DNA of 64,000 nucleotides from Pseudogemmobacter hezensis (lineage in GTDB: Bacteria > Pseudomonadota > Alphaproteobacteria > Rhodobacterales > Rhodobacteraceae): positions 1-64,000 of the forward strand of contig NZ_JABJXT010000009.1 of NCBI RefSeq assembly GCF_013155295.1, in the 5' to 3' direction. The notes under the pieces were generated by a model, which was not told where the DNA came from, ran no database searches, and saw nothing but the letters and a program-made list of their open reading frames with translations. The translations under genes were made by a program, and so were the position numbers. Of this stretch, positions 1 through 64,000 are shown piece after piece; position 1 is the stretch's first letter; the number at the start of each line of letters is the position of its first letter.

Positions 1-546
1 CAGGGCCCGGCTGTAGCTCGACCAGTTCGTTGTGCGAAAAAGAGGGATCGGCTTGCTCATAGAGCCAACCTAACCCGCTGACTCACAAACATGAATCCAT
101 GAGCCGGCCGGATAGTGCAACAAAGCCCATCAGTTATAATGCGCGTCAGCATGGGGGTCTGCTCATGGATTTTCAGGGGGGCGGGCGACTGCCCGCTTCG
201 CATCGTCTTTGGATCAGCGTCTTTGGATCAACACATTTGGATCAACACCGGCCAGGGCGCAGGCCTGGCGTTGAAAAAGCGCAGGTCAGCGGTTTATTCA
301 AACCGGGCGCCCAGCCTTCCGCCCGCCTCAGCCTTCCGCCTGCCTGAGACACTGTTTGCCTGAGACACTGTTTGCCCGAGCCGCCCGCCTGCCTGGAATG
401 ATCTAAATGTTCCGGGCGGCGGATCTGTCGGCCCCTGGCGGGGGGATTGAAGGTGGGAAATTAAGCCGGAACCGTCCTGCACAAGGCGTGCACGCGCGCT
501 GGCTCTGGACCTTTCGGGCTGGCTGGTTCATAGCGGAGGGGAAGAT
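1..546. other. Left-edge non-coding stretch with short tandem repeats
   Basis: No convincing coding region is visible here; the open frames are short, overlap one another and resemble nothing I know. The stretch holds three near copies of a tttggatca-containing unit around 205–247. A 16-bp direct tandem duplication (unit gcctgagacactgttt) lies at 342–373. A TATAAT hexamer at 135–140 has no good -35 partner. The stretch ends at the strong Shine-Dalgarno GGAGGGGAAG in front of the complex I gene. It may contain the promoter of that operon, but I cannot place it. Confidence 0.5.
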
Positions 547-942
547 ATGCCCGGAGATACAGGTATGAAAAAATTCCTGCTCAGCTTTCTGACCTGGTGG
601 AACAGCGAGACGCTGAACACGCGGTTCTTTACCTGGCGCAAAGGCGTGAAGATGGGTGAGGATGACCAGGCGAATGTCTATTATCAGTCGCGCGATGGCA
701 AAAAACGCTGGGTGATTTTCAACGGCGAGATGGAAGCCAGCCGCGTGCCGCCTGACTGGCATGGCTGGTTGCACCATACCTATGAAAAGCCGCCGACCGA
801 GGCGCCGCTGGTGCATAAGGTCTGGGAAAAGCCGCATGCCGAGAATCTGTCCGGCTCGGATCTGGCCTATGCGCCGCCCGGCTCTATCCGTCGTGGCGTG
901 CCGGCGGCCCGTCAGGACTATGAGGCCTGGGCCCCGGAATGA
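547..942 (+). CDS. NADH:ubiquinone oxidoreductase accessory subunit, NDUFA12 family
   Basis: This 131-residue protein matches the NDUFA12 (B17.2/Ndufaf2-like) family, an accessory subunit on the matrix/cytoplasmic arm of alphaproteobacterial and mitochondrial complex I. The family hallmarks are visible: [12 protein letters not shown] near residues 29–40, the RWVIFNG block near 56–62, and the [14 protein letters not shown] motif near 72–85, followed by a proline-rich tail. The start at 547 is backed by GGAGGGGAAG seven bases upstream. An in-frame ATG at 565 ([13 protein letters not shown]) gives a length closer to relatives and is a real alternative. The gene overlaps mlaD by four bases (ATGA), so the two are translationally coupled. 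This NDUFA12–mlaD–DUF2155 order recurs in Rhodobacteraceae. Confidence 0.93.
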
Positions 943-1418
943 GCCGTTCTGTCGCAGAGGTTTTGACGGGCGCTGCCGTTCTGGCGGTTGGGATCGGCTT
1001 TGCGGTCTGGGCTGCAGGCAGCGCGGGGCGTGGCTTTGGCGCTGGCGCAAGCTATCCGCTGGTGGCCTCGTTCCGGGCGGTTGACGGGATCCAGGTCGGC
1101 TCTGACGTGCGGCTGGCGGGGCTGAAGGTGGGGACGATCACCGCCCTGACGCTGAACCCGAAAACCTTCTTTGCCGATGCGACCATCTCTATGCAGCAGG
1201 GGATCGAACTGCCGGTCGATACCGCCATTCTGATCTCGCAGGATGGGTTGCTCGGCGGCAATTATGTCGAGCTGCGCCCGGGTGGCATGGATGAGGTCCT
1301 GGCCCCCGGTGATGAGATCGAGGACACGCAGGGCTCGGTCTCGCTGTTGTCGCTGCTGATGAAATTCGTGGGCGGTGGCTCTGACAGCGCCGCAAGCTCT
1401 GGCACGGATGGCGGCTGA
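939..1418 (+). CDS. mlaD: Outer-membrane lipid asymmetry protein MlaD (MCE domain)
   Basis: A 159-residue protein with one N-terminal membrane anchor (about residues 5–26) followed by a single MCE/MlaD domain (about 39–117). The MCE signature reads as [20 protein letters not shown], then [11 protein letters not shown]. In the Mla pathway MlaD sits on the periplasmic face of the inner membrane, forms a hexameric ring on the MlaFEDB transporter and handles phospholipids moving between the two membranes. The C-terminus is short and rich in Ser and Gly. No mlaE, mlaF or mlaB lies beside it, so the partner genes must be elsewhere. The start overlaps the previous stop as ATGA, and its own stop overlaps the next start. 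Confidence 0.93.
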
Positions 1419-1840
1419 TGCGGCTGGTGCGTGCGGTTCTTTGTGTAGCGCTGTTTGCTGCCGGCCCGGCGGCCGCGCAAAGCTTTGCCGAGGCTGAGGG
1501 CGGCGTGATCCGCTGGCTTGATACGCTGACCGGGCGCACGGGCGACCTGGATCTCTCGCGCGGGCAGGCGGCGACCAATGGGCGGCTGACGATCCAGCTG
1601 AACCAGTGTCGCTACCCGGTGGAAAACCCCGCCGCCGAGGCCGAGGCGCATCTGACCATCATGGATTCCAGCCGCCAGGATCCGGTTTTCTCGGGCTGGA
1701 TGCTGGCATCAGCGCCTGCGCTTTCCGCGATGGAGCATCCGCGTTATGACGTCTGGGTGCTGCGCTGCATCGTGCCGGGCTATAAGCCGCCAGAGACCGT
1801 CGATACCCCCGAAAGCACCGAAGAGGGCGAGGGCGAGTAA
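1418..1840 (+). CDS. Secreted DUF2155 domain protein
   Basis: A 140-residue protein with a cleavable signal peptide (hydrophobic stretch LCVALFAAGPAAAQ, predicted cut after residue 20). The mature part carries the DUF2155 pattern: a WLDTLTGRTGDLDL segment, a central NQCRYPVENP, then SGWMLASAPALSAMEHPRYDVWVLRC. Two cysteines (in QCRYP and LRCIVPG) may form a disulfide in the periplasm. The function of the family is unknown. The ATG overlaps the TGA of mlaD by one base. The last 61 bases overlap, on the opposite strand, the 3' end of aat, so the acidic tail (TPESTEEGEGE) and the Aat tail are encoded by the same DNA. Confidence 0.88.
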   Translation: MRLVRAVLCVALFAAGPAAAQSFAEAEGGVIRWLDTLTGRTGDLDLSRGQAATNGRLTIQLNQCRYPVENPAAEAEAHLTIMDSSRQDPVFSGWMLASAPALSAMEHPRYDVWVLRCIVPGYKPPETVDTPESTEEGEGE

Positions 1841-2427
1841 CCCTCGGGCGTGAACCTTGCCGGATGGGCCAGCGCTGCTTTCAGGCGCTGGTGATAGGCG
1901 GCACGGGGGATCTCTGTCCCGCCCAGGCTGGCCAGATGCGGGGTGATGAATTGCGTATCCAGCAGCTGATAGCCGCCCGCCCGCAGCCGATGAACCAGAA
2001 AGGCCAGCGCCAGTTTTGAGGCATCGGTGCGCCGCGAGAACATACTCTCGCCGAAAAAAGCCGCGCCCAGGCTGACGCCATAGACGCCGCCGACCATTTC
2101 CCGATCCTCGTAGACCTCCAGGCTATGGGCGAAGCCCATCTCGTGAAGGCGTTGATAAAGATCAAGAATTTCAGCGTTTATCCAGGTCTCAGCGCGGTCT
2201 GCGCAGGCCAGGACGGTGTCGGTGAAGGCCTCATTCACCGTCACGCGCCAGCCGCTGCGGCGGATGGTTTTCGCCAGGCTGCGTGAGATGTGGAAGCCAT
2301 CGAGTGGCAGGATGCCGCGTTTGCGCGGGTCGACCCAGTGGATTTCCGGGTCATCACGGCCCTCTGCCATAGGAAAAACTCCTGCCGCATAGGCATGCAG
2401 CAGGAGCTCTGGTGTGATCTGAGACAT
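1780..2427 (-). CDS. aat: Leucyl/phenylalanyl-tRNA–protein transferase
   Basis: A 215-residue enzyme that adds Leu or Phe from charged tRNA to proteins starting with Arg or Lys, creating N-degrons for ClpAPS. Family motifs are clear: the N-terminal LLHAYAAGVFPMAEGRDD, the WVDPRKRGILPLDGFHISRSL block, then YGVSLGAAFFGESMFSR and LLDTQFITPHLASLGGTEIPR. I chose the ATG at 2427 (MSQITPELL) over the longer frame because it lies 11 bases after the accC stop and begins where the family begins. The C-terminus runs through 61 bases of the convergent DUF2155 gene and ends in a Ser/Gly-rich tail unlike the conserved core. Bpt, a second transferase of the same pathway, is also in this window (57186–58028). 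Confidence 0.95.
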   Translation of the reverse strand: MSQITPELLLHAYAAGVFPMAEGRDDPEIHWVDPRKRGILPLDGFHISRSLAKTIRRSGWRVTVNEAFTDTVLACADRAETWINAEILDLYQRLHEMGFAHSLEVYEDREMVGGVYGVSLGAAFFGESMFSRRTDASKLALAFLVHRLRAGGYQLLDTQFITPHLASLGGTEIPRAAYHQRLKAALAHPARFTPEGYSPSPSSVLSGVSTVSGGL

Positions 2428-2438
2428 CGCTTTCGGGG

Positions 2439-3794
2439 TCAGTCGCGCGGGGCGAACTGCGCCGCGAGCCATTTTTCCAGCCAGTGGATATTGTAATCCC
2501 CAGACTGGATATCGGGCTCGTTCAGCAGCGCCTCGAACAGCGGCACCGTGGTCTCGATCCCGTCGACGACCAGCTCGCCAAGCGCGCGGCGCAGGCGGGC
2601 CAGCGCCTCTGGCCGGTCGCGGCCATGGACGATCAGCTTGCCGATCAGGCTGTCGTAATAGGGCGGGATCGAATAGCCGCCGTAAAGCGCCGAATCCATC
2701 CGTACCCCAAGGCCGCCCGGCGCGTGGAAGGTTTTAACCCGACCAGGCGAGGGGGTGAAGTTCGGCAGCTTTTCAGCGTTGATCCGCACCTCGATCGCGT
2801 GGCCATTCACCTCAAGATCGGCCTGGACGAAGGACATCGGCAGCCCCGCCGCGACGCGGATCTGTTCGCGCACGAGGTCGACGCCATAGATGAACTCGGT
2901 CACCGGGTGCTCGACCTGCAGGCGCGTGTTCATCTCGATGAAGTAGAACTTGCCGTCCTCATAGAGAAACTCGATGGTGCCGGCGCCGATGTAATTGATC
3001 TTCGCCACTGCATCCGCGCAGACCTTGCCGATCTCGGCGCGCAGCTTGGGCGTGATCGCCGGGCCGGGTGCTTCCTCGAAGACCTTCTGGTGGCGGCGCT
3101 GCAGCGAGCAGTCCCGCTCGCCCAGATGGACCGCCTTGCCCTTGCCGTCGCCAAAGACCTGGATCTCGATATGGCGCGGTTTTTGCAGGTATTTCTCGAT
3201 ATAGACTTCGTCATTGCCGAAGGCGGCTTTCGCCTCGGACCGCGCCGTGCGGAAGGCAACCTCAAGATCGGCCTCGCTCAGCGCGGTTTTCATGCCGCGC
3301 CCGCCGCCGCCTGCGGTGGCCTTGATGATCACCGGATAGCCGATGTCTTTGGCCACGCGCTGCGCGGTCTCATAATCGGGCACGCCGCCGTCAGAGCCGG
3401 GAACGACCGGGATGCCCAGTTCCTTCGCGGTTTCTTTCGCGGTGATCTTGTCGCCCATCAGGCGGATATGCTGGGCGGTCGGGCCGATAAAGGTGATGCC
3501 GTGATCTTCCAGCGCCTGGGCGAAATCGGCGTTTTCCGACAGGAAGCCATAGCCCGGGTGCACAGCCTGCGCGCCCGAGATCTCACAGGCGGAAATCACC
3601 GCCGCCTTGTTCAGATAAGAGCCCGAAGAGGCCGCAGGCCCGATGCAGACGGATTCGTCAGCAAGGCGCACATGCATCGCATCGGTGTCAGCGGTCGAAT
3701 GCACCGCGACCGAGCGGATGCCCATTTCCCGGCAGGCCCGGATCACGCGCAGCGCAATCTCGCCCCGGTTGGCGATCAGGAGTTTTTCAAACAT
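2439..3794 (-). CDS. accC: Biotin carboxylase subunit of acetyl-CoA carboxylase
   Basis: A 451-residue ATP-grasp enzyme that carboxylates the biotin on AccB, the first half-reaction of malonyl-CoA synthesis for fatty acids. Visible landmarks are the N-terminal [16 protein letters not shown], the [10 protein letters not shown] block (79–88), the ATP-binding glycine loop GGGGRGM (162–168) and the active-site segment [16 protein letters not shown] (285–300). Length is typical of the family (about 450). The ATG at 3794 is preferred over one four codons upstream because it matches the family start and follows a GAGGT ribosome site. It lies eight bases after the accB stop, forming the usual accB–accC operon, and aat follows after 11 bases. 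Confidence 0.97.
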
Positions 3795-3802
3795 CCCCGA
3801 CC

Positions 3803-4294
3803 TCACTCGATGATCATCAGCGGGGCGCCATATTCGACGGGGGTCGCGTCATCGACGAGGATGCGCTTCACCGTGCCGGATTTCGGCGCCGGGATGTGAT
3901 TCATGGTTTTCATCGCCTCGATGATCAAAAGGGTCTGGCCCTCTTTGACCTGGGTGCCAACGCTGACAAAGGCGGCCGCGCCCGGCTCGGCGGCCAGGTA
4001 AACGGTGCCGACCATCGGCGAGGTTACAGCGCCCGGGTGCTGGCTGGGATCTTCCGAGACAGCGATTGCGGCAGGCGCGGCTGCGGCTGCGGGGGCTGCA
4101 ACAGCGGCATAGGCCGGGGCAGGGGCCGCGACAGCGGTGGTGACGATATTGGCCTGTTTGACGACCTTGACCTCAAGGCTGTCATCTTCGCCGTATTCGC
4201 GTTTGACGGCGATCTCCGTCAGCTCGTTCTTGTTCAGAAGCTCGGCCAAAGCCGAGATGAATGCGACGTCTGCGTCGGAAGAATGTTTGCTCAT
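3803..4294 (-). CDS. accB: Biotin carboxyl carrier protein of acetyl-CoA carboxylase
   Basis: A 163-residue carrier that holds biotin for AccC and the carboxyltransferase. An N-terminal helical part (residues 1–50) is followed by an Ala/Pro-rich flexible linker (about 54–78) and a C-terminal biotinyl domain. The modified lysine is Lys129 in [10 protein letters not shown], with the usual flanking methionines. The start at 4294 ([10 protein letters not shown]) gives the usual length; longer in-frame extension has no resemblance to the family. The gene leads an accB–accC–aat operon. Its promoter should lie in the 332-base divergent interval shared with preT. Confidence 0.96.
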
Positions 4295-4626
4295 GCCGTC
4301 CTCTGATGGCGTTGTGTCGCCGTGTTGACTTGTTTGCACTGGTTTAGCGGCGCTGATGTGGTCGCGGATGATACCGCTCACAAGCCCCGTTTCTGCTGAA
4401 CACCGCTTATAGGGCAGGTGCTCAGCGGTGAAAAGCACCGATAAGCCGACCGGGACCGGCTCTTTGGCGCGCGAATGCCGCAAATTTGCGCAGCAGGGCG
4501 AAAAATGCAGGCCAGCCGTCCGGATGAAATTTTTCCATTTGGTAAAAAATCGGACCCGTGTCACGCTGGGCCCAGGCATTACGGGCCGCGCAAGAGCCCG
4601 AAACCCCAACAGAGAGGTCTGACCAG
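4295..4626. promoter_or_regulatory. Divergent intergenic region between accB and preT
   Basis: This 332-base gap separates the starts of accB (minus strand) and preT (plus strand), so it should hold both promoters. I searched it for a RutR-type site of the kind at 9283–9298 and found no good match; only scattered halves such as TTGACT near 4326 are present. Open frames inside it have no recognisable product. No strong hairpin with a T-run was found. Confidence 0.5.
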
Positions 4627-5943
4627 ATGACCAATAGCAAGCTGACCCCCGGCATTGTGGCAGGGCGTTTGCCCGCCCCCGATTATGAACGAAACTTTCT
4701 GGATCATACGCCGCCCTTAGAGGTGCATGAGGCGCGGGTGGCGGCGGATCGCTGTTATTTCTGCCATGATGCGCCTTGCATGACGGCCTGCCCGACCGCG
4801 ATCGACATCCCGCTTTTCATCCGCCAGATCGCCACTGCAACCCCCGAGGCTGCGGCGAAAACCATCTGGTCGCAAAACATCCTGGGCGGCATCTGCGCCC
4901 GTGTCTGCCCGACCGAGACGCTGTGCGAACAGGCCTGCGTGCGCGAGGTGGCCGAGGGTAAACCCGTCGAAATCGGTCGTTTGCAGCGATTTGCCACCGA
5001 TTATGCGATGGAAAAGGGCCATCCCTTTGTGCGCGAGGCCAGCACCGGGCGTCGGATTGCCGTGGTCGGCGCGGGTCCGGCGGGGCTGGCCTGTGCGCAT
5101 CGGCTGGCGATGAAGGGCCATGACGTGGTGATTTTTGAACGCCGCAGCAAAGCGGGCGGGCTGAATGAGTTCGGCATTGCCAGCTATAAATCCACCGGCG
5201 GCTTTGCCCAGCGTGAGGTTGACTGGCTGCTGCAGATCGGCGGCATCGAGCTGCGGCTGGGCGCAGAGCTGGGCCGCGATTTCGCTTTGCAGGATCTGCG
5301 CGAGGAATATGACGCGGTCTTCCTTGGGGTGGGGCTGCAGGGCGTCAATCTTCTGGGGACCGAGGGCGAGGATCTGGCAGGCATCAGCAATGCGGTCGAT
5401 TTCATCGCCGAGCTGCGCCAGGCGGAAGATCTGTCTGTGCTGCCGGTTGGCCGCGATGTGGTGGTGATCGGCGGCGGCATGACGGCGGTGGATGCCGCGG
5501 TGCAATCGCGGCTTTTGGGCGCGGAAAATGTCACCATCGTCTATCGCCGCGGCCAGGATCAAATGTCGGCCTCGGCGCATGAGCAGGAACATGCGACCAG
5601 CAAGGGGGTGCGAATCATCCACAATGCCGCGCCGCTGCGGCTGATCGGCAAGGGCCAGGTCGAGGCGGTCGAATTCGCCTATACCGCTGACGAGGGCGGC
5701 AGGCTGCGCCTTTTGCCCGAGACCTTCACCCTGCGGGCCGATCAGGTCTTGCGGGCGATTGGCCAGCGCCTGACCGGGCTGCCCGATGGGATCGAGGCCA
5801 GGGGCGGCAAGATCGGCGCGGCCCCGGCGCGGGTCTGGGCGGGCGGCGACTGCGCGGCAGGCGGCGAGGATCTGACGGTGACAGCCGTGGCCGAGGGCCG
5901 CGACGCCGCCGAGGCGATCCATCTGCATCTTTGCGGGCTTTGA
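4627..5943 (+). CDS. preT: NAD(P)-dependent dihydropyrimidine dehydrogenase, flavin/Fe-S subunit PreT
   Basis: A 438-residue subunit that passes electrons from NAD(P)H to PreA for reduction of uracil and thymine to the dihydro forms. The N-terminal domain carries two cysteine clusters (Cys43, 46, 51, 55 and Cys90, 94, 100, 104), as in the glutamate synthase small-subunit family. A FAD-binding VVGAGPAGLA motif starts near 146, a second Rossmann motif VVIGGGMTAVDAA lies in the middle, and the C-terminal WAGGDCAAGGEDLTVTAVAEGRDAA is typical of this family. The ATG at 4627 follows the previous frame's TGACCAG context and gives the usual length. Its partner PreA is about 770 bases downstream, separated by a DedA gene and a terminator. 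Confidence 0.93.
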   Translation: MTNSKLTPGIVAGRLPAPDYERNFLDHTPPLEVHEARVAADRCYFCHDAPCMTACPTAIDIPLFIRQIATATPEAAAKTIWSQNILGGICARVCPTETLCEQACVREVAEGKPVEIGRLQRFATDYAMEKGHPFVREASTGRRIAVVGAGPAGLACAHRLAMKGHDVVIFERRSKAGGLNEFGIASYKSTGGFAQREVDWLLQIGGIELRLGAELGRDFALQDLREEYDAVFLGVGLQGVNLLGTEGEDLAGISNAVDFIAELRQAEDLSVLPVGRDVVVIGGGMTAVDAAVQSRLLGAENVTIVYRRGQDQMSASAHEQEHATSKGVRIIHNAAPLRLIGKGQVEAVEFAYTADEGGRLRLLPETFTLRADQVLRAIGQRLTGLPDGIEARGGKIGAAPARVWAGGDCAAGGEDLTVTAVAEGRDAAEAIHLHLCGL

Positions 5944-6045
5944 CCATGTCAGGGCCACATCCTTGTAACGATTGGCAAAAAGAGCCGCTTCTGCCTTGTC
6001 TTGGCCATTCTTCTCGTTCAAATCAGCGTCAGAACGTGAGGGGCC

Positions 6046-6582
6046 ATGAACGATCTGATCGCGCAAATCATCGACTTTATCGAGCGTCATCAGGCGCTTG
6101 CCCCCTGGATCATGCTGATCCTGGCGGCAGCCGAGACCACGGCCTTTCTGTCGATCATCATCCCCTCAACCGCGATCATGGTGGCGGTCGGGGCCTTTGC
6201 GGCCAATGGCGTTCTCAGCTTTACGACGCTGTGGATCGGGGCCTCGCTGGGGGCGATGGTCGGCTCGTTCTTCTCATACTGGCTGGGCTGGCGCTACGGC
6301 GCGGCGATCCTGCAGATGCGGCCGATGCGCGACCATCCGGAATGGAAAGTGCAGGCCAACAAGGCCTTTACCCGCTGGGGCCCGATCACCGTTTTCGGCG
6401 GCCATTTCGTCACCGTCCTGCGCCCCGTCGTCTTTCTGATGGCCGGGATGAGCGGCATGACCCTGGGGCGGTTCGCCTTTTGGAACACGCTGGGCTGCAT
6501 CGCCTGGGCCGGGGTCGTGCTGAAATTCGGCGAGGTCGGCGGCTGGGTGATCAGCTGGGCCTGGGGCTGGCTGTTCGGCTAG
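6046..6582 (+). CDS. DedA-family (VTT domain) membrane protein
   Basis: A 178-residue integral membrane protein with several hydrophobic segments (about 17–40, 45–75, 118–140 and 150–175). The VTT/DedA pattern shows as LAAAETTAFLSIIIPSTAIM, then SYWLGWRYG and a GPITVFGGHFVTVLRPVVFLMAGMSGM segment with the conserved Arg-Pro. DedA proteins are proposed lipid scramblases or transporters linked to envelope homeostasis. It lies between the two subunit genes of dihydropyrimidine dehydrogenase, 102 bases after preT, and a strong terminator follows. Whether it has any role in pyrimidine use (for example uptake or export) cannot be told from sequence. Confidence 0.9.
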   Translation: MNDLIAQIIDFIERHQALAPWIMLILAAAETTAFLSIIIPSTAIMVAVGAFAANGVLSFTTLWIGASLGAMVGSFFSYWLGWRYGAAILQMRPMRDHPEWKVQANKAFTRWGPITVFGGHFVTVLRPVVFLMAGMSGMTLGRFAFWNTLGCIAWAGVVLKFGEVGGWVISWAWGWLFG

Positions 6583-6605
6583 ACCCAGCTTTTACGCGAA
6601 GAACC

Positions 6606-6641
6606 AAAGGCGCGGCAGAGCAGTCTCTGGCCGCGCCTTTT
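6606..6641 (+). terminator. Strong intrinsic terminator after the DedA gene
   Basis: An 11-bp perfect stem (AAAGGCGCGGC pairing with GCCGCGCCTTT) is extended inward by an AGAG/CTCT stem around a four-base loop and ends in TTTT. It begins 23 bases after the DedA stop and ends 67 bases before the preA start. It therefore splits preT–dedA from preA at the RNA level. Confidence 0.85.
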
Positions 6642-6708
6642 GCATCTGTGACCCCTTTCCCCAGACACCAGAGGCGGCCCGCAGCCGTCCATCTCCAGGG
6701 AGGCCCAA

Positions 6709-8010
6709 ATGGCTGATCTTACAACAAATTTCCTTGGCATCCGTTCCCCCAATCCGTTCTGGCTGGCCTCGGCCCCGCCCACCGACAAAGAATATAACGT
6801 CGAGCGCGCCTTTGAGGCGGGCTGGGGCGGCGTGGTCTGGAAAACCCTCGGCGCGGAAGGGCCCCCGGTCGTGAACGTCAACGGCCCGCGCTATGGCGCG
6901 GTCTGGGGCGCGGATCGCCGGCTTTTGGGGCTGAACAATATCGAGCTGATCACCGACCGCCCGCTGCAGGTGAACCTGGATGAGATCAAACGCGTGCGCC
7001 GCAAATGGCGCGACCGGGCGCTGATCATCTCTTTGATGGTGCCCTGCGATGAGGACAGCTGGAAGGATATCCTTGCCAAAATCGAGGATACCGAGGCCGA
7101 TGGGGTCGAACTGAACTTCGGCTGCCCGCATGGGATGGCGGAACGCGGCATGGGCTCGGCTGTGGGGCAGGTGCCCGAATATATCGAGATGGTCACCCGC
7201 TGGGTGAAGCAATATTCGCGCATGCCCTGCATCGTGAAACTGACGCCGAACATCAGCGACATCCGCAAACCCGCCGAGGCCGCCCGGCGCGGTGGGGCCG
7301 ATGCGGTCAGCCTGATCAATACGATCAACTCGATCACCTCGGTCAATCTCGACAGTTTCTCGCCCGAGCCGATGATCGACGGCAAGGGCAGCCATGGCGG
7401 CTATTGCGGCCCGGCGGTGAAGCCGATCGCGCTGAATATGGTGGCCGAGATCGCCCGCAATCCGGCAACGGCGGGCCTGCCGATTTCCGGGATTGGCGGC
7501 GTGACGACCTGGCGCGATGCGGCAGAGTTCATCGCGCTTGGCTGCGGCACAGTCCAGGCCTGCACGGTTGCGATGACCTATGGTTTCAAAGTGGTGCAAG
7601 AGCTGATTTCCGGCCTCAGCGAATATCTCGATGAGAAGGGCATGACGCTGGAAGAGCTGCGCGGCCGCGCGGTGCCCAATGTCACCGACTGGCAGCATCT
7701 GAACCTGAATTACGTGGCCAAGGCGCATATCAGCCAGGACGACTGCATCAAATGCGGCCGCTGCTATGCCGCCTGTGAGGACACCAGCCACCAGGCGATT
7801 GCCATGGGGCCGGGGCGGGTCTTTACCGTCAAAGAAGAGGAATGCGTCGCCTGCAACCTCTGCGTCAATGTCTGCCCGGTCGAGAATTGCATCACGATGG
7901 AGCCGATGGCCAAAGGCCAGACCGATCCGCGCACCGGGCAGGTGGTGGGCGATTATGCGAATTGGACAACGCATCCGAACAATCCGGCGGCACGGCCTGC
8001 AGCCGAATAG
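6709..8010 (+). CDS. preA: NAD(P)-dependent dihydropyrimidine dehydrogenase, catalytic subunit PreA
   Basis: A 433-residue FMN-containing subunit that reduces uracil and thymine. The barrel domain resembles dihydroorotate dehydrogenase: FWLASAPPTDKEYNV at the N-terminus, LNFGCPHGMAERGMG in the active-site loop, IVKLTPNISDI, and GGYCGPAVKPIALNMV. The C-terminus has two 4Fe-4S motifs, Cys346/349/352/356 and Cys379/382/385/389, that take electrons from PreT. In mammalian dihydropyrimidine dehydrogenase the active-site loop carries a catalytic Cys in LACGQ; here the corresponding stretch reads SAVGQ. A good ribosome site (CAGGGAGG) precedes the ATG. No clear promoter was found in the 67 bases after the upstream terminator. 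Confidence 0.95.
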   Translation: MADLTTNFLGIRSPNPFWLASAPPTDKEYNVERAFEAGWGGVVWKTLGAEGPPVVNVNGPRYGAVWGADRRLLGLNNIELITDRPLQVNLDEIKRVRRKWRDRALIISLMVPCDEDSWKDILAKIEDTEADGVELNFGCPHGMAERGMGSAVGQVPEYIEMVTRWVKQYSRMPCIVKLTPNISDIRKPAEAARRGGADAVSLINTINSITSVNLDSFSPEPMIDGKGSHGGYCGPAVKPIALNMVAEIARNPATAGLPISGIGGVTTWRDAAEFIALGCGTVQACTVAMTYGFKVVQELISGLSEYLDEKGMTLEELRGRAVPNVTDWQHLNLNYVAKAHISQDDCIKCGRCYAACEDTSHQAIAMGPGRVFTVKEEECVACNLCVNVCPVENCITMEPMAKGQTDPRTGQVVGDYANWTTHPNNPAARPAAE

Positions 8011-8150
8011 GCGGGGGCTGCCAGGGTGCGGCGGGCATCCTGGCAGCGCTGTCGTTGCATGGCGCGCGGCTGCACAACGGGGGGAAAGGCCCGGGCTGAC
8101 CGTGTTTGAGACAGGTCTGAGATGACCCGGGATCTGGCCCGGGCGACGGC

Positions 8151-8456
8151 TCAGGGCACCCGGTTTGCCAGCGGGTTCACGCCCACCGCCCGCAGCGTCA
8201 TCATATAGGCCCGCTGCGCCTCTTCGACCTTGGTTTTGGCCAGCTCTTGCAGGTTGCTTTGATCGGTCAGCGGCGGGCGGCTGGCATTGGTGCCGACAGT
8301 CTGCGCAACCGGATTTGCGATTTCAGTGCTGCCAGCATCTGACGCCCGGCCACTGCTTTGTGATGCCGACACGGAACCGGCTGAATTTCCGGCCTGGCCA
8401 TGCGACGGCAGATCTGCGGTCGGCAGGACAGGACGGACGGCGGAAATGAATCCCAT
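8151..8456 (-). CDS. Small protein of unknown function
   Basis: A 101-residue protein I do not recognise. The N-terminus is MGFISAVRPVLPTADLP, the middle is Ser/Gly/Ala/Gln-rich and probably disordered, and the C-terminal 35 residues (ELAKTKVEEAQRAYMMTLRAVGVNP) look like one amphipathic helix and the most conserved-looking part. No signal peptide or membrane segment is evident. The ATG at 8456 has a GGGGTG sequence about eight bases upstream; a GTG nine bases earlier is an alternative. It is a single minus-strand gene between preA and the TetR gene, on the same strand as the regulator. Codon third positions are GC-rich as in neighbours, which supports a real gene. Confidence 0.6.
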   Translation of the reverse strand: MGFISAVRPVLPTADLPSHGQAGNSAGSVSASQSSGRASDAGSTEIANPVAQTVGTNASRPPLTDQSNLQELAKTKVEEAQRAYMMTLRAVGVNPLANRVP

Positions 8457-8583
8457 AACCGTCACCCCACGAATAAGAATGCCCCACAGGTTGAGGGTGT
8501 CATAAAATGCAATGATATCAAAACGGTTACTGCTTCATATTAAAGTTTAACTTTAACGGAAAATCCACGATCTGCAGCTGCGC

Positions 8584-9219
8584 TCAGCCCGGGTTCAGCG
8601 GCGCCAGCAGCCGCAGATAAAGCGTTTCCAGAAAGGCGGCGCCACCTGTCCAGGGATCCTGATCCGCGCCCAGCACGCTGCGGGTCTGGGCCTCGAAATC
8701 GGCGTAATGCTGCGTCAGCGCCCAGACCGAAATGATCAGATGCACCGGGTCAGAGCGGCGCAGCCGCCCCTGATCCATCCAGCGCCGCAGCACGGTTGCT
8801 TTATCCTGCACCAGATCATGCAATTCGTGCCGGATCACCTCATTGATCCTGGGTGCGCCCTGAATGATCTCGGTGGCAAACAGCCGGCTTTCACGCGGAA
8901 AATCACGCGAGAGATCCAGTTTGCGCCGCATATAGCCCATGATCTCGGCCAGGGGGTCACCCTCTTCACGCATGGCGCGCAATGGCTCCAGCCAGGCGGC
9001 CATCAGGCCGGTCAGCAGGTCGCGGTAGATCTCTTCTTTCGAGCTGAAATAATAAAGCAGATTCGGCTTTGAGAGGCCCGCGACCTGGGCGATCTCATCC
9101 AGCGTGGCCCCGCGAAATCCATGGGCGGAAAACACCTCCAGCGCCGCGCTCAGGATCGTCTCGCGGTTCTTTTGCTGGATACGGCTGCGGCGCGGGGCGC
9201 GGGCGGTCTTGATCTGCAT
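8584..9219 (-). CDS. TetR-family regulator, RutR-like
   Basis: A 211-residue repressor-type protein. The N-terminal TetR DNA-binding domain (about 15–65) reads through ILSAALEVFSAHGFRGATLDEIAQVAGLSKPNLLYYFSSKEEIYRDLL, matching RutR/YcdC. The C-terminal domain (FPRESRLFATEIIQGAPRI, then VHLIISVWALTQHYADF) fits the RutR-type ligand-binding domain. In E. coli RutR binds uracil or thymine and controls pyrimidine use. Here it is transcribed away from the carbamoyl hydrolase and hydA genes. The shared 147-base gap contains a RutR-type palindrome at 9283–9298. The regulator probably senses pyrimidine and controls both sides, including itself. Confidence 0.92.
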   Translation of the reverse strand: MQIKTARAPRRSRIQQKNRETILSAALEVFSAHGFRGATLDEIAQVAGLSKPNLLYYFSSKEEIYRDLLTGLMAAWLEPLRAMREEGDPLAEIMGYMRRKLDLSRDFPRESRLFATEIIQGAPRINEVIRHELHDLVQDKATVLRRWMDQGRLRRSDPVHLIISVWALTQHYADFEAQTRSVLGADQDPWTGGAAFLETLYLRLLAPLNPG

Positions 9220-9282
9220 GTGAAAACTTAATCACCGGGCGGGGCCAAGGTCAAACCTTCGGCGGATGGGGTGGGATAATTC

Positions 9283-9298
9283 TTGACCGGATGGTCAG
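9283..9298. promoter_or_regulatory. RutR-type operator palindrome
   Basis: The sequence TTGACCGGATGGTCAG contains a perfect TGACC–N4–GGTCA inverted repeat. It matches the E. coli RutR consensus (TTGACCAnnTGGTCAA) at all but three positions. It lies 64 bases upstream of the TetR start and 69 bases upstream of the hydrolase start, in the divergent promoter region. Direct binding is inferred, not shown. Confidence 0.75.
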
Positions 9299-9366
9299 CT
9301 TGTGTTGGCCTTTGCCTTAAAGACAGGCCCGCAGATGGCCGCATACCGACAAAGCAGGAGAGTGTC

Positions 9367-10617
9367 ATGGCCAAAGCGCGCGAGAATCTGCGCATCAATT
9401 CCGAACGGCTGTGGGAAAGCCTGATGGAGATGGCAAAGATCGGCCCCGGCGTCGCGGGCGGCAACAATCGCCAGGCGCTGACCGATCAGGACAATGAGGG
9501 CCGCCATCTTTTCCGCACCTGGGCCGAGGCTGCGGGCATGGAAATGGGCGTCGATCAGATGGGCACGATGTTCTTCACCCGCCCCGGCACCGATCCTGAC
9601 GCGGCCCCGGTTTTCATGGGCAGCCACCTCGACACCCAGCCGACGGGCGGCAAATATGATGGCGTGCTGGGGGTCCTGGGCGCGCTGGAGGCGGTTCGGA
9701 CCATGAACGATCTGGGCATCCGCACCCGCCATCCGATCACGGTGGTGAACTGGGCCAATGAAGAGGGGGCGCGGTTTGCGCCTGCGATGGTGGCCTCGGG
9801 GGTATTTGCCGGGGTGATCGACCAGGAGCACGCCTGGAGCCGCCAGGACCCCGACGGCAAGCGCTATGGCGATGAGCTGGCGCGGATCGGCTGGCTGGGG
9901 GCGGAAAAGACCGGTGCCCGCAAGATCCACGCCTATTATGAGCTGCATATCGAGCAGGGCCCGATCCTTGAGGCCGAGGGCGTCGATATAGGCGTCGTCA
10001 CCCATGGCCAGGGGCTTTGGTGGCTGGAGTTCACGCTGACCGGGCGCGATGCCCATACCGGATCAACCCCGATGGCGATGCGCAAAAATGCAGGCCTCGC
10101 CATGGCGCGGATATTTGAGCTGGTGCAGGATGTTGCGATGGAAAACCAGCCCGATGCGGTGGGGGGCGTGGGCCAGGTGCGCTTTGCGCCCAACTCGCGC
10201 AATGTGCTGCCGGGAACGGTGGTTTTCACCGTCGATATCCGCACCGTCGATCAGGCTAAACTTGACCGGATGCGGGCCGCGATCGAGGCGGGGGCGGCGC
10301 AGATATGCGACACACTCGGCGTGGGTTGCACGGTTGAGGCGGTCGGCCATTTCGACCCGGTCACCTTCACGCCCGATCTGGTCGATACCGTGCGCCGCGC
10401 GGCGAGGCAGCTGGGCTATAGCCAGCGCGACATCGTCTCGGGCGCGGGGCATGATGCCTGCTGGATCGCCCGCATCGCGCCGACCACGATGATCTTTTGC
10501 CCCTGCGAGGGGGGGCTTTCGCACAATGAGGCCGAGGCGATCAGCCCGGAATGGGCGGCGGCGGGCACCGATGTGCTGCTGCATGCGGTGCTTGAGACCG
10601 CCGAAGTGGTGGCGTGA
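9367..10617 (+). CDS. M20 Zn-dependent carbamoyl-amide hydrolase (probable beta-ureidopropionase)
   Basis: A 416-residue enzyme of the M20/allantoate amidohydrolase–N-carbamoyl amino acid hydrolase family. Metal-binding features are visible: His87 in MGSHLDTQPTGG, Asp98 in KYDGVLGVLG, and the Glu pair in NWANEEGARFAPAM (131–133). The dimerisation region includes ELHIEQGPILEAEG and GRDAHTGSTPM, and the C-terminus has SGAGHDACW. Related enzymes hydrolyse N-carbamoyl-beta-alanine, N-carbamoyl-L-amino acids or allantoate. The position beside hydA, preT and preA favours N-carbamoyl-beta-alanine as substrate, giving beta-alanine, CO2 and ammonia. The ATG at 9367 follows AGGAGAG; the frame is open further upstream, across the operator, but that part is not protein-like. 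Confidence 0.9.
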   Translation: MAKARENLRINSERLWESLMEMAKIGPGVAGGNNRQALTDQDNEGRHLFRTWAEAAGMEMGVDQMGTMFFTRPGTDPDAAPVFMGSHLDTQPTGGKYDGVLGVLGALEAVRTMNDLGIRTRHPITVVNWANEEGARFAPAMVASGVFAGVIDQEHAWSRQDPDGKRYGDELARIGWLGAEKTGARKIHAYYELHIEQGPILEAEGVDIGVVTHGQGLWWLEFTLTGRDAHTGSTPMAMRKNAGLAMARIFELVQDVAMENQPDAVGGVGQVRFAPNSRNVLPGTVVFTVDIRTVDQAKLDRMRAAIEAGAAQICDTLGVGCTVEAVGHFDPVTFTPDLVDTVRRAARQLGYSQRDIVSGAGHDACWIARIAPTTMIFCPCEGGLSHNEAEAISPEWAAAGTDVLLHAVLETAEVVA

Positions 10618-10634
10618 GAGGCAAAGGCAAGGCT

Positions 10635-11162
10635 ATGAAACTGTCATCCCTGAAATCTGCCCGCCCTGGTGTTCTGCTGCGCCCGGGCGCTCTCGCCCCC
10701 CTTGCTTTGCTGGCATCGGCGGGTGCCGCCCTGGCCGGGGGCTGGCAGCTGCAATATCTGGCTGAGAGCGGCGGCTCGCACCCGGTTGTGGTCGGGCGCG
10801 CTGAGGCCGAATTCGCCGAGGCCTATCTGCGCGATGCGGTCGGCAACGGTCTTTATCTGTCTTGCTGGACCGATGAGGGGGGCAATCGCACCATCCGCTA
10901 TTCGGCCGCAGGCGAGGCGGCCTTCGGCGGCACGATCACCGCGCGCATCGGGCTTTCTGATGGCGACAGCATTGATCTGAACGAGATGCCCTATGCCGGT
11001 GGCAGCTATTTCACGGCGCTTGGCCCGGAAAGCGTCGAACGGCTGCAAAACAGCGCCGGCGTGATCCTTGCCGTGATGGGCGAAGAGGTCGGAACCGAAT
11101 TCGATTTTCCGGCCGGTGGCCTGCGCGAGGCGCTGGCCGATCCGGTTTGTGCGGGCCAATAA
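10635..11162 (+). CDS. Secreted protein of unknown function inside the pyrimidine operon
   Basis: A 175-residue protein I cannot place in a family. It has an Arg/Lys-containing start followed by a hydrophobic signal region ending near LASAGAALAGG, so it is probably exported to the periplasm. The mature part has two cysteines (LSCWTDEGG and DPVCAGQ) and a beta-rich look. The ATG at 10635 is weakly supported; a GTG at 10614, overlapping the upstream stop, is possible. It sits tightly between the carbamoyl hydrolase (18 bases) and hydA (14 bases), so it is co-transcribed. Possible roles such as envelope adaptation or substrate handling are guesses. Confidence 0.7.
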   Translation: MKLSSLKSARPGVLLRPGALAPLALLASAGAALAGGWQLQYLAESGGSHPVVVGRAEAEFAEAYLRDAVGNGLYLSCWTDEGGNRTIRYSAAGEAAFGGTITARIGLSDGDSIDLNEMPYAGGSYFTALGPESVERLQNSAGVILAVMGEEVGTEFDFPAGGLREALADPVCAGQ

Positions 11163-11175
11163 CAGGGGGAACGTC

Positions 11176-12627
11176 ATGAGCACGGTTATCAAAGGCGGCA
11201 CGATTGTCACAGCCGATCTGAGCTATGTCTCGGATGTGCTGATCGAGGCGGGGCAGATCATCGCCATCGGCCATGGATTGCAGGGCGACCAGGTGCTGGA
11301 TGCCGCGGGCTGCTATGTGATGCCTGGCGGCATTGACCCCCATACCCATCTTGAGATGCCCTTCATGGGCACCTATTCGGCCGATGATTTCGACTCTGGC
11401 ACCCGGGCCGCGCTGGCGGGCGGCACGACGATGGTGGTTGATTTCGTGCTGCCCGCGCCGGGCCAGGGGCTGATGGACGCGCTGAAGCTTTGGGACAACA
11501 AGGGCGCACGGGCGCATTGCGACTATTCCTTCCATATGGCGGTGACCTGGTGGGATCAGCAGGTCTTTGATGAGATGGCGCAGGTCACGGCCCGGGGCAT
11601 CAACAGCTTCAAGCATTTCATGGCCTATAAGGGCGCGCTGATGGTGAATGATGACGAGATGTTCGCATCCTTCACCCGCTGCGCCGATCTGGGCGCGATC
11701 CCCTTCGTGCATGCCGAAAATGGCGATCTGGTGGCCGAGTTGCAGGCGAAACTTCTGGCCTCGGGCAACAATGGCCCCGAGGGACACGCCTATTCCCGTC
11801 CCCCCGCCGTCGAGGGTGAGGCCACCAATCGCGCCATCATGATCGCCGAAATGGCGGGCGTGCCGCTTTATGTCGTGCATGTCTCCTGTGAGGAATCGCA
11901 TGAGGCGATCCGCCGTGCGCGTCAGAACGGCAGCCGCGTCTGGGGCGAGCCGCTGATCCAGCATCTGACCCTGGATGAAAGCGAATATTTCAGCCAGGAC
12001 TGGGATCATGCGGCGCGCCGCGTGATGTCGCCGCCGTTTCGCAACAAACGCCACCAGGACAGCCTCTGGGCGGGGCTGGCCTCGGGGTCGCTGTCTTGCG
12101 TGGCGACCGATCACTGCGCCTTTACCACCGCGCAAAAACGCACCGGGTTGGGCGATTTTACAAAGATCCCCAATGGCACCGGCGGGCTTGAGGACCGGAT
12201 GACCATGCTTTGGACCCATGGCGTCCGGACCGGGCGGATCACCATGAATGAATTCGTGGCGCTCACCTCAGGTAATATCGCCAAGATCCTGAATTGCTAT
12301 CCGAAGAAGGGGGCGGTTCTGGTTGGCGCGGATGCCGATCTGGTGGTCTGGGATCCGGCGCGGGCAAAGGTGATCACCGCTGAAAGCCAGCAATCCGCGA
12401 TTGATTACAACGTGTTTGAGGGCAAAGAGGTGATCGGCGGCCCGCGTTTCGTGCTGTCACGTGGCCATGTCGCGGTGACCGAAGGGGCGCTCAGCTCTGC
12501 CGAGGGGCATGGTAAATTCGTCGCCCGTCCCCCCAGGGGCGCTGTCAATCAGGCGCTGTCAAAATGGAAAGAGCTGACCGCGCCGCGCCCGGTGCAGCGC
12601 GGCGCGATCCCGGTCAGCGGTGTCTGA
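11176..12627 (+). CDS. hydA: Dihydropyrimidinase (D-hydantoinase family)
   Basis: A 483-residue amidohydrolase that opens dihydrouracil and dihydrothymine to the N-carbamoyl beta-amino acids, the second step of reductive pyrimidine breakdown. Metal ligands are readable: His56 and His58 in GGIDPHTHLEMPF, the carboxylated Lys152 in HFMAYKG, His179 in FVHAENGD, the His in YVVHVSCEES and Asp in VATDHCAF. Length fits the family. The ATG at 11176 follows CAGGGGGA and lies 14 bases after the unknown secreted gene. It ends the cluster controlled by the RutR-type operator. No clear terminator was seen after it. Confidence 0.95.
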   Translation: MSTVIKGGTIVTADLSYVSDVLIEAGQIIAIGHGLQGDQVLDAAGCYVMPGGIDPHTHLEMPFMGTYSADDFDSGTRAALAGGTTMVVDFVLPAPGQGLMDALKLWDNKGARAHCDYSFHMAVTWWDQQVFDEMAQVTARGINSFKHFMAYKGALMVNDDEMFASFTRCADLGAIPFVHAENGDLVAELQAKLLASGNNGPEGHAYSRPPAVEGEATNRAIMIAEMAGVPLYVVHVSCEESHEAIRRARQNGSRVWGEPLIQHLTLDESEYFSQDWDHAARRVMSPPFRNKRHQDSLWAGLASGSLSCVATDHCAFTTAQKRTGLGDFTKIPNGTGGLEDRMTMLWTHGVRTGRITMNEFVALTSGNIAKILNCYPKKGAVLVGADADLVVWDPARAKVITAESQQSAIDYNVFEGKEVIGGPRFVLSRGHVAVTEGALSSAEGHGKFVARPPRGAVNQALSKWKELTAPRPVQRGAIPVSGV

Positions 12628-12785
12628 TCGGCGCGGGGTTTGGTGGGATGGCGTGCGGGTGTGGGGGCGCGGTAAAACTGCTGCGTTGTAAAATTTTCAC
12701 GCCGCTGTAAATTCGGCGGCGCTGATCTGCCTGCATCCAGGGCAGCCACAACGGCCCCCGCTGCCAATCGCCAACCGGAGGATCC

Positions 12786-14132
12786 ATGTCCCGCGCCACC
12801 CTGATCGGCACGCGGCTGCGCGAGCGGCGTCTCCAGGCCGGATTGCGCCAGGGGGATGTATCCCGCGCGGCGGGGATCTCGCCCTCATATCTGAACCTGA
12901 TCGAGCACAACCGCCGCAATGTCACCCCCGATGTGCTTGAGCGTCTGGCCGGGGCGCTTGGCCTGCCGCCCGGCGATTTCACCGAAGCCGAGCCTGGCGC
13001 GCTGGTCGCCGATCTGCGGGCGGCGGCGGCGGGCTTTCCCGGCTCGGGCGCGGAAACCGATCGCGCGGCCGAGCTGGCCGGGCGCTATCCCGGCTGGGCG
13101 CAGCTGATTGCCGATCTGCAGGCCCATATCGCAGGCCTGCGCCAGGGGATGGCAGCGCTGAACGACCGGCTGGGCCATGACCCGCATCTCTCGGCGGCGC
13201 TGCACGAGCTGCTCTCGGCTCTCTCGGCGGTCAGGGCGACGGCGGGGATCCTGGTCGAGACCGAGGATCTGACCCCCGACTGGCAGCGCCGCTTTCACCA
13301 GAACCTGCATCACGACAGCGAGCGGCTGGTCGGCGGGGCCGAGGCGCTGATCTCCTGGCTGGACCATTCCGGCGATGAGGCCGAAAGCGCGGCCGTCACC
13401 CCCCAGGATGAACTTGAGACCTGGGCCGCCGCGCTGAACTGGTCTTTGCCCGAAGATGAAGAAGTGGCGCTGGCGCGGCTGAAATCTGCAGGCGCAAAGG
13501 ATCTGGCGCGGGCCTGGATTGCGGCCATGCGGGCCGATCTGGCGGCGATGCCCGAGGCTGAATTTAGCACGGCCTGGGCCGAAAGTGGCGATCCGGCTTT
13601 GCTGGCGGCGCGGTTCGGGGTTCCGGTCCAGGCGGTGATGCGGCGTGTGGCCCTGCGCCCCGATGTGGCGGCGGGGCTGGTGCGCTGCGATGCCTCGGGA
13701 ACGCTGTTGTTTCGCAAGCCGGTCGCCGGGTTCGCGCTGCCGCGCTATGGGGCGGCGTGCCCGCTTTGGCCTTTGTTCACGGCGCTGATGCGGTCCGGGC
13801 AGCCGGTTACGGCGCGGGTGGCGATGCCGCAGCCGGGCGGCGGGCGCTTTCTGTGCCTGGCCTTTTGCGAGGCGCGTCTGCCCTGGGGCTTTGGCGGGCC
13901 AGAGCTGCGCGAGGCCACGATGCTGATCCTGCCCGATGATACGCGGCGCGTGACGCCGGATCTTGCGGCATCGGGAATGACGCCCCCCGATCTTGCGGCG
14001 GGCAGCACCTGCCGTCTTTGCCCGCGTGAGGCCTGTCCGGCGCGACGCGAACCCTCAATCCTCAGCGAGCCTGCGCAGCAGGGCGCCCTGGCCCCATCCG
14101 TCGGTTCTGGTCGCAGACAGATCACCTTTTGA
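12786..14132 (+). CDS. XRE-family regulator with short-chain acyl-type sensor domain (DUF2083-like)
   Basis: A 448-residue regulator. The N-terminal XRE helix-turn-helix (about 5–60) reads GTRLRERRLQAGLRQGDVSRAAGISPSYLNLIEHNRRNVTPDVLERLAGALG. The long remainder resembles the RamB/PrpR/short-chain fatty acyl regulator family, including the closing cysteine motif CRLCPREACPARREPSI near the C-terminus. Relatives control acetate, propionate or glyoxylate metabolism in response to acyl-CoA or similar signals. It is followed by a lone receiver protein and a CrbS-like symporter–kinase, a setting that also points to acetate or short-chain acid sensing. The ATG at 12786 has a GGAGGA ribosome site. Confidence 0.88.
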   Translation: MSRATLIGTRLRERRLQAGLRQGDVSRAAGISPSYLNLIEHNRRNVTPDVLERLAGALGLPPGDFTEAEPGALVADLRAAAAGFPGSGAETDRAAELAGRYPGWAQLIADLQAHIAGLRQGMAALNDRLGHDPHLSAALHELLSALSAVRATAGILVETEDLTPDWQRRFHQNLHHDSERLVGGAEALISWLDHSGDEAESAAVTPQDELETWAAALNWSLPEDEEVALARLKSAGAKDLARAWIAAMRADLAAMPEAEFSTAWAESGDPALLAARFGVPVQAVMRRVALRPDVAAGLVRCDASGTLLFRKPVAGFALPRYGAACPLWPLFTALMRSGQPVTARVAMPQPGGGRFLCLAFCEARLPWGFGGPELREATMLILPDDTRRVTPDLAASGMTPPDLAAGSTCRLCPREACPARREPSILSEPAQQGALAPSVGSGRRQITF

Positions 14133-14265
14133 CAGCCAGCGACATTTTATTGAATAGTGACCGGGGGAAGAGTGCTGGTCCCGCCATTTCCCTGCGTCTG
14201 CGCAATCTGCGATTGTTCGGCCCGGGGGGAGGCCCAGGATCGGCGGGGGGAAGGGATCGGGTCAG

Positions 14266-14700
14266 ATGGTCACGCAAGACAACCGCAGGGTGTTGCTGGT
14301 CGAGGATGAGCCCAATATCGCCGAGGCGATCCAGTTCATCCTGTCGCGGGCCGGCTGGGAGGTGATCCACCATGGCGAGGGCCGTGATGCGCCCGCCCTG
14401 GCGCGAGAGCTGCGGCCTGCCCTGGTGATCCTGGACCATATGCTGCCGGGGCTGTCCGGCCTTGAGGTGCTGGAGGCTTTGCGGGCAGACCCGCTGACGG
14501 CCCCGGTGCCGGTGCTGATGCTGACCGCCAAGGGCCTGCCGCGTGACCGTGAGGCGGCCGAGCGGGCCGGGGCGACGCGTTTCATGACCAAGCCCTTTTC
14601 AAATGCCGGGATCGTGGCCGAGGTGCGCAGCCTGACCGGGCTGGACCCGGCGCAGCCCGCGGCTGTGGCGCAGGACAGGGCTGCAGACAGTGCGGGCTGA
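14266..14700 (+). CDS. Single-domain response regulator
   Basis: A 144-residue receiver protein with no output domain. The acidic pocket is Glu13/Asp14 (LLVEDEPNI), the phosphorylated residue is Asp57 (LVILDHMLPG), the switch Thr is in LMLTAKG (Thr87) and the conserved lysine is Lys109 (FMTKPF). The last 25 residues are Ala/Gln-rich. It lies 133 bases after the XRE gene and upstream of the CrbS-like kinase, so it is the likely phosphoryl acceptor of that kinase. With no DNA-binding domain, it must signal through another protein. Confidence 0.92.
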   Translation: MVTQDNRRVLLVEDEPNIAEAIQFILSRAGWEVIHHGEGRDAPALARELRPALVILDHMLPGLSGLEVLEALRADPLTAPVPVLMLTAKGLPRDREAAERAGATRFMTKPFSNAGIVAEVRSLTGLDPAQPAAVAQDRAADSAG

Positions 14701-14877
14701 TTTCCGGATCCGGCGATTTGGGGGCAGGGCCGCGCGGCTGGCATTCGGGGTGCTTATGCAGGCCCCGGCCCTGGGCCAGCCCGTATCCACCGCGGCAGGG
14801 TTTCACGGGCGCATGCAATGTAGGGGCAGGCACCGTGGGGGCTGGCATCAGGGGCACAGCTGGTGCCAGGGTTGGCA

Positions 14878-15414
14878 ATGAAACCGCCACGCCCGCTTTT
14901 TCTGGCCCGCATTCCCTATCGCCGCCGCCGGTTGCGCGATGCGGCGCGGCTTTTGCCGGTCTTTGGCCTGCTTGCGCTTTTGGTGCCGATGCTCTGGAGC
15001 CCGGCGGATGGCGGGCAGCGGTTGCTCTCCTCTGATGTGATCTGGTTCTTCCTGATCTGGGCGGCACTGGTGGCTTTGGCGGCGGCGCTGGCGCCTGGGC
15101 TGTCAGATCCAGACGTGCCGGGTTCAGATCTGGGGGTCTCAGACCTGGGAGGCTCAGACATGGGAGGTTCAGAGGCGGGAGACTCTGAGGCGGGGGGCTC
15201 AGAGGCGGGCGGACCGGAAACAGACGCCCCCCCCCCCCCCGGCCGCATGGGCGCAGGGCCAGAGGCCGGGTCGCCAGAGGCCGGGTCGCCAGATCCGGGG
15301 GCGCCAGATGTTGGGCAATCAGAGGTGGGGCACCCAGACCTGGGACAGCCAGACGTGGGGCGGCCCGACCCGGCCTTCAGCCGCCATCCCTCGCCCGCGC
15401 AGAACGAGGGCTAG
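14878..15414 (+). CDS. Membrane protein with degenerate 5-residue repeats, unknown function
   Basis: A 178-residue protein I cannot assign. A basic N-terminus (IPYRRRRLRDAARLLP) is followed by two hydrophobic segments (about 23–40 and 55–75), the second ending in AALAPGL. From about residue 78 to the end the chain is low-complexity, built on a repeated [S/P]-[E/D]-x-G-x unit (a 15-bp period in DNA). A run of 14 C (15227–15240) encodes four prolines in the middle. The ATG at 14878 follows AGGGT; a GTG five codons earlier is possible. It lies six bases before the CrbS-like kinase and in the same frame, separated by a single TAG, so it may be a small partner subunit of that kinase. The repeat tail looks prone to slippage. 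Confidence 0.6.
   Translation: MKPPRPLFLARIPYRRRRLRDAARLLPVFGLLALLVPMLWSPADGGQRLLSSDVIWFFLIWAALVALAAALAPGLSDPDVPGSDLGVSDLGGSDMGGSEAGDSEAGGSEAGGPETDAPPPPGRMGAGPEAGSPEAGSPDPGAPDVGQSEVGHPDLGQPDVGRPDPAFSRHPSPAQNEG
15227..15240. repeat. 14-C homopolymer inside a coding region
   Basis: Fourteen consecutive C bases interrupt the repeat-rich tail of the 14878–15414 gene. The tract is in frame as written (Pro-Pro-Pro-Pro). Gain or loss of one or two bases would switch the remaining 58 codons to another frame and alter the stop just before the kinase gene. It could be a phase-variable tract or a sequencing error. Confidence 0.95.
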
Positions 15415-15420
15415 GCGTCT

Positions 15421-18108
15421 ATGTCATTCAATCTGCTGGTCGCCTCATGCCTCGCCTATGTGATCTTTCTCTTTACCGTGGCCTTTCTGGTCGAGCGGCG
15501 CTCGGGCTATGGCGGGGCTGACGGGCGGTTGGGCTGGCTGCGCTCGCCCTTCGTCTATACGCTGTCGCTGTCGATCTATTGCACCGCCTGGACCTTCTAC
15601 GGCGCGGTCGGCTATGCGGCGCGTTCGGGGCTGGAGTTTATCACCATCTACCTGGGCCCGACGCTGGTCTTTATCGGCTGGTGGTGGATCCTGCGCAAAC
15701 TGGTCTATATTGGTCGCCAACAACGCATCACCTCAATCGCCGATCTGATTTCCGCCCGCTATGGCAAGTCGAACTCGCTGGGGGTGATTGTGACCCTGAT
15801 GGCGATGGTGGTGGTCACGCCCTATATCGCGCTGCAGCTGCAATCGGTGGTGCTGGCCTTCGAGATCTTTGCCCAGGCCGCCCCCGGCGAGACGCGCCCT
15901 GCCGCCGGGCAGACGGCGATCTGGGTGGCGGCGGGGCTGGCGCTGTTCACCATCCTGTTCGGCACCCGCAACCTGGACGCCAAAGAGCAGCATACCGGCA
16001 TCGTCGCCGCCATCGCGGTTGAGGCGGTGGTCAAGCTGGTGGCGCTGGTGGCGGTGGGCTGTTTCGTGGTCTGGGGCCTCTCTGGCGGCGTCTTGGGGGT
16101 GATGGCGAAGATCGACGCCTCATCCCTGCATGACTGGCAGCTGCAGCCCGGGCGCTGGACGGCGATCCTGTTCCTCGCTGGGGCGGCGGTGATCTGCCTG
16201 CCGCGCATGTTCCAGGTGATCGTGGTCGAGAACTCGGACGACCGGCAGCTGGCGCGCGCCTCCTGGGCCTTCCCGGCCTATCTCTTGCTGATGAGCCTTT
16301 TCATCATCCCCATCGCCGTTCTGGGGATTGAGCGCCTGCCCGAGGGCTCAAATCCCGATATGTTCGTTCTCACCCTGCCTTTGGCCGAGGGGCAGGGCGG
16401 GCTTGCCATGCTGGCCTTCCTTGGCGGGTTTTCCTCGGCCACCTCGATGGTGATCGTCGAGGCGATTGCGCTGGCGACCATGGTCTCGAACCATATCGTG
16501 ATCCCGATCTGGCTGCGGCTGCGCCGCTCTGGCGCGATCTCCGAGGATGTGCGCTCGCTGGTGCTGATCGCGCGGCGGCTGTCGATCGGCCTCGTGCTGG
16601 CTTTGGGCTTTGGCTATTACCGGGTCTCTGGCGGCGCGGGGGCGCTGGCCGAGATCGGGCTGATCTCATTTGCGGGGGTGGCGCAGTTCCTGCCCGCGAT
16701 GATCGGGGGCATTTTCTGGCGCGGCGCCACGCGGACCGGGGCGCTTTGGGGCCTGCTGACGGGGTTCGGCTTCTGGGCCTATTGCCTGTTCCTGCCCTCA
16801 TTCGGCGATGCGATCCTGCCTGCATCTGTGCTGCAGCACGGGCTTTGGGGCCTTTCCTGGCTGCGCCCCGAGGCGATGTTTGGCACGGAAGTGATGGACC
16901 CGCTGGTTCATGCGCTGTTCTGGTCGCTTTTGGCCAATACGACGATATTCTGTCTGGCCTCGATCCTCAGCTTCCCGGGGCCGGTCGAGCGGCTGCAAAG
17001 TGCGGCCTTTGTGAACGTCTTTGACGGCCCCGTCGGCCCGCAACGCTGGGCGCGGGGCGAGGCCGAGCCAGAGGCGCTTTTGGTGATGACGCAGCGCATC
17101 ATGGGCGAGGAAGAGGCGCAAAGCCTGTTCGAGCGTGCCGCCCGCGCCCAGGGCAAGTCAGAGACCATGCTGCCCGACCCGACGCCCGCCTTCCTGGCCG
17201 CGCTGGAAGAGCGCCTGGCGGGTTCAATCGGGGCTGCGACCGCGCATGCGATGATCTCGAAACTGGTGGGGCTGGATACGGTCACGGTCGAGGATCTGAT
17301 GGTGGTTGCCCGCGAATCCGCCCAGCTGATGGAGCATTCCGCCCAACTGGAAGAGCAACGCGAAGAGCTGGCCCGCTCTTCCACCGCGCTGCGCGAGGCC
17401 AATGAGAAACTGACCGCGCTTTCGGTGCAAAAGGACGCGTTCCTGTCGCAGATCAGCCATGAGCTGCGCACGCCGATGACCTCGATCCGCGCCTTTTCCG
17501 AGATCCTGACCGAGGGCGATCTGCCTGCAACCGTGGTGGCGCGATCTGGCGGCATCATCCGCGATGAGGCGGTCCGGCTGACGCGGCTGCTGGATGATCT
17601 GCTGGATCTTTCGGTGCTGGAAAGCGGCAAGGTGCAGCTTTCGGTGACGCTGGTCAGCGTGCGCGACATGATCGAACGGGCGATCATGGCCACCGAAAAG
17701 ATGAAGCCAGAGCGCGATATCGAGTTCATCCGCGACCTGGTGGCCGAAAGCGTCTGGCTGCGCACCGATGCCGACCGCCTGACCCAGGTCTTTATCAATC
17801 TGATCGCAAATGCCCGGAAATACTGCGATTCCAGCCATCCGCAGATCCGCATCGCGGTGCGGGTGCGGGCAGGGCGGGTGCGCGTCGATGTCTCTGATAA
17901 CGGCAAGGGCATCCCCAAGGCGCTGCAGTCGATGGTGTTTGAGAAATTCTGGCGCCTGCCGGGCGAGGCGCGGGCCTCGGGCGCGGGGTTGGGGCTGGCG
18001 ATCTGCCGCGAGATCGTCACCAATCTGGGCGGCACCATAGACTACCTGCCCGGCCAGGGAGGGGCCGGCTTCCGCGTCGCCCTGCCGCTGCGGATCGAGG
18101 CTGGCTAA
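15421..18108 (+). CDS. CrbS-like sodium/solute symporter–histidine kinase fusion
   Basis: An 895-residue membrane sensor kinase. The N-terminal half (about 1–500) has a dozen or more hydrophobic segments of the sodium:solute symporter fold, with YTLSLSIYCTAWTFYGAVG and FSSATSMVIVEAIALATMVSNHIVIP as recognisable blocks. A linker with a coiled-coil-like stretch (about 630–670) leads to the HisKA domain with His680 in FLSQISHELRTPMTS. The HATPase domain has INLIANARKYC (N box), DNGKGIP (G1) and GAGLGLAI (G2). CrbS-type proteins regulate acetate use in gammaproteobacteria through the regulator CrbR; here only a lone receiver is nearby. It starts six bases after the preceding gene. The transported or sensed ligand is not evident. 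Confidence 0.92.
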   Translation: MSFNLLVASCLAYVIFLFTVAFLVERRSGYGGADGRLGWLRSPFVYTLSLSIYCTAWTFYGAVGYAARSGLEFITIYLGPTLVFIGWWWILRKLVYIGRQQRITSIADLISARYGKSNSLGVIVTLMAMVVVTPYIALQLQSVVLAFEIFAQAAPGETRPAAGQTAIWVAAGLALFTILFGTRNLDAKEQHTGIVAAIAVEAVVKLVALVAVGCFVVWGLSGGVLGVMAKIDASSLHDWQLQPGRWTAILFLAGAAVICLPRMFQVIVVENSDDRQLARASWAFPAYLLLMSLFIIPIAVLGIERLPEGSNPDMFVLTLPLAEGQGGLAMLAFLGGFSSATSMVIVEAIALATMVSNHIVIPIWLRLRRSGAISEDVRSLVLIARRLSIGLVLALGFGYYRVSGGAGALAEIGLISFAGVAQFLPAMIGGIFWRGATRTGALWGLLTGFGFWAYCLFLPSFGDAILPASVLQHGLWGLSWLRPEAMFGTEVMDPLVHALFWSLLANTTIFCLASILSFPGPVERLQSAAFVNVFDGPVGPQRWARGEAEPEALLVMTQRIMGEEEAQSLFERAARAQGKSETMLPDPTPAFLAALEERLAGSIGAATAHAMISKLVGLDTVTVEDLMVVARESAQLMEHSAQLEEQREELARSSTALREANEKLTALSVQKDAFLSQISHELRTPMTSIRAFSEILTEGDLPATVVARSGGIIRDEAVRLTRLLDDLLDLSVLESGKVQLSVTLVSVRDMIERAIMATEKMKPERDIEFIRDLVAESVWLRTDADRLTQVFINLIANARKYCDSSHPQIRIAVRVRAGRVRVDVSDNGKGIPKALQSMVFEKFWRLPGEARASGAGLGLAICREIVTNLGGTIDYLPGQGGAGFRVALPLRIEAG

Positions 18109-18257
18109 GCGGTTTCCTTCGGGGGAGGACGGTTTTTTCGCGCAAACCGGCAGAAAACCTGCAATCGGCCGGATCGGTTAACCTCTTGCAAACCTTGCTG
18201 TTGTCAAAGTGCCGATGAGCGACACCGCAATCGGCACAGCAACAGGAGCAATGGGCA

Positions 18258-19298
18258 ATGAGCGAGGTTCTGCGCCGCAAACTCGCGCGGGCACAGCAGC
18301 CCGAAGAGGCGCCGCATGCGCTGGTCGATCAGGCCTGGCGGCTGGCGCTGGCGCGCGCCTTGCGTGAGGGGGCAGGGCTGGCAGCAGAGACGAATGCGCT
18401 GTCATCGCGGCAATGCGGGCTGGATGATCTGCCGGAACTGCCGCCCGAACAGGCGCTGATTGCCCTGCTTGACGGGCCAGGTGGCGCGATGGGCATGGCG
18501 GCTTTCGCGCCGGAACTGACCGCCTCGCTGATTGAGATGCAGACCATCGGCCGGGTCGGCAATGGCCCTGCGGTCACGCGGCGGCCAACGCGCACCGATG
18601 CGGCAATGGTCTCACCGATCCTTGACCGGGCGCTGGCGCGGTTTGATTTCCTGGTCAGGGATCTGCCACAGGCCAGGATCGGGCAGGGGTTCCGCTTCGC
18701 CTCTTTGCTTGAGGATTCCCGCAGTATCGGCCTCCTGCTCGATGATCTCGATTATCACCTGCAAAGCGTCACCCTGACGCTGGGCGAGGGCGGGCGCAGC
18801 GGTGAGGTTTTGCTTGCCCTGCCGCTGGGCTTTGAAACCAATGAGGCGGTGCCATTGCCCGCAGCAGCCCGCCAGCCCGACCCGACGCAGGAATTTGTGG
18901 CCGGGCTGAACCAGTCGCATTGTGAGCTGGTGGCGGTTCTGGGCCACCGCGTCCTGCCCCTGAGCGAGGTGATGCAGCTGGAGCCCGGGCAGGTTCTGAC
19001 GCTGGATGATGCCGCGATCACCCGGATCAGCCTGCGCGGCATCGACGGCAAGCCTGTGGCCATGGCCAGGCTGGGGCAACAGGATGGCAATCGCGCCCTG
19101 CGCCTGAGTTTCGTGGCCGGATCCGAGGCCAATGGCCTGGCTGCCACTGAACCGCCAGCAGCTTTGGCCGAAGCGGCCTATGCGCCAGCTGATGGGAATG
19201 GTGCAGACATGGATGCGCCCTTTGCGCCTTCACAACCCCTGGCAGATGACGGCTTCGGCCCAGGCGATATCGGCCAGGACTTCCGCGCCACAGCCTGA
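18258..19298 (+). CDS. FliM-like flagellar motor switch protein, orphan
   Basis: A 346-residue protein resembling FliM. The middle domain signature is visible as FAPELTASLIEMQTIGRV followed by RRPTRTDAAMVSPILDRAL (about residues 85–135). The C-terminal SpoA/FliN-like domain is about 235–290 (LSEVMQLEPGQVLTLDDAAITRISL). In motile cells FliM forms the rotor switch and binds phospho-CheY. The N-terminal CheY-binding segment of classic FliM is not obvious, and the C-terminal 55 residues are disordered and Ala/Pro/Asp-rich. No other flagellar gene is in the window. The ATG at 18258 has AGGAG nine bases upstream. A TTAACC half-site at 18178–18183 could belong to a CtrA-type site. Confidence 0.82.
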   Translation: MSEVLRRKLARAQQPEEAPHALVDQAWRLALARALREGAGLAAETNALSSRQCGLDDLPELPPEQALIALLDGPGGAMGMAAFAPELTASLIEMQTIGRVGNGPAVTRRPTRTDAAMVSPILDRALARFDFLVRDLPQARIGQGFRFASLLEDSRSIGLLLDDLDYHLQSVTLTLGEGGRSGEVLLALPLGFETNEAVPLPAAARQPDPTQEFVAGLNQSHCELVAVLGHRVLPLSEVMQLEPGQVLTLDDAAITRISLRGIDGKPVAMARLGQQDGNRALRLSFVAGSEANGLAATEPPAALAEAAYAPADGNGADMDAPFAPSQPLADDGFGPGDIGQDFRATA

Positions 19299-19505
19299 TG
19301 TGGTGATGAAACGAGGCATCTGCGTCTCGCCCATAAACAGGGATGCAACAGGCCGATCTGTTTTGTAAGCGGCTGGTCTTACCCGGCTGCCGATGCGGCG
19401 GGGCTTTGCCACCGCCGTCGGCCAGTTCAGGCGGATCGAAACCGACCGGCAGGCAAAGGCTGCCGCGTCAAGATCTCAGAAAACTGTCCAGGGATCGGCA
19501 GCAGG
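19299..19505. other. Non-coding stretch between fliM-like gene and integrase remnant
   Basis: About 200 bases with no recognisable coding region. Together with the adjacent remnant it makes a 570-base gene-poor interval running up to tRNA-Val. It is probably the decayed interior of a lost integrated element. No second copy of the tRNA end that would mark the far attachment site was found. Confidence 0.45.
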
Positions 19506-19777
19506 TCAGTGCGAAAGGGCAATCTGAGCCGGTGCCGGCGGATAATGCGCCGGGCTGGCTGCGCTGTTCGCCGGAGCCGCCTGCCGCTCGGCTTGTGCGA
19601 TCTGGTGTTGAAGCGGCGCCACCGCGCCCGGCAGCATCTTCATGGCGGTCCTGCGATCCGGCCCGAGCGCTGCCCTAAGTTCGGACTTACCTACGATTGT
19701 CCGCAGGTCTTTCGGCACCACAAGCCGGGTAAAGAATCTGCCATCACAGTTCGAAGGTATCGTTGTGCGCCAGCCAT
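19506..19777 (-). pseudogene. Remnant of a tyrosine-recombinase (phage-type integrase) N-terminus
   Basis: The translated segment GRFFTRLVVPKDLRTIVGK and the following SELRAALGPDRRTAMKMLPGA (about 19580–19742) match the N-terminal arm of alphaproteobacterial tyrosine integrases. Just upstream another frame reads AHNDTFEL followed by a stop, so the reading frame is broken near 19745. The catalytic C-terminal domain is absent: the frame ends at 19506 with a low-complexity tail. It lies directly downstream of tRNA-Val(CAC) on the same strand, the usual place for an integrase next to its tRNA attachment site. I infer a lost genomic island. Confidence 0.75.
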
Positions 19778-19865
19778 GCCAGACCTGCCTGGAACACGGT
19801 TTGTAATGTCGGAATAGAAAAGGCCCAGAAAAACAAGGGGTTTCCTCGTATTTCTGGGCCAATAA

Positions 19866-19940
19866 TGGTGGGCGATAACGGATTTGAACCGCTGACATCT
19901 TCGATGTGAACGAAGCGCTCTACCGCTGAGCTAATCGCCC
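19866..19940 (-). tRNA. tRNA-Val (anticodon CAC)
   Basis: A complete cloverleaf reads on the minus strand: 7-bp acceptor stem GGGCGAT/ATCGCCC, D arm GCTCAGCGGTAGAGC, anticodon stem CTTCG/CGAAG around the loop TTCACAT (anticodon CAC), and T arm with GGTTCAAATCC. CCA is encoded at 19866–19868. It reads GTG codons. The gene lies 12 bases downstream of the HU-like gene on the same strand and is followed by an integrase remnant. Confidence 0.97.
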
Positions 19941-19952
19941 GATAGGGGGCTT

Positions 19953-20414
19953 TTAGCTATCCTCCCCGTCATCCGCAAGAGCCTCTTTTCTGCCGTCCGA
20001 TTTCTTTTGTCCGGCATTGCGGATTTTCACCGTCAGCACCTGGCTGCCAGCTTTATCCAGCGATTTCACCACTTTGGCGCGGCCAAACCCCGGCAGATTG
20101 ATCTCTTCGCCCGCCAGCAGGGCGGCACCCAGCACCGCCAGAACTGCCTCACTTACTTCGCGCTGCAGCTTTTTCGGGGCGTCGCTTTGCTCTGAGACCC
20201 GTGCAACCAGCTCTTTGAGCTTCAGGCCCGGCGTTCTGACTTTGGCTGCAGCCTCAGCCTCAGCCGCAGCGGCAGGGGCCGTTTTGGCAGCAGGTTTTGC
20301 TGCTGGCGCCTTCGCTTTAGCCTTTGCCGCCGTCGCCGCCGGTGTTGCTTTCGCACTCGCAGCTTTGGGGGCTGCGGTTGCCCTGGGTTTTGCCGAAGTT
20401 TTGCTCGCTGGCAT
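19953..20414 (-). CDS. HU-like DNA-binding protein with histone-H1-like Ala/Lys tail
   Basis: A 153-residue basic protein. The first 60 or so residues are almost entirely Ala, Lys, Pro, Thr and Ser (repeated AAK and APAAK motifs), resembling the tail of histone H1. Residues from about 64 to 130 look like an HU/IHF fold: LKLKELVARVSEQSDAPKK, VSEAVLAVLGAALLAGEEINLPGFGRAKV, and a following beta region. The C-terminus is mixed-charge. HU proteins bend and compact DNA, and the tail probably adds non-specific binding. I chose the ATG at 20414 (MPASKTSAK) because the longer frame is not protein-like. It is followed by tRNA-Val on the same strand. Confidence 0.85.
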   Translation of the reverse strand: MPASKTSAKPRATAAPKAASAKATPAATAAKAKAKAPAAKPAAKTAPAAAAEAEAAAKVRTPGLKLKELVARVSEQSDAPKKLQREVSEAVLAVLGAALLAGEEINLPGFGRAKVVKSLDKAGSQVLTVKIRNAGQKKSDGRKEALADDGEDS

Positions 20415-20494
20415 GACCACTGTCCTGCAATGTTTCTGTTGCCCTGATTCTAGCGGGCAATACATCCGTTTTCCATGAGAATACGCGGATGGGC

Positions 20495-20580
20495 CAAAAC
20501 AATACGGCGCGGAAGATCTCTCTTCCGCGCCGTATCGATGTTCGGTTCTGAGGGATCTCTGCCGCGGGCGGCAGAGATAT
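20495..20580 (-). terminator. Double hairpin downstream of lon
   Basis: Two perfect inverted repeats follow the lon stop. The first, at 20555–20578, is an 11-bp stem (ATCTCTGCCGC and its complement). The second, at 20502–20535, is a 15-bp stem (ATACGGCGCGGAAGA and its complement) around a TCTC loop. Read on the minus strand the second is followed by TGTTTTGG, a modest T-rich tract. The pair most likely ends lon transcription. Confidence 0.75.
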
Positions 20581-20585
20581 CTGTC

Positions 20586-22994
20586 TTAATGCGCGACCTG
20601 AGCGCGCTCGGCGGCGGCGGCAGAGCGGGCTGCTGCTGCAGCCTCTTCGGCGGCCTCGTCCCAATCCACCGGCTCGGGCTGGCGGGTCAGGGCGCGGGCG
20701 AGCACCTCACGCACATGGGTGACCGGCACGATTTCCAGGCCCTCTTTCACATTGGCCGGGATCTCGGCGAGATCTTTCTCGTTCTCTTCGGGGATGAACA
20801 CCGTGCGGATGCCACCACGAAGCGCTGCGAGCAGTTTCTCTTTCAGCCCGCCGATCGGCATCGCATTGCCACGCAAGGAAACCTCGCCCGTCATTGCGAT
20901 ATCCTTGCGAACCGGAATTCCGGTCAGCGCCGATACAATCGCCGTCACCATCGCCAGACCTGCCGAGGGGCCATCTTTCGGCGTCGCCCCATCCGGCACG
21001 TGGACGTGGATGTCTACGGTGTCGAATTTCGGCGGCTTGATGCCGAGCTGCGGGCTGATCGAGCGCACATAGCTGGACGCCGCGTCGATGGATTCCTTCA
21101 TCACATCGCCCAGTTTCCCGGTCGTCTTCATCCGCCCCTTGCCGGGCAGTTTCAGCGCCTCGATGTGCAGAAGATCACCGCCGACCGAGGTCCAGGCCAG
21201 GCCCGTCACCACGCCGACCTGATCCTCTTTCTCGGCCAGACCATAGCGATAGCGCTGCACGCCCAGATATTCCTCGGCCTTGGCCGGGGTCACCTCGACG
21301 GATTTCGTGACCCCTTTCAGGATCTCGGTCACCGCCTTGCGGGCGAGCTTGGCGATCTCACGTTCCAGGTTCCGGACGCCTGCCTCACGTGTGTAATAGC
21401 GGATCACGTGGTTCAGCGTCTCGTCCGAGACCGAGAATTCGCCTTTCTTCAGACCATTCGCCTTGATCTGCTTGGGCAGCAGATACTGGCGTGCGATCTC
21501 GCGTTTCTCGTCCTCAGTATAGCCCGAAAGCGGGATGATCTCCATCCGGTCCAAAAGCGGGCCCGGCATGTTGTAGCTGTTCGCCGTGGTGATGAACATC
21601 ACGTTCGAGAGGTCATATTCGACCTCAAGATAGTGATCGACGAAGGTGCCGTTTTGTTCCGGATCCAGCACCTCAAGCAGCGCCGATGCCGGATCGCCCC
21701 GGAAGTCCTGGCCCATCTTGTCGATTTCATCGAGCAGAATCAGCGGGTTGGTGGTCTTCGCCTTTTTCAGCGCCTGGATGATCTTGCCCGGCATAGAGCC
21801 GATATAGGTCCGGCGGTGGCCGCGGATCTCGCTCTCATCACGCACACCGCCCAGCGAGATGCGGATGAATTCGCGCCCGGTGGCTTTGGCGACCGACCGG
21901 CCCAGCGAGGTTTTACCCACGCCCGGAGGGCCGACCAGCGACAGGATCGGGCCTTTCAGCTTGGTCGCCCGCGCCTGCACGGCGAGATATTCGACGATCC
22001 GCTCTTTGACCTTTTCCAGCCCGAAGTGATCGGCATCCAGCACTTTTTGCGCTGCCGGCAGATCCTTCTTGGTGCGCGATTTCACGCCCCATGGCACGCC
22101 CAGCAGCCAGTCAAGATAGTTGCGAACAACCGTCGCCTCGGCCGACATCGGAGACATCGACTTCAGCTTCTTGACCTCGGCATCGGCCTTTTCCTTTGCC
22201 TCTTTGGACAGCTGGGTCTTTGCGATCCGTGCTTCCAGCTCGGCAATCTCGTTCTGGCCGTCCTCGCCGTCGCCGAGTTCCTTCTGAATGGCCTTCATCT
22301 GCTCATTCAGATAGTATTCGCGCTGCGTCTTCTCCATCTGGGTTTTGACGCGGGTCTTGATCTTCTTCTCGACCTGCAGGACCGAAAGCTCGCCCTGCAT
22401 CTGGCCGTAGACCTTTTCAAGCCGCTCAGAGATCACCAGGGTTTCCAGCAGATCCTGCTTTTGCGCGACATCAATCCCCAGATGTCCGGCCACCAGGTCA
22501 GCCAGACGTGCAGGCTCACGCGTGTCAGAGACCGCGGCCATTGCCTCTTCGGGGATGTTCTTCTTGATCTTGGCGTAGCGCTCAAACTCTTCGCCAACCG
22601 CCCGCAGCAGCGCCTCGACGGTGTCATTGTCGCCGGCGCTTTCCTCAAGCGCCTCGACACTGGCCTCGAAATAGGCGGGGTTGTCGATGAAATCGGTGAT
22701 TTTCACCCGTGACTTGCCCTCGACCAGCACTTTCACGGTGCCATCGGGCAGCTTCAGCAGTTGCAGCACATTGGCAAGCACGCCGGTGCGATAGATCCCC
22801 TCGGGCGAGGGGTCATCAACGGTGGGGTCAATCTGGCTGGACAGGAGGATCTGGCGATCATCCTGCATCACCTCTTCCAGCGCCCGCACCGATTTTTCCC
22901 GGCCCACGAAAAGCGGCACGATCATATGGGGAAAAACCACGATGTCGCGGAGCGGCAGGACGGGGTAAGTGGAGGTTTTCATATCGCTCATCAT
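20586..22994 (-). CDS. lon: ATP-dependent protease Lon
   Basis: An 802-residue LonA protease that degrades misfolded and regulatory proteins. The N-terminal substrate-binding domain starts with [24 protein letters not shown] coiled-coil helical region (about 215–275) leads to the AAA+ module with Walker A GPPGVGKT (355–362) and Walker [12 protein letters not shown]. The C-terminal serine protease domain has the catalytic dyad Ser677 (KDGPSAG) and Lys720 ([14 protein letters not shown]). The C-terminal tail is Ala-rich and acidic. Starts at 22994 or three codons later (MKTSTYPV) are both possible. A heat-shock-like promoter may lie upstream (23067–23098). Confidence 0.98.
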
Positions 22995-23438
22995 TCATCC
23001 TTTAACTTCGGCAGACAGTGCGGTCCCGGATATCGGCAACCATCGCTGTCTCCATCGGATTGCCTGTTAATCTGTGTTGACCACGGGCCGAATTCAAGTG
23101 ACCCACTGCCGCAAGTGCCGACAAGGCAGAATAGCGTCCGCAAACAGGCCTGCAAGCAGAAAGGTAGCCCGATTCCCCGTCTGATCTCCCCGCCTGATCA
23201 TGGCGGATTCGGGTGCGGCTTTGGGGGCAGGGGGCTGTCACATGCCAATCGCCTGGAATCTGAGGGCAAACAGCTGGGTCGCTGGCTGTTCTGAGAGAGG
23301 GCTTTTCGGGCAGTTTTAAAGCGGTTGCAGTGCGAAATCACAAAGGCGGGACAAGAGGTAAGAAAAAGGTAACAAACGGGCTTGCGCTTCCCGAGCGGCC
23401 CGGCTAAACCCCGCCGCATAGACGACCCCCAAAAGCGC
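22995..23438. other. Intergenic region between lon and tRNA-Ser
   Basis: No coding region is convincing in these 444 bases. They should hold the lon promoter on the minus strand and the tRNA-Ser promoter on the plus strand. The short open frames here have no recognisable product. Confidence 0.5.
23067..23098 (-). promoter_or_regulatory. Candidate heat-shock (sigma-32-type) promoter of lon
   Basis: On the minus strand CTTGAA (23093–23098) resembles the sigma-32 -35 element. It is followed after 18 bases by CAGATTA, a partial match to the -10 element. It lies about 75 bases upstream of the lon start, and lon is commonly a heat-shock gene. The -10 match is weak, so this is tentative. Confidence 0.35.
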
Positions 23439-23528
<90 letters not shown>

Positions 23529-23615
23529 ATACACCCCTACAGCGTTGATTTTGCTCAGACCCCTTGTTCTATAAGGGTTTCCGCTACAAAGTTTGCTACA
23601 AACAGGGTCGCGAGG

Positions 23616-23830
23616 ATGAAGCATTTACAGCACGTCCGGGGGAAGTGGGTCGTCCGCGTCACCGTTCCCGAGAAGTTGCGCGAGGTAGTCGGTAAGCGCG
23701 AGCTGGTTGATTATGAGCTGCCGTCAGACGCGAGTACGCGAGGGTAAGGCTGTTGCGGTCATCACCAGCTTCTATGCGAGGCCTCGCTGAGGCACGCGAG
23801 ATCCTGGCCTCGCGCTGTCCGACCCGCTCT
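23616..23830 (+). pseudogene. Frameshifted N-terminal remnant of a second phage-type integrase
   Basis: From the ATG at 23616 the frame reads MKHLQHVRGKWVVRVTVP, then EKLREVVGKRELVDYELPSD, which is the N-terminal arm of a tyrosine integrase. It hits a stop at 23745. The similarity continues in a second frame as REGKAVAVITSFYAR and in a third as LAEAREILASR, so at least two frameshifts have broken it. No catalytic domain follows. The location directly 3' of tRNA-Ser(CGA) fits an element that used this tRNA as its attachment site and was later lost. It differs from the remnant beside tRNA-Val. Confidence 0.75.
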
Positions 23831-24212
23831 ATAGCAGTAAAGACTCATGGTCGGGAATCTCTGGAAGCTGACGATAAAGGTCGTGCGGTCCGCGATAGCA
23901 CGACGACCGGCTTCATGACTTACGCGCGGTCTGTCTGTGCGAACAAACTCCGGCGTCTTGTGGTCGATTGCATATAGAAAGACGAGACTGAGGCTTTTAT
24001 CGGGCAGGGGGGCTGCGCTGTATGGGGGCGTAGCACAAGCCCGTTTGGCTGGCGTCTGACTTCTGTAAGAATGCCGGCGGGTGTTGGGGGCATCTTGCTG
24101 GCATCCGGGGATGTGGTCTGCGATCCGGGCGCTCTTTCTGGCCGCGATAGCTGGAAATGGGGGGCGAATGCCGTTAGGCTGAATGCGGATTGACCGACAG
24201 GAAGGCCGCAGG
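23831..24212. other. Gene-poor stretch after the tRNA-Ser integrase remnant
   Basis: About 380 bases with no gene I can support. The base use is somewhat less regular than in the flanking genes, and the short frames are not protein-like. It is probably decayed mobile-element DNA plus the promoter of the following DUF2059 gene. Confidence 0.45.
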
Positions 24213-25184
24213 ATGCGCGAAATATCGAATGCCTGCATGCGTTTACCCGCCGCGCTGCACAGTGGCTGCGATAGCTTGCAGGCCAGATCAGCAGCTGCGC
24301 GGGCAGGCGTGCGCCGTGGTGGTTGCGGGCTTTTGGCGCGGCTTTGCCTTGGCCTTTTCCTCGCGTCTTCTGCCCCTCTCGTCTTTGTGACCCCGGTTGC
24401 CGCGCAGGGGGTGACCCAGGCCGCGACCGTGGATGACCTGAAGGCAAGCCTTGGAATTCCGGCGCTTTTTAAGGTGCTGGCCCGTGAGGGACAGGATTAT
24501 GGCGCCTCGCTTGATGACGGGATGCTGGGCGGGCGCGGGGGGGCGGGCTGGCGTCAGACCGTCATGCGGATTTACGAGCCGTCCCGCCTGGAGGCGCGGT
24601 TCTCGCAGGTGTTCCAGGAGGCGATTGGCAACCAGCCGGGGGTGATCGCCGAGGCGAATGCTTTTTTCAATACGCCCCTCGGCCAGCGCGTCGTCACCCG
24701 CGAGCGTGAAACGCGTGAGACCCTGCTGGATCCGGATGCGAAAGAGGCAGCCGAGGTCGAGGCCGGAAAGCTGCGTGACGCCCGCAGCCCGCGTCTGCGC
24801 CAGATCCGCCGTCTGATCGAGGCCGCCGATCTGATTGAGGGCAATGTCGCCTCGGGGCTGACCGGCGCTGCGGCCTTCAACGAGGCGCTCAGCGCGACGC
24901 TGCCAGAGGCCCAACGCCTGCCAGAGATTGACCGTATGGCCCAGATCTGGCGCCAGGAGGGCGAAATTCGCGCCAGTACCGGCCTGTGGCTGCTTAGCTT
25001 CATGACGCTGGCCTATGCGCCGCTGACAGATGAAGAGTTGCAGGCCTGGGTGGATTTCTCGGCCAGCGACAGTGGCAGGGCGCTGAACCAGGCGCTGTTC
25101 ACCGCCTATAGCGAGACCTTTCGCGAGGTGATGGCAGAGCTTGGCCATGAGGTGGGGCTGGCCGCTCTGGGCAAGCAAATCTGA
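24213..25184 (+). CDS. Secreted DUF2059 domain protein
   Basis: A protein of about 320 residues with DUF2059 features in the second half (FREVMAELGHEV near the end and a central LDPDAKEAAEVEAGKLRDARSPRLRQIRRLIEAADL). The hydrophobic stretch LLARLCLGLFLASSAPLVFVTPVAAQG is a signal peptide, so the protein is exported. The start is uncertain. ATG 24213 follows AGGAAGG but leaves a long N-region; the in-frame GTG at 24309 gives a normal-length signal peptide; ATG 24183 is also open. The function of DUF2059 is unknown. The stop codon lies inside the first copy of a 15-bp tandem repeat. Confidence 0.78.
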   Translation: MREISNACMRLPAALHSGCDSLQARSAAARAGVRRGGCGLLARLCLGLFLASSAPLVFVTPVAAQGVTQAATVDDLKASLGIPALFKVLAREGQDYGASLDDGMLGGRGGAGWRQTVMRIYEPSRLEARFSQVFQEAIGNQPGVIAEANAFFNTPLGQRVVTRERETRETLLDPDAKEAAEVEAGKLRDARSPRLRQIRRLIEAADLIEGNVASGLTGAAAFNEALSATLPEAQRLPEIDRMAQIWRQEGEIRASTGLWLLSFMTLAYAPLTDEELQAWVDFSASDSGRALNQALFTAYSETFREVMAELGHEVGLAALGKQI

Positions 25185-25238
25185 AGCGGGCCGATCTGAG
25201 GCGGGCCGATCTGAGGCGGGCAAATCTGAAGCGCGCCG
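25179..25238. repeat. Four tandem copies of a 15-bp unit
   Basis: The unit atctgaagcgggccg and three variants are repeated head to tail from 25179. The first copy contains the TGA stop of the DUF2059 gene, so the array is the beginning of its 3' untranslated region. Confidence 0.9.
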
Positions 25239-25500
25239 CGATAAACCGACGAAATCTGCGGAAATCACGTGGATTTGCGCCTTTTGCCCCGGTACGGTGG
25301 CTTGACCCTGGGCTATATTGCGGTCTATCAGCAGCGATCTTTCCCAGGATGCGAATCCCAGGGGCGGATTATTTTTGATAACCATCCGGTAACGGATGCG
25401 CTGTCCATAGGCGGGGAAACCCGGAAACACCTGATCCATCTGCCACTCTGGCACGGGGCGACAGGGGCCGCAGGACGCGGGCATGAGAGGAAGACAAACG
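25185..25500. other. Intergenic region upstream of rplU
   Basis: Apart from the tandem repeat at its left end, this 316-base region shows no gene. It should contain the promoter of the rplU–rpmA operon. A ribosome site AGAGGAAG lies in front of the rplU ATG. I could not identify a regulatory RNA structure with confidence. Confidence 0.45.
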
Positions 25501-25983
25501 ATGACCTTTGCGGTCCTGAAAACAGGCGGCAAGCAATACAAAGTGCAGGCGGGTGACGTTCTGCGCGTGGAAAAGCTTGATGCCGTCGCTGGTGAAAAAA
25601 TCCAGTTCAACGAAATTCTGATGGTGGACAGCACCGTTGGCGCACCTCTGGTGGCTGGCGCTGCGGTTCAGGCCGAAGTGATCGACCAGATCAAAGGCGA
25701 GAAAACCATCCACTTCGTCAAGCGTCGCCGTAAGCACTCTTCGCAGCGCACCAAAGGCCACCGTCAGCACCTGACGCTGGTTCGCGTGACCGAGGTTCTG
25801 GCTGCAGGCGCCGACAAGTCGGGCGTCAAAGCTGCAACCGGCACCGCCGATGCACGCCGCACCGCCCATGAAGCCCCCGGCGCTGCAAAGCCCGCCAAAG
25901 CCGCGAAGGCCAAGGCTGAGGCTGCACCGGAAGCTGCCGAGAAACCGAAGCGCGCCCGCAAGGCCGCTGCTGCAGAGGAGTAA
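25501..25983 (+). CDS. rplU: 50S ribosomal protein L21 with Ala/Lys-rich C-terminal extension
   Basis: A 160-residue protein whose first 103 residues are ribosomal protein L21 (MTFAVLKTGGKQYKV, then IDQIKGEKTIHFVKRRRKHSSQRTKGHRQ). L21 binds 23S rRNA in the large subunit. The remaining 57 residues are rich in Ala, Lys and Pro and look like a disordered basic tail; such tails are seen in other alphaproteobacterial L21 proteins. The ATG at 25501 is chosen over one six codons upstream because it fits the family start and follows AGAGGAAG. rpmA starts seven bases after the stop, the standard rplU–rpmA pair. Confidence 0.97.
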   Translation: MTFAVLKTGGKQYKVQAGDVLRVEKLDAVAGEKIQFNEILMVDSTVGAPLVAGAAVQAEVIDQIKGEKTIHFVKRRRKHSSQRTKGHRQHLTLVRVTEVLAAGADKSGVKAATGTADARRTAHEAPGAAKPAKAAKAKAEAAPEAAEKPKRARKAAAAEE

Positions 25984-25989
25984 TCCCCC

Positions 25990-26259
25990 ATGGCAACGAA
26001 AAAGGCAGGCGGTTCGTCCCGCAACGGCCGCGACTCGGCTGGTCGTCGTCTTGGTGTAAAGCTCTATGGCGGCCAGGCTGTCATTCCGGGCAATATCATC
26101 GTGCGTCAGCGCGGCACCACCTTCTTCCCGGGTGAGGGCGTCGGCATGGGCCGCGACCACACCATCTATGCGGTCACTGAAGGCGCGGTCAAATTCCGCA
26201 AGGGCCTTAAGGGTCGCACTTTTATTTCGGTCCTCCCGGTTGCGGAGGCGGCCGAGTAA
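25990..26259 (+). CDS. rpmA: 50S ribosomal protein L27
   Basis: An 89-residue L27 beginning [24 protein letters not shown], with the conserved core [22 protein letters not shown] and [13 protein letters not shown]27 reaches into the peptidyl-transferase centre and helps position tRNA. There is no N-terminal extension of the kind cleaved in Firmicutes. It is the second gene of the rplU operon and is followed by a clear intrinsic terminator. Confidence 0.98.
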
Positions 26260-26289
26260 GCCGAACCTTTACATTTCATGTGTATCGGA

Positions 26290-26320
26290 GGGATCGGCTG
26301 AAAAGCCGGTCCCTTTTCTT
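26290..26320 (+). terminator. Intrinsic terminator after rpmA
   Basis: A 10-bp stem (GGGATCGGCT pairing with AGCCGGTCCC, one G–T pair) with a GAAA tetraloop is followed by TTTTCTT, 31 bases after the rpmA stop. It closes the L21–L27 operon. Confidence 0.9.
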
Positions 26321-26401
26321 ATTTCTGCCATGCAATCACCCTGGCAGGGATGGGAAAAGGGGGAAACGATACCCACATGCGCTTCAGGCAGGAGGGAAGC
26401 C

Positions 26402-27019
26402 ATGGAATTTGAGACAGGTCACATCCCGGGAACGATCCCGGGGGCGCATGTGGCAACCAGCAGCATTGACCCGGCCACGGCAGGCAATGTTCAGATCGCG
26501 GCGGGGCGTTTTGTGCTGCGCGCGGTGCGGCCATCGGATGCCGGGCTGATCGCGCATTATGCCGGCGACCGGCGGGTGGCCGAGGCCACGCAGAACATCC
26601 CGCATCCCTTTCCGCCAGGCGCGGCCGAGGCCTATGTCAACCGGGCGATGAACCATGACCGGCCGGGCTCGGTCTGGGTGATGGACGGATCCGCGCATGG
26701 GCTGTCGGAATTGCTGGGCGTGATCAGCCTGAAACCGATGGAGGTGAAGGCGGGCCGCTCTGGCCAGTCTGAGATCGCCTATTGGGTGGCCCCGGCCTTC
26801 TGGAATACCGGCATCGCATCCGAGGCGGTCAGGGCGCTGATCGCGGCCAATCCGCTTGACGATTGCACCTATTTTGCCGAAGTCTTTCAGGACAATCCGG
26901 GTTCTGCACGGGTTCTGACCAATGCGGGTTTCGCCTATCTGGGCGACGCCGAGGCCTTCTCGGTCGCCCGCAATGCGATGGTGCCGACCTGGACCTATAT
27001 TCGCAAAATGGTGAAATGA
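26402..27019 (+). CDS. GNAT acetyltransferase, RimJ/RimL type
   Basis: A 205-residue N-acetyltransferase. After a 35-residue N-terminal extension the fold begins with GRFVLRAVRPSDAGLIAHYAGDRRVAEAT. The SEIAYWVAPAFWNTGIASEAVRALI segment (about 120–145) is the acetyl-CoA binding motif, followed by FAEVFQDNPGSARVLTNAGFAYLGD, typical of RimJ/RimL and YdaF-like enzymes. The substrate may be a ribosomal-protein N-terminus or a small molecule; it cannot be decided here. The ATG at 26402 follows GGAGGGAAGC. It overlaps the next acetyltransferase by four bases, so the two are coupled. Confidence 0.88.
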   Translation: MEFETGHIPGTIPGAHVATSSIDPATAGNVQIAAGRFVLRAVRPSDAGLIAHYAGDRRVAEATQNIPHPFPPGAAEAYVNRAMNHDRPGSVWVMDGSAHGLSELLGVISLKPMEVKAGRSGQSEIAYWVAPAFWNTGIASEAVRALIAANPLDDCTYFAEVFQDNPGSARVLTNAGFAYLGDAEAFSVARNAMVPTWTYIRKMVK

Positions 27020-27549
27020 TGCCTGATCTCCGCGATGCCCGCCCCGAAGATGCCGCGGGCATTGCAGAGATCTACAATCATGCCGTGATCCATACGACTG
27101 CGATCTGGAATGACAGCGTGGTCGATGCCGACAATCGGCGGGCCTGGATCGCCAGTCGCCAGGCGGATGGCTTTCCGGTTCTGGTGGCGATCATTGCCGG
27201 CCAGGTCGCGGGCTATGCCAGCTATGGCAGCTGGCGTGCCTTTGCGGGCTATCGGCTGACGGTTGAGAACTCGGTCTATGTTGCCGAGGCGTTTCGCGGC
27301 CAGGGAATTGCGGCGCATCTGATGCAGGCGCTGATCGCCCGCGCGCGTGGGCAGGGGCTGCATATGATGATCGCCGCGATCGAGGCCAACAACCAGGCCT
27401 CGCAGCATCTGCATCGCAAATTCGGCTATCAGGACGGGCCGCTGATGCGTGAGGTCGGGCAGAAGTTCGGCCGCTGGCTGGATCTGCAGTTCATGACGTT
27501 GCGTCTTGATCAGCGCAGCAGCCCGAATGAGGATCCGGCCCCGCTTTGA
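27016..27549 (+). CDS. GNAT acetyltransferase, phosphinothricin/methionine-sulfone type
   Basis: A 177-residue acetyltransferase of the Pat/MddA kind. Landmarks are IAEIYNHAVIHTTAIWND at the N-terminus, VAGYASYGSWRAFAGYRLTVENSVYV in the middle, the acetyl-CoA motif FRGQGIAAHLMQALIARARGQG and the closing ASQHLHRKFGYQ. Relatives acetylate phosphinothricin, methionine sulfone or similar amino-acid analogues. Two consecutive ATG codons (27016 and 27019) overlap the previous stop, so the exact start is open by one residue. It forms a two-gene operon with the upstream acetyltransferase. Confidence 0.9.
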   Translation: MMPDLRDARPEDAAGIAEIYNHAVIHTTAIWNDSVVDADNRRAWIASRQADGFPVLVAIIAGQVAGYASYGSWRAFAGYRLTVENSVYVAEAFRGQGIAAHLMQALIARARGQGLHMMIAAIEANNQASQHLHRKFGYQDGPLMREVGQKFGRWLDLQFMTLRLDQRSSPNEDPAPL

Positions 27550-27716
27550 TCTCTCTGCGGGTGCTCAGCGCGAAGGGCCGCGCCCCGGTAGCGCCCCCCC
27601 GGTAGCGCCCCGGTAGCGGCTGTGGAACAGGCATTGCACGGTATATAACGCATCCCCTTGCCGCGCGTCTTCTCTGCCAGCCTTGCCACATCTGCGAGAG
27701 GGTATCTGCGACAGGG

Positions 27717-28718
27717 TCAGTCTGAAGAATGGACCAGCCGCAGATGTGGCCGGGCCGATTTCTCTGCTGTGCCTGGCTCTGCTGTGCCTGGCTCTGTGGG
27801 GGCGCCATCCAAGGACGCAGCATCCCCGCTTGCCTGGGTATGAGCCTGTGGCTGCGTATGAGCCGGGGTATGAGGCTGGGGCTGGGGGTGGGGCCGGGTA
27901 TGGGAATGCTCGCTAACGTTTTGCCTGGCGTCAGCTGGTGCCGGGGCTGACCGGACGGCGAACTCTTCCCTGTGCGGCGCAGAGGTTGGCCGCGCTGGAT
28001 CACCTGCCTGAGCCCCCCCCGGTTGATCTTCTGCCGACTGAAGCCCAGCCGATTGAAATCCCGGTGTTTTCAGCGGTCTGGAGGGGCGAATAAACGGGCC
28101 GGTCTGGGTCGCCGATGTGGCGAAATCGGGCAGATCGACCGGGCGCGTCGCAGGGCCAGAGGCTGCAGCAATGCGCTGCCCCAGCCGCTCTTCGATCACG
28201 CTGACCACCTGGAAGCGGCGCGGCGTGCGGCCGACCTCTCCCAAAGTCGACAGGCAGCCCAGAACCGCAGGCACACCGCGATCAGGGGGCGACAGGGGCA
28301 AAAGCAAAAGCCGCGCATAAAGGCTTTGGCGGGCGATACTGCCCTCGGCGCTCAGCTCCATTGTGACCAGCGATTTGTGGTTGCAGACCCGCTCAATCGT
28401 TTCTGCAAGCGCTGCACGCGCCTCGGGCAGGAAAAGCGCCGAGAGTGGCAGGCCCTGCATATCCACCCCCGCAGGGGCCGAAACGCGGCGTCCGGCGATC
28501 CGCAGCCGCAAGAGGCCCTTGCCGACCCGCTCGGCGAGAAAAACATCTTCCAGGGCCGGTAAAAGGCCACGCGGATCCAGGGCTGCGGGACCGGGAAGCT
28601 CGCCGCCGGGGCCGATCAGCCCTTCCCAATAGCCGCGAACGCGCTGCAGGCTCATGAAACGCGCCTCTTCCGACGCAGAACGCCGCGCCAGTCCCAGGTT
28701 GAGAAAGTCCTGTGCCAT
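27717..28718 (-). CDS. PAS-domain protein with long disordered His/Pro/Gln-rich tail
   Basis: A 333-residue protein. The N-terminal half (about 15–165) fits the PAS_5-type domain of alphaproteobacterial regulators: SLQRVRGYWEGLIGPGGELPG, LEDVFLAERVGKGLLRLRIAGRRV, and ARLLLLPLSPPDRGVPAVLGCLSTLG. From about 200 onward it is low-complexity, with clustered His, Pro and Gln residues and tandem EPGTA units, ending in the HLRLVHSSD tail. The start at 28718 is firm because AGGAGG stands seven bases upstream. No output domain is present, so it probably acts through protein contact. It is a single-gene unit. Confidence 0.82.
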   Translation of the reverse strand: MAQDFLNLGLARRSASEEARFMSLQRVRGYWEGLIGPGGELPGPAALDPRGLLPALEDVFLAERVGKGLLRLRIAGRRVSAPAGVDMQGLPLSALFLPEARAALAETIERVCNHKSLVTMELSAEGSIARQSLYARLLLLPLSPPDRGVPAVLGCLSTLGEVGRTPRRFQVVSVIEERLGQRIAAASGPATRPVDLPDFATSATQTGPFIRPSRPLKTPGFQSAGLQSAEDQPGGAQAGDPARPTSAPHREEFAVRSAPAPADARQNVSEHSHTRPHPQPQPHTPAHTQPQAHTQASGDAASLDGAPTEPGTAEPGTAEKSARPHLRLVHSSD

Positions 28719-29249
28719 ACCTGCCTCCTGCACTATGCCGGGCTTCTCCCGGGCTCATTGTGCTTGGTAACGCCCCCGCGCCCAAGGCCTCGTATGACTG
28801 ATTTTTAACCAGTCACTCTTTAATCTTCGCCCGGTTTTCACATCGGGCATTCCGTCACAGGGCGTCTTTCGCCCTCAGTCCCTTAAGGGCTTATGCACCC
28901 TGTTCCGCAAGGGCATCCCCCACTCCCGTTAGGCTCTGTTTCCAGCGCCCCCGGCTCTTACACTCTGGCCGATCATCGGCCTGCTTTTTGCCCCGGCGAT
29001 CACAGGCTGTCCAGCGGGCCAGCTGCGATAATCCGGAAACGGCGGTTTCGGCCTGTTTCCGAAACGGCCAAAATTCACCTTGTTTTCGTCGGAACAGATG
29101 CGCCGTTAAGGGCAAATCAGTTACAGGATCATATTAGACGGAAACAGCCGGGTTTGCATGGAAATCTTTTAAAATGGTAAAGATCATGGATGGATGCGTG
29201 AAGGGATGACCGGCCGGGCCGAAGGGGGCAGGCGGATGGGGGTTTTTGC
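28719..29249. other. 531-base intergenic region with a small palindrome
   Basis: No gene is supported here. The stretch is less GC-rich than its surroundings, especially 28795–28830 and 29090–29180. An inverted repeat, TGACTG–N9–CAGTCA, lies at about 28795–28815, about 80 bases upstream of the PAS gene start and could be an operator for it. The right part should carry the promoter of the yicC–gmk operon. Confidence 0.45.
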
Positions 29250-30143
29250 ATGACGATTTCAATGACGGGATTTGCAGCGGCGCGGGGCCAGGCGGCGGGA
29301 TTTGGCTGGTCCTGGGATCTGCGCTCGGTCAATGGCAAGGGGCTGGATCTGCGCCTCAGGGTGCCCGACTGGATCGATGGGCTTGAGGCGCAGCTGCGCA
29401 CGGCGCTGCAAAAGGCGCTTGGGCGCGGCAATGTCAGCCTCTCGCTGCGGCTGTCGCGTGATGAGGTGGCGGCAGTTGGGCCGCGCCTGAATGAGGCCGC
29501 GCTGCAGGCGGCGCTGTCGCTGGCGGCCGAGGTTGAGGATCGGGCGGCGGCGCGTGGTCTTGGGCTTGCGCCGATGACGGCGGCCGATGTGCTGGGGATG
29601 CGCGGCATCCTGGAAACTGCGGGCAGCGATGAGGATACCGCGCCGCTGGCCCAGGCAATTCTGGCCGATCTGCCGGGGCTGCTGGCCGATTTCAACGCCT
29701 CTCGTGCGGCTGAGGGTCAGGCTTTGCAGGCGGTGATCCAGGGGCAGCTGGCCAGTATCACCACGCTTGTTGCGCAGGCGCAGGCCGCAGCTGAAGCCCG
29801 CCGCCCAAAGGCGCGTGAGGCTTTGCGCGAGGCGCTGGCGCGGCTGGGGCAGAACCCGGACGGCTATGATGAGACCCGCATCGCGCAGGAACTGGCGCTG
29901 CTTGCGGTCAAGGCTGATGTCACCGAAGAGATCGACCGCCTGCGCGCCCATATCGCGGCGGCGACGGCCCTGCTGGCCGATACCGCGCCCGTGGGCCGCA
30001 AATTTGACTTTCTGATGCAGGAATTTCTGCGCGAGGCGAATACGCTTTTGTCAAAGTCGCAGGACCGCGAACTGACCCGGATCGGGCTTGACCTGAAAAC
30101 CGTGATCGACCAGATGCGCGAGCAGGTGCAGAATGTGGAATAA
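29250..30143 (+). CDS. YicC-family endoribonuclease-like protein
   Basis: A 297-residue YicC-family protein. It starts with the conserved [12 protein letters not shown] and [15 protein letters not shown], and ends with the signature [23 protein letters not shown] (about 250–272) and [16 protein letters not shown]. YicC proteins have been linked to RNA decay and stationary-phase survival. The gene lies 17 bases upstream of gmk; this yicC–gmk pairing is widespread and suggests a role near nucleotide or RNA metabolism. The ATG at 29250 matches the family start. Confidence 0.93.
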
Positions 30144-30160
30144 GAAACGGGGGTGCTGAT

Positions 30161-30792
30161 ATGGCACGGCGCGGACTTTTGCTGATCCTTTCCTCGCCCT
30201 CGGGCGCGGGGAAATCGACCATGGCGCGGCGGCTGATGGAGTGGGATCCGTCGCTGAAATTCTCGGTCTCGGCCACCACGCGCAAGGCGCGGCCGGGCGA
30301 GGAACATGGCGTCCATTACTGGTTCCACGATCATGACGGCTTTCGCACCCTGGTCGATCAGGGGGGGATGCTGGAACATGCCGAGGTCTTCGGCAATTAC
30401 TATGGCAGCCCGCGTGCCCCCGTTGACGAGGCGATGGCTTTGGGGCGTGACACGCTTTTCGACGTTGACTGGCAGGGCGGCCAGCAGATCCGCAACTCGG
30501 CTTTGGGGCGCGATGCGGTTTCGGTCTTTATCCTGCCGCCCTCGATTGCCGAACTTGATCGCCGCCTGCGCGGGCGGGGCCAGGACAGCGATGAGGTGAT
30601 CGCCGGCCGCATGGCCAAAAGCCGCGATGAGATCAGCCATTGGGCGGAATATGATTATGTTCTGGTCAATGACGATGCCGATGCCTGCTTTGACCGTTTG
30701 CAGGCCATCATCACCGCCGAGCGCCTGAAGCGTGAACGCCAGCCCGATCTGGCCAGTTTCGTGCGCGGCCTGAACGAGGAGTTTGCGACGCG

Positions 30793-30796
<4 letters not shown>
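30161..30796 (+). CDS. gmk: Guanylate kinase
   Basis: A 211-residue enzyme that phosphorylates GMP (and dGMP) with ATP. The P-loop is [10 protein letters not shown] (11–20), the GMP-binding part has [22 protein letters not shown], and later blocks include [15 protein letters not shown] and [11 protein letters not shown]. Length and layout are typical. It lies 17 bases after yicC and overlaps the gamma-carbonic-anhydrase gene by four bases. Confidence 0.97.
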
Positions 30797-31337
<541 letters not shown>

Positions 31338-31341
<4 letters not shown>

Positions 31342-32375
31342 GCGACGGGGCAGAGGGCAGCAGCCTGATCGCAGAGTTTCTTGACGGGATGCCGCTGGCG
31401 GCCTTCACGCTTGATCCGCGCGATATCGTGACGGCGGCCAATGTTCCGGCGCTGGCGGTCCTGGGGGAAAGGGCGCGGGGCCGCAACCTGGCGCTGTCTT
31501 TGCGCGGGCCAGAGCTTTTGGAGGCGGTCGCTGCGGTGCGTCATAACGGGGCGCAGCAGCGCATTTTGCTGCGGCTGCCCGATGAGGCGCAGTTTCGTGT
31601 CAAGGTCTCGAACCTGCCCGGTGCCACGCCGCCCCTGGTGCTTTGCGTGATGCAGGATGTCACCTCTGAGGCGCAGAATGAGGCGATCCGCCGCGAATTC
31701 GTGGCCAATGTCAGCCATGAGCTGCGCACGCCGCTGACCGCGATGATGGGCTTCATCGAGACGCTGCAGACGGCGGCGAAAGACGATCCGGCGGCGCGGA
31801 CGCGCTTTCTCGACATCATGTCGCGTGAGGCGGGGCGGATGAACCGGCTGGTGCGCGATCTGCTGCAGCTAAGCCGGGTTGAGGCCGAAGAGCGCGTGCG
31901 CCCGCGTGAAAGCGTTGATCTGCCAGGCATTTTGCGCGCGGCTGCGGCCTCGGTCCGTCAGATCGCCGAGGAACATGGCTCGCCGATTGTGATCACCGGG
32001 ATCGAGGGGCGGGTGATGGTGCCGGGCGATCCCGATCAGCTGACGCAGGTTTTCCTGAATCTGATGGAAAATGCGGTGAAATACGGTGCAAAGGGCAAGC
32101 CGGTCACCGTCACGCTAAGCCGGGAAACCACCTCACGCGGTGAGGCGATCCGCGTCGATGTTGCCGATCAGGGCGACGGGATCGACCAGATCCATCTGCC
32201 GCGCCTGACCGAGCGGTTTTACCGCGTCGACACCCATCGCTCGCGGGCCGAAGGGGGCACCGGGCTGGGGCTGGCGATCGTCAAACATATCATCAACCGC
32301 CATCGCGGCTGGCTGCGGATCGACAGCGAAAAGGGCAGGGGTTCGGTGTTTTCCGTAATCCTGCCAGAGAGTTAA
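31338..32375 (+). CDS. phoR: PhoR-like sensor histidine kinase
   Basis: A 345-residue kinase without obvious membrane segments. The N-terminal part (about 10–110) fits a PAS domain ([22 protein letters not shown]). The HisKA domain has His127 in [21 protein letters not shown]. The ATPase domain shows [12 protein letters not shown] (N box), DQGDGID (G1) and [17 protein letters not shown] (G2). This layout matches PhoR of phosphate control. In related genomes phoR heads the pst–phoU–phoB cluster, but here a terminator and an unrelated gene follow, so the partner regulator must be elsewhere. The symbol is therefore by similarity. It overlaps the carbonic-anhydrase gene by four bases. Confidence 0.85.
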
Positions 32376-32387
32376 GCCATATGGTCA

Positions 32388-32417
32388 GGGCACCGGAGAC
32401 CCGGTGCCCGTCATTTT
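32388..32417 (+). terminator. Terminator after phoR with duplicated 3' arm
   Basis: GGGCACCGG (32388–32396) pairs with CCGGTGCCC (32401–32409) around a four-base loop, followed by GTCATTTT. The 3' arm plus T-tract is repeated exactly at 32418–32434 and roughly at 32435–32451, so an alternative hairpin using the second arm could also form. Confidence 0.75.
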
Positions 32418-32451
32418 CCGGTGCCCGTCATTTTCTGGTGTCTGTCATTTT
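32401..32451. repeat. Three tandem copies of a 17-bp unit in a terminator
   Basis: Two identical copies of ccggtgcccgtcatttt and one variant (ctggtgtctgtcatttt) follow one another. Each contains the 3' arm and T-tract of the phoR terminator. Confidence 0.92.
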
Positions 32452-32496
32452 TTCTGGCTTGCCTGGTATGCTTTGCCTGCGTCGGGGTGCCGGCTG

Positions 32497-33444
32497 TTAC
32501 TTCAGCCGCGCAATCCGTTCGGTCAGCAGCGCATAAAAGGCGTCGCGGTCGAGCGAGCCGATGAACAGCGCATTTGGTTCGCGTTTGGTCACCCCCCACC
32601 AGTCGGCGACCGTCATGCCCAGCGTCAGCTCGGACCCGGTTTCGATCTCGACATTGATATGGCGGCCCTGGAACAGGTCAGGGCGCAGCATCCAGGCGAT
32701 CACGCAGGGGTCATGCAGGGGCGCACCCTCGCTGCCATATTTCTGGGTATCAAAGCGCTCGAAAAAGTCGGTCCAGGAGGCGACGGCCTCGCCCGCATGG
32801 GTGCCAAGCGCCCGCAGCCCGTCGATCCAGGCGCGCGAGGTCAGCGCCTTATGCGTCACATCAAGCGGCAGCACGACCAGATCCGCGCCCGAGCGGAACA
32901 CGATATCGGCGGCCTCGGGGTCGACATAGATGTTGAACTCGGCCGCCGGGGTGACGTTGCCTACCTCGAAATACGCGCCGCCCATCAGCACGATGCGCTT
33001 GACGCGGGCGATGATATCGGGGGCACGGTTGAAGGCGGTGGCGATATTGGTCAGCGGCCCAAGGGTGCAAAGCGTGACCGTGCCCGGCTCTTCACGTCGT
33101 AGGGTTTCAATAATGAAATCAACGGCATGGGTGGTCTCGGCACGCAGCACCGGGTCGCCCAGATCAATCCCGTCCAGCCCGGTTGCGCCATGAACCTCTT
33201 CGGCGGTAACGCCCTCGCGTTTCAGGGGGCGGTCGCAGCCCGCGAAAACCGGCACATCGGTGCGGCCAGAGATGCCGGTGATCAGCAGCGCATTGCGCAG
33301 GGTCAGGGCCAGCGGCACATTGCCCGCAACGACGGTGATCCCCAGCACGTCCAGCTCTTCCGGGCTGGCCAGCGCCAGCAGGATCGCCACCGCATCATCC
33401 TGGCCGGGATCGGTGTCGATGATGATCTTCTGCTTTGCCGCCAT
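32497..33444 (-). CDS. Nucleoside hydrolase
   Basis: A 315-residue inosine/uridine-preferring nucleoside hydrolase family member that splits ribonucleosides into base and ribose. The calcium-binding signature IIIDTDPGQDDAVAI is at residues 8–21, followed by VAGNVPLALTLRNAL, the LGPLTNIATAF block, GGAYFEVGNVTPAAEFNIYVDPEAA and LHDPCVIAWML near the end. It could supply bases to the pyrimidine-degradation genes elsewhere in the window, but that link is only inferred. The gene stands alone between convergent phoR and a minus-strand Hint-domain gene. Confidence 0.93.
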   Translation of the reverse strand: MAAKQKIIIDTDPGQDDAVAILLALASPEELDVLGITVVAGNVPLALTLRNALLITGISGRTDVPVFAGCDRPLKREGVTAEEVHGATGLDGIDLGDPVLRAETTHAVDFIIETLRREEPGTVTLCTLGPLTNIATAFNRAPDIIARVKRIVLMGGAYFEVGNVTPAAEFNIYVDPEAADIVFRSGADLVVLPLDVTHKALTSRAWIDGLRALGTHAGEAVASWTDFFERFDTQKYGSEGAPLHDPCVIAWMLRPDLFQGRHINVEIETGSELTLGMTVADWWGVTKREPNALFIGSLDRDAFYALLTERIARLK

Positions 33445-33540
33445 GATAGTGCCATTCCCGTGCTAGCGCTTTTGCGCGATTGTTGCAGCCGGGCCGCCTC
33501 TGCGCAAGGGCGCAGAGGCGGGGGAGGGCGGCAGACGGGC

Positions 33541-34689
33541 TCAGGACGCCAGTGCGACGAGACCCTCTTGCGCCATGTCGTGGCGCTGGCCGTGCTGCTT
33601 TGCAAGCGCTTTGGCCATTTTGCCGCTGGCGATGGGCGCGGCGGGCAACAGGCGGCTGTCTGGCGCCTCGGTCAGGGTAAAGTAGTCGGGCACCAGCTGC
33701 TCCAGCTCGTGACGTGCCGCGTCTGACAGCGATTTTATCGCTTCGGGGCCTGGCAGCAGGGTTTCGGCAGGGGCGCCTTCGGCAAAGACGATCTCATGGC
33801 GCTCGCACAGGAAATGCACATAGGTGACATCTTTTTGCGCCTCGCAGCGCGTGATGCCTGGCCTGCCGACCAGGTGACAGGCGGGCACCAGCACCTCGTC
33901 ACTGTCGCACAGCTCTCTGACACCGGGCCAGGACACCAGAACGCGGTGTTGTTGCGAAACCATCAGCTCTCGGGTCGGCATGCCGTGGCCAAGCGCACCC
34001 GGCGCGATGCGGATCGGGCGCAGCCGCTCATCCGCGATCTGGCGTGCCAGGCTGATCCGCTGCGTATTGTGCCACAGCACGCGCGCAATCCCGTCACGGG
34101 TCATGACCTCATCGCCGGGGCTGAGCTGCTCTGCCGGACGTTCGCCCTGGGGGGTGGCGATCATCGTGCCGGCGCGAAAACAGATCGGCGGCCCGCTAAC
34201 AAGGTCATCGTAACGGACCGTGCCTGAGTAATGCCCGTACAGGTACTCGATCTCATCGCCCGGCGATACATGGACCGTGGTTGCATGGTACAGAGGGCCG
34301 ATCGGGTTATATCCCGGTACAGGACGCCCGTCTTCCCAGGCTTTTCCAGGGATATCGGTGTTGTAGATACGTATCAGATAGACGTAACCAGTCTCGCCTG
34401 TGGTTTTGTTTACAATATCGTATCTCATAATCGACTGGACGACTTTTCGTGTCAGCCCACGGTCGTCAATATCAGCGGCCAGGACCTGCTGCGAAGTGTC
34501 ATAGGTTTCATTGTTACTCGGCAGCCCATTACTTGGGGCCCCGCTCTCGTCGTCGAAAACCGGATCGTCATCAAGCACCTGCATCGTGCGTATTGCAGAT
34601 GAGGCCGAAACTGTAAATTCGCCTGAACCTGTCTGCTGATCGGTGCGGCCGATATCGTGGTTCGAATACACGTTAAAACTGTAAATCAT
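33541..34689 (-). CDS. Hint-domain protein, possible self-cleaving
   Basis: A 382-residue protein. The N-terminal 165 residues are unlike known domains, begin MIYSFNVYSNHDIGRTD, and are rich in Asp, Asn and Thr. A Hint (hedgehog/intein-type) domain starts at Cys170 in ICFRAGTMIATPQGERPAEQLSPGDEVMTRDG. It has the block-B histidine in VSQQHRVLV (His248) and ends near HEIVFAEGAPAETLLPG. Such proteins are common and multi-copy in Rhodobacteraceae and are often predicted to be exported by type I systems; no signal peptide is seen. Autocleavage before Cys170 is possible but unproven. The 5' part and the upstream 200 bases are clearly more AT-rich than the rest of the window, suggesting acquisition. 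Confidence 0.87.
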   Translation of the reverse strand: MIYSFNVYSNHDIGRTDQQTGSGEFTVSASSAIRTMQVLDDDPVFDDESGAPSNGLPSNNETYDTSQQVLAADIDDRGLTRKVVQSIMRYDIVNKTTGETGYVYLIRIYNTDIPGKAWEDGRPVPGYNPIGPLYHATTVHVSPGDEIEYLYGHYSGTVRYDDLVSGPPICFRAGTMIATPQGERPAEQLSPGDEVMTRDGIARVLWHNTQRISLARQIADERLRPIRIAPGALGHGMPTRELMVSQQHRVLVSWPGVRELCDSDEVLVPACHLVGRPGITRCEAQKDVTYVHFLCERHEIVFAEGAPAETLLPGPEAIKSLSDAARHELEQLVPDYFTLTEAPDSRLLPAAPIASGKMAKALAKQHGQRHDMAQEGLVALAS

Positions 34690-34899
34690 TACTTATCTCC
34701 GTGGCAGTCGTCGATTTGCCCGCGTGCCAGAAAAAAGGAAATCACAGCCAGAGAAAATCAGGCTGGTCAAAGCAGTTTCAGGCGCCACCAGGGCATATTC
34801 ATGCAGAATTTACAGCATGAACTGGGCGCAAATCAGGAAACATTCTGGCTATTTTGACACATTGTCGGAGATTTATTAACGATTGCTATGATTGCAGGG

Positions 34900-35763
34900 T
34901 CACAGTTTTGCCTGCTTTTCTTCGGCCTTGGCGCGGTTCCACAGTGCGTCCATCTCAGCCAGATCCGATTGCGCGGGGGCGCGGCCCTCTGCGGCCAGCC
35001 AATCCTCGATCCGGTTGAAGCGGCGGGTGAACTTCTGGTTCGCGGCCCGCAGCGCCGCCTCGGGATCAACCTTCAGATGTCGCGCCAGATTGGCCATGAC
35101 AAAGAAAAGATCACCCATTTCCTCGGCCAGCTCGACCTCGGTCAGGCGGTCGCGGGCCTCGACGACCTCGGCGGCCTCTTCGGTGATCTTGTCCAGAACC
35201 TGGGCTGCATCAGGCCAGTCAAACCCCACCCTTGCGGCGCGGTTTTGCAATTTCACCGCCCGGCTGAGCGCGGGCAGCGCCATGGCCACCCCGTCCAGCA
35301 CCCGGGCCGGGCCGCGTTCGGCGGCTTTCAGCGTCTCCCAGTCCAGGGATTGCTGCGCGACCGATTTGTCGCGGCTTTCATCGCCAAAGACATGCGGGTG
35401 GCGTGAGACCATCTTGTCCGAGATCGCCGCGATCACATCAGGCAGCGCAAAACGCCCGGCCTCTTCGGCGATGCGCGCATGGAACACCACCTGCAACAGC
35501 AGATCCCCCAGTTCCGAGCGCAGCTCGTCCCAGGCCTCGCGCTCGATGGCATCGACCACCTCATGCGCCTCTTCCAGCGTATACTGCGCGATCGAGGCCG
35601 AGGTCTGCTCAATATCCCAGGGGCAGCCGGTTTTGGGATCGCGCAGCGCCGCCATGATGGCCACCAGCCGCGAAAGCCCGGTCTCGGCCGCAGTTTCCGC
35701 CTCAGCCGTATCAGCGGCTGTTTTGTCGCTGTCTGTATCGGGGCGGGTATGGGATAGGGTCAT
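34900..35763 (-). CDS. mazG: Nucleoside triphosphate pyrophosphohydrolase MazG
   Basis: A 287-residue MazG, which hydrolyses NTPs to NMPs and pyrophosphate and moderates ppGpp and damaged nucleotides. Two MazG repeats are visible: the first with CPWDIEQTSASIAQYTLEEAHEVVDAI and ELGDLLLQVVFHARIAEE, the second with KITEEAAEVVEARD and EEMGDLFFVMANLARHLKVDPEAALR. The N-terminus has about 30 extra Ala/Thr/Asp-rich residues. The gene is divergent from the M20 amidohydrolase, with an 88-base gap. Confidence 0.95.
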   Translation of the reverse strand: MTLSHTRPDTDSDKTAADTAEAETAAETGLSRLVAIMAALRDPKTGCPWDIEQTSASIAQYTLEEAHEVVDAIEREAWDELRSELGDLLLQVVFHARIAEEAGRFALPDVIAAISDKMVSRHPHVFGDESRDKSVAQQSLDWETLKAAERGPARVLDGVAMALPALSRAVKLQNRAARVGFDWPDAAQVLDKITEEAAEVVEARDRLTEVELAEEMGDLFFVMANLARHLKVDPEAALRAANQKFTRRFNRIEDWLAAEGRAPAQSDLAEMDALWNRAKAEEKQAKL

Positions 35764-35851
35764 TGCGCACCTCTGCTGAGATAGGCCACATATTGCGGCA
35801 GATGAATCGCCCGGGGGGTCCGGGCCAGACCATATCAGGGATGATCAGCCT

Positions 35852-37012
35852 ATGCCCGTTCTGAACCGTATCGCCTCTTACGCCGGGGAAATGAAGGGCT
35901 GGCGTCACCATCTTCACGCCAATCCCGAGCTGGAGTTTGACTGCCACAAGACCGCGGCCTTCATCGTGGAACGGCTGCGCGAATTCGGCGTCGATGAGAT
36001 CCATGAGGGGATTGCTACCTCGGGCGTGGTGGCGATCATTGACGGGCGTGGTCCGGGGCTGGTGATTGGCCTGCGCGCCGATATGGACGCGCTGCCGATC
36101 ACCGAGATCACCGGCGCCGAACATGCAAGCCAGGTGCCGGGCCGCATGCATGCCTGTGGCCATGACGGCCATGTGACGATGCTGCTGGGCGCGGCGAAAT
36201 ACCTGACCGAGACCCGCAATTTCACCGGCAGCGTGGCGCTGATCTTCCAGCCCGCCGAGGAAGAGGGCGGCGGCGGCGAGGTCATGGTGCGCGAGGGCAT
36301 CATGGACCGCTTCAACATCGCCCGCGTCTTTGGCATCCATAATGCGCCGAACCTGCCGCTGGGCCATTTCCAGACCACGCCAGGGCCGATCATGGCCTCG
36401 GTCGATACGGCCTATGTCACGGTCACGGGGCTTGGCGGTCACGCCGCGACGCCGCATGAATGCGTCGATCCGGTGGTGGCGATTGTGGCTATGGTGCAGG
36501 CGCTGCAGACCATCATCCCGCGCAATGTCTATGCGCTGGATGAGGCGATCCTGTCGGTCACGATGATCCACACCGGCTCGGCCTCGAATATCATCCCCGA
36601 GGATGGCACCTTTGCCGCGACCATCCGCGCCTTCCGCCCCGATGTGCGCGAGCTGCTGAAAAAGCGCTTCCATGAGATTGTCGAGGGCACGGCGGCGGCC
36701 TTTGGCGTCAAGGCTGCGATCACCTATGAATGGGGCTATCCGGCGACCATCAATGACGAGAAGGAAACCGGATTTGCCGCAGCTGTGGCGCGGGAAATCT
36801 CGGGCGATCAGGCGGTGAATGACACCTCAAACCGTGAGATGGGGTCCGAGGATTTCTCTTACATGCTTGAGGCGCGGCCGGGGTCTTACCTCTTCCTTGG
36901 CATCGGGCCGGGGGCGGGGCTGCACCATGCCGCCTATGACTTCAACGATGAGGCCGCGCCCTATGGGGCAAGCTTCCTCGCCCGTCTGGTCGAGCGCGCG
37001 CAGCCGCTGTAA
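35852..37012 (+). CDS. M20 amidohydrolase (hippurate hydrolase/aminoacylase-like)
   Basis: A 386-residue metallopeptidase-fold amidohydrolase. Markers are WRHHLHANPELEFDCHKTAAF, GLRADMDALPI, the metal ligand block MHACGHDGHVTMLLGAAKYL, FQPAEEEGGGGEVMV and, near the C-terminus, MGSEDFSYMLEARPGSYLFLG. These fit the HipO/AbgB/IAA-amino acid hydrolase group, which removes acyl groups from amino acids. The exact substrate is unknown. It lies 11 bases upstream of a secreted DUF6636 gene. Confidence 0.92.
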   Translation: MPVLNRIASYAGEMKGWRHHLHANPELEFDCHKTAAFIVERLREFGVDEIHEGIATSGVVAIIDGRGPGLVIGLRADMDALPITEITGAEHASQVPGRMHACGHDGHVTMLLGAAKYLTETRNFTGSVALIFQPAEEEGGGGEVMVREGIMDRFNIARVFGIHNAPNLPLGHFQTTPGPIMASVDTAYVTVTGLGGHAATPHECVDPVVAIVAMVQALQTIIPRNVYALDEAILSVTMIHTGSASNIIPEDGTFAATIRAFRPDVRELLKKRFHEIVEGTAAAFGVKAAITYEWGYPATINDEKETGFAAAVAREISGDQAVNDTSNREMGSEDFSYMLEARPGSYLFLGIGPGAGLHHAAYDFNDEAAPYGASFLARLVERAQPL

Positions 37013-37023
37013 GCGGAACAGAA

Positions 37024-37494
37024 ATGTCAGGAAAGGGGTGTAACATCTTGCCGATAAACGGATATTCGATTTTTCTGGCGGCGGCTTTGGCTGCTGCGCC
37101 CCTTTTCGCCACTTCGGCCCGGGCCGATGACAGCGATTTCTTCCTCAGCCCCACAGGCAATATCCATTGCCTCTATGATGACGGCGATTATGGCGATCAG
37201 AAACAGTCGCCATGGCTGCGCTGCGATATGGTGCAGGCCACCCAGACCTATACAACCCCGCCTGAGGGCTGCGATCTGGACTGGGGCACATCTTTCTATG
37301 TCGGTGACACGGGTCGGGCCGGGCTGACCTGCCACGGCGATACGATCCAGAACCCGAACGGCCGGGTGCTGCCCTACGGCGAAAGCATCACCTTCGACAC
37401 CATCCGCTGCAAATCAGAGCGCAGCGGCGTCACCTGCCGCAACCTTGATGGCCATGGCTTTACCCTGTCACGGGCAAAGCAAAAGCTGTTCTGA
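37024..37494 (+). CDS. Secreted DUF6636 domain protein
   Basis: A 156-residue exported protein with a signal peptide (FLAAALAAAPLFATSARADD). The mature domain fits the cysteine-containing DUF6636 family: FFLSPTGNIHCLYDDG, WLRCDM, PEGCDLDWGTSFYVG, GLTCHGDTI, IRCKSERSGVTCRNLDGHGFTLSRAK. The six conserved cysteines probably form disulfides in the periplasm. The function is unknown. It follows the M20 amidohydrolase closely and precedes prfA by 51 bases. Confidence 0.87.
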   Translation: MSGKGCNILPINGYSIFLAAALAAAPLFATSARADDSDFFLSPTGNIHCLYDDGDYGDQKQSPWLRCDMVQATQTYTTPPEGCDLDWGTSFYVGDTGRAGLTCHGDTIQNPNGRVLPYGESITFDTIRCKSERSGVTCRNLDGHGFTLSRAKQKLF

Positions 37495-37545
37495 GGCAGG
37501 CAGATCCCCTTGACCGCAGGCCCACATCACGGCAGGGGTTGATCC

Positions 37546-38601
37546 ATGCTGCCAATGGACAAACTCGCCCGCATCACCCAGCGTTTCGAATATGTCGAGG
37601 CGCGTCTGAACGCAGGCGCCTCTGCCGCCGAGATCGCGGGGCTCAGCCGCGAATATTCCGATCTGAAATCCGTCGTCGCCGGGATTGAGGCCTGGCATCG
37701 CGCCAGCCAGGATCTGACCGACGCCGAGGCGATGCTGGCGGATCCCGAAATGCGGGCGCTGGCCGAGGAAGAGCTGCCCCGCCTGCGGGCCCTGCTGCCA
37801 GAGATGGAGCATCAGCTGCGCTTAGCGCTTTTGCCCAAAGATGCCGCAGATGAGCGCGCCGCGATCCTGGAGATCCGGCCCGGCACAGGCGGCGAAGAGG
37901 CCAGCCTTTTCGCGGGCGATCTGGCGCGGATGTATCAGCGCTATGCCGAGGGCCAGGGCTGGCGCTTTGAGGTGCTGGAAAGCCAGCTTTCCGATCTGGG
38001 GGGCGTGAAGGAATTCACCGCCCATATTCAGGGCGCGGGCGTCTATGCGCGCCTCAAATACGAATCGGGCGTCCACCGTGTGCAGCGGGTGCCAGAGACC
38101 GAGGCCGGCGGGCGCATCCATACCTCTGCCGCGACCGTTGCCGTGCTGCCAGAGGCCGAAGAGGTCGATATCGACATCCCCGCCAGCGACATCCGAATTG
38201 ATACGATGCGGGCCTCGGGCGCGGGCGGCCAGCATGTGAACACCACCGACTCGGCGGTCAGGATCACCCATATTCCCACGGGGATCATCGTCACCTCATC
38301 CGAGAAGTCGCAGCACCAGAACCGCGCCAATGCCATGGCGGTGCTGCGGGCCCGGCTTTATGAGCGCGAGCGTGACCGTCTTGACGCCGAACGCGCGGCG
38401 GATCGGAAATCCCAGGTCGGCTCTGGCGACAGGTCTGGACGGATCCGCACCTATAACTTCCCGCAAGGAAGGATGACCGACCACCGCATCAACCTGACGC
38501 TTTATGCGCTGACGCAGATCATCCAGGGCGACCTGGGTGAGGTGATCGACGCGCTGATCGCCCATGACCAGGCCGCACGCCTGGCCGAGGAAGGGCTATG
38601 A
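37546..38601 (+). CDS. prfA: Peptide chain release factor 1
   Basis: A 351-residue RF1 that reads UAA and UAG and triggers peptide release. The codon-recognition tripeptide region is [17 protein letters not shown] and the catalytic GGQ is residues 227–229 ([15 protein letters not shown]). The N-terminal helical domain and the C-terminal [13 protein letters not shown] segment fit the family. ATG 37546 or the one three codons later ([11 protein letters not shown]) could be the start; the latter matches many homologues. It overlaps prmC by four bases, the common prfA–prmC pair. Confidence 0.97.
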
Positions 38602-39425
38602 GCGCGAAACTGGCGCTGATCCCGGCCATCGCCCGCCTGAGGGATGCAGGCGTCGAGGATCCGGCCCGCGATGCGCGGATCCTGCTGGCCCATGCGATGG
38701 GCATCGGGGCGGATCGGCTGACGCTGCATCTGACCGACCCGCTGCAGGCACCTGCTGCCGCCCGGTTTGAGGCGGCGATCGCGGATCGCGCCGCCCGCCG
38801 CCCGGTCTCTCAGATCATCGGCAGCCGGCTGTTCTATGGGCGGCGTTTCATCGTGACCGCCGACACGCTGGACCCGCGCCCCGAGACTGAAATCCTGATC
38901 GAAGAGGCGTTACGCGCCCCCTTTGACACCGTGCTTGATATTGGCACCGGCACCGGGGCGATCCTGCTGACCCTTTTGGCCGAACGCCCGCAGGCCCAGG
39001 GCATGGGCTCTGACCTTTCGGCGGCGGCGCTGGCTGTGGCGGGCCGCAATGCCGGGGCGCTGGACCTTTCGCCCCGCGCCCGGTTTCAGCAGACCAGCTG
39101 GCTTGAGGGCGTCAGCGGGCGCTTTGATCTGATCGTCTCGAACCCGCCCTATATCGCGCTTGCGGAAATGGCCGGGCTTGAGCCCGAGGTCCGCGAGCAC
39201 GAGCCGCATCTGGCGCTGACCGACGGGGCTGACGGGCTGACCGCCTACCGCGAGATCACCGCCCAGGCCCCCGAACATCTGGCCCCGGGCGGGCGGCTGA
39301 TCTTTGAGATCGGCTTTGCCCAGGGCCAGGCTGTTGCGTGGCTGATGGCAGATGCGGGGCTGCGCGATATCCGGGTGATTGCCGATCTTGCCGGGCATGA
39401 CCGGGTGGTCTGCGGCTGTCTTTAA
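38598..39425 (+). CDS. prmC: Release-factor glutamine methyltransferase PrmC
   Basis: A 275-residue SAM-dependent enzyme that methylates the glutamine of the GGQ motif in RF1 and RF2. The SAM-binding region reads [20 protein letters not shown] and the catalytic NPPY motif is residues 182–185 ([13 protein letters not shown]). The N-terminal helical domain includes [12 protein letters not shown], and [27 protein letters not shown] precedes the SAM fold. The substrate gene prfA is directly upstream with an ATGA overlap. Confidence 0.96.
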
Positions 39426-39688
39426 GCCCGATGACTGCTGGGTTTTCACCCATTGAATCCGGCAAAACCGCAACTATATGCAAATTCTGTGTAAAAACAC
39501 CGCCGCTGGCAGCACGTTCAGGCAGAATCATCTTGCCAGCCTGTCGCCTGCGTGGTTTAGCAGACGAATGTGGAGGATTTAGCGCGCAACGTGCTGTCCC
39601 TGCAAAAACCCGATCCCGCCCCAATCTCTTTTTGTCGCCTGAAGCGGCACTGATGGGGGCCACGGTGATCCCTGGATATTAGGCAAAG

Positions 39689-40738
39689 ATGCGCTCTTCC
39701 AAGAAACGCTCGCGTTCCAGTCAGAACCGCCCGCGCTCGCTCGGCAATATCGTCAATCGTGTGTTCGATTCGTCGGGGCCAGAGGGTAAGGTGCGCGGGA
39801 CGCCGCAGCAGATTATCGAGAAATACCAGACGCTGGCGCGTGACGCCCAGCTGTCGAACGACCGCGTGGCAGCAGAGAATTTCCTCCAGCATGCCGAGCA
39901 TTACACCCGCATGCTGGCCGAGGCGCAGCGTGAACTGGCAGCCGAGCAGGAAGCTCGGCAGCAGCAATATCAAAACAGCAACCAGAATGGCGGCCAGAAC
40001 TCTGGCAATCCGCAGTCTGGCAATCCGCAGTCTGGAAATCCGAACTCTGGTAACCAGAACGCGGGCAACCAGAATGGCGGCAATCAAAACGGTGGCAATC
40101 AAAACGGTGGCGGCCGCGACTATCGTGAGCGCAACGAGCACCGCAATGATCGGGGCGACCGCAATGATCGGAGCGACCGTGGTGACCGCGCCGACCGGGG
40201 CGAGCGCAACGACCGGGGCGAGCGCGAAAACCGCAATGATCAGCGCCCGCCACGCGATGAGAACCGCCAGCCCGCAGCCGCTCAGGTGATTGATTTCGGC
40301 GGCGAGACCAGCGGCCTTGTCGATCTGCCAGAGAGCAATCAGCCCGAAAGCAGGGCGACCGGGGCCCGCAGCAGTGCTGAGGATGCAGCGGATACGCCGC
40401 TTTTCGCATCGGCCCGCAATGAGACAGAGGCGGATGGCGCCGTGACAGAAGCAGCGGCGGCGCCTGCTGCCCGTGCACGCAATACCCGTGCACCGCGTCG
40501 TGAAAGCGGTGCGGATGCGGGCGCGACCGGGAATGCCGATGGTGCGAAAGCCCCGCGCAATCAGATCCGCCAGCCGCGCCGCGATGCTGCGGCAGCCGAA
40601 GCCACGGGCGAGGGCGAAGGCCCTGGCGAAGCCGGTGTCGCATCGGCTGATGAGGCGCCAAAGCCCCGTCGTCAAAGCCGCGCGCGTAAGGCCGATGTTG
40701 CGGCTGACAGCAATGGTGCCCCTGAGGCGGCCGAGTAA
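39689..40738 (+). CDS. DUF4167 protein with Q/N-rich and charged repeat region
   Basis: A 349-residue, mostly disordered protein. The N-terminal 75 residues are the conserved DUF4167 domain (SSQNRPRSLGNIVNRVFDSSGPEGKVRGTP, then IIEKYQTLARDAQLSNDRVAAENFLQHAEHYTRML). From about 90 to 135 the chain is almost only Asn, Gln, Gly and Ser in short repeats. From 136 to 195 it is Arg/Asp/Asn/Glu-rich (RND, RGD and DRG dipeptide-like units). The rest is Ala- and Arg-rich. A nucleic-acid-binding or condensate-forming role is an inference from composition. The ATG at 39689 matches the family start. A terminator follows. Confidence 0.9.
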   Translation: MRSSKKRSRSSQNRPRSLGNIVNRVFDSSGPEGKVRGTPQQIIEKYQTLARDAQLSNDRVAAENFLQHAEHYTRMLAEAQRELAAEQEARQQQYQNSNQNGGQNSGNPQSGNPQSGNPNSGNQNAGNQNGGNQNGGNQNGGGRDYRERNEHRNDRGDRNDRSDRGDRADRGERNDRGERENRNDQRPPRDENRQPAAAQVIDFGGETSGLVDLPESNQPESRATGARSSAEDAADTPLFASARNETEADGAVTEAAAAPAARARNTRAPRRESGADAGATGNADGAKAPRNQIRQPRRDAAAAEATGEGEGPGEAGVASADEAPKPRRQSRARKADVAADSNGAPEAAE

Positions 40739-40864
40739 GCGGGGCCAATGCGGGCCGGATGGATTGATCATCCTGGCCCGTCTGCCCTGGCGGCCTGGTC
40801 CCTGGCGGCCTGGATCGCGTGCCACGCGTGATAAGCCTGAGATAAGTTCAGACGTGATACATTC

Positions 40865-40894
40865 AAAAGCCGCCCGGTTCGGGGCGGCTTTTTT
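40865..40894. terminator. Bidirectional intrinsic terminator between DUF4167 and ksgA
   Basis: An 11-bp stem, AAAAGCCGCCC pairing with GGGCGGCTTTT, encloses a six-base loop and ends in TTTTTT on the plus strand. On the minus strand the AAAA at the left end gives a T-tract, so it can also stop ksgA transcription, which ends 48 bases away. Confidence 0.88.
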
Positions 40895-40941
40895 CGCAAC
40901 TGTGCCTGGTGGCGGTGGAGGGCCGGCCCCGCTTTGCGGCC

Positions 40942-41787
40942 TCAGGGGGCCTCGGCCAGATTGCGGGCGAGGGCGCAGAACTGCTCCAGTCCGATTTCCT
41001 CGGCCCGTGCCGTGGGCGCGATGCCTACGGCCTCCAGACGCGCCTCGATATCGGGGCCCAGGCCTTTCAGCGATGAACGCAGCATCTTGCGGCGCTGACC
41101 AAAGGCCATCGTCGTCACCCGGTTCAGCACCTTGCCATCGGCAGGAAAGCGCGGCTCTTCCAGCCGGGTCAGATGCACCACGGCAGAATGCACCTTGGGC
41201 GCGGGCGTAAAGGCCTCGGGCGGCAGCGACATCACGATCCGCGCATCGGCCCGCCAATGAACCAGCAGCGCCAGCCGCCCATAGTGATCACTGCCCGGCT
41301 TTGCGATGATCCGCTCGGCCACTTCTTTCTGGAACATCAGCGTCAGGCTCTGCCAGAAGGGGGGCCAGATCGTCGGCGAAAGCCAGCGGATCAGCAGTTC
41401 CGTCCCCACATTATAGGGCAGGTTTGACACGATTTTGACCGGAGGCGTCAGATGCGCCGCCATATCCAGTTCAAGCGCGTCGCCCTGCAACACGCTGAGG
41501 CGGCCGGGATAGGCCTCGGCGATTTCCTGCAGCGCGGGCAGCGCCCTTGGGTCTTTCTCGACCGCAACCACGCGCCGCGCACCTTCGGCCAATAGGCCGC
41601 GCGTCAGCCCGCCGGGGCCAGGCCCGACCTCAAGCACGTCAGAGCCGCTCAGATCACCGGCCGAGCGGGCGATCTTTGAGGTCAGGTTCAGATCGAGCAG
41701 AAAATTCTGCCCCAGCTGCTTTTTGGCGACCAGATCATGCGCCCGGATCACCTCACGCAGAGGCGGCAGCCCGTCGATTGTTGCCAT
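40942..41787 (-). CDS. rsmA: 16S rRNA adenine dimethyltransferase KsgA
   Basis: A 281-residue methyltransferase that dimethylates two adjacent adenines near the 3' end of 16S rRNA. Motifs: [11 protein letters not shown] (22–32), SAM-binding [16 protein letters not shown] (51–66), the catalytic NLPYNVGT (122–129), and the C-terminal [15 protein letters not shown]. The ATG at 41787 follows CAGGAGG. It is the last gene of the minus-strand lptF–lptG–lptD–surA–ksgA run, 35 bases after surA. In relatives pdxA often lies between surA and ksgA; it is missing here. Confidence 0.96.
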
Positions 41788-41822
41788 GAAACACCTCCTG
41801 CAGAGTTGCGCGGCGGCAGGGG

Positions 41823-43124
41823 TCAGGGGTGGCGGATGATCGCGGCGTGGCGCATTTCCTCGAGATAATTCTCGGCCAGACCATCCAGCTTCTGGTTCAT
41901 GACGATCTCTTTGACGCGGTCGCGGTTCGGGGGCGGATCCATGATCGGCTCGCGCTTGCAAAGCATGATCAGCCTGCGCCAGCCATCCCCGCGCGAGGTC
42001 GTGGTGAACTCGCCGATATCCAGTTTGGACAGCGCGATAGCCACATCCTGGGGCAGCTCTGAGACGGGCTGTTCCTTGACCGTCATATTGGCGGGCGGCA
42101 GGTTTTTCACCAGCGCGTAAAGATCATTGCAGCTGTCGGTGCCGGCGCTGATCCGGCCCAGCTCTTCGGGGGTGTCGGGGAACAGAAGATTGGCCCATTC
42201 GACCTTAACGCTGATCGGCGCGGCCTTTTCATCCATGGCAATCGCGCGCAGCTGGAACAGAACCACCGCGCCCGGCACCGCAATCGGGGCCGAGGTCTGG
42301 CCGGGCGACAGCGCCAGCAGCTGGGTGGCAATCGGGCCGGGCAGGTTGGAAAGCTGCAGCCACTCGGGCACCCGGCCGCCATTCGGCGCGGTAGGCGCGG
42401 CGGAATAGTTGCGGGCGGCGGCGGCAAAAGCGCCCTCGCTGCGCAGATCCTGCGACAGGCGCTGCGCCTGCGCCATTGCGGCGTCTTCGTTGCCGGGTTC
42501 GGCCGGGATCACCAGCTCTGAGACCTGCACCTTCATCGCCTTTGGACGGGTGCTGGCGGCCAGGTATTTGTCGACATCCGCCTCTGAGGCAGGGACGCGG
42601 TTCGAGAAACGATCCCGCACGATCTTGCGCCAGACTGCGCCCGCCTGGACGAAATCACGATAGGTTTCGGCCGAGATCCCGGCCTTTTGCAACTCGCCGA
42701 CCAGCTGATCGGCGGTCATGCTTGCGCGGCCTGCGAATTCTTCCATGCCTGCGGTCAGCTCTTCTGGCGTCAGCTTCACGCCCAGCCGCTTTGCCTCGCT
42801 CATGCGCAGACGGTCGTCGATCAGCGATTTCAGCGCCTCGGCCTCGGGGTCGCCGGGGGCGTTCAGCACCTGCATGAAGCGGGCACGCTGCTGCACCTCA
42901 AACTCGGTGATCACCTGGTCATTGACATAGACGCGCGGCGCGAAAAGGTTCTGCGCCATCGCAGGCGGGGCGCTCAGCGCCAGCATGGGCAGGCCGGGCG
43001 CGGCCGCCGTCATTCCGGCCAGGGCCAGCGCAAGGATCTGCATCCGCAGGGGCTGCGCTTTTGCGGCCCGCGCTTTGATCATGCGGCGATCCGCGTTGCG
43101 CGAAGTTTTATCAGCTTTTGCCAT
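41823..43124 (-). CDS. surA: Periplasmic peptidyl-prolyl isomerase/chaperone SurA
   Basis: A protein of about 433 residues with a long basic N-region and a signal segment ([33 protein letters not shown]). The SurA N-terminal domain follows ([25 protein letters not shown], then [34 protein letters not shown]). Two parvulin-like regions come after it: one with [30 protein letters not shown], and a second degenerate one. SurA helps fold outer-membrane proteins such as LptD, whose gene is just upstream. The start is uncertain; ATG 43124 is chosen, with ATG 43160 and a later one (MIKARAAK) as alternatives. Confidence 0.9.
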
Positions 43125-43332
43125 CTGTCTGACCGTCTGCCCGTATAAGTGCTGTCGCATAAGTTCTGTCGTATTCCTGCCGTCTATGCCTGCCATTCCC
43201 ACAGGCCCGGTGCAAGGGCCAGGCGCTGATGCAGGCCGGGATCGGCAATCGTCGTCCTTGTTCACTCTGGCCCATTCGTTTCGGTTTGGCCCGTCTGGTC
43301 TGATCCGCCGCATCGCACAGGCGAATACACCC

Positions 43333-45549
43333 TCAGTAACAGCGCCGCGCCGGGCCTGCCGCCTTGCCGCTGCCAAAGCCGATCAGATCCACCGAGAGGC
43401 CGAAGGATGTGGTCGGGTCCACACTAGCCGAGGTGGTGAAACGGCGCGAGAGCGAAAGATCGACGACCACGCATTCATTGCGATACTCAAAGCCTACGCC
43501 GGCAATGGTGCCGCGGTTCTCGTCGAAGTCATAGCGGCCCTCGGCCTTGGCCCGCAGCGCCGGATTGACCGTCCAGGCGGCATCGAAGGTCAGCTCGCGG
43601 GTGGGGTCGGGGCGATTCTCCTGGGGATCGGCAATCGACCACAGCGCCGACGAGGACAGCGTCAGCCAGTCATTCGAGGAAGAGATCCGCAGCTCGGCCT
43701 TGGTTGGGTCCATATCGTCGCCGATCACCGTGCGCCCGCTGGCCGAGATGCCATTGGGCAGGTTGATTGCAGCCGCCAGCAGCCAGTCGGAATGCATCCC
43801 GTTCAGACCCGAGGCATTGCTGAAATTGTCGGTGTCAGAGCGGCGAAAGACCTTGCCCATGGTGAAGGTGGCATTCCAGCCTGCCGGATCATAGCGCGTC
43901 CAGCTGAGGCCGACATTGGCGCGGCTGGATTGTTCAATCGCGTCAGAGCCGGGAAAGCGATCCAGCGACCAGATATTGCCCTCGTCAAATTCGACCAGCA
44001 CCGAATCCTCATTGGGCAGGCCAGAGCGGTCGCGGGTGGCACCGATCAGCTGCACCACCGGCTCCAGCACATGGGTTGCGCCACTGGCGGCAGCCTTGAC
44101 CAGCGGCCAGCGCAGCTCCAGCCCGGCGGCGGCATGGCTGCGGGTATAGCGCCCCTCGAAAACCGCATCCTGGCGCAGGCGGTAGGCATCGACCTGTGCC
44201 TCACCCAATAGCGTGGCCACAAGGCCCTGATCCGAGACAAAGCTGCGCCGCCAGTCGAAGCGCGCCGAAAGGCGGCTGACATCGCGCCCGTCCGAGATAC
44301 GGCTGAGTGCGCCTGCGGGCCGGGTTATATATGGGCTGGATGAGGTGCGGTAATGCGAGTGCCATTGCAGCCGGAAACCGCCCATCCCGCCCAGGGGCCC
44401 CAGCGAAAAGCGGCGCTGCAGCGTGGCATCGCCCACCAGGGATGGCAGGGTATTGTTGTCCTCATCATCCCTCAGCGACTGGAAGCTGACCATGCGCGCC
44501 GAGAAAAAGCCGTTGCGGCGCACCCGGCTGACCTCAACCCGGCTGTCGAGGCGGTCGGCATCGGAATAGCCGTAGTCCAGCAGATAGGCATTGTCCGAGG
44601 TGGTCTGGATGTCAAAGGACAGCCGGAAATCTTCGGGCAGGCGAAAGCCGCCGCGGGCGCGGAACCAGCCGCGGGTGTCGTCGTCGGTCAGCCGGTCATT
44701 GGTCAGCGCCCCTTCCAGCTCAATCGCGCCGGTGCGAAAGGCCTGGCGGTAGCGCAGCTCGATGGTCTGGCTGTCGCGGGTGCTGAGATAGGGGGTGATG
44801 GTCAGATCGCGGCTGTCACCAAGCGCGATGAAATAGGGCAGTTTCAGCCCGGTCCCCAGCGTCGAGGTGGTGCGCAGGCGCGGCGCCAGAAAGCCCGTGG
44901 CGCGGTCAAGCGTCGGGTCTGGCAGGCGCAGGCGCGGAATATAGGCCACGGGCAGGCCTGCGACGCGGAACTGGGCGTTTTCAAAGAAGATCATCCGCTC
45001 TTCTTTGTCGTGGATCACCCGTTTTGCGCGGATTTCCCACAAAGGGGTGGGGCGGGCGGCGCAGACCTTGCACGAAGAGGCCAGCACATTGTTCATCGCC
45101 GTATAGCGCCCGCCGACGCGGGCGATATTCCCGGCCGCCAGCTGCAGCTGACGGTCATAAACGACGCGGGCGCTTTGCAGGATCCCCTCAGACATATCGG
45201 TCGAAAGCTCGGCCTGTGAGGCCAGGATCACCACGCCGCCGGTGGCATCAGTCAGGGTCAGCGGCCCCTCGATCTGCAGGCGGTCGGTTGATTTGTCATA
45301 GATCACGCGGCTTGCGGTCAGGCGCTGGCCGTCCTGAAAGACCTCGACCTTGCCAGAGGCGATCAGGCGGTTTTCGCTGGCAATCTCAAGCCGGTCAGAG
45401 ATCAGGGTGGCGCGTTTTGCCTCATCCGGCTGGCTGTGGTCTGTCGTGCTGTCAGCCGTGTCGAAGCCCTGGGCGAAAAGGGCCGCGGGGGCTGCGCTGC
45501 TGCACAAAAGCGCGATGGTCAGTGTTGCAAACAGGCGGCGAAACCGCAT
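43333..45549 (-). CDS. lptD: LPS-assembly protein LptD
   Basis: A 738-residue outer-membrane barrel that inserts lipopolysaccharide into the outer leaflet. The signal peptide is RRLFATLTIALLCSSAAPAALFA. The OstA/LptA-like jellyroll domain follows (ATLISDRLEIASENRLIASGKVEVFQDGQRLTASRVIYD), then the barrel part with CKVCAARPTPLWEIRAKRV (the cysteine pair of this family), VAYIPRLRLPDPTLDRATGFLAP, and many alternating beta strands. Further cysteines (NECVVVD and the C-terminal RRCY) may complete disulfides. The ATG at 45549 follows GGAGGA and lies one base after the lptG stop. It is in an operon with lptF, lptG and surA. Confidence 0.96.
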   Translation of the reverse strand: MRFRRLFATLTIALLCSSAAPAALFAQGFDTADSTTDHSQPDEAKRATLISDRLEIASENRLIASGKVEVFQDGQRLTASRVIYDKSTDRLQIEGPLTLTDATGGVVILASQAELSTDMSEGILQSARVVYDRQLQLAAGNIARVGGRYTAMNNVLASSCKVCAARPTPLWEIRAKRVIHDKEERMIFFENAQFRVAGLPVAYIPRLRLPDPTLDRATGFLAPRLRTTSTLGTGLKLPYFIALGDSRDLTITPYLSTRDSQTIELRYRQAFRTGAIELEGALTNDRLTDDDTRGWFRARGGFRLPEDFRLSFDIQTTSDNAYLLDYGYSDADRLDSRVEVSRVRRNGFFSARMVSFQSLRDDEDNNTLPSLVGDATLQRRFSLGPLGGMGGFRLQWHSHYRTSSSPYITRPAGALSRISDGRDVSRLSARFDWRRSFVSDQGLVATLLGEAQVDAYRLRQDAVFEGRYTRSHAAAGLELRWPLVKAAASGATHVLEPVVQLIGATRDRSGLPNEDSVLVEFDEGNIWSLDRFPGSDAIEQSSRANVGLSWTRYDPAGWNATFTMGKVFRRSDTDNFSNASGLNGMHSDWLLAAAINLPNGISASGRTVIGDDMDPTKAELRISSSNDWLTLSSSALWSIADPQENRPDPTRELTFDAAWTVNPALRAKAEGRYDFDENRGTIAGVGFEYRNECVVVDLSLSRRFTTSASVDPTTSFGLSVDLIGFGSGKAAGPARRCY

Positions 45550-45550
45550 C

Positions 45551-46648
45551 TCAACCGTCCTCCAGATGCAACAACAAACCAAGCGCCAGCATAACCGCCG
45601 CGACGGGCGGGCTCCATGCGGCAAGAGATACCGGAATTTGCCCGCTCTCGCCAAGGGCCTGCGCGAAATTGCGCAGGAAAAACAGCGCAAAGCCCGCAAG
45701 GATGGCGTAAAGCACACGGATCCCGGTCTTTCCGGCCCTTGTATGGCGCATGGTAAAGCCCGCAGCGACCAGCACCATGGCGGTCAGCAAAAGCGGTTGG
45801 GCCAGCTCCATCTGGAACCAGAGTTTGTAGGATCGTGCTGAGAACCCCGCCTGTTCCAGTCCCTTGATATAAGAGGGCAGCTGCCAGACCGGCACCGCCG
45901 AGGGGGTGCCGAAACTGTCGCGGATCCGCTCTGGCGTCAGGTCAGAGGGCAGACGGGTGCCATCGGGCCAGCTTTGCACCGACAGCTCGGGATTGGCGGC
46001 GGAAAGGTTCCAGACCCGCGCCCCCTCCAGCGACCAGGCGCCGGGCAAAAGACGGGCCTGACGGGCCTCGATCCGGGTGACGGGCAGGCCCTCCTGGCCA
46101 AAGGTCAGGAAGGTGACGCCGCTGAGTTCAGTGCCGTCGAAATTGGCGCGGGCGGCCTGGATCACTGTCTGGCCATAACTGCCGCCCTGGCGCAGCCAAA
46201 GCCCCGAGTCAGAGACCGAAAGCACCGAACTGCCCTCGGCCGCATAGCGGGCCGAAAGGTCGTCATAGGCCCGCGAGGTGGCCGCAACCAGCGGGTTCAG
46301 CACCGCAACCGCCAGCACCCCGATCAGCGTTGCCACCACCACAGGTGCCGCCAGAAACCGCAGCCCCGAGCGCCCGGCGGCCCGCACCACCACCAGCTCG
46401 GACGAGCGTGCCAGCGACAGGAAAAGCGCAATCGCCCCCATCACGAAGATCAGCGGCAAAATGCGGTAAAGCGTTTCGGGCACATTCAGCAGCGAGAGGT
46501 GAAAGGCATTGCCGAGGCTTGCGCCCTTGCCAGAGAATTTGCGCAGCTGCTCGATCATGTCGATCAGCATCAGAATGCCGAAAAACACCAGGAAAACCTG
46601 ACCCACCGTCATGGCAAAGCGGCGTGTGATGTAGAAAGACAGTGTCAT
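45551..46648 (-). CDS. lptG: LPS export permease LptG
   Basis: A 365-residue inner-membrane permease of the LptB2FG transporter. The N-terminal transmembrane pair begins SFYITRRFAMTVGQVFLVFFGILMLIDMIEQLRKF, followed by a segment with LPLIFVMGAIALFLSLARSSELVVVRAAG (the coupling-helix region). A periplasmic beta-jellyroll occupies about 125–270, and three C-terminal membrane helices end in LLLHLEDG. It overlaps lptF by four bases and abuts lptD. Confidence 0.96.
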   Translation of the reverse strand: MTLSFYITRRFAMTVGQVFLVFFGILMLIDMIEQLRKFSGKGASLGNAFHLSLLNVPETLYRILPLIFVMGAIALFLSLARSSELVVVRAAGRSGLRFLAAPVVVATLIGVLAVAVLNPLVAATSRAYDDLSARYAAEGSSVLSVSDSGLWLRQGGSYGQTVIQAARANFDGTELSGVTFLTFGQEGLPVTRIEARQARLLPGAWSLEGARVWNLSAANPELSVQSWPDGTRLPSDLTPERIRDSFGTPSAVPVWQLPSYIKGLEQAGFSARSYKLWFQMELAQPLLLTAMVLVAAGFTMRHTRAGKTGIRVLYAILAGFALFFLRNFAQALGESGQIPVSLAAWSPPVAAVMLALGLLLHLEDG

Positions 46649-47793
46649 GCGCGCGCCTCACTGTCCGTGCCGCCATCGGCGGCTTTGTTCCTGATCCGGC
46701 GGGGTCTGCCTGCAACCCACAAAAGGATCACCGACAGGATCGCGCCTGCCAGCGGCGCGGCATAGACCAGCGGCCAGCGGGCCTCAGATCGCAATGCGGC
46801 ACCGGATCCGGCGGTTGATACCAGCTGCATCAGGATGATCAGCACCACCGCGCCGGCAATCTGTTTCCACAGGCCAAAGCGCGAATAGCCCCCCAGCATC
46901 AGCGCCGAAAAACCCAGAAGCGGCGCGACAAGGCCCAGAAGCGCGCTGGAGATCCGGCCATGCCCCTCTTCCAGCAGTTTGGCGCGGCCCTCTCCGGTCT
47001 CATCCTGCACGGCCTGATCGGCACGCAGCAGGGCAGGCGTCGGCATCTCGCGCAGATTGCGGGTGCCGCTGGCCCTGACATTGATGATCCCCGCCATATC
47101 AAGGGTGAAATCGGCAAAGCGGGTGACGGAAAGCCTGCGATCCTCATCGCGGGTCACGCTTTGCGCCATGCCGTCCAGCATCACCAGCCGCGGCGCGGGA
47201 TCGCCGCGCACGATCAGCGCCTGGCGGGCGGTATAGGTGACGCGCTCTTTCGGATCACGCTCATCGGTCAGGAAAATATCGTTCAGCTCGCCTTGCTGGC
47301 TGATCTCGCGGATGTAAAGCGTGACGCCATCGGCCGGATGCATGAAGCGCCCCTCATTGAGGAAACGCGCGGTGATGTTCTCGGATATCTCGGCCGAGCG
47401 TTCCGACAGTCGCGCCTGGCTTTGCGGCACCAGGAAATTGGTCAGCACCATCTGCATGCCAAAGACGCAGATCCCGAAGAACAGCACCGGACGCGCCAGC
47501 CGGAACGCCGAGAACCCGGTGGCCTGCATCACCACCAGTTCCGAATCCTGCATCAGCCGGTTGATCGCATAAAGGCAGGCCGCAAAGGCCGAGACAGGCA
47601 GCACCAGCCGGATCACATTTGGAAGTGTCAGCAGCGAAAACTCGACAAAGACCAGCGCCGTCTGACCGTCACCGATCAGCTGGTCAAACAGCCCTACAGC
47701 CCGATTGACCCAATAGACCGCCACCAGCACCAGGCTGAAAAAGCCGAACAGGGCCAAAAGCTGAGACAGAAGGTAACGGTCGAATTTCGACAA
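46645..47793 (-). CDS. lptF: LPS export permease LptF
   Basis: A 382-residue partner permease of LptG. It starts MSKFDRYLLSQLLALFGFFSLVLVAVYWVNRAVGLF. The coupling region is VLPVSAFAACLYAINRLMQDSELVVMQATG, followed by the periplasmic jellyroll (about 130–275) and C-terminal helices. The last 25 residues are hydrophilic (RPRRIRNKAADGGTDSEARA). It is the first gene of the lpt operon; its promoter should lie in the 282-base divergent gap shared with pepA. Confidence 0.96.
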   Translation of the reverse strand: MSKFDRYLLSQLLALFGFFSLVLVAVYWVNRAVGLFDQLIGDGQTALVFVEFSLLTLPNVIRLVLPVSAFAACLYAINRLMQDSELVVMQATGFSAFRLARPVLFFGICVFGMQMVLTNFLVPQSQARLSERSAEISENITARFLNEGRFMHPADGVTLYIREISQQGELNDIFLTDERDPKERVTYTARQALIVRGDPAPRLVMLDGMAQSVTRDEDRRLSVTRFADFTLDMAGIINVRASGTRNLREMPTPALLRADQAVQDETGEGRAKLLEEGHGRISSALLGLVAPLLGFSALMLGGYSRFGLWKQIAGAVVLIILMQLVSTAGSGAALRSEARWPLVYAAPLAGAILSVILLWVAGRPRRIRNKAADGGTDSEARA

Positions 47794-48075
47794 GTTTAAT
47801 CTCGCCTGAGGTTCTGGTCAGATTTCCTGGTCCGCATTTAGGCCCGAAGGCGGCAGACCCGCAAGCGACAGATCGGATATTTGGCGCAACTGCGGGCGAA
47901 AACCCGCTTTCGGCCGGGCTGGGGGCCGGGCGGCGAAAATTCTGCGGTCGTTAAAACTGATCTCTGGTCAAGCCCGGCGCAGAGGTCTAGCTTTGCGCGA
48001 AGGGCAGGATCCAGGGGGCCAGGAGGTCGGGATCCGCTGCTGCCCGAGTTGATTTTTTGACAGGAAAACAAAACC

Positions 48076-49545
48076 ATGTCGCAACCAGTTCAGATCCGGT
48101 TTGAAGAGGCGCAAGAGGCGGATCTGACCGCTCTCACCGGGCAGATCGCCATTTTTGCCGATGCAGCCGCCCCTTTGTCGCCGCTTGCACGCAAGCTGGA
48201 CCGGGCGGCGAAGGGCGCTTTCAGCCGGGCCGTCGCCTCTGACGCCTTTGCAAAGCTGAAGCCCGGCGAAGGGCTTGAGCTGGCTTTCCCCGCAGGCCTT
48301 GCCGCTGATGCGGTGCAGATCCTGCGCCTGCCCAAACGCACCGATACCCAGGCCGCCCGCAAGGCAGGTGCGGTGATCGGTGCTGCGCATCGCAGCCAGC
48401 CGCTGACCGTCCTGGCCGAGGGGCACCCGAAAAGCGCCGAGATCGCCTTTGGTCTGGCGATCAGGGCCTATGAGTTTGAGATCTACCGCTCGGGCGAGAA
48501 AAAGCCCTGGGGCCCGGTCGCGTTCCGGGTGACGAAGCCCGAAGAGGTCGCGGCCAGTGCGGCCCCGCTGGCGGCCCTGGCGGAAGGGGTGTTCTTCACC
48601 CGCGATCTGATCAATGAGCCCGCCAATGTGCTGACGACATTCGAGTTCGCCGCCCGGCTGGCCGCCATGCAGGAGCTGGGTCTTGATGTCGAGATCCTTG
48701 AGGAAGAAGAGCTTGAACGGCTTGGCATGCGGGCGCTGCTGGGGGTCGGGCAGGGGTCCGAGAGCCCCTCGAAAGTGGTGGTGATGCAATGGCGCGGCGG
48801 CGCGAAGGATGAGGCTCCGCTGGCGCTGATCGGCAAGGGCGTCTGTTTCGACACTGGCGGTATCAGCCTGAAGCCTGCCGCCGGCATGGAAGATATGGTG
48901 ATGGATATGGGCGGCGCTGGCACGGTGGCGGGCGTTATGCGCACCCTGGCCCTGCGCAAGGCCAAAACCAATGTCGTGGGTATCGTTGGCCTGGTTGAGA
49001 ATATGCCCGATGGCCGTGCGCAGCGCCCCGGCGATGTGGTGAAGTCCATGAAGGGCGACACGATCGAGGTCATCAATACTGACGCCGAGGGCCGTCTCGT
49101 GCTGGCCGATGTGCTTTGGTATGCGCAGGAGCGTTTCAGCCCGCGTGGCATGATCGATCTGGCGACGCTGACGGGGGCGGTGATTGTCGCGCTTGGCAAT
49201 GAGAATGCGGGCGTGTTCTCGAATGATGACACGCTTTGCAACGCCTTCCTGAAAGCCGCCGAGGCCGAGGCCGAGGGCGCCTGGCGTCTGCCTCTGGGCG
49301 ACGCCTATGATGCGATGCTGAAAAGCCGCGTCGCCGATATGCGCAATTCCTGTGGGCGCGAGGCGGGCTCGATCACCGCGGCGCAGTTCCTGCAGCGGTT
49401 CGTGAAGGCCGATATGCCCTGGATCCACCTGGATATCGCGGGCACGGCCTGGGCGAAATCGGGCACCGCTTTCAGCCCCAAAGGTGCGACGGGCTGGGGG
49501 GTGCGGGCGCTGAACCGCCTGATCCAGGATCGGTTCGAGGGCTGA
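48076..49545 (+). CDS. pepA: Leucyl aminopeptidase (M17)
   Basis: A 489-residue cytosolic aminopeptidase with two metal ions. The signature NTDAEGRL is at residues 334–341. Upstream metal-binding residues sit in LIGKGVCFDTGGISLKPAAGMEDMVMDMGG, and the catalytic region continues as VVGIVGLVENMPDGRAQRPGDVV. The N-terminal macro-like domain is divergent, as usual. It is divergent from lptF and seven bases upstream of holC; PepA followed by the chi subunit gene is a common arrangement. Confidence 0.96.
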   Translation: MSQPVQIRFEEAQEADLTALTGQIAIFADAAAPLSPLARKLDRAAKGAFSRAVASDAFAKLKPGEGLELAFPAGLAADAVQILRLPKRTDTQAARKAGAVIGAAHRSQPLTVLAEGHPKSAEIAFGLAIRAYEFEIYRSGEKKPWGPVAFRVTKPEEVAASAAPLAALAEGVFFTRDLINEPANVLTTFEFAARLAAMQELGLDVEILEEEELERLGMRALLGVGQGSESPSKVVVMQWRGGAKDEAPLALIGKGVCFDTGGISLKPAAGMEDMVMDMGGAGTVAGVMRTLALRKAKTNVVGIVGLVENMPDGRAQRPGDVVKSMKGDTIEVINTDAEGRLVLADVLWYAQERFSPRGMIDLATLTGAVIVALGNENAGVFSNDDTLCNAFLKAAEAEAEGAWRLPLGDAYDAMLKSRVADMRNSCGREAGSITAAQFLQRFVKADMPWIHLDIAGTAWAKSGTAFSPKGATGWGVRALNRLIQDRFEG

Positions 49546-49552
49546 GGGGCCG

Positions 49553-50020
49553 ATGGGGGCTGTCAAATTCTATCATCTGACCGGCCGCAGCCTTGTTGAG
49601 GCTGCGCGCCCCATCCTGACCCAGGCGCTGGCCCAGGGCTGGCGGGTCATGATGCGCAGCCCCTCGCGCCCGCTGTTGCAGGAGCTGGATCTTCAGCTTT
49701 GGCAGCCGAGCGTCAGCTTCCTGCCCCATGGCCTGGAGGGCGGCGCGCATGACAGCACGCAGCCCGTGCTTTTGGGGGCGGGGGCGGCGGTCAATGGGGC
49801 AAAGGCGGTCATGCTGCTGCCTGGCGCGGTGATCGACCCGGACGAGGCCGCCCGGATGGAGCGGGTCTGGCTGCTGTTTGAGGATGCCGATGATCAGCAG
49901 ATGAAGGCAGCCCGCCAGGAGTGGAGGGCGGTGGTGGCCGCAGGTCTGGTGGCGGAATACTGGTCGGATGAAACCGGACGTTGGGTGATGAAAACCTCAA
50001 CCGGCGGCGCGGCGGGCTAA
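49553..50020 (+). CDS. holC: DNA polymerase III chi subunit
   Basis: A 155-residue HolC that links the clamp loader to single-stranded DNA-binding protein. Recognisable parts are VKFYHLTGRSLVEAARPILTQALAQGWRVMM, the FLPHG segment, and FEDADDQQMKAARQEWRAVVAAGLVAEYWSDETGRWVMKTS at the end. Start and length fit the family. It follows pepA by seven bases. Confidence 0.94.
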   Translation: MGAVKFYHLTGRSLVEAARPILTQALAQGWRVMMRSPSRPLLQELDLQLWQPSVSFLPHGLEGGAHDSTQPVLLGAGAAVNGAKAVMLLPGAVIDPDEAARMERVWLLFEDADDQQMKAARQEWRAVVAAGLVAEYWSDETGRWVMKTSTGGAAG

Positions 50021-50057
50021 GACGGCTGGCCTTCCGGCGGGCGCGGCTATGCCTTTC

Positions 50058-50636
50058 TCAGCGCGTCAGGATCATCCGGTCGCCCTCAATGCGGATCGAA
50101 AAGCGGCGCAGGTAATCCATGCCCAGCAGCGAGCCGTCCATCTCGCCCTCATTGACCCAGGCATCGACACCGTAATCGTCGAAGGGCCCAAAGCTCACCT
50201 GATCCAGCCCGACGCGGGCGGTGCGCACGATGCCATTGGCGGTAGAGGCCTCACCGAAATAGCGCAGCTCATCAGGGTGAAAGCCCAGCCGTTCGGCGTC
50301 TTTCTGGGTCAGCACCATATTGGTCGCTCCGGTATCGACCATGAAAAACACCTCGGTCTGATTGATGTCGATGGCGGCGTAGAAATGGCCATCAGCGGCG
50401 CGACGCAGCACCATCTCGCCCGCATCGCTGGCCATCTGGCGCGGGCGGCTGCCGGAGTTGATGTCCTGCCACAGCCCATATCCGGCGGCGAGGCCGACAA
50501 AAATCAGCCCCCAGGCCGCAAAACTGCGCATCGCCACACCCATGCGGCCGCGATATTCAACCATCATCCAGCCACCAAGGGCCGCCAGCAACAGGCTGAG
50601 ATAAACAAGGCGCGGCCACAGTTCTGAATCCATCAC
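50058..50636 (-). CDS. Retropepsin-like clan AA aspartic protease (TIGR02281 type)
   Basis: A 192-residue membrane-anchored protein. Two N-terminal hydrophobic segments (about 8–27 and 38–57) precede a single aspartic-protease domain with the catalytic DTGA at Asp101 (FFMVDTGATNMVLT). The flap-like region has TANGIVRTARVGLDQVSFGPF, and GSLLGMDYLRRFSIRIEGDRMILTR closes the domain. As in retropepsins, a dimer is needed for activity. The substrate is unknown. Confidence 0.9.
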   Translation of the reverse strand: MMDSELWPRLVYLSLLLAALGGWMMVEYRGRMGVAMRSFAAWGLIFVGLAAGYGLWQDINSGSRPRQMASDAGEMVLRRAADGHFYAAIDINQTEVFFMVDTGATNMVLTQKDAERLGFHPDELRYFGEASTANGIVRTARVGLDQVSFGPFDDYGVDAWVNEGEMDGSLLGMDYLRRFSIRIEGDRMILTR

Positions 50637-50723
50637 TCTCTCCGATTGCGCGCGGCGCAGCTGCTTTGGGGCGCGGCCAATGGGCCGGAGTATGGGCGAA
50701 AGCCCTGCATTGGGAAAGGGTGT

Positions 50724-51344
50724 TCAGCCCGCAATCAGGCCGGTCTGGCGCACCCCGTCGATCACGAATTGCACAGAAAGCGCGGCCAGCAGCATCCCCA
50801 GCAACCGGGTGATCACCACGGTTCCGGTGCGGCCCAAAAGCCGCTCGATCGGTGGTGAGGCCAGCAGGAACAGGAAGGTGACCAGCATGATTGCGCCCAG
50901 CAAAAGGATCACCCCCAGTTTGGCGCTGATCCCGTCGCCCGCCTGGCCCATCAAAAGGATCATGGTGGCAATCGCGCCGGGGCCCGCGATCAGCGGTGTG
51001 GCCAGCGGAAAGACCGAAGGATCATGATCAGGGTCGGGAAGCTGCCCCTCACGCCGCTGGGTGCGGCGTTCAAACAGCATATCCAGCGCGGTCAGGAACA
51101 GAAGAATGCCGCCTGCGATGCGGAAGGCGGGCATTGAGATGCCGATAAAGCCAAGGATCTTTTCGCCAAACAGCCCAAAGACCAGCAAGAGGAAGGCCGC
51201 GATCAGGCAGGCGCGCCGCGCCATTGCACGGCGGCGGGCGGTATCCATCCCCTGGGTCAGGGCGATGAACAAAGGCACCAGTCCTGGCGGGTCGATCACC
51301 ACGAAAAGCGTGGCAAAGGCGGTAATAAGAAATGCACTGTCCAT
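50724..51344 (-). CDS. MarC-family membrane protein
   Basis: A 206-residue inner-membrane protein with about six hydrophobic segments. The family signature is visible as FATLFVVIDPPGLVPLFIALTQGM near the start and FPLATPLIAGPGAIATMILL in the middle (a repeated inverted half). MarC proteins were once linked to multiple antibiotic resistance but have no proven function. A terminator of the upstream nitroreductase gene lies between the two genes. Confidence 0.92.
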   Translation of the reverse strand: MDSAFLITAFATLFVVIDPPGLVPLFIALTQGMDTARRRAMARRACLIAAFLLLVFGLFGEKILGFIGISMPAFRIAGGILLFLTALDMLFERRTQRREGQLPDPDHDPSVFPLATPLIAGPGAIATMILLMGQAGDGISAKLGVILLLGAIMLVTFLFLLASPPIERLLGRTGTVVITRLLGMLLAALSVQFVIDGVRQTGLIAG

Positions 51345-51420
51345 ATGTGACTGTCAGCGCCGCAGGCGGGCCAGGTCAAGGAAAATCATCGTAAAAACCG
51401 GGCTTTCGCCCTGAAATGCG

Positions 51421-51446
51421 AAAAGGGGAAGGCGGCTGGCCTTCCC
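51421..51446 (-). terminator. Intrinsic terminator after the nitroreductase gene
   Basis: GGGAAGGC (51426–51433) pairs with GCCTTCCC (51439–51446) around a five-base loop. On the minus strand the hairpin is followed by a C and TTTT (51421–51424), a good intrinsic terminator about 90 bases past the nitroreductase stop. Confidence 0.8.
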
Positions 51447-51533
51447 ATTTGTCTGACTGTGATCATCTGGCCCGGCGACAGCACGATGCTCAGGCGTAGC
51501 TAACGCCGGGCCCAGGCGGGACTTATGCCAGGC

Positions 51534-52133
51534 TTACTTGCCCAGGGTTACAAAACGGCCTTCATCGGCGATGAAGCTTTTCTCCTGGAAGCCAGCCTCA
51601 TTCGAGCCAAAGGGAAGCTGCGCCTGCAGTTTCCAGCTGGCGGGGATGTTGAACTCTTTGGCGAAGGGCTCGTCGGCGATCGGGCTGTAGTGCTGCAGGC
51701 TGCCGCCGATGCCCTCTTCGGCCAGGGCGGTCCAGACGGCGATTTGCGCCATGCCTGCCGAATGCAGCGAGAAGCCGGGGAAGGCCTCAGCGTAAAGCGG
51801 GTAGTTTTCCTGCAGGCCTTTGATGGTGTCCTGGTCTTCATAGAACAGAACGGTGCCAACGCCTGCGGCAAAGCTTTTCAGCTTGGCCTCGGTGCCGGCG
51901 AATTGCTCGGCGGGAAGGCAGGCGCGCAGCACATCGGCGATCAGCGCCCAGGCTTTCTCGCTGCGCTCACCGAACAGGATCACGGCCCGCGCGCTTTGCG
52001 AGTTGAAGGACGAAGGCGAGAGGCGGATCGCCTCTTTGATCAGCGCCTCGATCTCATCATTCGAGAGCGAGACATTGCGGCCAAGCGCATATTGCGAGCG
52101 ACGTTTGGCAAGAAGTTCGAGCGTTTTCGACAT
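51534..52133 (-). CDS. Nitroreductase-family flavoprotein
   Basis: A 199-residue FMN-dependent oxidoreductase of the group containing YdgI/HBN1-like nitroreductases. The conserved pieces are LAKRRSQYALGRNVSLSNDEIEALIKEAIRLSPSSFNSQSARAVILFGE at the N-terminus, HSAGMAQIAVWTALAEEGIGGSLQHYSP in the middle, and LPFGSNEAGFQEKSFI near the end. It could reduce nitroaromatics or quinones, or act in redox stress; the natural substrate is unknown. A terminator follows it. Confidence 0.92.
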   Translation of the reverse strand: MSKTLELLAKRRSQYALGRNVSLSNDEIEALIKEAIRLSPSSFNSQSARAVILFGERSEKAWALIADVLRACLPAEQFAGTEAKLKSFAAGVGTVLFYEDQDTIKGLQENYPLYAEAFPGFSLHSAGMAQIAVWTALAEEGIGGSLQHYSPIADEPFAKEFNIPASWKLQAQLPFGSNEAGFQEKSFIADEGRFVTLGK

Positions 52134-52261
52134 TATCCGAAGCCTTAACAGATGCCGCCGCAGCGGCGTTTTCGTTGCCGCAAAGAAACGCCCTGATCAG
52201 AAGAATTTCAACCCAGGACAACTGTGCACAGGCGAACAACCCGGGTTCATCTGTGCGTCAG

Positions 52262-54109
52262 TTATGGATTGGCTTTCTCCAGCGCCTCCTGGGCCTTCAT
52301 CCAAAGCGCCTCGGCACGGTCAAGCGCCTCCATCACCTCGGCGTATTTGCGATTCCAGACCCCCAGGTCGCCCTTACGGTCATCCTCATAAAGCGCGGGA
52401 TCGGCCAGTTTTACCGCCAGTTTGGCGCGCATATCCTCGATCTTGGCGACACGCTCTTCGCATTTCCTGAGTTCCGCCTTCAGCGCCGAGATCTCTTCGC
52501 GGCTGGCTTTCTTCGGCTTTTCAACGGCTTTTGCAGGCTTTTGCGCCTCATCCGGGGTCAAAAGCAGGCGGCGGTAATCTTCGAGATCGCCATTATAGGG
52601 CTCGACCGCGCCGCCTTTGACCAGCCAGAGCCGGTCGGCCACCAGGCTGAGCAGATGCATGTCGTGGCTGACCAGGATCACCGCACCGGAGTATTCGGTC
52701 AGCGCCTCGACCAGCGCCTCGCGGCTTTCAATGTCGAGGTGGTTGGTCGGCTCGTCGAGGATCAGCATATGCGGCGCGTCGATGGTGGCAAGCAGCAGCG
52801 AAAGCCGCGCCTTCTGGCCGCCTGAAAGCCGCCCAACGGCGGTTTCCGCCTGATCCGCGCCAAGGCCGAAGCCCGCCAGCCGCGCACGCAGCTTCGCCTG
52901 ATGCTCAGACGGGCGCAGACGCTGGATATGCTGCAGCGGCGTCTCGTCGATATAAAGCTCATCAACCTGGTGCTGGGCGAAATAGCCAATCCGCAGCTTT
53001 GACGAACGTGTGACGGTGCCGCCCGCTTCCTTCAGCTTGCCCGCAAGCAGTTTGGAAAGGGTTGATTTCCCCTCTCCATTGCGGCCCAAAAGCGCGATGC
53101 GGTCATCCTGGTCGATCCTGAGCGACAGTTTCTTCAGAACCGGCGGCCCGTCATAGCCGACGCTCGCACCATCCAGCGTCAGAATGGGGGGTGAAAGCTC
53201 TTCGGGCTCGGGGAAGGTGAAAACCGTCTTCGCCGCATCCTCTGGCGCGGTGATGGTGGTCATCTTTTCCAGCATCTTCACCCGGCTTTGCGCCTGGGTG
53301 GCCTTTGAGGCCTTGGCCTTGAAACGGTCGACGAAGCTTTGCAGATGGGCGCGGCGTGCCTCTTGCTTTTTCGCCTCGGCCGCCTGAACGGCGCGGCGCT
53401 CGGCCATCTGGCGGGCGAACTGGTCATAGCCGCCCTGCCAATAGGTCAGTTTGCGGTTGTCGAGATGCAGGATGCCCTGGACGGCGCGGTTCAAAAGGCC
53501 GCGATCATGGCTGATGATGATCACGGTATGAGGGTATTTCTGAAGGTAGGCCTCCAGCCAGAGCGCGCCTTCGAGGTCAAGATAGTTGGTCGGCTCGTCG
53601 AGCAGCAAGAGGTCGGGCTGGGCGAACAATACGCCCGCCAGCGCCACGCGCATCCGCCAGCCGCCTGAAAAGGCCGAGCAGGGCATCAGCTGCTTCTCGG
53701 CATCAAAGCCCAGGCCGCGCAGGATCGCCGAGGCGCGCCCCTCGGCCGACCAGGCGTCGATATCGGTCAGCCGGGCCTGGATCTCGGCAATGCGCGCGGG
53801 ATCGGTTGCAGTGCCGGATTCCTCGATCAGAGCGGCCCGCTCGGTATCGGCGGCAAGCACTGTGTCAAGCAGCGTGGTCTCGGAGGAGGGCACCTCTTGC
53901 GCAACGCCACCGATTTTGGCGCGGGCGGGCAGGCTGATCTCGCCGCCCTCCAGCGCCAGCTGGCCGCGGATCAGGCGAAAGAGCGTGGTCTTGCCGGCAC
54001 CATTGCGCCCGACAAGACCGACCTTATGGCCGGTCGGAATGGTGGCAGAGGCGCCTTCAAAGAGCGGGCGGCCTTCGACGGAATAGGTGATGTCAGAGAT
54101 GCGTAACAT
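52262..54109 (-). CDS. ABC-F family ATPase
   Basis: A 615-residue protein with two ABC domains and no membrane segment. First domain: Walker A GLVGRNGAGKTT, signature FSGGWRMRVALAG, Walker B LLLDEPTNYLD. Second: GRNGEGKSTLS, LSGGQKARLSLLL, LILDEPTNHLD. The linker (about 220–285) and the C-terminal coiled-coil (SREEISALKAELRKCEERVAKIE) fit the Uup/YheS branch of ABC-F factors, which act on ribosomes or on DNA structures. The start at 54109 (MLRISDITYSVEG) matches the family. Confidence 0.94.
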   Translation of the reverse strand: MLRISDITYSVEGRPLFEGASATIPTGHKVGLVGRNGAGKTTLFRLIRGQLALEGGEISLPARAKIGGVAQEVPSSETTLLDTVLAADTERAALIEESGTATDPARIAEIQARLTDIDAWSAEGRASAILRGLGFDAEKQLMPCSAFSGGWRMRVALAGVLFAQPDLLLLDEPTNYLDLEGALWLEAYLQKYPHTVIIISHDRGLLNRAVQGILHLDNRKLTYWQGGYDQFARQMAERRAVQAAEAKKQEARRAHLQSFVDRFKAKASKATQAQSRVKMLEKMTTITAPEDAAKTVFTFPEPEELSPPILTLDGASVGYDGPPVLKKLSLRIDQDDRIALLGRNGEGKSTLSKLLAGKLKEAGGTVTRSSKLRIGYFAQHQVDELYIDETPLQHIQRLRPSEHQAKLRARLAGFGLGADQAETAVGRLSGGQKARLSLLLATIDAPHMLILDEPTNHLDIESREALVEALTEYSGAVILVSHDMHLLSLVADRLWLVKGGAVEPYNGDLEDYRRLLLTPDEAQKPAKAVEKPKKASREEISALKAELRKCEERVAKIEDMRAKLAVKLADPALYEDDRKGDLGVWNRKYAEVMEALDRAEALWMKAQEALEKANP

Positions 54110-54192
54110 GCGCCCCGCCTTGCCAGCGCGGCGGGCGAAGGTCAACGGGCATCATTGTGCAGAACGCAGTTTGTAAATGAAAGCGGAGAGCG

Positions 54193-54270
54193 GCCATCGC
54201 CTTTTCCACGGACCGCTTCGCGATCCACAGAAAAGGCGATGGCGGGGGCGGGCGCGCTTCGCGCGCCCGC
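54193..54270. repeat. Two adjacent inverted repeats downstream of ilvN
   Basis: A perfect 14-bp inverted repeat (GCCATCGCCTTTTC at 54193–54206 and its complement at 54230–54243) encloses a further imperfect stem. A second perfect 10-bp stem, GCGGGCGCGC pairing with GCGCGCCCGC around TTC, lies at 54248–54270. They separate the convergent-side ends of the ilv genes and the ABC-F start. They could terminate ilvN transcription or be a repetitive palindromic element. Confidence 0.7.
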
Positions 54271-54297
54271 GGTTGCGCCCATTGTGGGGCGTGTCGC

Positions 54298-54858
54298 TCA
54301 GAGCCCGCGCGAAAGGGCGGCAACCCCGGTCCGGGCGATCTCTGCCAGCCCAAGCGGGCGCATCAGATCGGCAAATGCGTCGATCTTGTCGGGCGTTCCG
54401 GTCAGCTCAAAGACAAAGCTTTCCAGGCTGGTATCGACGACCTTGGCACGGAAGATCTCACACAGGCGCAACGCCTCGATCCGCTGATCTCCCTTGCCGA
54501 CCACCTTGAACAGCGCCAGCTCGCGCTGCACGCTGGGCCCTTCGGCGGTCAGGTCATGGACGGCATGTACAGGCACCATCCGCGACAGCTGAGCCTCTAT
54601 CTGATCGATGACCGCAGGCGTCCCGCGCGTCACGATGGTAATCCGCGAGCGGTGCCCGGTATGATCGACCTCGGCCACCGTCAGGCTGTCGATATTGTAA
54701 CCGCGTCCTGAAAACAGCCCGATCACCCGCGCCAGCACGCCTGGCTCATTCTCGACGATAACTGCCAGCGTATGGCTTTCCTCGACCTCAGAGTGATGGT
54801 CGCGGAGGTCATAGGCCGAATGGCTCGTCGAGCCCTTTTTGATCTTAAGCGCAGACAT
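54298..54858 (-). CDS. ilvN: Acetolactate synthase small (regulatory) subunit
   Basis: A 186-residue regulatory subunit. The N-terminal ACT domain reads HTLAVIVENEPGVLARVIGLFSGRGYNIDSLTVAEVDHTGHRSRITIV, the valine-binding part, and the C-terminal domain includes VVDTSLESFVFELTGTPDKIDAFADLMRPLG. It activates IlvB and gives feedback inhibition by valine. The ATG at 54858 (MSALKIKKGS) is chosen over one five codons upstream. It lies 108 bases after ilvB with palindromic sequence in between. Confidence 0.95.
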   Translation of the reverse strand: MSALKIKKGSTSHSAYDLRDHHSEVEESHTLAVIVENEPGVLARVIGLFSGRGYNIDSLTVAEVDHTGHRSRITIVTRGTPAVIDQIEAQLSRMVPVHAVHDLTAEGPSVQRELALFKVVGKGDQRIEALRLCEIFRAKVVDTSLESFVFELTGTPDKIDAFADLMRPLGLAEIARTGVAALSRGL

Positions 54859-54914
54859 CTGCTGCCCTTTCATTTTCTGTCTCTAAATATCCCGGGGTGG
54901 GACCATTGATTTCG

Positions 54915-54956
54915 CCATTGGTTCGAGAAACCAATGGTCTTGGGGGGCAGAGCCCC
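54915..54956. repeat. Palindromic element between ilvB and ilvN
   Basis: A 9-bp stem, CCATTGGTT pairing with AACCAATGG (54915–54937), is followed by a short GGGGC–AGA–GCCCC palindrome (54944–54956). Neither has a T-tract. Short palindromes of this kind are common between genes in Rhodobacteraceae and may adjust ilvN expression or mRNA stability. Confidence 0.6.
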
Positions 54957-54966
54957 TGGCACGATC

Positions 54967-56715
54967 TCACACCAGCACAGCGCCTGACTTGAACGCATCC
55001 GCATCCGCCGAAAGCAGCATCTCATTATGCGGCTTGCCCGAAGGGATCATCGGGAAACAATTCTCATGCTTCTCAACCAGGCAATCAAAGATCACCGGCC
55101 CCTCATAGCGGATCATCTCCATGATCGCGTCATCCAGATCCTTCGGATCCGAGACCTTCAGCCCTTTGCACCCGAATGCTTCGGCCAGTTTCACGAAATC
55201 GGGCAGGCTTTCCGACCAGCTGTGCGAATAGCGCTCGCCATGCAGCAGCTCCTGCCACTGGCGCACCATGCCAAGCCGCTCATTGTTCAGGATGAACTGC
55301 TTTACCGGCGCGCGGAACTGCATCGCGGTGCCCATCTCCTGCATGTTCATCAGCCAGGAGGCCTCACCCGCCACATTGATCACCAGCGCGTCCGGATGCG
55401 CGACCTGCACACCGATCGAGGCCGGAATGCCGTAGCCCATGGTCCCAAGGCCGCCAGAGGTCATCCAGCGGTTCGGCTCTTCAAAGCCCAGGAATTGCGC
55501 GGCCCACATCTGGTGCTGGCCGACCTCGGTGGTGATGTAGCGGTCCATCCCCTTCGTCAGCGCCTCAAGCCGCTGCAATGCGTATTGCGGTTTGATCGTG
55601 CTGGCCGAGGGCGTGTAGGACAGGCAGTTCACCGCCCGCCATTCATTGATCTGCGCCCACCATTTCGCCAGGCCCTCTTTGTTGACCTTGCGCCCGCGCG
55701 CCTTCCAGATCTTCAGCGCATCTTCCAGCACATGGCCAACATCGCCCAGGATCGGCAGATCGACCCGGATCACCTTGTTGATCGAGGAGGGATCAATATC
55801 GATATGCACCTTCTTCGATTTCGGCGAGAAATCCGCCACCCGGCCCGTGATCCGGTCATCGAAACGGGCACCGACATTGATCATCAGATCGCAGCCATGC
55901 ATCGCCAGATTGGCCTCATAAAGACCATGCATGCCCAGCATGCCCAGCCAGGCCTTGCCGCTGGCCGGATAGGCGCCCAGGCCCATCAGGGTCGAAGTGA
56001 TCGGAAAGCCCGTCGCCTCGACAAACTCGCGCAGCAACTGGCTTGCGCCTTTGCCCGAGTTGATCACGCCGCCGCCGGTATAGAACAGCGGGCGCTCGGC
56101 GGTTTCCAGCATCTCAACCATGCGGGTGATCGCCTCGATATCGCCCTTCACGCGCGGCTGATAATGCGAGACCCTGGCCTTTTCCGGCGCGGTATAGGGG
56201 CCGGTGGCGAATTGCACATCCTTGGGGATATCAACCAGCACCGGGCCCGGACGGCCCGATTTCGCCACATGGAAGGCCTGGTGAATGGTATCCGACAGCT
56301 TGTCGGTCTCTTTCACCAGCCAGTTCATCTTGGTGCAGGGGCGGGTGATGCCGACGGTGTCAGCCTCCTGGAAGCCGTCGGTTCCGATCATGAAGGTCGG
56401 CACCTGGCCCGAAAGCACGATGATCGGAATGCTGTCCAGCAGGGCATCGGTCAGGCCGGTCACCGCATTGGTTGCGCCCGGGCCCGAGGTCACCAGCGCC
56501 ACGCCCACCTTACCGGTGGAACGCGCATAGCCCTCGGCCATATGCACCGCGCCCTGTTCGTGGCGCACCAGGATATGGCGGATGTCGTTTTGCTGGAAAA
56601 TCGCGTCATAGATCGGCAGGACAGCGCCGCCGGGATAGCCGAACACCACCTCGACGCCCTGATCCTTCAGCGCCTGAACCACCATCTTCGCGCCGGTCAT
56701 CACCTTTGCTGTCAT
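54967..56715 (-). CDS. ilvB: Acetolactate synthase large (catalytic) subunit
   Basis: A 582-residue thiamine-diphosphate enzyme that makes acetolactate and acetohydroxybutyrate, the first common step to valine, leucine and isoleucine. The catalytic Glu53 is in LVRHEQGAVHMAEGYAR, followed by SGPGATNAVTGLTDALLDSIPIIVLSGQV. The cofactor motif normally beginning GDG reads GEA here (450–452), followed by FILNNERLGMVRQWQ. The start at 56715 fits the family (MTAKVMTGAKMVVQAL); the longer frame would run into the attenuator hairpin. Expression is controlled by the attenuation leader upstream. Confidence 0.96.
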   Translation of the reverse strand: MTAKVMTGAKMVVQALKDQGVEVVFGYPGGAVLPIYDAIFQQNDIRHILVRHEQGAVHMAEGYARSTGKVGVALVTSGPGATNAVTGLTDALLDSIPIIVLSGQVPTFMIGTDGFQEADTVGITRPCTKMNWLVKETDKLSDTIHQAFHVAKSGRPGPVLVDIPKDVQFATGPYTAPEKARVSHYQPRVKGDIEAITRMVEMLETAERPLFYTGGGVINSGKGASQLLREFVEATGFPITSTLMGLGAYPASGKAWLGMLGMHGLYEANLAMHGCDLMINVGARFDDRITGRVADFSPKSKKVHIDIDPSSINKVIRVDLPILGDVGHVLEDALKIWKARGRKVNKEGLAKWWAQINEWRAVNCLSYTPSASTIKPQYALQRLEALTKGMDRYITTEVGQHQMWAAQFLGFEEPNRWMTSGGLGTMGYGIPASIGVQVAHPDALVINVAGEASWLMNMQEMGTAMQFRAPVKQFILNNERLGMVRQWQELLHGERYSHSWSESLPDFVKLAEAFGCKGLKVSDPKDLDDAIMEMIRYEGPVIFDCLVEKHENCFPMIPSGKPHNEMLLSADADAFKSGAVLV

Positions 56716-56758
56716 CGCCTTCACCGTATTCCTCTCACCGACACCAGGCCGGCCGTTC

Positions 56759-56834
56759 AAAACAAAAAGCCCCCGAGGGTCAATCCGGGGGCGCATGGGG
56801 ATCTGTTATGGCAACCGTTACCGGCCCATGCGCC
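56759..56834 (-). promoter_or_regulatory. Transcription attenuator of the ilvBN operon
   Basis: On the minus strand a terminator hairpin (7-bp GC-only stem, 56786–56792 pairing with 56769–56775) is followed by TTTTTGTTTT. An alternative 10-bp stem pairs GGCGCATGGG (56825–56834, inside the leader peptide codons) with CCCATGCGCC (56790–56799). The second arm overlaps the terminator's 5' arm, so the two structures exclude each other. A ribosome stalled on the Ile-Leu-Val codons leaves the antiterminator free; one reaching the leader stop covers it and lets the terminator form. Confidence 0.88.
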
Positions 56835-56865
56835 AATCCCCGACGACTACAAGAATTCTGTCCAT
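56818..56865 (-). CDS. ilvB leader peptide (Ile-Leu-Val-Val-Val)
   Basis: A 15-residue peptide, MDRILVVVGDWRMGR, ending in TAA. Five consecutive regulatory codons (ATT CTT GTA GTC GTC) measure supply of Ile-, Leu- and Val-tRNA. The ribosome site AGGAGAG lies eight bases before the ATG. The last codons contain one arm of the antiterminator. It is a regulatory peptide with no expected function of its own. Confidence 0.9.
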   Translation of the reverse strand: MDRILVVVGDWRMGR

Positions 56866-56961
56866 CCGTCTCTCTCCTGTGCCGCAAAGCAGCACCCCGT
56901 GTCGCAAGCCCTGCCGCAGGTTTCTCCGGGCGTCTGGCCCGGTTCTGCCTGGTCTGCGGGG

Positions 56962-56990
56962 AAATTAGGCAAGCGCTTTCGGGGCGTCAA
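56962..56990 (-). promoter_or_regulatory. Sigma-70-type promoter of the ilvBN leader
   Basis: On the minus strand TTGACG (56985–56990) and TAATTT (56962–56967) are separated by exactly 17 bases. The start point would be near 56955, about 90 bases upstream of the leader peptide. It fits well as the promoter of the attenuated operon. Confidence 0.7.
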
Positions 56991-57185
56991 CCGCAAATCA
57001 GCATGGAATCTGTCGCTGATGTCAGAAAATTGGTAATTTTCTTTCAATCATCCGGGGTGACGCTGGAATTATCGCAAATTCCGGGGCGGTTTTGCGCAAT
57101 CCGGCGGCGGATGGCCCTGGCAGGTTATCTCTGGCAGGGGCCAGGATCACCTTTTTCTTCGGCGGCCCTTCGCCAGCCAGCGGGC

Positions 57186-58028
57186 TCAGGTGCCGCGGGC
57201 CTCTGGCAGGCTGATTTTCGCCACCTGCTCGGCAATCGGATCAACCGACAGCGGGTGCAACTCGGCCCGGTGATCGGCGGGATCACCCAGCGGCACCCAT
57301 TGCCCGCCCTTGAAAATCTCCAGCGCGTCAAAGCCCGCCTTATAGCCCATCTTGCGCGAGCCGGGCACCCAATAGCCCAGATAGACATAGGGCAGGCCGG
57401 CATCGCGGGCGATCTCGATATGGTCGAGGATGATATGGCTGCCCAGCGAGCGATGCGCGAAATCGGGGTCGTAGAAGGAATAGACCATCGAAAGCCCGTC
57501 ATCGAAAACATCGGTCAGGCAAACGGCGGTCAGGCGCTCGCCATAGTCGCCGCCTGTCTCGCCCGTGGCGGCCGGGCGGGTATATTCGATAACCCGCGAG
57601 CGGATCGGCGTTTCCTCGATCATCGCGGCGAACTCAAAGATATCCATATCCGCCATGCCGCCATCGGCGTGGCGGGTGTCAAGATAGCGGCGGAACAGCT
57701 GGAACTGATCCTCGGTCGCCCAGGGGCTGGTGGCATTGCGGGTCAGATCGGCGTTCTTCTTCCAGATCCGCCTTTGGGTGCGGGTGGGCTGGAAATCGGC
57801 CACCCGGATCCGCGCCGAGAGGCAGGCCGAGCATTCCGCACAAGAGGGGCGGTAAAGCACATTCTGGCTGCGGCGAAACCCCTGCTTTGACAGCGCATCA
57901 TTCAGACGCTGCGCATGTTCGCCCTGCAGGGCTGTGAACAGCTTACGCTCCATCCGGCCGTCCAGATAGGGGCAGGGCTGGGGCGCAGTCACATAGAATT
58001 GCGGGGCGATGGGAAGGGTGTGGCGCAT
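57186..58028 (-). CDS. bpt: Aspartate/glutamate leucyltransferase (Bpt)
   Basis: A 280-residue R-transferase-family protein (Ate1/Bpt type) that adds Leu to proteins with N-terminal Asp or Glu. Conserved parts: [21 protein letters not shown] with its Cys, [18 protein letters not shown] with the cysteine cluster, [53 protein letters not shown]. The start at 58028 ([11 protein letters not shown]) fits the family. It complements Aat (1780–2427), giving this genome both bacterial N-degron transferases. It is divergent from glnE with a 298-base gap. Confidence 0.94.
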
Positions 58029-58326
58029 CGGTTTCGGTTTCGGATTTGCCCGGGCGGGCGGGGATGGGTCTGGGTCGCTGTGGTGGTCCGTTCTGGTGGT
58101 CGGCTGTTGTGATAGCGGCAGGCAGGATCTGCAAAGGCATCGTGCAGGCGTATGCCGCAGCCGCCTGTGGCACCCATTTCGGCGAAGCCTATCAAGGGCA
58201 ATTCCATCCGACAACAGCACAATTGCGGCAAAATGCGCCGTCAAATGCGCCGTCAATCGGCGCGAAGTCACCGCCAGCCCGAAACGGGTGATTGACCACC
58301 ATCGCGCCACCCCGCATTTTGCGCCC

Positions 58327-61113
58327 ATGTCAGACGCTTCATTCGCCACCCGCATCATCCGCCAGCCCATCGCTTTTGATCCCGCCGCCGGGGCTGAGGT
58401 GGCGGCCGAATTTGGCGATCTCGCGCCGGAGTTGCGCGATCTTATGGGGCAGAGCGCCGGATGCTCGCCCTATCTGCGCGGGTTGATGGAACGTGAGGCA
58501 GACTGGATCCGCGCCGCCCTTTCCGGGGCACCGGAACTGGCGCTGGCCTCACTGCTGTCAGAGCCGCGCGAGGCGGGGCTGGATACGCTGGGCGCGGCGC
58601 TGCGCCAGGCCAAGCGCCGCGCGGCGCTGCTGGCGGGCCTGTGCGATCTGGGGGGCGTCTGGTCTTTGGAAGAGGTGACCGGGGCGCTGACGGCGCTGGC
58701 CGATACCGCCGTTGATCTCAGCGTCAAATGGCTGGTGGCCGAGGAAATCCGGCGCGGCAAACTGCCCGGAGCCGAACCCCATGACGCCGAGACCGCAGGC
58801 GGCATGACCGTGCTTGCCATGGGCAAAATGGGCGCGGGCGAGCTGAACTATTCCTCAGACATCGACCTGATCTGCCTTTTCGACCAGGAGCGTTATGGCG
58901 AGGACTGGGCCGAGGCGCGCGCCTCTTTCATCCGCGTCACCAAAAAGATGACCTCGATCCTTTCCGATGTGACATCAGAGGGTTACGTCTTTCGCACCGA
59001 TCTGCGCCTGCGCCCCGATGCCTCGGTGATGCCGGTCTGCCTGTCGATGGCCGCCGCCTATAACTACTATGAGGCCGAGGGCCGCACCTGGGAGCGTGCC
59101 GCCTATATCAAGGCCCGCCCCTGTGGTGGCGATCTTGAGGCCGGGGCGCGGTTCCTGAAATCGCTGACCCCTTTCGTCTGGCGCAAGCACCTTGATTATG
59201 CGGCGATCCAGGACGCCCATGACATGCGGCTGAGGATCCGCGAGCATCGCGGGCTGAATGGCCCGCTGGCGGTGGAAAACCACAATATGAAGCTGGGTCT
59301 TGGCGGCATCCGCGAGATCGAGTTCTTCACCCAGACGCGGCAGCTGATTGCGGGCGGGCGTGACCCGGATCTGCGCGATCCGACCACGGTGGGCGGGCTT
59401 GCGGCGCTTTCGGCCAAAGGCTGGATCCCGGGTGATGTGGCGGCAGAGCTGACCGCGCTTTACCGCAGCCACCGCGAGGTCGAGCACCGTCTGCAGATGG
59501 TCGGCGATCAGCAAACCCAGACCATGCCCCCCACGCCCGAGGGCGTCGCGCGGATCGCGGCTTTCATGGGCGAAAGCGACGCGAATTTCCGCGCGGGCCT
59601 GCTGGCACGGCTTACCCGCACCGATGAGCTGACCGAGGGCTTTTTCGCCCCCGATGAAGGTGTCGAGGCGGGGCCAGAGCTTTCCGATCACGCCAGAAAC
59701 ATCGTGGCGGCCTGGGCGAATTACCCCTGTCTGCGCTCAGATCGTGCGCAGCAGATCTTCCGCCGCCTGCGGCCGCAGTTCCTGAAATCCATTGCAGGCG
59801 CGGCCAACCCCGATGAGGCGCTGGTGGCGCTGGATGGTTTTCTGGCGGGCCTGCCTGCCGGGGTGCAGCTTTTCTCGCTGTTCGAGGCCAATCCCTCGCT
59901 GGTCGATCTGATCATCGACATCGCGGGCACCGCACCTGGCCTGGCACTTTATCTGTCGCGCAATGCCTCGGTGCTGGATGCGGTGATCGGCGGCTCGTTC
60001 TTTGAGGCCTGGCCGGGCGCGCGGGGGCTGGGCTCTGACCTCTCGCGCCGTCTGGGTGAATTGCACGATTATGAGCGCCGCCTCGATGAGGCGCGGCGCT
60101 GGATGAAGGAATGGCATTTCCGCATCGGCGTGCATCACCTGCGCGGGCTGATCGACAGTTTTGAGGCGGGCAAACAATATGCCGATCTGGCCGAGGCCGT
60201 TGTGGTCGCGCTTTGGCCGGTGGTTACGGATGAATTCGCGGGCAAGCACGGCCCGCTGCCGGGCAATGGCGCGGCGCTTCTGGGCATGGGCAGCCTGGGC
60301 GCGGGGCGGCTGAATGCGGGCTCTGACCTTGATCTGATCCTGATCTATGACGCCGGCGAGGCCGAGCAATCCGAGGGCCGCCGTCCGCTGCCGGTGCGCA
60401 CCTATTACGCGCGGCTGACCCAGGCGATGGTGACCGCACTTTCGGCGCAGACGGCAGGCGGGAGGCTTTATGAGGTCGATGTGCGGCTGCGCCCCTCGGG
60501 GCGGCAGGGTCCGGTTGCGACCTCGCTGAAGGGCTGGCGTGACTATCAGATGAATGAGGCCTGGACATGGGAGCATCTGGCCCTGACCCGCGCCCGTGTG
60601 CTGGCGGGCGCCCCCGACCTGGGCGCGCAGATCGAAGCGGCGCGGCGCGAGGTGATCGCGCTGAAGGGGCAGGGCGCCGCGGTGCGCGAGGATATCGCCG
60701 CGATGCGTCAGCGTCTGCAGGATGCCAAACCCGCCAAAAGCCCATGGGAGACCAAAAATGGCCCCGGCCGTCTGATGGATATCGAACTGGTGGCCGAGAT
60801 GGCGGCGCTGATCACCGCCAATCCCGCCCGCCCGGTCGAGCGTCAGCTGGCTGGCGCGAAAGAGGTTCTGTCCAAATCTGACCAGGAAGAGCTGGCGAAA
60901 TGCTGGCGGTTCCTGTGGTCGCTGCATTGCGCGGCGCGGCTGTTGTCGGACGGCCCGCCCGATCCGGCGGCTCTGGGCGAGGGGGGGCGGGCGTTCCTTC
61001 TGCGCGAGACCGGGGAAAGCGACACAGAGACGCTTCTGGCCAGGCTTGGGTCGGTGGTGGACCTTGCGGGCAGGCTTTGCGCAGGGCAGTTTACAGTCAC
61101 AGAAAACGGGTGA
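58327..61113 (+). CDS. glnE: Glutamine synthetase adenylyltransferase/adenylyl-removing enzyme
   Basis: A 928-residue bifunctional enzyme that adenylylates and de-adenylylates glutamine synthetase in response to PII and glutamine. Two nucleotidyltransferase domains are visible: the N-terminal one with [16 protein letters not shown] (about 171–186) and [13 protein letters not shown], and the C-terminal one with [16 protein letters not shown] (about 662–677) and [14 protein letters not shown]. Each keeps the Asp pair needed for catalysis. The order fits GlnE, with de-adenylylation in the N-terminal half. The ATG at 58327 is chosen because translation upstream is not protein-like. Confidence 0.96.
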
Positions 61114-61136
61114 CGGGCACCATGGGGAGACGTGCG

Positions 61137-61412
61137 ATGCAACTGAGCGAGGCCGATCCGAAAGGGCTGGTGCGGGAAAGCTATCGCATCGAGGGCATCA
61201 GCGACGGCGAATGCCGCTCGATCTTTATCGACTGGGCGCTGAGCCTTGGTGACAGCCGCAAAGTGCCCGACGCGCTGCGCACGCTGATCGCAGAATATGT
61301 GGCGGGCGCGCCGGATCATCCGATGAATGCGGTGCTGATCGCAGGGCTGATGCCCGCGCCAGAGGCAAAGCGGCGCGGCGGCAGGCTGGGCCGGGCCCCG
61401 GCTTCAGCCTGA
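61137..61412 (+). CDS. Small conserved-looking protein downstream of glnE
   Basis: A 91-residue protein I do not recognise by family. The core RIEGISDGECRSIFIDWALSLGDSRKVPDALRTLIAEYVAGAPDHPMNAVLIAGL looks well folded and helical, and the C-terminus is basic (KRRGGRLGRAP). The ATG at 61137 has GGGGAG seven bases upstream; an ATG five codons earlier is also open. It lies 23 bases after glnE, so it is probably co-transcribed with it. No signal peptide is seen. Confidence 0.75.
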   Translation: MQLSEADPKGLVRESYRIEGISDGECRSIFIDWALSLGDSRKVPDALRTLIAEYVAGAPDHPMNAVLIAGLMPAPEAKRRGGRLGRAPASA

Positions 61413-61452
61413 TCCTGAAACAGGCCAGATTTTACCCTGGCCTGACCTGAAG

Positions 61453-61481
61453 CGTTTCTGGCCCGGGCCGGGCCAGAAACG
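61453..61481. terminator. Hairpin between the convergent glnE operon and eda
   Basis: A 13-bp perfect stem, CGTTTCTGGCCCG and its complement, around a three-base loop lies between the two convergent gene ends. It has no T-tract on either side, so it may work as a transcription barrier or RNA end rather than a classic terminator. Confidence 0.6.
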
Positions 61482-61512
61482 TAAGCGTAAACCGGGCAGA
61501 TCGCGCCAGGCC

Positions 61513-62157
61513 TCAGCCCGCCGCCAGTGCTGTTGCTGCGCGGGCGAGGCGGGTGACCTCTTCCCAGTTTCCGGCCTGAACCGCCTCTTTGGGGGCAACC
61601 CAGCTGCCGCCGACGCAAAGCACATTCGGCAAGCTCAGGTAATCGCCTGCGTTTTTCGTGCTGATCCCGCCCGTCGGGCAAAAGCGTATCTGCGGCAGGG
61701 GCGATGACAGCGCCCGCAAAAACGCAGCGCCCCCCGCCTGTTCCGCCGGGAAGAATTTTTGCACAGTATAGCCGCGCTCCAGCAGCGCCATCGCCTCGGA
61801 GGCCGAAGAGGCACCGGGCAAAAGCGCCAGCCCCTCATCCTCGCAGGCCTCGATCAGCGCGGGTGTGGCACCCGGCGAGACGCCAAACTTCGCCCCGGCA
61901 GCCTTTGCCGCCCGCACATCGGCGCGGGTCAAAAGCGTGCCTGCACCGACCACGCCGCCCTCGACCTCTGACATGGCGCGGATCACATCCAGCGCCGCTT
62001 TGGTGCGCAGGGTCACCTCAAGCGCAGGCAGCCCGCCCGCAACCAGCGCCTTTGCCAGCGCTGCGGCCTGGGCCACCTCTTCGACGATCAGCACCGGGAC
62101 AACCGGGGCCAGGCGGCAGATCTGTTCAGAGGCGATGGATTGCTCTGCGGGGGTCAT
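61513..62157 (-). CDS. eda: 2-keto-3-deoxy-6-phosphogluconate aldolase
   Basis: A 214-residue class I aldolase that splits KDPG to pyruvate and glyceraldehyde 3-phosphate in the Entner–Doudoroff pathway. Key parts: the Glu-containing GLPALEVTLRTKAAL, VGAGTLLTRADVRAAKAAGAKFGVSPG, the Schiff-base lysine in YTVQKFFPAEQAGG, and RFCPTGGISTKNAGDYL. Length is normal. It is 81 bases downstream of edd on the same strand and most likely shares its transcript. Confidence 0.96.
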   Translation of the reverse strand: MTPAEQSIASEQICRLAPVVPVLIVEEVAQAAALAKALVAGGLPALEVTLRTKAALDVIRAMSEVEGGVVGAGTLLTRADVRAAKAAGAKFGVSPGATPALIEACEDEGLALLPGASSASEAMALLERGYTVQKFFPAEQAGGAAFLRALSSPLPQIRFCPTGGISTKNAGDYLSLPNVLCVGGSWVAPKEAVQAGNWEEVTRLARAATALAAG

Positions 62158-62238
62158 GGTATTTCCTCATCCACCCGGCGATTGCCGGGACTTGCTTAAA
62201 AGGGGCGGTGCATCCCGCCAGATTTACAAAACGGCGGC

Positions 62239-64000
62239 TTACAGAACAACTGCGGCCCCATGTTCGGCGGTGCCGACGGTGCGGCGGAACATCTCGAACA
62301 GCTCGCGCCCGGTGCCAAAGCCATTGGCGGCAAGATCGGCGCTGACCGGGCTGCGGGTGTCGAAATCGGGCGCAAGGCAGCTGAGGCTGCCCGATGTCGC
62401 ATCAAGGCGCAAGAGATCGCCGTCACGCAGCCGGGCCAGCGGGCCGCCACAGGCCGCCTCGGGCGAGACATGGATCGCGGCGGGCACTTTGCCGCTGGCG
62501 CCTGACATGCGGCCATCGGTGACCAGCGCCACCTTCAGCCCGCGTTCCTGCAGGACGCTCAGCACCGGGGTCAGCGAGTGCAGTTCCGGCATGCCATTGG
62601 CCTGCGGCCCCTGGAAGCGCAAAACGATGATGGTGTCAGAGGTGAACTCGCCGCGTTTGAAGGCCGCTTTGACCGAATCCTGATCGTGGAAGATGCGGGC
62701 CGGGGCCTCGACGACATGACGCTCTGGCGCGACGGCAGAGATCTTGATTACCGCCCGCCCCAGATTGCCCGACAGCTGCCGCAGCCCGCCTGTTTGCGCG
62801 AAAGGATCGGCGGCGGGGCGCAGGATGCGGTCGTTCAGCGTGGTCTCGGGGCCGTCACGGTAACGGAACTGGCCCTCATGCAGTTCGGGCTCGCGGGTGT
62901 AATGCGACAGGCCATCACCGGCGACGGTTTTGACATCCTCATGCAAAAGCCCTGCGCCAAGCAGGTCGCGGATCAGGAATTGCAGCCCGCCCGCGGCGTG
63001 GAAATGGTTCACATCGGCCAGGCCATTCGGGTAGACCCGCGCCATCAGCGGCACCACGCCCGAGAGATCATCAAAATCCTCAAGATCCAGGATCACGCCA
63101 GAGGCCCGCGCCATCGCGGGCAGATGCAGGATCAGATTGGTCGAGCCACCCGTTGCCATAAGCCCGACGATCCCGTTCACATAGGCACGCTCGTCCAGGA
63201 TTTCGCCGACGGGGCGGAAGTCATTGCCCTGGGCGGTGATCGCAGCGGCACGGGCGACCGCAGCCTCGGTCAGCGCGTCGCGCAGAGGGGTGCCGGGGTT
63301 GACGAAGGTTGCGCCAGGAAGATGCAGGCCCATCACCTCCATCAGCATCTGATTGGTATTGGCAGTGCCGTAAAAGGTGCAGGTTCCGGGCCCGTGATAG
63401 GCTGCCATCTCAGCCGCCATAAGATCTTCGCGCGTGGCCTTGCCCTCGGCGAAAGCGGCGCGGACCTTGGCCTTTTCGTCATTGGCGATACCGCTGGACA
63501 TCGGGCCTGCGGGCACGAAAATCGCCGGGATATGGCCAAAGGTGGCCGCCGCCATGATCAGCCCCGGCACGATCTTATCGCAGACCCCCAGCCAGAGCGA
63601 GGAATCGTAGCAGTCGTGGCTAAGCGAGACCGCCGCCGCCAGCGCGATCACGTCACGCGAGAAAAGCGACAACTCCATCCCGGGCTGGCCCTGGGTGACG
63701 CCGTCGCACATCGCAGGCACACCACCCGCGACCTGGGCCGTGGCGCCAATGCGCCGCGCGGCCTCACGGATCTGGGCGGGGTAGGTCTCATAGGGCTGAT
63801 GCGCCGAAAGCATGTCATTATAGGCGGTGATGATGCCGATATTGGGCTTTTTCCCGGCACTCAGATCGGCCTTGTCACTGCCCATCGCCGCATAGGCATG
63901 CGCCTGGTTCGAGCAGCTGAGATGCGCGCGCACCGGGCCCTTGGCCACCGCCGCCGCCATGCGGGTAAGATAGGCGCTGCGGGTGGCGGCAGAGCGGGCG
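62239..64000 (-). CDS. edd: Phosphogluconate dehydratase, 5' end beyond the window
   Basis: The visible 587 codons encode an IlvD/Edd-family iron–sulfur dehydratase that turns 6-phosphogluconate into KDPG. The frame continues past the first in-frame ATG at 63960 into the window edge (reading [13 protein letters not shown] before it), as the family does, so the start is missing. Landmarks are [82 protein letters not shown] and [20 protein letters not shown]. It is followed by eda, the standard edd–eda pair. Confidence 0.95.

Follow-up and report, generated by a model that had tools for sequence, protein, structure and literature searches.

The window analyzed here, a 64,000-nt stretch of DNA from Pseudogemmobacter hezensis, carries on its minus strand the genes for both subunits of acetolactate synthase, ilvB and ilvN, preceded by a leader region. 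The parts of the locus are as follows, with P1 denoting a stem that would compete with the terminator.

56962 to 56990, minus strand: promoter-like hexamers, TTGACG (56990-56985) and TAATTT (56967-56962), with a 17-nt spacer
56874 to 56878, minus strand: Shine-Dalgarno sequence AGGAG of the leader open reading frame (ORF)
56818 to 56865, minus strand: leader ORF of 15 codons, MDRILVVVGDWRMGR and a stop codon
56825 to 56834, minus strand: first arm of P1, GGCGCATGGG, in codons 11-14; 96.6% of cells paired in alignment A1
56815 to 56824, minus strand: stop-codon hairpin CCG[GTAA]CGG, nested in P1; the homologous rhizobial hairpin covaries
56790 to 56799, minus strand: second arm of P1, CCCATGCGCC; its last 3 nt (56792-56790) are shared with the terminator
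56769 to 56792, minus strand: intrinsic terminator hairpin; changes on both sides in 3 of 5 counted pairs (A1)
56759 to 56768, minus strand: T-rich tract TTTTTGTTTT, 3' of the terminator
54967 to 56724, minus strand: ilvB, acetolactate synthase large subunit; start at GTG 56724 or ATG 56715; NF006581, 1126.6 bits (cut-off 974)
54298 to 54873, minus strand: ilvN, acetolactate synthase small subunit; PF10369 and ACT domains

In a first-pass annotation, ilvBN had been assigned a compact attenuator with a branched-chain amino acid (BCAA) leader peptide and a competing stem, and our analysis supports this description, including the promoter-like hexamers with 17-base spacing, the 15-residue peptide with Ile-Leu-Val-Val-Val, and the GC stem followed by a T-rich tract. 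The terminator was recovered by a consensus scan of the leader region, for which shuffled sequences average 0.5, and it sits between the leader ORF and the first gene, as in an attenuator. The putative promoter is absent from the scan output for this region. By raw count, a TTGAC lies within 140 nt 5' of the leader in 76 of 76 leaders, the nearest one being 43 to 65 nt from the leader start in 74 of them, 79 nt in L002, and 125 nt in the window. The stretch between promoter and leader (56866-56961, minus strand) is longer in the window than in its relatives; inverted repeats lie within it, CCGGGC..GCCCGG among them.

Among the best 80 ilvB loci from the IlvB search, 75 carry a leader with an xMGR-type block and a stop codon; the five that do not (L030, L031, L063, L075, and L080) were excluded from alignment A1, which with the window comprises 76 leaders. 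The ORF has 15 codons in 69 of the 76, the window included, and Ile, Leu, and Val account for 396 of the 763 codons between the start codon and the xMGR block. As in an attenuator, the ORF has control codons in succession that correspond to the end product. These control codons are rare ones relative to usage in the ilvB genes, which served as the only reference: GTA makes up 55.2% of Val codons in the leaders versus 2.1% in ilvB, CTT 57.5% versus 9.7% of Leu codons, and ATT 59.3% versus 9.3% of Ile codons. A low GC content of the leader could be a partial cause of this skew, though GTT remains rare. The last four leader codons hardly vary at synonymous positions.

A covariance model built from the 76 leaders (R1, E<=0.01) found matches in most of the order (139 of 149 genomes). 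The region upstream of ilvB was inspected in 4 of the 10 negative genomes; in G388, G490, and G521 it holds a terminator and a BCAA leader that has diverged, and in G386 it holds no such leader. Three Rhodobacteraceae loci without an R1 match (L164, L166, and L168) retain a BCAA leader and a terminator with different stem sequences, and the ilvB leaders of L063 and L162 (MSVVLISSG...) have ends that no longer fit the usual first arm of P1. Acetolactate synthase lies downstream of the leader in all 43 further Rhodobacteraceae loci inspected. Across the class, R1 matched 35 of 385 genomes (E<=0.01), 5 from the window's family and 11 through leaders of an MFS gene (L091-L100 and L102). Five of the remaining 19 matches gave no locus, and the other 14 (L101 and L103-L115) were rejected, since neither acetolactate synthase nor the MFS gene follows a BCAA leader there; most resemble gene-end terminators, and L114 precedes a methionine-pathway-like gene. 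Secondary R1 matches in the order (L148-L150 and L152-L155) are likewise unrelated, and L225 is a tRNA plus a terminator.

The first-pass annotation had placed one arm of a 10-bp competing stem in the last leader codons and the other overlapping the terminator. The first arm lies where proposed and is conserved, giving an alternative stem that overlaps the end of the leader ORF, as in an attenuator, but the overlap of the second arm with the terminator is limited to 3 nt. A layout of only three arms was also suggested, which overlooks the conserved stop-codon hairpin. In the Rhodobacteraceae, the stop codon occupies the loop of a CCG[GTRA]CGG hairpin, and a stem of at least 3 pairs surrounds it in 73 of 76 leaders, versus 17.1% for other nearby triplets. 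Rhizobial acetolactate synthase leaders have a stop-codon stem of at least 6 pairs in 27 of 30 cases, versus 0.9% for control triplets.

In rhizobia, covariation supports both elements. In A1, whose rows were selected by a pattern spanning the first arm of P1, P1 shows zero double changes and the stop-codon hairpin two double-change cells. In 59 leaders of a rhizobial family (that of genome G561), 98.3% of P1 cells are paired, and 6 of 9 pairs have changed on both sides, with 41 covarying cells versus 9.0 after shuffling and none of 500 shuffles as high; whole arms have been exchanged, for example GCGCACACG/CGTGTGCGC standing in place of GCGCATGGG/CCCATGCGC. An earlier impression of a frozen P1 sequence was borne out by A1 and by alignment A4, but was refuted by 29 lower-scoring genomes of the rhizobial family. 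The 45 regions of A4 derive for the most part from the 30 loci with the best scores and had been excised by a pattern spanning both P1 arms (no candidate failed it). In 36 distinct sequences, mostly from that family, 5 of 7 stop-codon hairpin pairs have changed on both sides, the third base of the stop codon itself taking part, and the whole structure has 39 covarying cells versus 13.8 in shuffles, again with none of 500 as high. Covariation is just slightly above shuffles in alignment A2 and, in the mixed set A3, not above them on most measures. Alignment of related leaders, one of the checks named in the first-pass annotation, shows covarying terminator pairs in A1, P1 covariation in the rhizobial family, and a leader at nearly all of the best relatives. 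A search for the exact P1 arms succeeds in no more than 23 of 60 relatives and, within the rhizobial family, in 27 of 61 genomes (reversed pattern, 0), and at least three such matches (L313, L319, and L338) look like chance.

The best Rfam match of the window region is RF02502, Atu_C8 ("Rhizobiales sRNA"), at 28.2 bits and E 0.0012, short of the 50-bit gathering cut-off; the only other match up to E 10 was Atu_Ti1, on the opposite strand at E 8.9. In the G561 family, RF02502 matches 59 of 61 genomes at E<=0.001 and exceeds the cut-off in 55 of 61, with 97.0 to 121.1 bits at 15 loci, and acetolactate synthase lies downstream of the best match in all 59 positive genomes (30/30 and 29/29). Two second matches precede a second acetolactate-synthase-like gene (L209) and an MFS gene (L211); the former gene, with its own Atu_C8-type leader, belongs to genome G561, which has another such leader (L216). 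Matches L083-L085 are weak. Since RF02502 also scores 97 to 113 bits on MFS leaders of named Rhizobium plasmids, we infer, partly on this ground, that the G561 family is Rhizobiaceae. A joint model, R2, built from Rhodobacteraceae ilv leaders together with MFS leaders, four of them of rhizobial type, recovers rhizobial acetolactate synthase leaders absent from its training at 30.7 to 56.8 bits. It matches 18 of 20 tested genomes of the window's family, 13 of the 20 having no exact P1 arms, and in a draw of 398 genomes from the phylum it matched 38, of which 24 belong to the window's family and 12 to that of G561, the other two being G107 and a false positive. On this evidence, Atu_C8 appears to be a homologous leader, mainly an acetolactate synthase attenuator of the G561 family, and the window leader with its P1 and stop hairpin likely shares descent with it, convergence being the alternative.

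The same leader is found before an MFS transporter gene. In the class draw, R2 matched 17 of 385 genomes, and in all 12 that belong to other families than the window's the match lies before one MFS gene, which belongs to the Bcr/CflA efflux family by NCBIfam (above cut-off in 3 of 3 scanned). Upstream of ilvB, R2 gave no match in 12 genomes of other families (0/12), and some of these ilvB regions carry another kind of terminator (e.g., L169, L171, and L173). Within the window's family, 11 loci from the R2-tested genomes were inspected; acetolactate synthase follows in 8, and a loose test detects an MFS-like motif in the other 3. By this test, the sole R2 match of L386, L388, and L389 seems to lie 5' of an MFS-like gene and not of ilvB. 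Both leader copies, before ilvBN and before the MFS gene, coexist in four genomes of the window's family (G511, G409, G499, and G487) and in G619 and G746 of the G561 family; the window's own genome has no match to the leader-bearing transporter at E<=1e-20. Relatives of the transporter occur in 25 plasmid records, and of the 13 inspected, 8 have the leader, 2 a TPP riboswitch, and 3 no R2 match. The leader-bearing records include Roseobacter denitrificans, Rhizobium lusitanum, and Burkholderia arboris, the last being the only nonalphaproteobacterial case seen. A tree of 48 MFS proteins (leaving out the duplicates L095, L098, and L211; L271 and L272; L093 and L210, with no ORF found; and L146 and L192) places the 25 leader-bearing ones inside one clade of 29 with support of 100/100, the leader label changing 5 times versus a shuffled mean of 16.4. 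In these leaders, the stop-codon hairpin is weaker (at least 3 pairs in 19 of 25, with one, L190, at a stop codon elsewhere), and at the center of P1 two pairs are disrupted, one in 5 and the other in 7 of 15 leaders.

We infer that this Bcr/CflA clade is tied to BCAA status; alternatively, the pump may be induced by slowed ribosomes. The MFS relatives at L181 and L192 lie downstream of a TPP riboswitch (RF00059, 74.6 and 75.4 bits), which suggests metabolite transport in the clade.

In our proposed mechanism, when BCAA tRNAs are charged, the ribosome would reach the stop codon and cover the first arm of P1, so that P1 could not form and RNA polymerase would terminate. Under BCAA starvation, it would stall at Ile, Leu, or Val codons, leaving P1 and its nested hairpin to fold ahead of the complete terminator; in the window, P1 could be prolonged by the G run (codons 8-10) and reach into the first arm of the terminator, letting transcription run on into ilvBN. 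The manner and strength of the effect of P1 on termination are the least certain step.

Evidence for the switch is conservation and covariation more than single-sequence folding, which gives the window leader a modest gain over shuffles (z of -0.6 to -2.1). When all 197 nt of the leader are folded, the structure of minimum energy has the terminator, with another long hairpin replacing P1. The claim that there is no separate upstream pause hairpin is insecure: one fold of 75 nt contains a hairpin across codons 3-11, but it leaves the first arm of P1 free. The conserved P1 arm overlaps the terminator by 1 to 2 nt in 76 of 76 Rhodobacteraceae leaders (3 nt with the outer pair of the window), and in 59 of 59 G561-family leaders P1 ends 3 to 10 nt 5' of the terminator, with zero overlap.

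We folded the RNA from the edge of the stalled ribosome to the terminator loop, before the second arm, counted the paired nucleotides of the terminator first arm, and took as criterion a difference of 3 nt between starved and fed states, fed meaning a ribosome at the stop codon. Four of five E. coli controls reach it (starved mean/fed: thrL, 8.7/0.1; trpL, 5.0/0.2; leuL, 6.0/0.1; ivbL, 4.4/1.1), and hisL fails (8.8/8.9). In the window, the 8-nt first arm has 7.4 nt paired for a stall at Ile4, 7.1 at Leu5, 4.1 at Val6, 4.1 at Val7, and 1.5 at Val8, versus 2.1 in the fed state, the maximum being the highest of the 76 Rhodobacteraceae leaders and the additional pairs forming between the G run (codons 8-10) and the C run of the terminator. 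The Rhodobacteraceae medians are 3.4/2.4, with 0 of 76 leaders reaching 3 nt by codon average and 18 of 76 by best codon. For the rhizobial leaders, 30 of which were folded, the values are 2.5/3.3, and not one of them reaches 3 nt by codon average or best codon, so that none of 106 pass the averaged test. The stems had been called mutually exclusive in the first-pass annotation; the fold test agrees with this for the window at Ile4 and Leu5, whereas a 7-bp P1 is compatible with the full terminator in the fold, and the averaged test does not support exclusion. At equilibrium, the median terminator probability of the 69 15-codon leaders is 0.78 to 0.85 when the ribosome stalls at codons 2-7 and 1.00 when it stalls further on, and 7 to 26% of these leaders have a probability under 0.5 at early codons; in the 30 rhizobial leaders it is about 0.97 throughout. 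Because real attenuators are kinetic, equilibrium folding is a weak disproof of switching. A classical competing-stem switch is plausible for the window, strongest with stalls at Ile4 and Leu5; in the rhizobial relatives, where P1 and the terminator do not touch, predicted pairing does not account for a switch.

What we read from the DNA is a leader ORF of rare Ile, Leu, and Val codons, a predicted terminator, P1, a nested stop hairpin, and deep conservation, and the window leader is very probably a ribosome-mediated transcription attenuator of ilvBN. Three other readings draw on parts of the same evidence. The ribosome might gate P1 without P1 taking any terminator bases, the folded three-way junction making polymerase pass the terminator by its bulk, by contact with RNA polymerase, or through a protein; phage put RNAs and the EAR element are RNAs that act by contact with RNA polymerase. 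The gap between P1 and terminator in all rhizobial-family leaders, the covariation that maintains P1 and its nested hairpin there, and the lack of sequestration in the fold test favor this reading, which we nevertheless consider unlikely: the exchange of whole P1 arms disfavors sequence-specific recognition, and the strong rhizobial P1 covariation thus lowers the weight of polymerase contact, ordinary terminator pairing is possible in the window and in 18 of 76 Rhodobacteraceae leaders, and the central P1 pairs are broken in several MFS leaders. It is very unlikely that the product that matters is the terminated leader (Atu_C8) as a trans-acting small RNA, as its Rfam entry as an sRNA gene and the trans action of the Sinorhizobium meliloti trp leader RNA and peptide, in the parts of PMC7298713 and PMC10117765 available to us, might suggest, given the cis layout, with BCAA codons, a terminator, and acetolactate synthase or one MFS gene downstream in the loci inspected. 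Most improbable is a functional leader peptide conserved as RMGR, the C terminus of most Rhodobacteraceae leaders listed; RMGR as a peptide signal is disfavored by the conservation of synonymous sites as well, by hairpin pairing that survives changes of the last residue (RMGL or RMGP before the stop), and by MFS leaders ending in RLDR, RPGR, or RRAR.

A bolder and unlikely reading would be that a ribosome-gated three-way junction, with the stop codon in its inner hairpin loop, makes RNA polymerase pass a terminator that it need not overlap. Alphaproteobacteria, and the bacterium of one or more Burkholderia records, would then have put this module to use both at acetolactate synthase and at a BCAA-linked Bcr/CflA transporter misnamed multidrug efflux.

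The idea of the switch is not new, since attenuation of ilvBN and ilvIH is already known in alphaproteobacteria, precedents that agree with the first-pass annotation: the accessible text of PMC4117421 cites Tarleton 1994 for Caulobacter ilvBN, and that of PMC2573895 describes a cis-regulatory element of S. meliloti ilvIH, citing Vitreschak 2004. Both, as far as these excerpts go, place a BCAA leader and attenuation before acetolactate synthase, as in the window. The ilvB-OMG, ilvB-II, and ilvB RNA motifs share with it a BCAA-codon-rich upstream ORF before ilvB (PMC10272879, in the portion consulted), and none of them is among the Rfam matches of the window up to E 10. Atu_C8 has the same layout as the window leader, but in rhizobia the stop-codon hairpin is longer and P1 stays clear of the terminator, compared with an overlap of 3 nt in the window.

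A search of the open literature, outside which most subscription papers lie, returned no recognizable account of Atu_C8 as an attenuator or of an attenuator before a Bcr/CflA gene, and the sections seen of PMC3738593, PMC3927594, PMC4201532, and PMC12218461 hold nothing on either. New here, as judged from sequence comparison, are the apparent identity of the Atu_C8 "sRNA" as a homologous leader, the same putative leader before one Bcr/CflA MFS clade, and the predicted placement of the leader stop codon in a hairpin within P1, with strong rhizobial covariation of both. Also new is that folding of the window supports a classical switch at Ile4/Leu5, but that P1 is separated from the terminator in the rhizobial leaders. 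A curated "sRNA" family would thereby be recast as a cis-acting attenuator, and a transporter clade annotated as drug efflux would be linked through a common switch to BCAA status. The rhizobial leaders, with a conserved stem 5' of the terminator and no overlap, could serve to test whether attenuation can work other than through hairpins that compete. With E. coli thrL, trpL, leuL, and ivbL, the window leader shares leader-peptide control codons, a terminator, and the ribosome position as sensor; the codon-averaged starved-fed difference is 3.3 to 8.6 nt in these four leaders, compared with a median of 0.8 in the Rhodobacteraceae and -0.7 in the rhizobial leaders. In E. coli K-12 (L290), the MFS gene emrD lies near ivbL-ilvB, with small genes between, and the NCBIfam model of emrD also matches the leader-bearing transporters, under its cut-off.
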